From Candidatus Omnitrophota bacterium (GTDB taxonomy: Bacteria > Omnitrophota > Gorgyraeia > Duberdicusellales > 4484-171): a stretch of DNA of 10,358 nt. Both the position numbers and the translations under genes were made by a program. Location: positions 1 to 10,358 of the forward strand of contig JAUVUO010000031.1 in NCBI GenBank assembly GCA_030601015.1, in the 5' to 3' direction. The notes under the pieces are model-generated. The model was given only the letters and a program-made list of their open reading frames with translations, made no database searches and was not told the origin of the DNA. Positions within the stretch are counted from its first letter, which is position 1. Each line of letters starts with the position of its first letter. Shown here piece by piece: positions 1 through 10,358 of the stretch.

Positions 1-49
1 AAAAAAAATCACTGTACTCTATAACAAATCACTACTGGCCAATTTTATC

Positions 50-1450
50 TTATCTTATTATTTTAGCTGTAATAAAAATTAAAAGATCAGTTTTTTCTAA
101 AGTATCGCCTTTACTGCTAAAGAAGAAACCTAATAAAGGTATATCACCCAAAATAGGTACTTTTTTCTTAGTCTTAATTTTATTTTCCGAGATAAGACCT
201 CCAATAGCCAATGTCTGGCCATTATCAATTATAACTTTAGTTTGTACACTACGAGTAGCATAAATCGGCCTCTCGCCATTGGGTCCTGTAGAACCTATAA
301 TCTGTTCAATCTTGGGATTTATATCAAGAGAAATATAATTTTTATTTTGAATAGTAGGAGTAACAATAAGTCCTATTCCTACTTTTTTATCGCTATAACC
401 AGAAATAGTTTGATTCCCTGTTTCTTTACTAAAGGTATATTCTGGTATAGGGACAGTTTGACCAACAAAAATTTCTGCTTTTTGGTTATTTAAAGTAAGA
501 ACCTTAGGATTAGAAATAATATTAGTATCAGACGTTGAATTTAAGACTTCCAAAACAGCCTGAAACTGAGAAAAGTTTAAAGTTCCAAAAAGAAAATTAC
601 TAGCTGAAGCTTCCGGAAAACCAGAAGCTAATTTATGCCACGTTTTTTCTTCTGTAGTAGTAGTAACATTTCCAGTACTATCCGTAGTTGTTGTAGTAAT
701 TTTTTCCAAATCACTAGGCACACTTACTCTTGGAAACATTTTAGTCCCTGTGCCTTTAATAGCATCTGTAAAAGGAAAAGTCGTCGGCCTCGAGGAACCG
801 GCAGCAGCTATTTTCAAGTTCCAGTCAATTCCTAATTTTTCTGTTTTCCCTAAACTTATTTCAATCATTTTTGCTTCTATTAAAACCTGTTCAGTCATTA
901 TATCTAACAGTGATAATGTCTTTTCTATTTTTGCCAAATTAGATTGAATATCGGTTATAACTATACTATTAGAATTGGTATTAGAAGTTATTTTTCCCCT
1001 AGAGGTTAAAAGATTTGTTAACACATCCAAAACATCTTCTACTTTCACAAAATTTAAAATAAATACCCTGGTATCTAAAGCTTCAATCTCTTTAGCTTCT
1101 AAAGCCTTTTGCCGTTTCTCAGCTAAATTTTCAAATGTATCTACTAAAATAATGGTATCGCCAATCCATTCATATCCGTAATTATAAGTTTTTACAATCG
1201 CATCCAGAGCAGTTACCCAATCAACACTTTCTAAATTTATACTAACCGGCCCTGTTACACCCGGGCCGACCACAATATTTACTTTCCCCCCATCCTTAAC
1301 AGCTTTTTCCGCTATTGATTCTAAAACTATTTTAATATCTGTATCCTTAAACTTTATAGACGAAATTATACTCTCCTGAGCCCAAACAACATTAGAGAAT
1401 AAAATACAAATACAAAAACTCAATAAAATCAGTTTTCCTTTTCTTTTCAT
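50..1450 (-). CDS. pilQ: Type IV pilus secretin PilQ (compact form)
   Basis: Outer-membrane secretin that should form the gated ring through which the pilus exits. Seen in the 466-residue product: a hydrophobic signal peptide (about 1-24, ending VVWA before QES); an N0/STN-like domain (about 30-105); a KH-like secretin N1 domain (about 128-185); and the secretin core from about 190 to the end. The core carries the family signature VPILGDIPLLGFFF at 431-444 and NTNIISNP-like and GLIVTP-like blocks. A threonine-rich insert sits at 252-266. It lacks the N-terminal AMIN domains of proteobacterial PilQ (about 700 residues), so it is a short version. The start has a strong Shine-Dalgarno (GGAGG, 4 bases upstream) and overlaps the pilP stop as ATGA. 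It is last in the pilus operon. A type II secretion GspD is the alternative, but the PilM-P context favours PilQ. Confidence 0.9.
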   Translation of the reverse strand: MKRKGKLILLSFCICILFSNVVWAQESIISSIKFKDTDIKIVLESIAEKAVKDGGKVNIVVGPGVTGPVSINLESVDWVTALDAIVKTYNYGYEWIGDTIILVDTFENLAEKRQKALEAKEIEALDTRVFILNFVKVEDVLDVLTNLLTSRGKITSNTNSNSIVITDIQSNLAKIEKTLSLLDIMTEQVLIEAKMIEISLGKTEKLGIDWNLKIAAAGSSRPTTFPFTDAIKGTGTKMFPRVSVPSDLEKITTTTTDSTGNVTTTTEEKTWHKLASGFPEASASNFLFGTLNFSQFQAVLEVLNSTSDTNIISNPKVLTLNNQKAEIFVGQTVPIPEYTFSKETGNQTISGYSDKKVGIGLIVTPTIQNKNYISLDINPKIEQIIGSTGPNGERPIYATRSVQTKVIIDNGQTLAIGGLISENKIKTKKKVPILGDIPLLGFFFSSKGDTLEKTDLLIFITAKIIR

Positions 1451-1803
1451 TCTTCCTCCAGTTTTAAGGTAGATATTTCTTTATCTTTTTTTAAGACCAC
1501 TTTTTTTTCCTCTATCTCGATAATTTCATATAAACCAATTTTATCACCAATCCGCAAGACTTCATCATTAATTATAGCCAATGATTCCCCATCAGCATAA
1601 ACTATACCTTTTAAAGCCAAACCTTTAGCATCTACCTCCTCATAAATCAATATAAGGCCGTTTTTGTTAATTAAAGGCGCAAAAGGGTCCCTATCTTGTT
1701 TAGTATAAGGATATACCAATTCTTTTGACAAAACATATTTCATGTTAGCCATTAATAAAAAAACGCTTACCAATAATATTATTTTTCTTCTACCAATCCG
1801 CAT
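1447..1803 (-). CDS. pilP: PilP-like periplasmic pilus assembly protein
   Basis: Small periplasmic protein of 118 residues that in type IV pilus systems links the PilN-PilO inner-membrane complex to the N0 domain of PilQ. Seen: an N-terminal hydrophobic segment (about 7-25); the PilP hallmark RDPFAPL at 38-44; then a beta-rich homology region (about 60-112) with LKGIVYADGESLAII and LRIGDKIG, typical of PilP/GspC folds. The protein contains no cysteine at all, so it cannot be lipidated, unlike classical PilP lipoproteins. It may be held by its uncleaved N-terminal helix or be secreted. The start lies 25 bases inside the pilO end, and the last four bases overlap pilQ. Family call rests on motif plus position; sequence similarity to textbook PilP is probably low. 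Confidence 0.8.
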   Translation of the reverse strand: MRIGRRKIILLVSVFLLMANMKYVLSKELVYPYTKQDRDPFAPLINKNGLILIYEEVDAKGLALKGIVYADGESLAIINDEVLRIGDKIGLYEIIEIEEKKVVLKKDKEISTLKLEEE

Positions 1804-2321
1804 ATTTCCATCTCAATAAAGTTATCTTTATCCTCAGGGGATATTTCTAAACTTTTTATTTCAAAAAAATATTTACTGCTTTGAAGCTGGTCTAAAAAAT
1901 TAGCGAAATCATGAAAATTACTTTTAGATTTAATTCTAATAGGCAAAAGCTTAAATTCCTCAAGCTTTGCTGATGGGTACTCCTGGAGATGCCCCGGTAA
2001 AATAGTTTTAATTTTTACTCCGCAATCTTTACTTTTTGACGATATAAATGATATTAAAGTAGAGGATTGCTTATACAAAATAGATTTATTATGAATCTCT
2101 TCTATTTTCTTACTCAAATCATTTCTCTTAGACACATATATCTTTTTATTAGGCCAGTCTATTTCTATACTTTTGATTTTTTGAGAAATTTCATTATTCT
2201 TTTTATTTAAAGTGACAATTCTCTTTATTCCGGCCGGCAACAATACTACGGCCTCAAATATAAGGAATAACGAGGCCGTTAAAAAAATAATTAATTGTTT
2301 GTCTATCTTTATTTTTCGCAT
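1779..2321 (-). CDS. pilO: PilO-like inner-membrane pilus assembly protein
   Basis: Bitopic inner-membrane protein of 180 residues, expected to heterodimerise with PilN. Seen: a short basic cytoplasmic N-terminus, one transmembrane helix (about 9-30), a charged coiled-coil-like stretch (about 34-78) and a C-terminal domain (about 85-178) with the alternating pattern of a ferredoxin-like PilO fold, including LLPIRIKSKSNFHDFANFLDQL. This last block is the recognisable part of PilO families (IxxxGxYxxLxxFLxxL-like). The start overlaps the pilN end by 13 bases with no good Shine-Dalgarno, which suggests translational coupling to pilN. The assignment depends largely on topology, domain pattern and position between pilN and pilP. 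Confidence 0.82.
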   Translation of the reverse strand: MRKIKIDKQLIIFLTASLFLIFEAVVLLPAGIKRIVTLNKKNNEISQKIKSIEIDWPNKKIYVSKRNDLSKKIEEIHNKSILYKQSSTLISFISSKSKDCGVKIKTILPGHLQEYPSAKLEEFKLLPIRIKSKSNFHDFANFLDQLQSSKYFFEIKSLEISPEDKDNFIEMEICGLVEEK

Positions 2322-2911
2322 TTCACACTGAATTTCAAAACTTCAATCCCGTTAAATTTGACTTGCTCCGACTCTGTCATATTAACATTTTCAAATTTAG
2401 ATTTGAAATATTCCTGTTTCATTAAATTATTTATAAATTTGTCCACCGAAGACAAATAATCATCTTGCCACTTCACAACAAATCCTTTAAGAACCATACG
2501 TTCTCCTGTAAAACTTAATTTACTAAACCATATATTTTTGGGCAAGGCCGCGTATATCTCACCTAAAATAAGAGCAATATCATTTTTAGGATTAACAACA
2601 CTTTCCAAATCTATCTTTACTTTTTCTAAATTAACAATTTCGCTCTTGATTGATTGAATTTCATTAGACTTAATTCCCCATTCATTCCATTTATTATTCT
2701 TAATATTAACATTACGCGTTTGCCCCATAATAAAAAGCTGAAGCAGCAATAGTATAGGCAAAATAAAAATAACGGATAGAATAATCAGAGGAGTAGAAGA
2801 AATTAATTTTTGTAAAAATAAACCCGGAGATTCTTCTTTTTTAGGGTTTAAATTAATAACTATTTTAGTAAATCCGTTTAATGAATTTTTTTTATTCGAA
2901 AGTTTAACCAT
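2309..2911 (-). CDS. pilN: PilN-like inner-membrane pilus assembly protein
   Basis: Bitopic inner-membrane protein of 200 residues that couples cytoplasmic PilM to the periplasmic PilO/PilP. Seen: cytoplasmic tail with INLNPKKE at about 19-26, equivalent to the INLLP motif by which PilN tails dock into PilM; a transmembrane helix (about 40-62); a coiled-coil-like linker (about 75-105); and a periplasmic domain with AALPKNIWFSKLSFTGERMVLKG at about 121-143, whose LPxxxWxxxL pattern is typical of PilN. The start codon is preceded by AGGGG about 6 bases upstream. It overlaps pilO downstream and is separated from pilM by 86 bases, the only real gap in the pilus operon. Confidence 0.87.
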   Translation of the reverse strand: MVKLSNKKNSLNGFTKIVINLNPKKEESPGLFLQKLISSTPLIILSVIFILPILLLLQLFIMGQTRNVNIKNNKWNEWGIKSNEIQSIKSEIVNLEKVKIDLESVVNPKNDIALILGEIYAALPKNIWFSKLSFTGERMVLKGFVVKWQDDYLSSVDKFINNLMKQEYFKSKFENVNMTESEQVKFNGIEVLKFSVKCEK

Positions 2912-2997
2912 TGTTACCCCTGATAATCAAATTTTTTTAATGAATCGTCGGTTAAAAAACAATCTCTAATATTACAAAAAATTAAACATATATCAGC

Positions 2998-3999
2998 CTA
3001 TACGGTTAACCCAAAAATTACAGAAAAATTATCTTTAAAAGAGTTGAATTTATTCTCTGAAATGTCTTCTTTTAAACTATTCCATTTTTCTGACGGTACC
3101 TTTATAGCTTCTATTTTTGTACCTAAAAATTTCAAAAACATATCTTCTAATCCTTCAATTGAAAGCAAACCTCTATTAATAAAAAGGCTATCTATAAGTT
3201 CGCCTTTATTTACCTCAAAATAGTCAAAAGAACTTTTAAGTTCTTCGCAAAGATTAGATATATTATCCTGAGCCAAGGATAAAAATTCTTCTTTATTTTT
3301 CGATAATAAAGCCCAATTTTCTACATCATCCAGAGGTATCTCTTTAACTCTTGAGACAACTTCATAAATGTCTTTTATGCTAAATTTAATATCCCTGGTA
3401 ATAAAAGGAAATCCTTTATTCAATATGCTCATTACAGAAAAATTATATCCCAAATCCAATATACAAACATTTAAATTTTTCGTTTCCTCAGGATAAGCCT
3501 CTCGGAAAAAATTAATAAGAGCTATGCTGTCTAAATTAATTTCTAATACATCTAAATTAACTTTTTTAAAACTTTCTAAAATTGGATCAATAACGTCTTT
3601 TTTAGCAACTGCCAATATGATAAATAGTTCTGAAGGATTTAATTCTTTTAACACAAAAAAATCAAAATATACTTGATTAGAAGGGAAAGGTATATATTTA
3701 TTTAATTCAAAGGTTAAGACTTGCCGGATTTTCTTTTTATCCATTTTTGGGAAAGAAAAATATCTTACCAAACAAAAAGGATTTTTTATAGAAAGCTTTA
3801 CCTTTCTTGAAGATATTTTTTTAGCTTCCCATACTTTTTTTAATAACGGAGGGAGGTCTCTATTCCTTTCTATAAAATAGTTCTTAGCTGTCCCTTGTTC
3901 AAAGACCAACCCTTTTACATAGTAATTATCTAAACTAATTACAGTAAAACTTTGTGATCCTTTTTCAAAAAACTTATTCTGTAGGAGGGTCATTAACAC
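2998..3999 (-). CDS. pilM: PilM-like actin-fold pilus assembly protein
   Basis: Cytoplasmic actin-like protein (333 residues) that should form a ring under the pilus base and bind the PilN tail. Seen: the PilM hallmark VLTFELNKYIPFP at about 94-106; a second actin-fold strand pair LDLGYNFSVMSIL at 181-193 (phosphate-2-like); and FINRGLLSIEGLEDMF at 273-288, the position of the adenosine motif. The first phosphate loop, expected as GxDxGxxxxK, reads SLDNYYVKGL (22-31), so glycines are missing. Nucleotide binding may be weak or lost. The most likely start is GTG at 3999 with GGAG 6 bases upstream; an ATG two codons downstream is the alternative. It begins 26 bases inside the pilin gene. Ends with TAG, after which the frame stays open for 27 codons. 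Confidence 0.85.
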   Translation of the reverse strand: MLMTLLQNKFFEKGSQSFTVISLDNYYVKGLVFEQGTAKNYFIERNRDLPPLLKKVWEAKKISSRKVKLSIKNPFCLVRYFSFPKMDKKKIRQVLTFELNKYIPFPSNQVYFDFFVLKELNPSELFIILAVAKKDVIDPILESFKKVNLDVLEINLDSIALINFFREAYPEETKNLNVCILDLGYNFSVMSILNKGFPFITRDIKFSIKDIYEVVSRVKEIPLDDVENWALLSKNKEEFLSLAQDNISNLCEELKSSFDYFEVNKGELIDSLFINRGLLSIEGLEDMFLKFLGTKIEAIKVPSEKWNSLKEDISENKFNSFKDNFSVIFGLTV

Positions 4000-4399
4000 T
4001 TGCTTCTCCGCTAGAGTTATGCCTTATAATTCCGGTTTCATCCAAATAAAAATATCTTGTTCCCGTTCGGCCCAGTCTTTTTGGATTAGCATTCATAGTA
4101 AAGGTATCTTCGTCAATTCGCTGATAAACAAATAAATATCCTGATCTGGAACCGCTAACCAAAGCCGGGCTAATATATGGCGACATATCAGAAAAAGACT
4201 GAGGATATTGCTTGCCGTTGTCATTATAGTAAATAATAAAAGCTGTATGTAATGCTCTCAGATTAGAGATTGTCGTAACTTCATTGGATGTAATATTAGA
4301 TCTTATCATACTGGGAATAGATATCCCTGCCAATATCATAATAACAGCCAAAATAATCATTACCTCAATTAATGTAAACCCTTTCGAGAACATCTTCAT
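3974..4399 (-). CDS. Type IV pilin-like / pseudopilin protein
   Basis: Prepilin of 141 residues. Seen: a six-residue basic leader before the prepilin peptidase site SKG|FTLIEV (cleavage after Gly7), with the conserved glutamate at mature position 5, followed by a hydrophobic helix (about 8-30). The globular part contains no cysteine, so the disulphide-bonded loop of many type IVa pilins is absent. Its C-terminal region (about 100-141: ANP, GRTGTRYFYLDETGIIR, ending in NDPPTE) resembles the GspG-like pilins with a GxTGxRxFxxDxxGxIR block found in several environmental phyla. It is the first gene of the pilMNOPQ operon. Whether it is the major fibre subunit or a minor pilin cannot be told. ATG at 4399 is taken as start; a second ATG two codons downstream is equally compatible with the leader. 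Confidence 0.88.
   Translation of the reverse strand: MKMFSKGFTLIEVMIILAVIMILAGISIPSMIRSNITSNEVTTISNLRALHTAFIIYYNDNGKQYPQSFSDMSPYISPALVSGSRSGYLFVYQRIDEDTFTMNANPKRLGRTGTRYFYLDETGIIRHNSSGEASVNDPPTE
4003..4009 (-). promoter_or_regulatory. Shine-Dalgarno supporting the GTG start of pilM
   Basis: GGAGAAG on the minus strand, inside the pilin coding region. GGAG sits 6 bases before the GTG at 3999 and 12 bases before the in-frame ATG at 3993, so it favours the GTG start. Confidence 0.55.
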
Positions 4400-4446
4400 C
4401 TTCTTATTAGTTGTACTTTTTATTCCAATATATTTAATTTAATTTT

Positions 4447-4475
4447 ATAATAGTATATATATCATATTTTGTCAA
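4447..4475 (-). promoter_or_regulatory. Sigma70-type promoter of the pilus operon
   Basis: On the minus strand, a perfect -35 TTGACA (4475-4470) is followed after exactly 17 bases by TATTAT (4452-4447), one mismatch to the -10 consensus. Transcription would start near 4440 and give a leader of about 40 bases before the pilin ATG at 4399. The spacer is rich in alternating TA. Confidence 0.75.
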
Positions 4476-4659
4476 TTTATCTCTTACCCGGCAGGCTGCT
4501 TTTGTTTTAGATTTAAATTTTCGCGAACCAACGAATAACTTTTTTACGATTTCCCATTTTATAATTAGCCTTGCTTAAAATTTTACTTAATTTATGTGCC
4601 GCATATGAATGGCCGCGTTATTCAATATAGATTTTTATTTGATTTGCTCAAGTTTTTTA
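4476..4659. other. Central part of the divergent intergenic region
   Basis: Between the two divergent promoters lie about 180 bases without a recognised gene. No tRNA cloverleaf, riboswitch or terminator was found by eye. On the minus strand, positions 4617-4516 stay open for 34 codons between two TAA stops, and the translation is rich in Lys, Ala, Arg and aromatic residues (for example KMGNRKKVIRWFAKI at the end). Its only ATG is internal (4557) and would give a 14-residue peptide. It may be a remnant of a lost gene or chance. Confidence 0.4.
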
Positions 4660-4688
4660 TTGCCATATATAAGATTACAGTTTAGAAT
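4660..4688 (+). promoter_or_regulatory. Candidate promoter of the HARP gene, near-leaderless
   Basis: TTGCCA (4660-4665) and TAGAAT (4683-4688) each differ from the sigma70 consensus at one position and are 17 bases apart. The predicted start of transcription is about 4695, only about 3 bases before the ATG at 4698. This agrees with the absence of a Shine-Dalgarno in front of that ATG. A weaker alternative is TTGCTC (4644-4649) with TATAAG (4668-4673), spacing 18, which would give a leader of roughly 18 bases. Confidence 0.55.
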
Positions 4689-4697
4689 ATATCAATT

Positions 4698-5279
4698 ATG
4701 AAAAAAACTTTAAACATTGTACTTGATACAAGCATTTTTGTTAATCCTGATTCCAGATATGTTTTCGGCAATAGCCCCATAGAAGCTTTTAATAATTTTT
4801 TAGATAAAGTTACCGGCAAAAAACATATCAGCTGTTATATGCCTCCTACGGTATATGAAGAATTGCTTAATTTTCTTGAATATTCCCCATCCCCGGAAAA
4901 AAATATCTTAATAACAAAAAAACCGCCATCATCATACCAATCATCTATACCAAGTATTTTTCTATATGAGTTTATAGAAGAGATGCGTTCTAGAATAAAT
5001 AAAGGGTTAAGAATCGCTGAAAAATATACCCGGAAAGGCCTAAAAGAATCTGTTTATTCCAGAGAAAAAGAAGAGGCAACTATACAAAAATTGAGACAAG
5101 AGTATAGGCCTGCATTAAGAGAAGGCATCCTTGATAGTAAAGAAGACTTTGATCTGGTATTAATTTCTAAAGAAATCAATGCTTATTTGGCTACATCCGA
5201 TAACGGACTTATAAAATGGGCTCATAAATTAGGTATAACTTGTATTAATTCTGAAGAATTAAAGGAGGTGATTTCATGA
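4698..5279 (+). CDS. HARP-type RNA-free RNase P (PIN-domain endonuclease)
   Basis: Predicted minimal protein-only RNase P, which removes the 5' leader from precursor tRNAs. The family (homologues of Aquifex Aq_880; earlier named UPF0278 or RNA ligase partner protein) consists of about 190-residue PIN-domain proteins that assemble into large oligomers. Seen in the 193 residues: the N-terminal PIN strand with VLDTSIFVNPDSRYVFG (8-24, catalytic Asp10), CYMPPTVYEEL (46-56), a long helical insert (about 85-140, the spike-helix region, with YEFIEEMRSRINKGLRIAEK) and the acidic cluster LDSKEDFDLVL (145-155, Asp146, Asp150, Asp152) followed by ATSDNGLIKWA (165-175, Asp168). From memory this spacing matches the acidic set of Aq_880, with Asn169 where that protein has a second Asp. 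It heads a four-gene operon. A toxin of the VapC type is unlikely: there is no antitoxin and the insert is family-specific. Confidence 0.9.
   Translation: MKKTLNIVLDTSIFVNPDSRYVFGNSPIEAFNNFLDKVTGKKHISCYMPPTVYEELLNFLEYSPSPEKNILITKKPPSSYQSSIPSIFLYEFIEEMRSRINKGLRIAEKYTRKGLKESVYSREKEEATIQKLRQEYRPALREGILDSKEDFDLVLISKEINAYLATSDNGLIKWAHKLGITCINSEELKEVIS
5262..5272 (+). promoter_or_regulatory. Extended Shine-Dalgarno inside the HARP 3' end
   Basis: AAGGAGGTGAT is complementary over 11 bases to the usual 16S rRNA 3' tail and lies 7 bases (from GGAGG) before the ATG at 5276. It is inside the last HARP codons, so the downstream YbjQ gene should be translated strongly, either by re-initiation or independently of HARP. 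Confidence 0.85.
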
Positions 5280-5599
5280 TATTAACAAACATTGAATCTG
5301 TCCCCGGGAAAAAAATCATTGAACACTACGGCCTGGTTTCCGGCTCTACTGTAAGGGCCCGGCATGTTTTTTCAGATATGGCCGCTGGATTCAAAAATGT
5401 AATAGGCGGAGAATTAAAAGGTTATACTCAACTGCTTAGTGACTCCCGAAAACAGGCAATTCAAAGAATGATTGAACAAGCCGAGCAGCTTGGCTCAAAC
5501 GCGATAGTCAATGTCAGATTTTCAACGTCTTCAGTAACTCAAGGAGCTGCCGAACTATATGTTTATGGAACAGCTGTAAAAGTACAAAATATTGAATAG
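5276..5599 (+). CDS. ybjQ: YbjQ-family (UPF0145/DUF74) protein
   Basis: Small soluble protein of 107 residues, the same length as E. coli YbjQ, with the YbjQ_1 domain over its whole length. The family is often labelled putative heavy-metal binding from structural work, but its physiological role is unknown, and this copy has no cysteine and only two histidines. Seen: IEHYGLVSGSTV (15-26), the GG-containing block IGGELKGYTQLLSDSRKQAIQRM (43-65), the LGSNAIVNVRF block (72-82) and the C-terminal VYGTAVKV (96-103), all in family order. The ATG overlaps the HARP stop (ATGA) and has an unusually strong ribosome binding site. The next gene carries a second copy of the same domain, suggesting mixed assemblies (inference). 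Confidence 0.93.
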   Translation: MILTNIESVPGKKIIEHYGLVSGSTVRARHVFSDMAAGFKNVIGGELKGYTQLLSDSRKQAIQRMIEQAEQLGSNAIVNVRFSTSSVTQGAAELYVYGTAVKVQNIE

Positions 5600-5608
5600 G
5601 AGATAAAT

Positions 5609-6253
5609 ATGGGTGACCTATTAATACTTATGGTTATGCTTGCCGGAACTTATTTAATCGGCACAAAGGTAATAGAAAAAAACCATTATAAATCTATAGA
5701 AAAAAGAGAAAAAAACTTCCTGTTTCTTCCTGCAGTAAATTCTAAAAATGTTATAGATCAAACCCAGGGGATAGAAAGCGCGAAAATAGTTTACGGCTGC
5801 ATAGTTATTTCAATTGATTTTTTTAAACAATTTTTAGGCGGTATCATAAATTTGTTCGGCGGAGAAATGACTTCTTATGAAACTGTTATTGACCGGGCGA
5901 GAAGAGAAGCTATTTTAAGGATGAAAGAAAGCTCTCCTGATGCGGATATTATTATTAATACCCGTATCGAAACTTCAACTATAGGTAATTCAAGAAAAAA
6001 AAGTGCCGGGTGCAGTGAAATAATTGCTTACGGAACCGCGATTAAATATAGAGGTTCTGTTACCGAAAAGGTAAAAAAAGAACTTGAAACAGAAAAATTG
6101 ATAAAAAACAAGCAAATCGAAAAAAAAGTAAAAGAAACTAAAACAAAAAACATCGTTGAACCAATAATTAAAAATAATTTATTTGAATATATAATATTAT
6201 TTACCGGAATTATCATGTTTATTTTTTTGATAGGCCTCTTTTTGAAAAAATAA
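5609..6253 (+). CDS. Membrane-anchored YbjQ-domain protein
   Basis: A 214-residue protein in which a YbjQ-like domain lies between two predicted transmembrane helices. Seen: N-terminal helix (about 4-20); YbjQ domain (about 38-148) with FLFLPAVNSKNV, the GG block FLGGIINLFGGEMTSYETVIDRARREAILRM (75-105), ADIIINTRIETS and the end AYGTAIKY (140-147); a strongly charged Lys/Glu linker (about 150-182), probably helical; and a C-terminal helix (about 192-212) ending in LKK. The first and last helices would put the domain on one side of the membrane as a hairpin loop; the lysine-rich linker suggests the cytoplasmic side (inference). It follows the soluble YbjQ by 9 bases with a good AGGAG site and precedes the M48 protease by 22 bases. 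Function unknown. Confidence 0.85.
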   Translation: MGDLLILMVMLAGTYLIGTKVIEKNHYKSIEKREKNFLFLPAVNSKNVIDQTQGIESAKIVYGCIVISIDFFKQFLGGIINLFGGEMTSYETVIDRARREAILRMKESSPDADIIINTRIETSTIGNSRKKSAGCSEIIAYGTAIKYRGSVTEKVKKELETEKLIKNKQIEKKVKETKTKNIVEPIIKNNLFEYIILFTGIIMFIFLIGLFLKK

Positions 6254-6275
6254 ATAACAAAGATATACGCTTGCT

Positions 6276-7121
6276 ATGCGCTATGTTCCTAAAAAAATTA
6301 GAGAGAATGTAAATATTTCTTCTAAATCACCGATAAAACAACTATTATCTCTTCTTATAGCTCTTACTGGGGCCCTTTTAGTTATTTATATCCTATTAGG
6401 ATTTGCAGTAAATATAATAGCCCCTAGATTACCTGAAACGGTTGAAAATAGTATAAGTAAATTCTATAAACCTATATATTTAAATAATCGAATTGGTTCA
6501 AACGAAGAAAAAAAAATACAACTATTGCTGAATGATATAACTAAAAAATTGAAATACAAACAAAAGTATCAAGTATATCTCATAAATAATGACAATATAA
6601 ACGCCCTAGCTTTACCCGGAAAAACCATAGTTATTTTTTCCGGGTTACTTAAAGAACTCGATAGTGAAAACGAACTAACTTTTGTATTAGGGCACGAATT
6701 AGGACACTTCGCGAACAATGACCATTTGAAGGTTTTGGGCAGAAACGTAGTTCTTTTTACTTTATCTACAATTGTATTTGGACAAAACAATTCTTTAAAT
6801 AACTTTATCGGAAGATCACTTACAAAAGCCGAAATGAGATTCTCTCAAACCCAGGAAACAAATGCCGACATTTACGCGATTAAAGTATTAAACCAAAAAT
6901 ATAAACATGTCGGAGGCAGTACGGATTTTTTAAAAAAGATTTCTAAGAAAATTCGCGCTCCAAAATATTCTTATTTATTCGCGACCCACCCGCATCCTGA
7001 AAACCGGATTAAGGCCATAAAAAAAGAAATTAAACAAAAAAAATATCCTGTTAAAGCAACAATCCCTTTGGATAAATCTATCAAAGATAGTTTGTCTAAA
7101 AAACTCGCCGAACAAAATTGA
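6276..7121 (+). CDS. M48-family membrane-anchored zinc metalloprotease
   Basis: Zinc endopeptidase of 281 residues with the gluzincin fold of the M48 family (HtpX, Ste24, Oma1, BepA/LoiP). Seen: one N-terminal transmembrane helix (about 20-49); the NALALPGKTIVIFSGLL block (109-125) before the active site; the zinc motif HELGH at 140-144 (His140, Glu141, His144); third ligand Glu194 in ETNAD (194-198), with Asp198 the usual partner; and the late THPHPENRI block (237-245). Only one clear membrane helix is present, unlike the four of HtpX, so it resembles Oma1/LoiP-like soluble-domain proteases with a single anchor. The C-terminus adds a lysine-rich tail. No convincing Shine-Dalgarno precedes the ATG. 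M48 enzymes commonly degrade misfolded envelope proteins; linkage to two YbjQ proteins suggests a shared task (inference). Confidence 0.93.
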   Translation: MRYVPKKIRENVNISSKSPIKQLLSLLIALTGALLVIYILLGFAVNIIAPRLPETVENSISKFYKPIYLNNRIGSNEEKKIQLLLNDITKKLKYKQKYQVYLINNDNINALALPGKTIVIFSGLLKELDSENELTFVLGHELGHFANNDHLKVLGRNVVLFTLSTIVFGQNNSLNNFIGRSLTKAEMRFSQTQETNADIYAIKVLNQKYKHVGGSTDFLKKISKKIRAPKYSYLFATHPHPENRIKAIKKEIKQKKYPVKATIPLDKSIKDSLSKKLAEQN

Positions 7122-7159
7122 AGTCTCATAAATAACAACTGTTTAGAGATATTCTCTTA

Positions 7160-8119
7160 TTATATTTTTACAATAACTGTAATGATTTCTCTGATTATAT
7201 CCTGAATTGTAATAATACCGTATTCTTTATTTCCTTTTATCACTAGAGCCAAATTTTCTTTCTCATTCTTTAGCCTGGTAAAAACTTCTTGGATATTTTG
7301 ATTAAACCCCACTTTCGCTATAGGCCTTATAACCGATTGCCAATTTTCTTTGGGATTATAAAATAAATCATAAATATTAATGTACCCCACAATTCTTCTA
7401 TCCTTAAAAATCGGGTATCTGGTAAATTTTCGTTTGCTTAAATCCTTTAATATTGTTTCGCGGGAATCTGTATAATCAAAAGCTGATATGTTTTTCCGCT
7501 GCACACAAATATCTCTGATTTTATCCCTTTTAAACTCAAAAACTTCCTCTATAGCTTCCTTTTCTCCCCTATCCATTCCTCCTTCTTTTTCTATTTGATT
7601 AATTAACAGCTTAATTTCATCTTTAGTTACAAACAATGACTTTTTTTTAGGTTTTCTTATAAATATTTTAACTAAATATTTACTAATTATCTCTATACTT
7701 TCTACTATCGGCAGGAATATTTTTTCAAAAAAAATAATTATTTTTACTACATTACAGCTAAAATCTTCTCTTAAAAATCTACCGATATTCTTAGGGATAA
7801 GCTCAGCAAATATAACCATAAATGGGGTAAAAATAAAAGTTATCCATACGAAACTGTCTTTTACGCCAACTCTAATCAGAAAAAGAGTCAACAAACTTGA
7901 ACTTAAAACTAAAGCTATATTCATTCCAACTAAAATCGTCGCTAAAAATCTTTCCGGTTTCAGAATCAATTCATATACTTTTTTGGCATTTTTATCACCT
8001 TGATTTACCTGATATCTTAGCTTATGAATACGGGATGAAATAAAACTTATTTCACTGGCAGCAAAAATGCCATGCAAAACTACAAATAAAATACAACTCA
8101 ATAAATAAAAAAAATCCAT
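7160..8119 (-). CDS. DUF21/CBS membrane protein, CNNM/CorC family, short form
   Basis: Integral membrane protein of 319 residues related to the CNNM/CorC (hemolysin C-like) divalent cation transporters, which are implicated in Mg2+ or Co2+ export. Seen: DUF21 transmembrane domain (about 1-150) with the start FAASEISFISSRIHKLR (19-35), ATILVGMNIALVLSSSL (60-76) and AELIPKNIGR (105-114, the conserved GExxPK region, here Ala for Gly); then a linker and a CBS-domain pair (about 200-315) with RYPIFKDRRIVGYINIYDLF (234-253) and YGIITIQDIIREI (300-312). It ends just after the second CBS domain and lacks the C-terminal CorC_HlyC domain that the neighbouring paralogue has. The start is 10 bases after that gene with GGAAGGGG just upstream. 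Substrate is not known. Confidence 0.9.
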   Translation of the reverse strand: MDFFYLLSCILFVVLHGIFAASEISFISSRIHKLRYQVNQGDKNAKKVYELILKPERFLATILVGMNIALVLSSSLLTLFLIRVGVKDSFVWITFIFTPFMVIFAELIPKNIGRFLREDFSCNVVKIIIFFEKIFLPIVESIEIISKYLVKIFIRKPKKKSLFVTKDEIKLLINQIEKEGGMDRGEKEAIEEVFEFKRDKIRDICVQRKNISAFDYTDSRETILKDLSKRKFTRYPIFKDRRIVGYINIYDLFYNPKENWQSVIRPIAKVGFNQNIQEVFTRLKNEKENLALVIKGNKEYGIITIQDIIREIITVIVKI

Positions 8120-8129
8120 TCCCCTTCCT

Positions 8130-9356
8130 TTAAACTATTTTAAATTTATTAATATCAATGATTACATTCACAATTCTTCTGGCTGTAGCCCGTTCTATAG
8201 TAAAAATAATATTCTTAAACTCAATTTTCTCATTTGACCGTGGAATTCTCTCCCATTTAGAAAGTAAAAATCCGGCGATGGTATCTTCATCCTCAGGGAT
8301 ATCCAAATTCAAAGTCATATTGACACTCTTAATCGGAGTTTTTCCTGAAACCATCCACTTGTTATTACTTATTTTCACCATAGATTCCTCTCTTTTTTCA
8401 AATTCATCATACATTTCACCAAATATTTCTTCAGTAATATCTTCAAAAGTGATTAAACCTTCCGCTCCCCCATATTCATCAAGAACAATAGCTATTCTCT
8501 CATTATTTTCTAAAAATAATTTCAAAAGATCATCTATTCCTTTACTTTCGGGGATAAACATAGGGCTGCGAAGGGAATCATGATAATCCTTATCCAAATT
8601 TAAAAAAACATCTTTGGAATAGAGTATCCCGACGATATTATCTAATGACCCTTCATAAACCGGGAATTTAGAGTGTTTTTTAGCACGCAAAACATCTAAG
8701 ACTTCTAATTGACTTAATTTTGTATCAATACCTTCAATATCTATCCTGGGAATCAATATCTCACTAGCTTGAGTATCTTTAAATTCTAAAACATGGCTAA
8801 TCATTTTTTCTTCTTGCTCTGAAATTTGTCCGTCTTTTTTGCTTTGAAGTAAAGTTGCTTTAAACTCTTCATCACTTAAAACTGATTTTTTAGGTTTTTT
8901 TATCATAAAACATGTAAAACTATCAACAATCTTTTCTATTGCCAGAATTATAGGATAAAAAATTTTAGAAAAAAATATTATTATAGGAGCAACAATTAAA
9001 GATAATCTACCCGCCATATGTATCGCGAAAGTCTTAGGAAATACTTCGCCTATAACAAGTATAATAATACCGCTAAAAAATACCGCCAAAAAAAAGCCGT
9101 TTTCACCTAAAGCTTTAACAAATATTGCCGTAGATAAAGACGCGATACTGATATTAACTAACATATTCCCAAAAACAATAGCCGAAAGAAGACGAAGAGG
9201 GTTTTTTAAAAGAGTTTTAACTGCTTTGGCCTGGGGATATTTCTCTGAAAGTTTATGCAATTTGAAACTGCTTAAAGAAAATATAGCAGTCTCAGACGCG
9301 GAAAAAAATGCCGACAACAAAATAAACAAAATAAAAAACAATACATTTACTATCAT
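8130..9356 (-). CDS. DUF21/CBS/CorC_HlyC membrane protein, CNNM/CorC family
   Basis: Full-length 408-residue member of the CNNM/CorC transporter family. Seen in order: DUF21 transmembrane domain (about 1-155) with FFSASETAIFSLSSFKLHKL (17-36), VFGNMLVNISIASL (61-74) and IGEVFPKTFA (102-111), the GExxPK signature implicated in cation binding; CBS pair (about 195-312) with FPVYEGSLDNIVGILYSKDV and the very typical VLDEYGGAEGLITFEDITEEIFGE block (291-314); and a C-terminal CorC_HlyC domain (about 325-405) with WMVSGKTPI and DEDTIAGFLL. Older annotations call such proteins hemolysins; a transport or regulatory role in Mg2+/divalent-cation homeostasis is better supported. Its ATG overlaps the upstream radical SAM stop by four bases (ATGA), with GGGG just upstream. 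Confidence 0.93.
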   Translation of the reverse strand: MIVNVLFFILFILLSAFFSASETAIFSLSSFKLHKLSEKYPQAKAVKTLLKNPLRLLSAIVFGNMLVNISIASLSTAIFVKALGENGFFLAVFFSGIIILVIGEVFPKTFAIHMAGRLSLIVAPIIIFFSKIFYPIILAIEKIVDSFTCFMIKKPKKSVLSDEEFKATLLQSKKDGQISEQEEKMISHVLEFKDTQASEILIPRIDIEGIDTKLSQLEVLDVLRAKKHSKFPVYEGSLDNIVGILYSKDVFLNLDKDYHDSLRSPMFIPESKGIDDLLKLFLENNERIAIVLDEYGGAEGLITFEDITEEIFGEMYDEFEKREESMVKISNNKWMVSGKTPIKSVNMTLNLDIPEDEDTIAGFLLSKWERIPRSNEKIEFKNIIFTIERATARRIVNVIIDINKFKIV

Positions 9357-10357
9357 AAAACCCCGTCTAAGATTTCACCACAAAAAGGACATCTCCCTTT
9401 ATCGAGATTATTTTGAACAATATCAAAACCCTCCCGTTGAATTAGTATTTCATGGCACTTATAACAATAAGTATTGGAGCCTTCTAAAACATTCCCTACA
9501 TATACATACCGCAAACCTGCTTTTTTTCCAAGCTGACAAGCTTTTTTTAAAATTTCAATAGGCGTAGGTTCTTTGTCTGAAAATTTATAATTGGGATAAA
9601 ATCTGTTTATATGCCAAGGAACATCTATCCCTACACTAGCAATAAATTCAGCTATATGACTTAACTCTTCTTGAGAATCGTTTTGGCCGGGAATAACTAA
9701 TGTAGTGATTTCCACCCAAATACCCATATCTTTAGCTAATTTTATAGAATCCAAAACCGGCTGAAGGTGGCCTTTGCAAACATTAATATAAAATTTTTCA
9801 CTAAAACTTTTCAAATCTATATTTATCGCGTCTAAAAACGGACTTATTTTTTTCAACGCTTTTCCTGTCATATAACCGTTTGAAACAAAAACATTATGAA
9901 TACCCTTCTCTTTAGCCAGTTTGGCGGTATCATAAGCATATTCGAAAAATATAGTCGGCTCCGTATAAGTATATGCTATACTCTCGCATTCTCTTCTCCG
10001 GGCATCACGAACTATTTCAACAGGGCTGATTTTATAACCGGGAGTATCTCTTAATTGATCAGAAATTTGAGAAATCTGCCAATTCTGACAAAATCCGCAT
10101 TTAAAATTGCAGCCCTTTGTCGCGATAGAATAAGATTTTGTGCCGGGATAAAAATGATACAAAGGTTTTTTCTCGATTGGGTCAACGTTATTCGCTATAA
10201 TTTCCCCATAAACTAATGTGTTAAGAATACCCTCTATATTTTTTCTTACCCCGCAAACACCCACCTTAGACGGAAAAATTTTACATTGATGAGAACAAAG
10301 ATTACATCGAACAATTTTATCCTCTAATTTATCATACAATATGGCTTCTTTTAACAT
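9353..10357 (-). CDS. amrS: AmmeMemoRadiSam system radical SAM enzyme
   Basis: Radical SAM enzyme of 334 residues, the catalytic member of the AmmeMemoRadiSam system, whose partners are a MEMO1-like and an AMMECR1-like protein; the reaction is unknown. Seen: N-terminal cysteine block CNLCSHQC (18-25) followed by GVCGVRKN (33-40); family stretch LVYGEIIANNVDPIEKKPLYHF (48-69); the radical SAM motif CNFKCGFC (Cys83, Cys87, Cys90); YTYTEPTIFFEY (129-140); INIDLKSFSEKFY (178-190); HINRFYPNYK (249-258); and a C-terminal zinc-ribbon-like pair CYKC (298-301) and CPFC (323-326). Similarity to pyruvate formate-lyase activating enzymes is only superfamily level. The ATG begins one base inside the window edge, so the ribosome binding site cannot be seen, but the N-terminus fits the family start. 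Partners are not in the window and may lie upstream or elsewhere. Confidence 0.93.
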   Translation of the reverse strand: MLKEAILYDKLEDKIVRCNLCSHQCKIFPSKVGVCGVRKNIEGILNTLVYGEIIANNVDPIEKKPLYHFYPGTKSYSIATKGCNFKCGFCQNWQISQISDQLRDTPGYKISPVEIVRDARRRECESIAYTYTEPTIFFEYAYDTAKLAKEKGIHNVFVSNGYMTGKALKKISPFLDAINIDLKSFSEKFYINVCKGHLQPVLDSIKLAKDMGIWVEITTLVIPGQNDSQEELSHIAEFIASVGIDVPWHINRFYPNYKFSDKEPTPIEILKKACQLGKKAGLRYVYVGNVLEGSNTYCYKCHEILIQREGFDIVQNNLDKGRCPFCGEILDGVL

Positions 10358-10358
10358 A

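Follow-up and report, generated by a model that had tools for sequence, protein, structure and literature searches.

HARP, a Protein-Only RNase P, Appears to Have Replaced the RNA Enzyme in a Group Within Omnitrophota

The HARP Locus and Its Surroundings

The window analyzed here, a stretch of 10,358 nucleotides, belongs to an Omnitrophota metagenome-assembled genome (MAG; G000) of 1,471,541 bases in 241 contigs with 80.65% completeness. It contains a gene for HARP, an open reading frame (ORF) with an ATG start whose coordinates, checked on the window sequence, are exact (Table 1). Its immediate neighbors are a divergently oriented pilin gene upstream and a YbjQ gene downstream. The upstream cluster was recognized by profile matches to an N-methyl pilin, PilM, PilN, PilO and a PilQ/GspD-type secretin, and also includes an ORF of 118 amino acids with a sub-cut-off match to T2SSB; within its limits, the window thus bears out the type IV pilus context proposed earlier. 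A scan of the window's ORFs found no PilB, PilC or PilT, and the window contained no tRNA and no Rfam match at gathering score. The co-directional run downstream of HARP recurs infrequently: of 38 Omnitrophota HARP loci, 5 have the first YbjQ gene, 5 the second and 4 the M48 peptidase. Its members are neighbors, not parts of RNase P. The two CNNM/CorC-type genes beyond them occur near HARP in 24/38 and 26/38 of these loci. A locus from the same genus (G001, L126) encodes a HARP that is 86% identical and has the block from HARP to a radical SAM gene in common with the window.

Table 1. Features of the HARP locus, with positions in the window.
Feature	Coordinates	Strand or orientation	Basis
Type IV pilus type cluster (pilin, PilM, PilN, PilO, secretin)	50-4399	divergent from HARP	
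HARP (protein-only RNase P) CDS, 193 aa	4698..5279	+	PF08745, TIGR03875, PDB matches to RNA-free RNase P, AlphaFold2 pLDDT 91.5
D10-T11-S12 codons, active site (Aq880 Asp7-Thr8-Ser9)	4725..4733	+	alignment to 8kd9
Spike (protruding) helical hairpin, residues 86-141; predicted dimerization and tRNA-elbow binding	4953..5120	+	model helices, residue conservation
Acidic cluster D146 S147 E149 D150 D152 (Aq880 D138 S139 E141 D142 and next Asp)	5133..5153	+	alignment to 8kd9
D168, fourth essential Asp (Aq880 D160)	5199..5201	+	alignment to 8kd9; 48/48
N169, variable, non-catalytic	5202..5204	+	Glu161 aligned in 8kd9
YbjQ-like protein 1	5276-5599	+	Pfam; overlaps HARP stop by 4 bases
YbjQ-like protein 2	5609-6253	+	Pfam
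M48 peptidase	6276-7121	+	Pfam
Two CNNM/CorC-type proteins	7160-9356	convergent with HARP run	7160-8119 protein without CorC_HlyC match

Family Identity, Predicted Fold and Conserved Residues

The original prediction had assigned the 193-residue PIN protein to HARP from its layout, and every element of that layout was found: VLDTSIFVNPD, CYMPPTVYEEL, a long insert, LDSKEDFDL and ATSDNGL. In the Pfam search the protein matched PIN_5 (PF08745) over nearly its full length (E 1.8e-57, 194.5 bits against a cut-off of 27). No other Pfam family, PF01850 (PIN/VapC) included, was listed at E <= 0.001. TIGR03875 scored 193.8 bits with a cut-off of 95.3. Neither VapC nor another PIN subfamily scored better. 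A PDB search returned seven distinct sequences with E from 8.7e-49 to 3.4e-35. All of them carry the name 'RNA-free ribonuclease P', and 7e8k was the best solved relative; an eighth row, with E 0.91, was unrelated. Database homologs with an organism name were Candidatus Omnitrophota/Omnitrophica. Identity as HARP is firmly supported by these sequence comparisons, and the protein is a new member of a known enzyme family.

The PIN fold of this HARP is likewise predicted from sequence. An AlphaFold2 monomer model, built on a 48-row HARP alignment (34 window or Omnitrophota loci and 14 database homologs), had a mean pLDDT of 91.5 and a pTM of 0.83. The helical hairpin expected of a HARP was present in this model as two long insert helices (residues 86-115 and 122-141).

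Residues of the Aquifex protein Aq880 served as the reference for function. Its active site is described as Asp7, Asp138, Asp142, Asp160, Thr8, Ser9, Ser139 and Glu141, and its elbow-binding site as Arg94, Arg96, Lys99, Arg102, Arg125, Arg129 and Arg133 (Teramoto 2021, PMC8405995); the R129A variant is reported as inactive and R125A as nearly so (Feyh 2021, PMC8266387). PDB chain 8kd9, which carries these residues at the reported numbers, was used as the Aq880 frame. In the alignment to it, the HARP studied here matched Aq880 at all the positions assigned to catalysis or to binding of the tRNA elbow, including all seven of the elbow cluster (R97, R99, K102, R105, R133, R137 and R141, in the order of the Aq880 residues above). 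Across the 48 aligned HARPs the four catalytic Asp and each elbow Arg were invariant (48/48), and K102 was kept in 46/48. The columns of D10, T11, D146, S147, D150 and D152 were likewise conserved in 48/48, and that of S12 held Ser in 38/48 and Asn in 10/48. At the position of Aq880 Glu141 (E149 here) Glu occurred in 42/48 and Gln in 6/48 aligned HARPs.

An active-site variation had also been suggested at Asn169, on the ground that Aq880 has Asp there. This did not hold: 8kd9 has Glu161 at that position, and its conserved Asp160 aligns with D168, the catalytic Asp. The N169 column varies freely among the 48 HARPs (N, K, L, Q, H, G, T, C, S, E or F), and Asn169 was ruled out as an active-site variant.

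Distribution of HARP, rnpA and rnpB

The original prediction left open whether HARP stands alone here or beside the ribozyme. In the host genome, rnpB (RF00010) was not found in a full search in which 11/11 candidates were scored, nor was rnpA (PF00825), with control genomes positive in both searches. One list of 97 relatives from the same class was then used for HARP, rnpA, rnpB and ligase searches. Families f1 (the host's own) and f2 form the host's order, and f13 and f14 are further HARP families. HARP was present in 33/37 genomes of f1, 4/5 of f2, 2/2 of f13 and 1/1 of f14, in total 40/45, where the f1 count takes in a fragment broken by a contig end (G025, locus L069). The HARP-negative genomes of f1 and f2 (5/42; G004, G018, G032, G034, G039) agree with the 5.6 expected from incompleteness. 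Neither rnpA nor rnpB was detected in the genomes of these four families (0/45 for each), two of these genomes being single contigs; the ribozyme and its protein were thus found neither in the host nor in the sampled HARP families.

The other 52 genomes of the class had the opposite pattern, with no HARP, rnpB in 48 (47 over the cut-off), rnpA in 39 and at least one of the two in 52/52. Their RF00010 scores reached 307.6 bits, and the single match below the cut-off, in G081, scored 69.9 bits. Four genomes (G073, G080, G082, G088) had rnpA and no RF00010 match. RNA searches across several genomes used stricter filters than the search of the host, and at most 13 candidates per genome were scored in the 97-genome set and at most 4 in a phylum-wide draw.

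This draw comprised 334 Omnitrophota genomes, of which 270 had rnpB, 146 rnpA, 125 both, 291 either and 43 neither. Genomes with neither were 30 with HARP, the HARP-negative G004 and G039, and 11 that were absent from the above-cut-off HARP listing. None of the 30 genomes with an above-cut-off HARP had rnpA or rnpB (0/30). Because the genomes are related, this pattern reflects few independent events and not 334. Weak PF08745 rows below the cut-off, which covered only the C-terminal part of the profile in ORFs of 278-383 amino acids, were not counted as HARP (G012, G017, G030, G034, G165, G228, G341, G155, G106, G309, G164, G194).

As a separate observation, 145/334 Omnitrophota genomes had rnpB without a PF00825 rnpA. 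These genomes also lack HARP, and their RNase P RNA may work with no protein of the usual kind, or with a substitute or a strongly diverged form of it.

The rpmH Locus, the rnpB Core Pattern and the Need for 5' Cutting

The usual place of rnpA, between rpmH and yidD, was inspected in chosen genomes. The gene rpmH was sought in 18 of them and found in 16; two of the 13 HARP genomes (G022 and G038) gave none. All 11 HARP genomes with rpmH had the order rpmH-yidD-yidC without rnpA, among them the host (locus L077 on its contig C4) and the single-contig genomes G002 and G005, and rpmH and yidD overlapped by 4 bases in all 7 f1 genomes. The three rnpA-positive controls (G075, G064, G253) all had rpmH-rnpA-yidD-yidC. 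The rnpA-less order is also that given for Aquifex aeolicus in a 2024 JBC review (PMC10941002). A subset of the proteins at these loci was assigned by Pfam (YidD in five loci and one further locus, RnpA in L078, YidC in L074), and the rest were named by sequence likeness. In two HARP-less f26 genomes (G065, L076; G094, L079), one of them a single contig, yidD also directly followed rpmH.

The core motifs of rnpB and the T-arm/CCA pattern of tRNA were used in their usual form, and the rnpB motifs were then checked on 30 rnpB genes. The 3' core pattern ACAGAANNNGGCTTA was present in 28/30 relatives' rnpB. As a check that needs no RNA model, it was searched in the genomes and matched in 9/42 f1/f2 genomes (G005 included), 0/3 f13/f14 genomes and 47/52 of the others, and a reversed control pattern matched in 6/42 f1/f2 genomes. 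Matches in annotated rnpB had CCC, CTC, TCC or TTC as spacer; those in f1/f2 had scattered spacers and none of these four. In view of the reversed control and the spacers, the f1/f2 matches are taken as chance. One rnpA-positive genome (G082:C19:3703-3717) had the core pattern with a TCC spacer, as in real rnpB, yet no RF00010 match; its rnpB was probably missed by the filtered search.

Need for a 5'-processing activity is suggested by tRNA gene spacing. Within 400 kb sampled from G005, tRNA genes lie 24 and 32 nt apart on one strand. Such gaps would be too short for separate promoters, so that 5' cutting would be required, an argument also made for Aquifex in the review (PMC10941002).

Absence of the RNA Ligase Partner

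A Pab1020-type RNA ligase had been expected beside HARP, in line with a report that 89% of HARP genomes, and 164/178 of the bacterial ones, also have an Rnl3 ligase (Seshadri and Gopalan 2025, PMC12153264). This expectation failed: TIGR01209 was found in 0/97 genomes, with two archaeal controls positive. With one ligase protein as query (both the query and a second match correspond to TIGR01209), an Rnl3-type ligase was found close to HARP in 19/42 non-Omnitrophota loci and in 0/76 Omnitrophota locus records, which include the same contigs listed twice and some short flanks. For this clade, 'RNA ligase partner protein', as such proteins are called in the database, is a misleading name.

Proposed Role and Alternative Explanations

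From these sequence comparisons we infer that this bacterium and its clade very probably have a single RNase P, a catalytically intact HARP; this reading covers both the activity of HARP and its role as sole enzyme. As in Aquifex, monomers would pair through the spike-helix hairpin and the dimers would assemble into a higher oligomer. There the Arg/Lys cluster of one dimer would grip the tRNA elbow while the active site of a neighboring dimer (D10, D146, D150, D168 and metal ions) would cut the 5' leader. An ancestor among Omnitrophota would have carried HARP, with the rnpB ribozyme and the rnpA protein lost afterwards, in one or more events, although this order of events is inferred. Four recombinant bacterial HARPs are reported to have formed oligomers without cutting pre-tRNA (PMC12153264).

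An improbable alternative is that HARP is an accessory nuclease (a back-up, or active in tRNA storage or ligase-coupled processing) and that most of the RNase P work falls to a highly divergent, unrecognized RNA. Archaeal HARP knock-outs are reported to grow normally beside the ribozyme (PMC10941002, PMC12153264), and a very divergent RNA could escape RF00010, as the 69.9-bit match in G081 and the four rnpA-positive genomes without a match illustrate. However, the same model recovered rnpB in 48/52 non-HARP genomes of the class and in 0/45 of the HARP families, and rnpA is missing too, including from its usual place between rpmH and yidD. Since no ligase was found, a ligase-coupled role cannot explain HARP here.

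Far less probable still is that the lack of rnpA and rnpB is an artefact of assembly or binning. The gaps of the host genome prove little alone, because it is an incomplete MAG in many contigs; most of the other genomes are also draft MAGs, and completeness is rated at 79% and 84% even for the two single contigs. Against this, rnpA or rnpB is retained in 291 of the 302 other Omnitrophota genomes drawn, both single-contig HARP genomes lack the two genes, and on contiguous DNA yidD follows rpmH with no rnpA in between. The naive log10 probability of chance loss in all 42 f1/f2 genomes is -39, a figure that ignores relatedness and shared assembly bias.

That the protein is instead a VapC-like toxin or another PIN nuclease is highly unlikely. 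In structural terms HARP is placed with VapC among the PIN proteins (PMC10941002), but a VapC toxin was rejected on PF08745 as sole Pfam family at E <= 0.001, on 7/7 PDB matches at E <= 1e-10 being RNA-free RNase P and on the RNase P set of Asp and Arg being invariant in 48 rows. The recurrent neighbor identified is CNNM/CorC.

A possible correlate of HARP-only processing was considered and rejected. For one HARP, cleavage of pre-tRNA that bears CCA is reported to be about 10-fold slower (PMC12153264). Matches to the T-arm plus CCA pattern had a median of 9 per genome in the 42 f1/f2 genomes versus 20 in the 52 genomes with the ribonucleoprotein enzyme (Mann-Whitney p 1.8e-7, relatedness ignored). 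Avoidance of encoded CCA is nevertheless no rule for HARP-only genomes: the two f13 genomes had 40 and 37 matches and the f14 genome 4, and 9/35 ribonucleoprotein families averaged 12 or fewer. Given these high counts beside the f1/f2 median, the HARP of f13 (G052, G085) must probably handle CCA-bearing precursors.

Comparison With Known HARP Systems

In the host's group within Omnitrophota, HARP appears to have replaced the RNA enzyme with which nearly all other bacteria trim their transfer RNAs, and to have done so without the usual RNA ligase. The closest parallel is Aq880 of the Aquificaceae, where HARP is the sole RNase P: it belongs to the same family, shares the catalytic and elbow residues and has the hairpin insert (predicted here), and Aquificaceae likewise lack rnpA and rnpB, with rpmH-yidD-yidC without rnpA reported for A. 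aeolicus (PMC10941002). The two cases differ in phylum and in setting, some HARP-only Omnitrophota coming from cold places and the Aquificaceae being thermophiles. HARPs of Nitrospirota, Planctomycetota, WOR-3 and other bacteria are 46-51% identical to the one studied here and differ in the ligase that adjoins part of their loci, as described above. Archaeal HARP, which is of the same PIN_5/TIGR03875 family and occurs with a Pab1020-type (Rnl3) ligase, is described as coexisting with the ribozyme and as dispensable in the two species tested, in contrast to the ribozyme-free and ligase-free genomes found here.

Most bacterial genera with HARP are reported to have RnpA as well, and the HARP-only genomes named are Aquificae (Aquificaceae), a few Nitrospirae and some unclassified bacteria (Daniels 2019, PMC6380272); the 2024 review describes the replacement as limited to a small group of thermophiles (PMC10941002). 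No report of HARP-only Omnitrophota was found in the open-licence PMC literature, and supplementary lists (of the mBio paper and the Daniels 2019 figshare) could name Omnitrophota. What is new here is a HARP-only, ligase-free clade in a new phylum. This further, large case, which includes Antarctic-lake lineages, counts against the views that the replacement requires high temperature and that HARP depends on the RNA ligase as its partner, and it supplies many diverse HARPs for assay that should be under housekeeping selection.

Evolutionary History and Setting

A HARP tree of 79 rows was examined, which excludes L023 and the fragment L069 and uses no named duplicates of loci. Its 42 non-Omnitrophota HARPs come from the 80 best of 436 loci, a sample that lacks distant HARPs such as that of Aquifex, and they form one side of a branch with support 96/67 and 94% of bootstraps. 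Family f1 is one side of another branch (98/92), and the single row of f14 lies nearest the non-Omnitrophota side. Together with the recurrence of CNNM/CorC beside HARP, the tree points to old, mostly vertically kept genes. A YidC tree (15 rows, G003 left out) grouped f1 with f2 (95/96), with the rnpA-less f26 as a possible sister (83/79); its branches do not decide the positions of f13 and f14, which may not be sister to f1/f2.

Many relatives keep rnpB without detectable rnpA, and on this ground we propose, tentatively and as a rather doubtful order of events, that rnpA was lost first and that HARP then took the place of the weakened RNA, without participation of an RNA ligase, in an order of Omnitrophota not confined to hot places and in two further families. 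As to setting, two HARP loci are from Ca. Susulua stagnicola and Ca. Kappaea frigidicola, whose genomes (G031, G304) had neither rnpA nor rnpB and which are described from an Antarctic lake (PMC8542988). Other HARP record names refer to fen, sludge digester, marine plankton and lakes, and some to Tibet or possibly a vent field; with names so mixed, 'not confined to hot places' is all that they bear.

A minor observation concerns the genome G214, which has rnpA as well as two matches to rnpB. A weak sub-cut-off PF08745 match there (G214:C87:5028-5366, profile positions 37-146), interrupted by two internal TAG codons, is possibly a decayed HARP, or a chance similarity.
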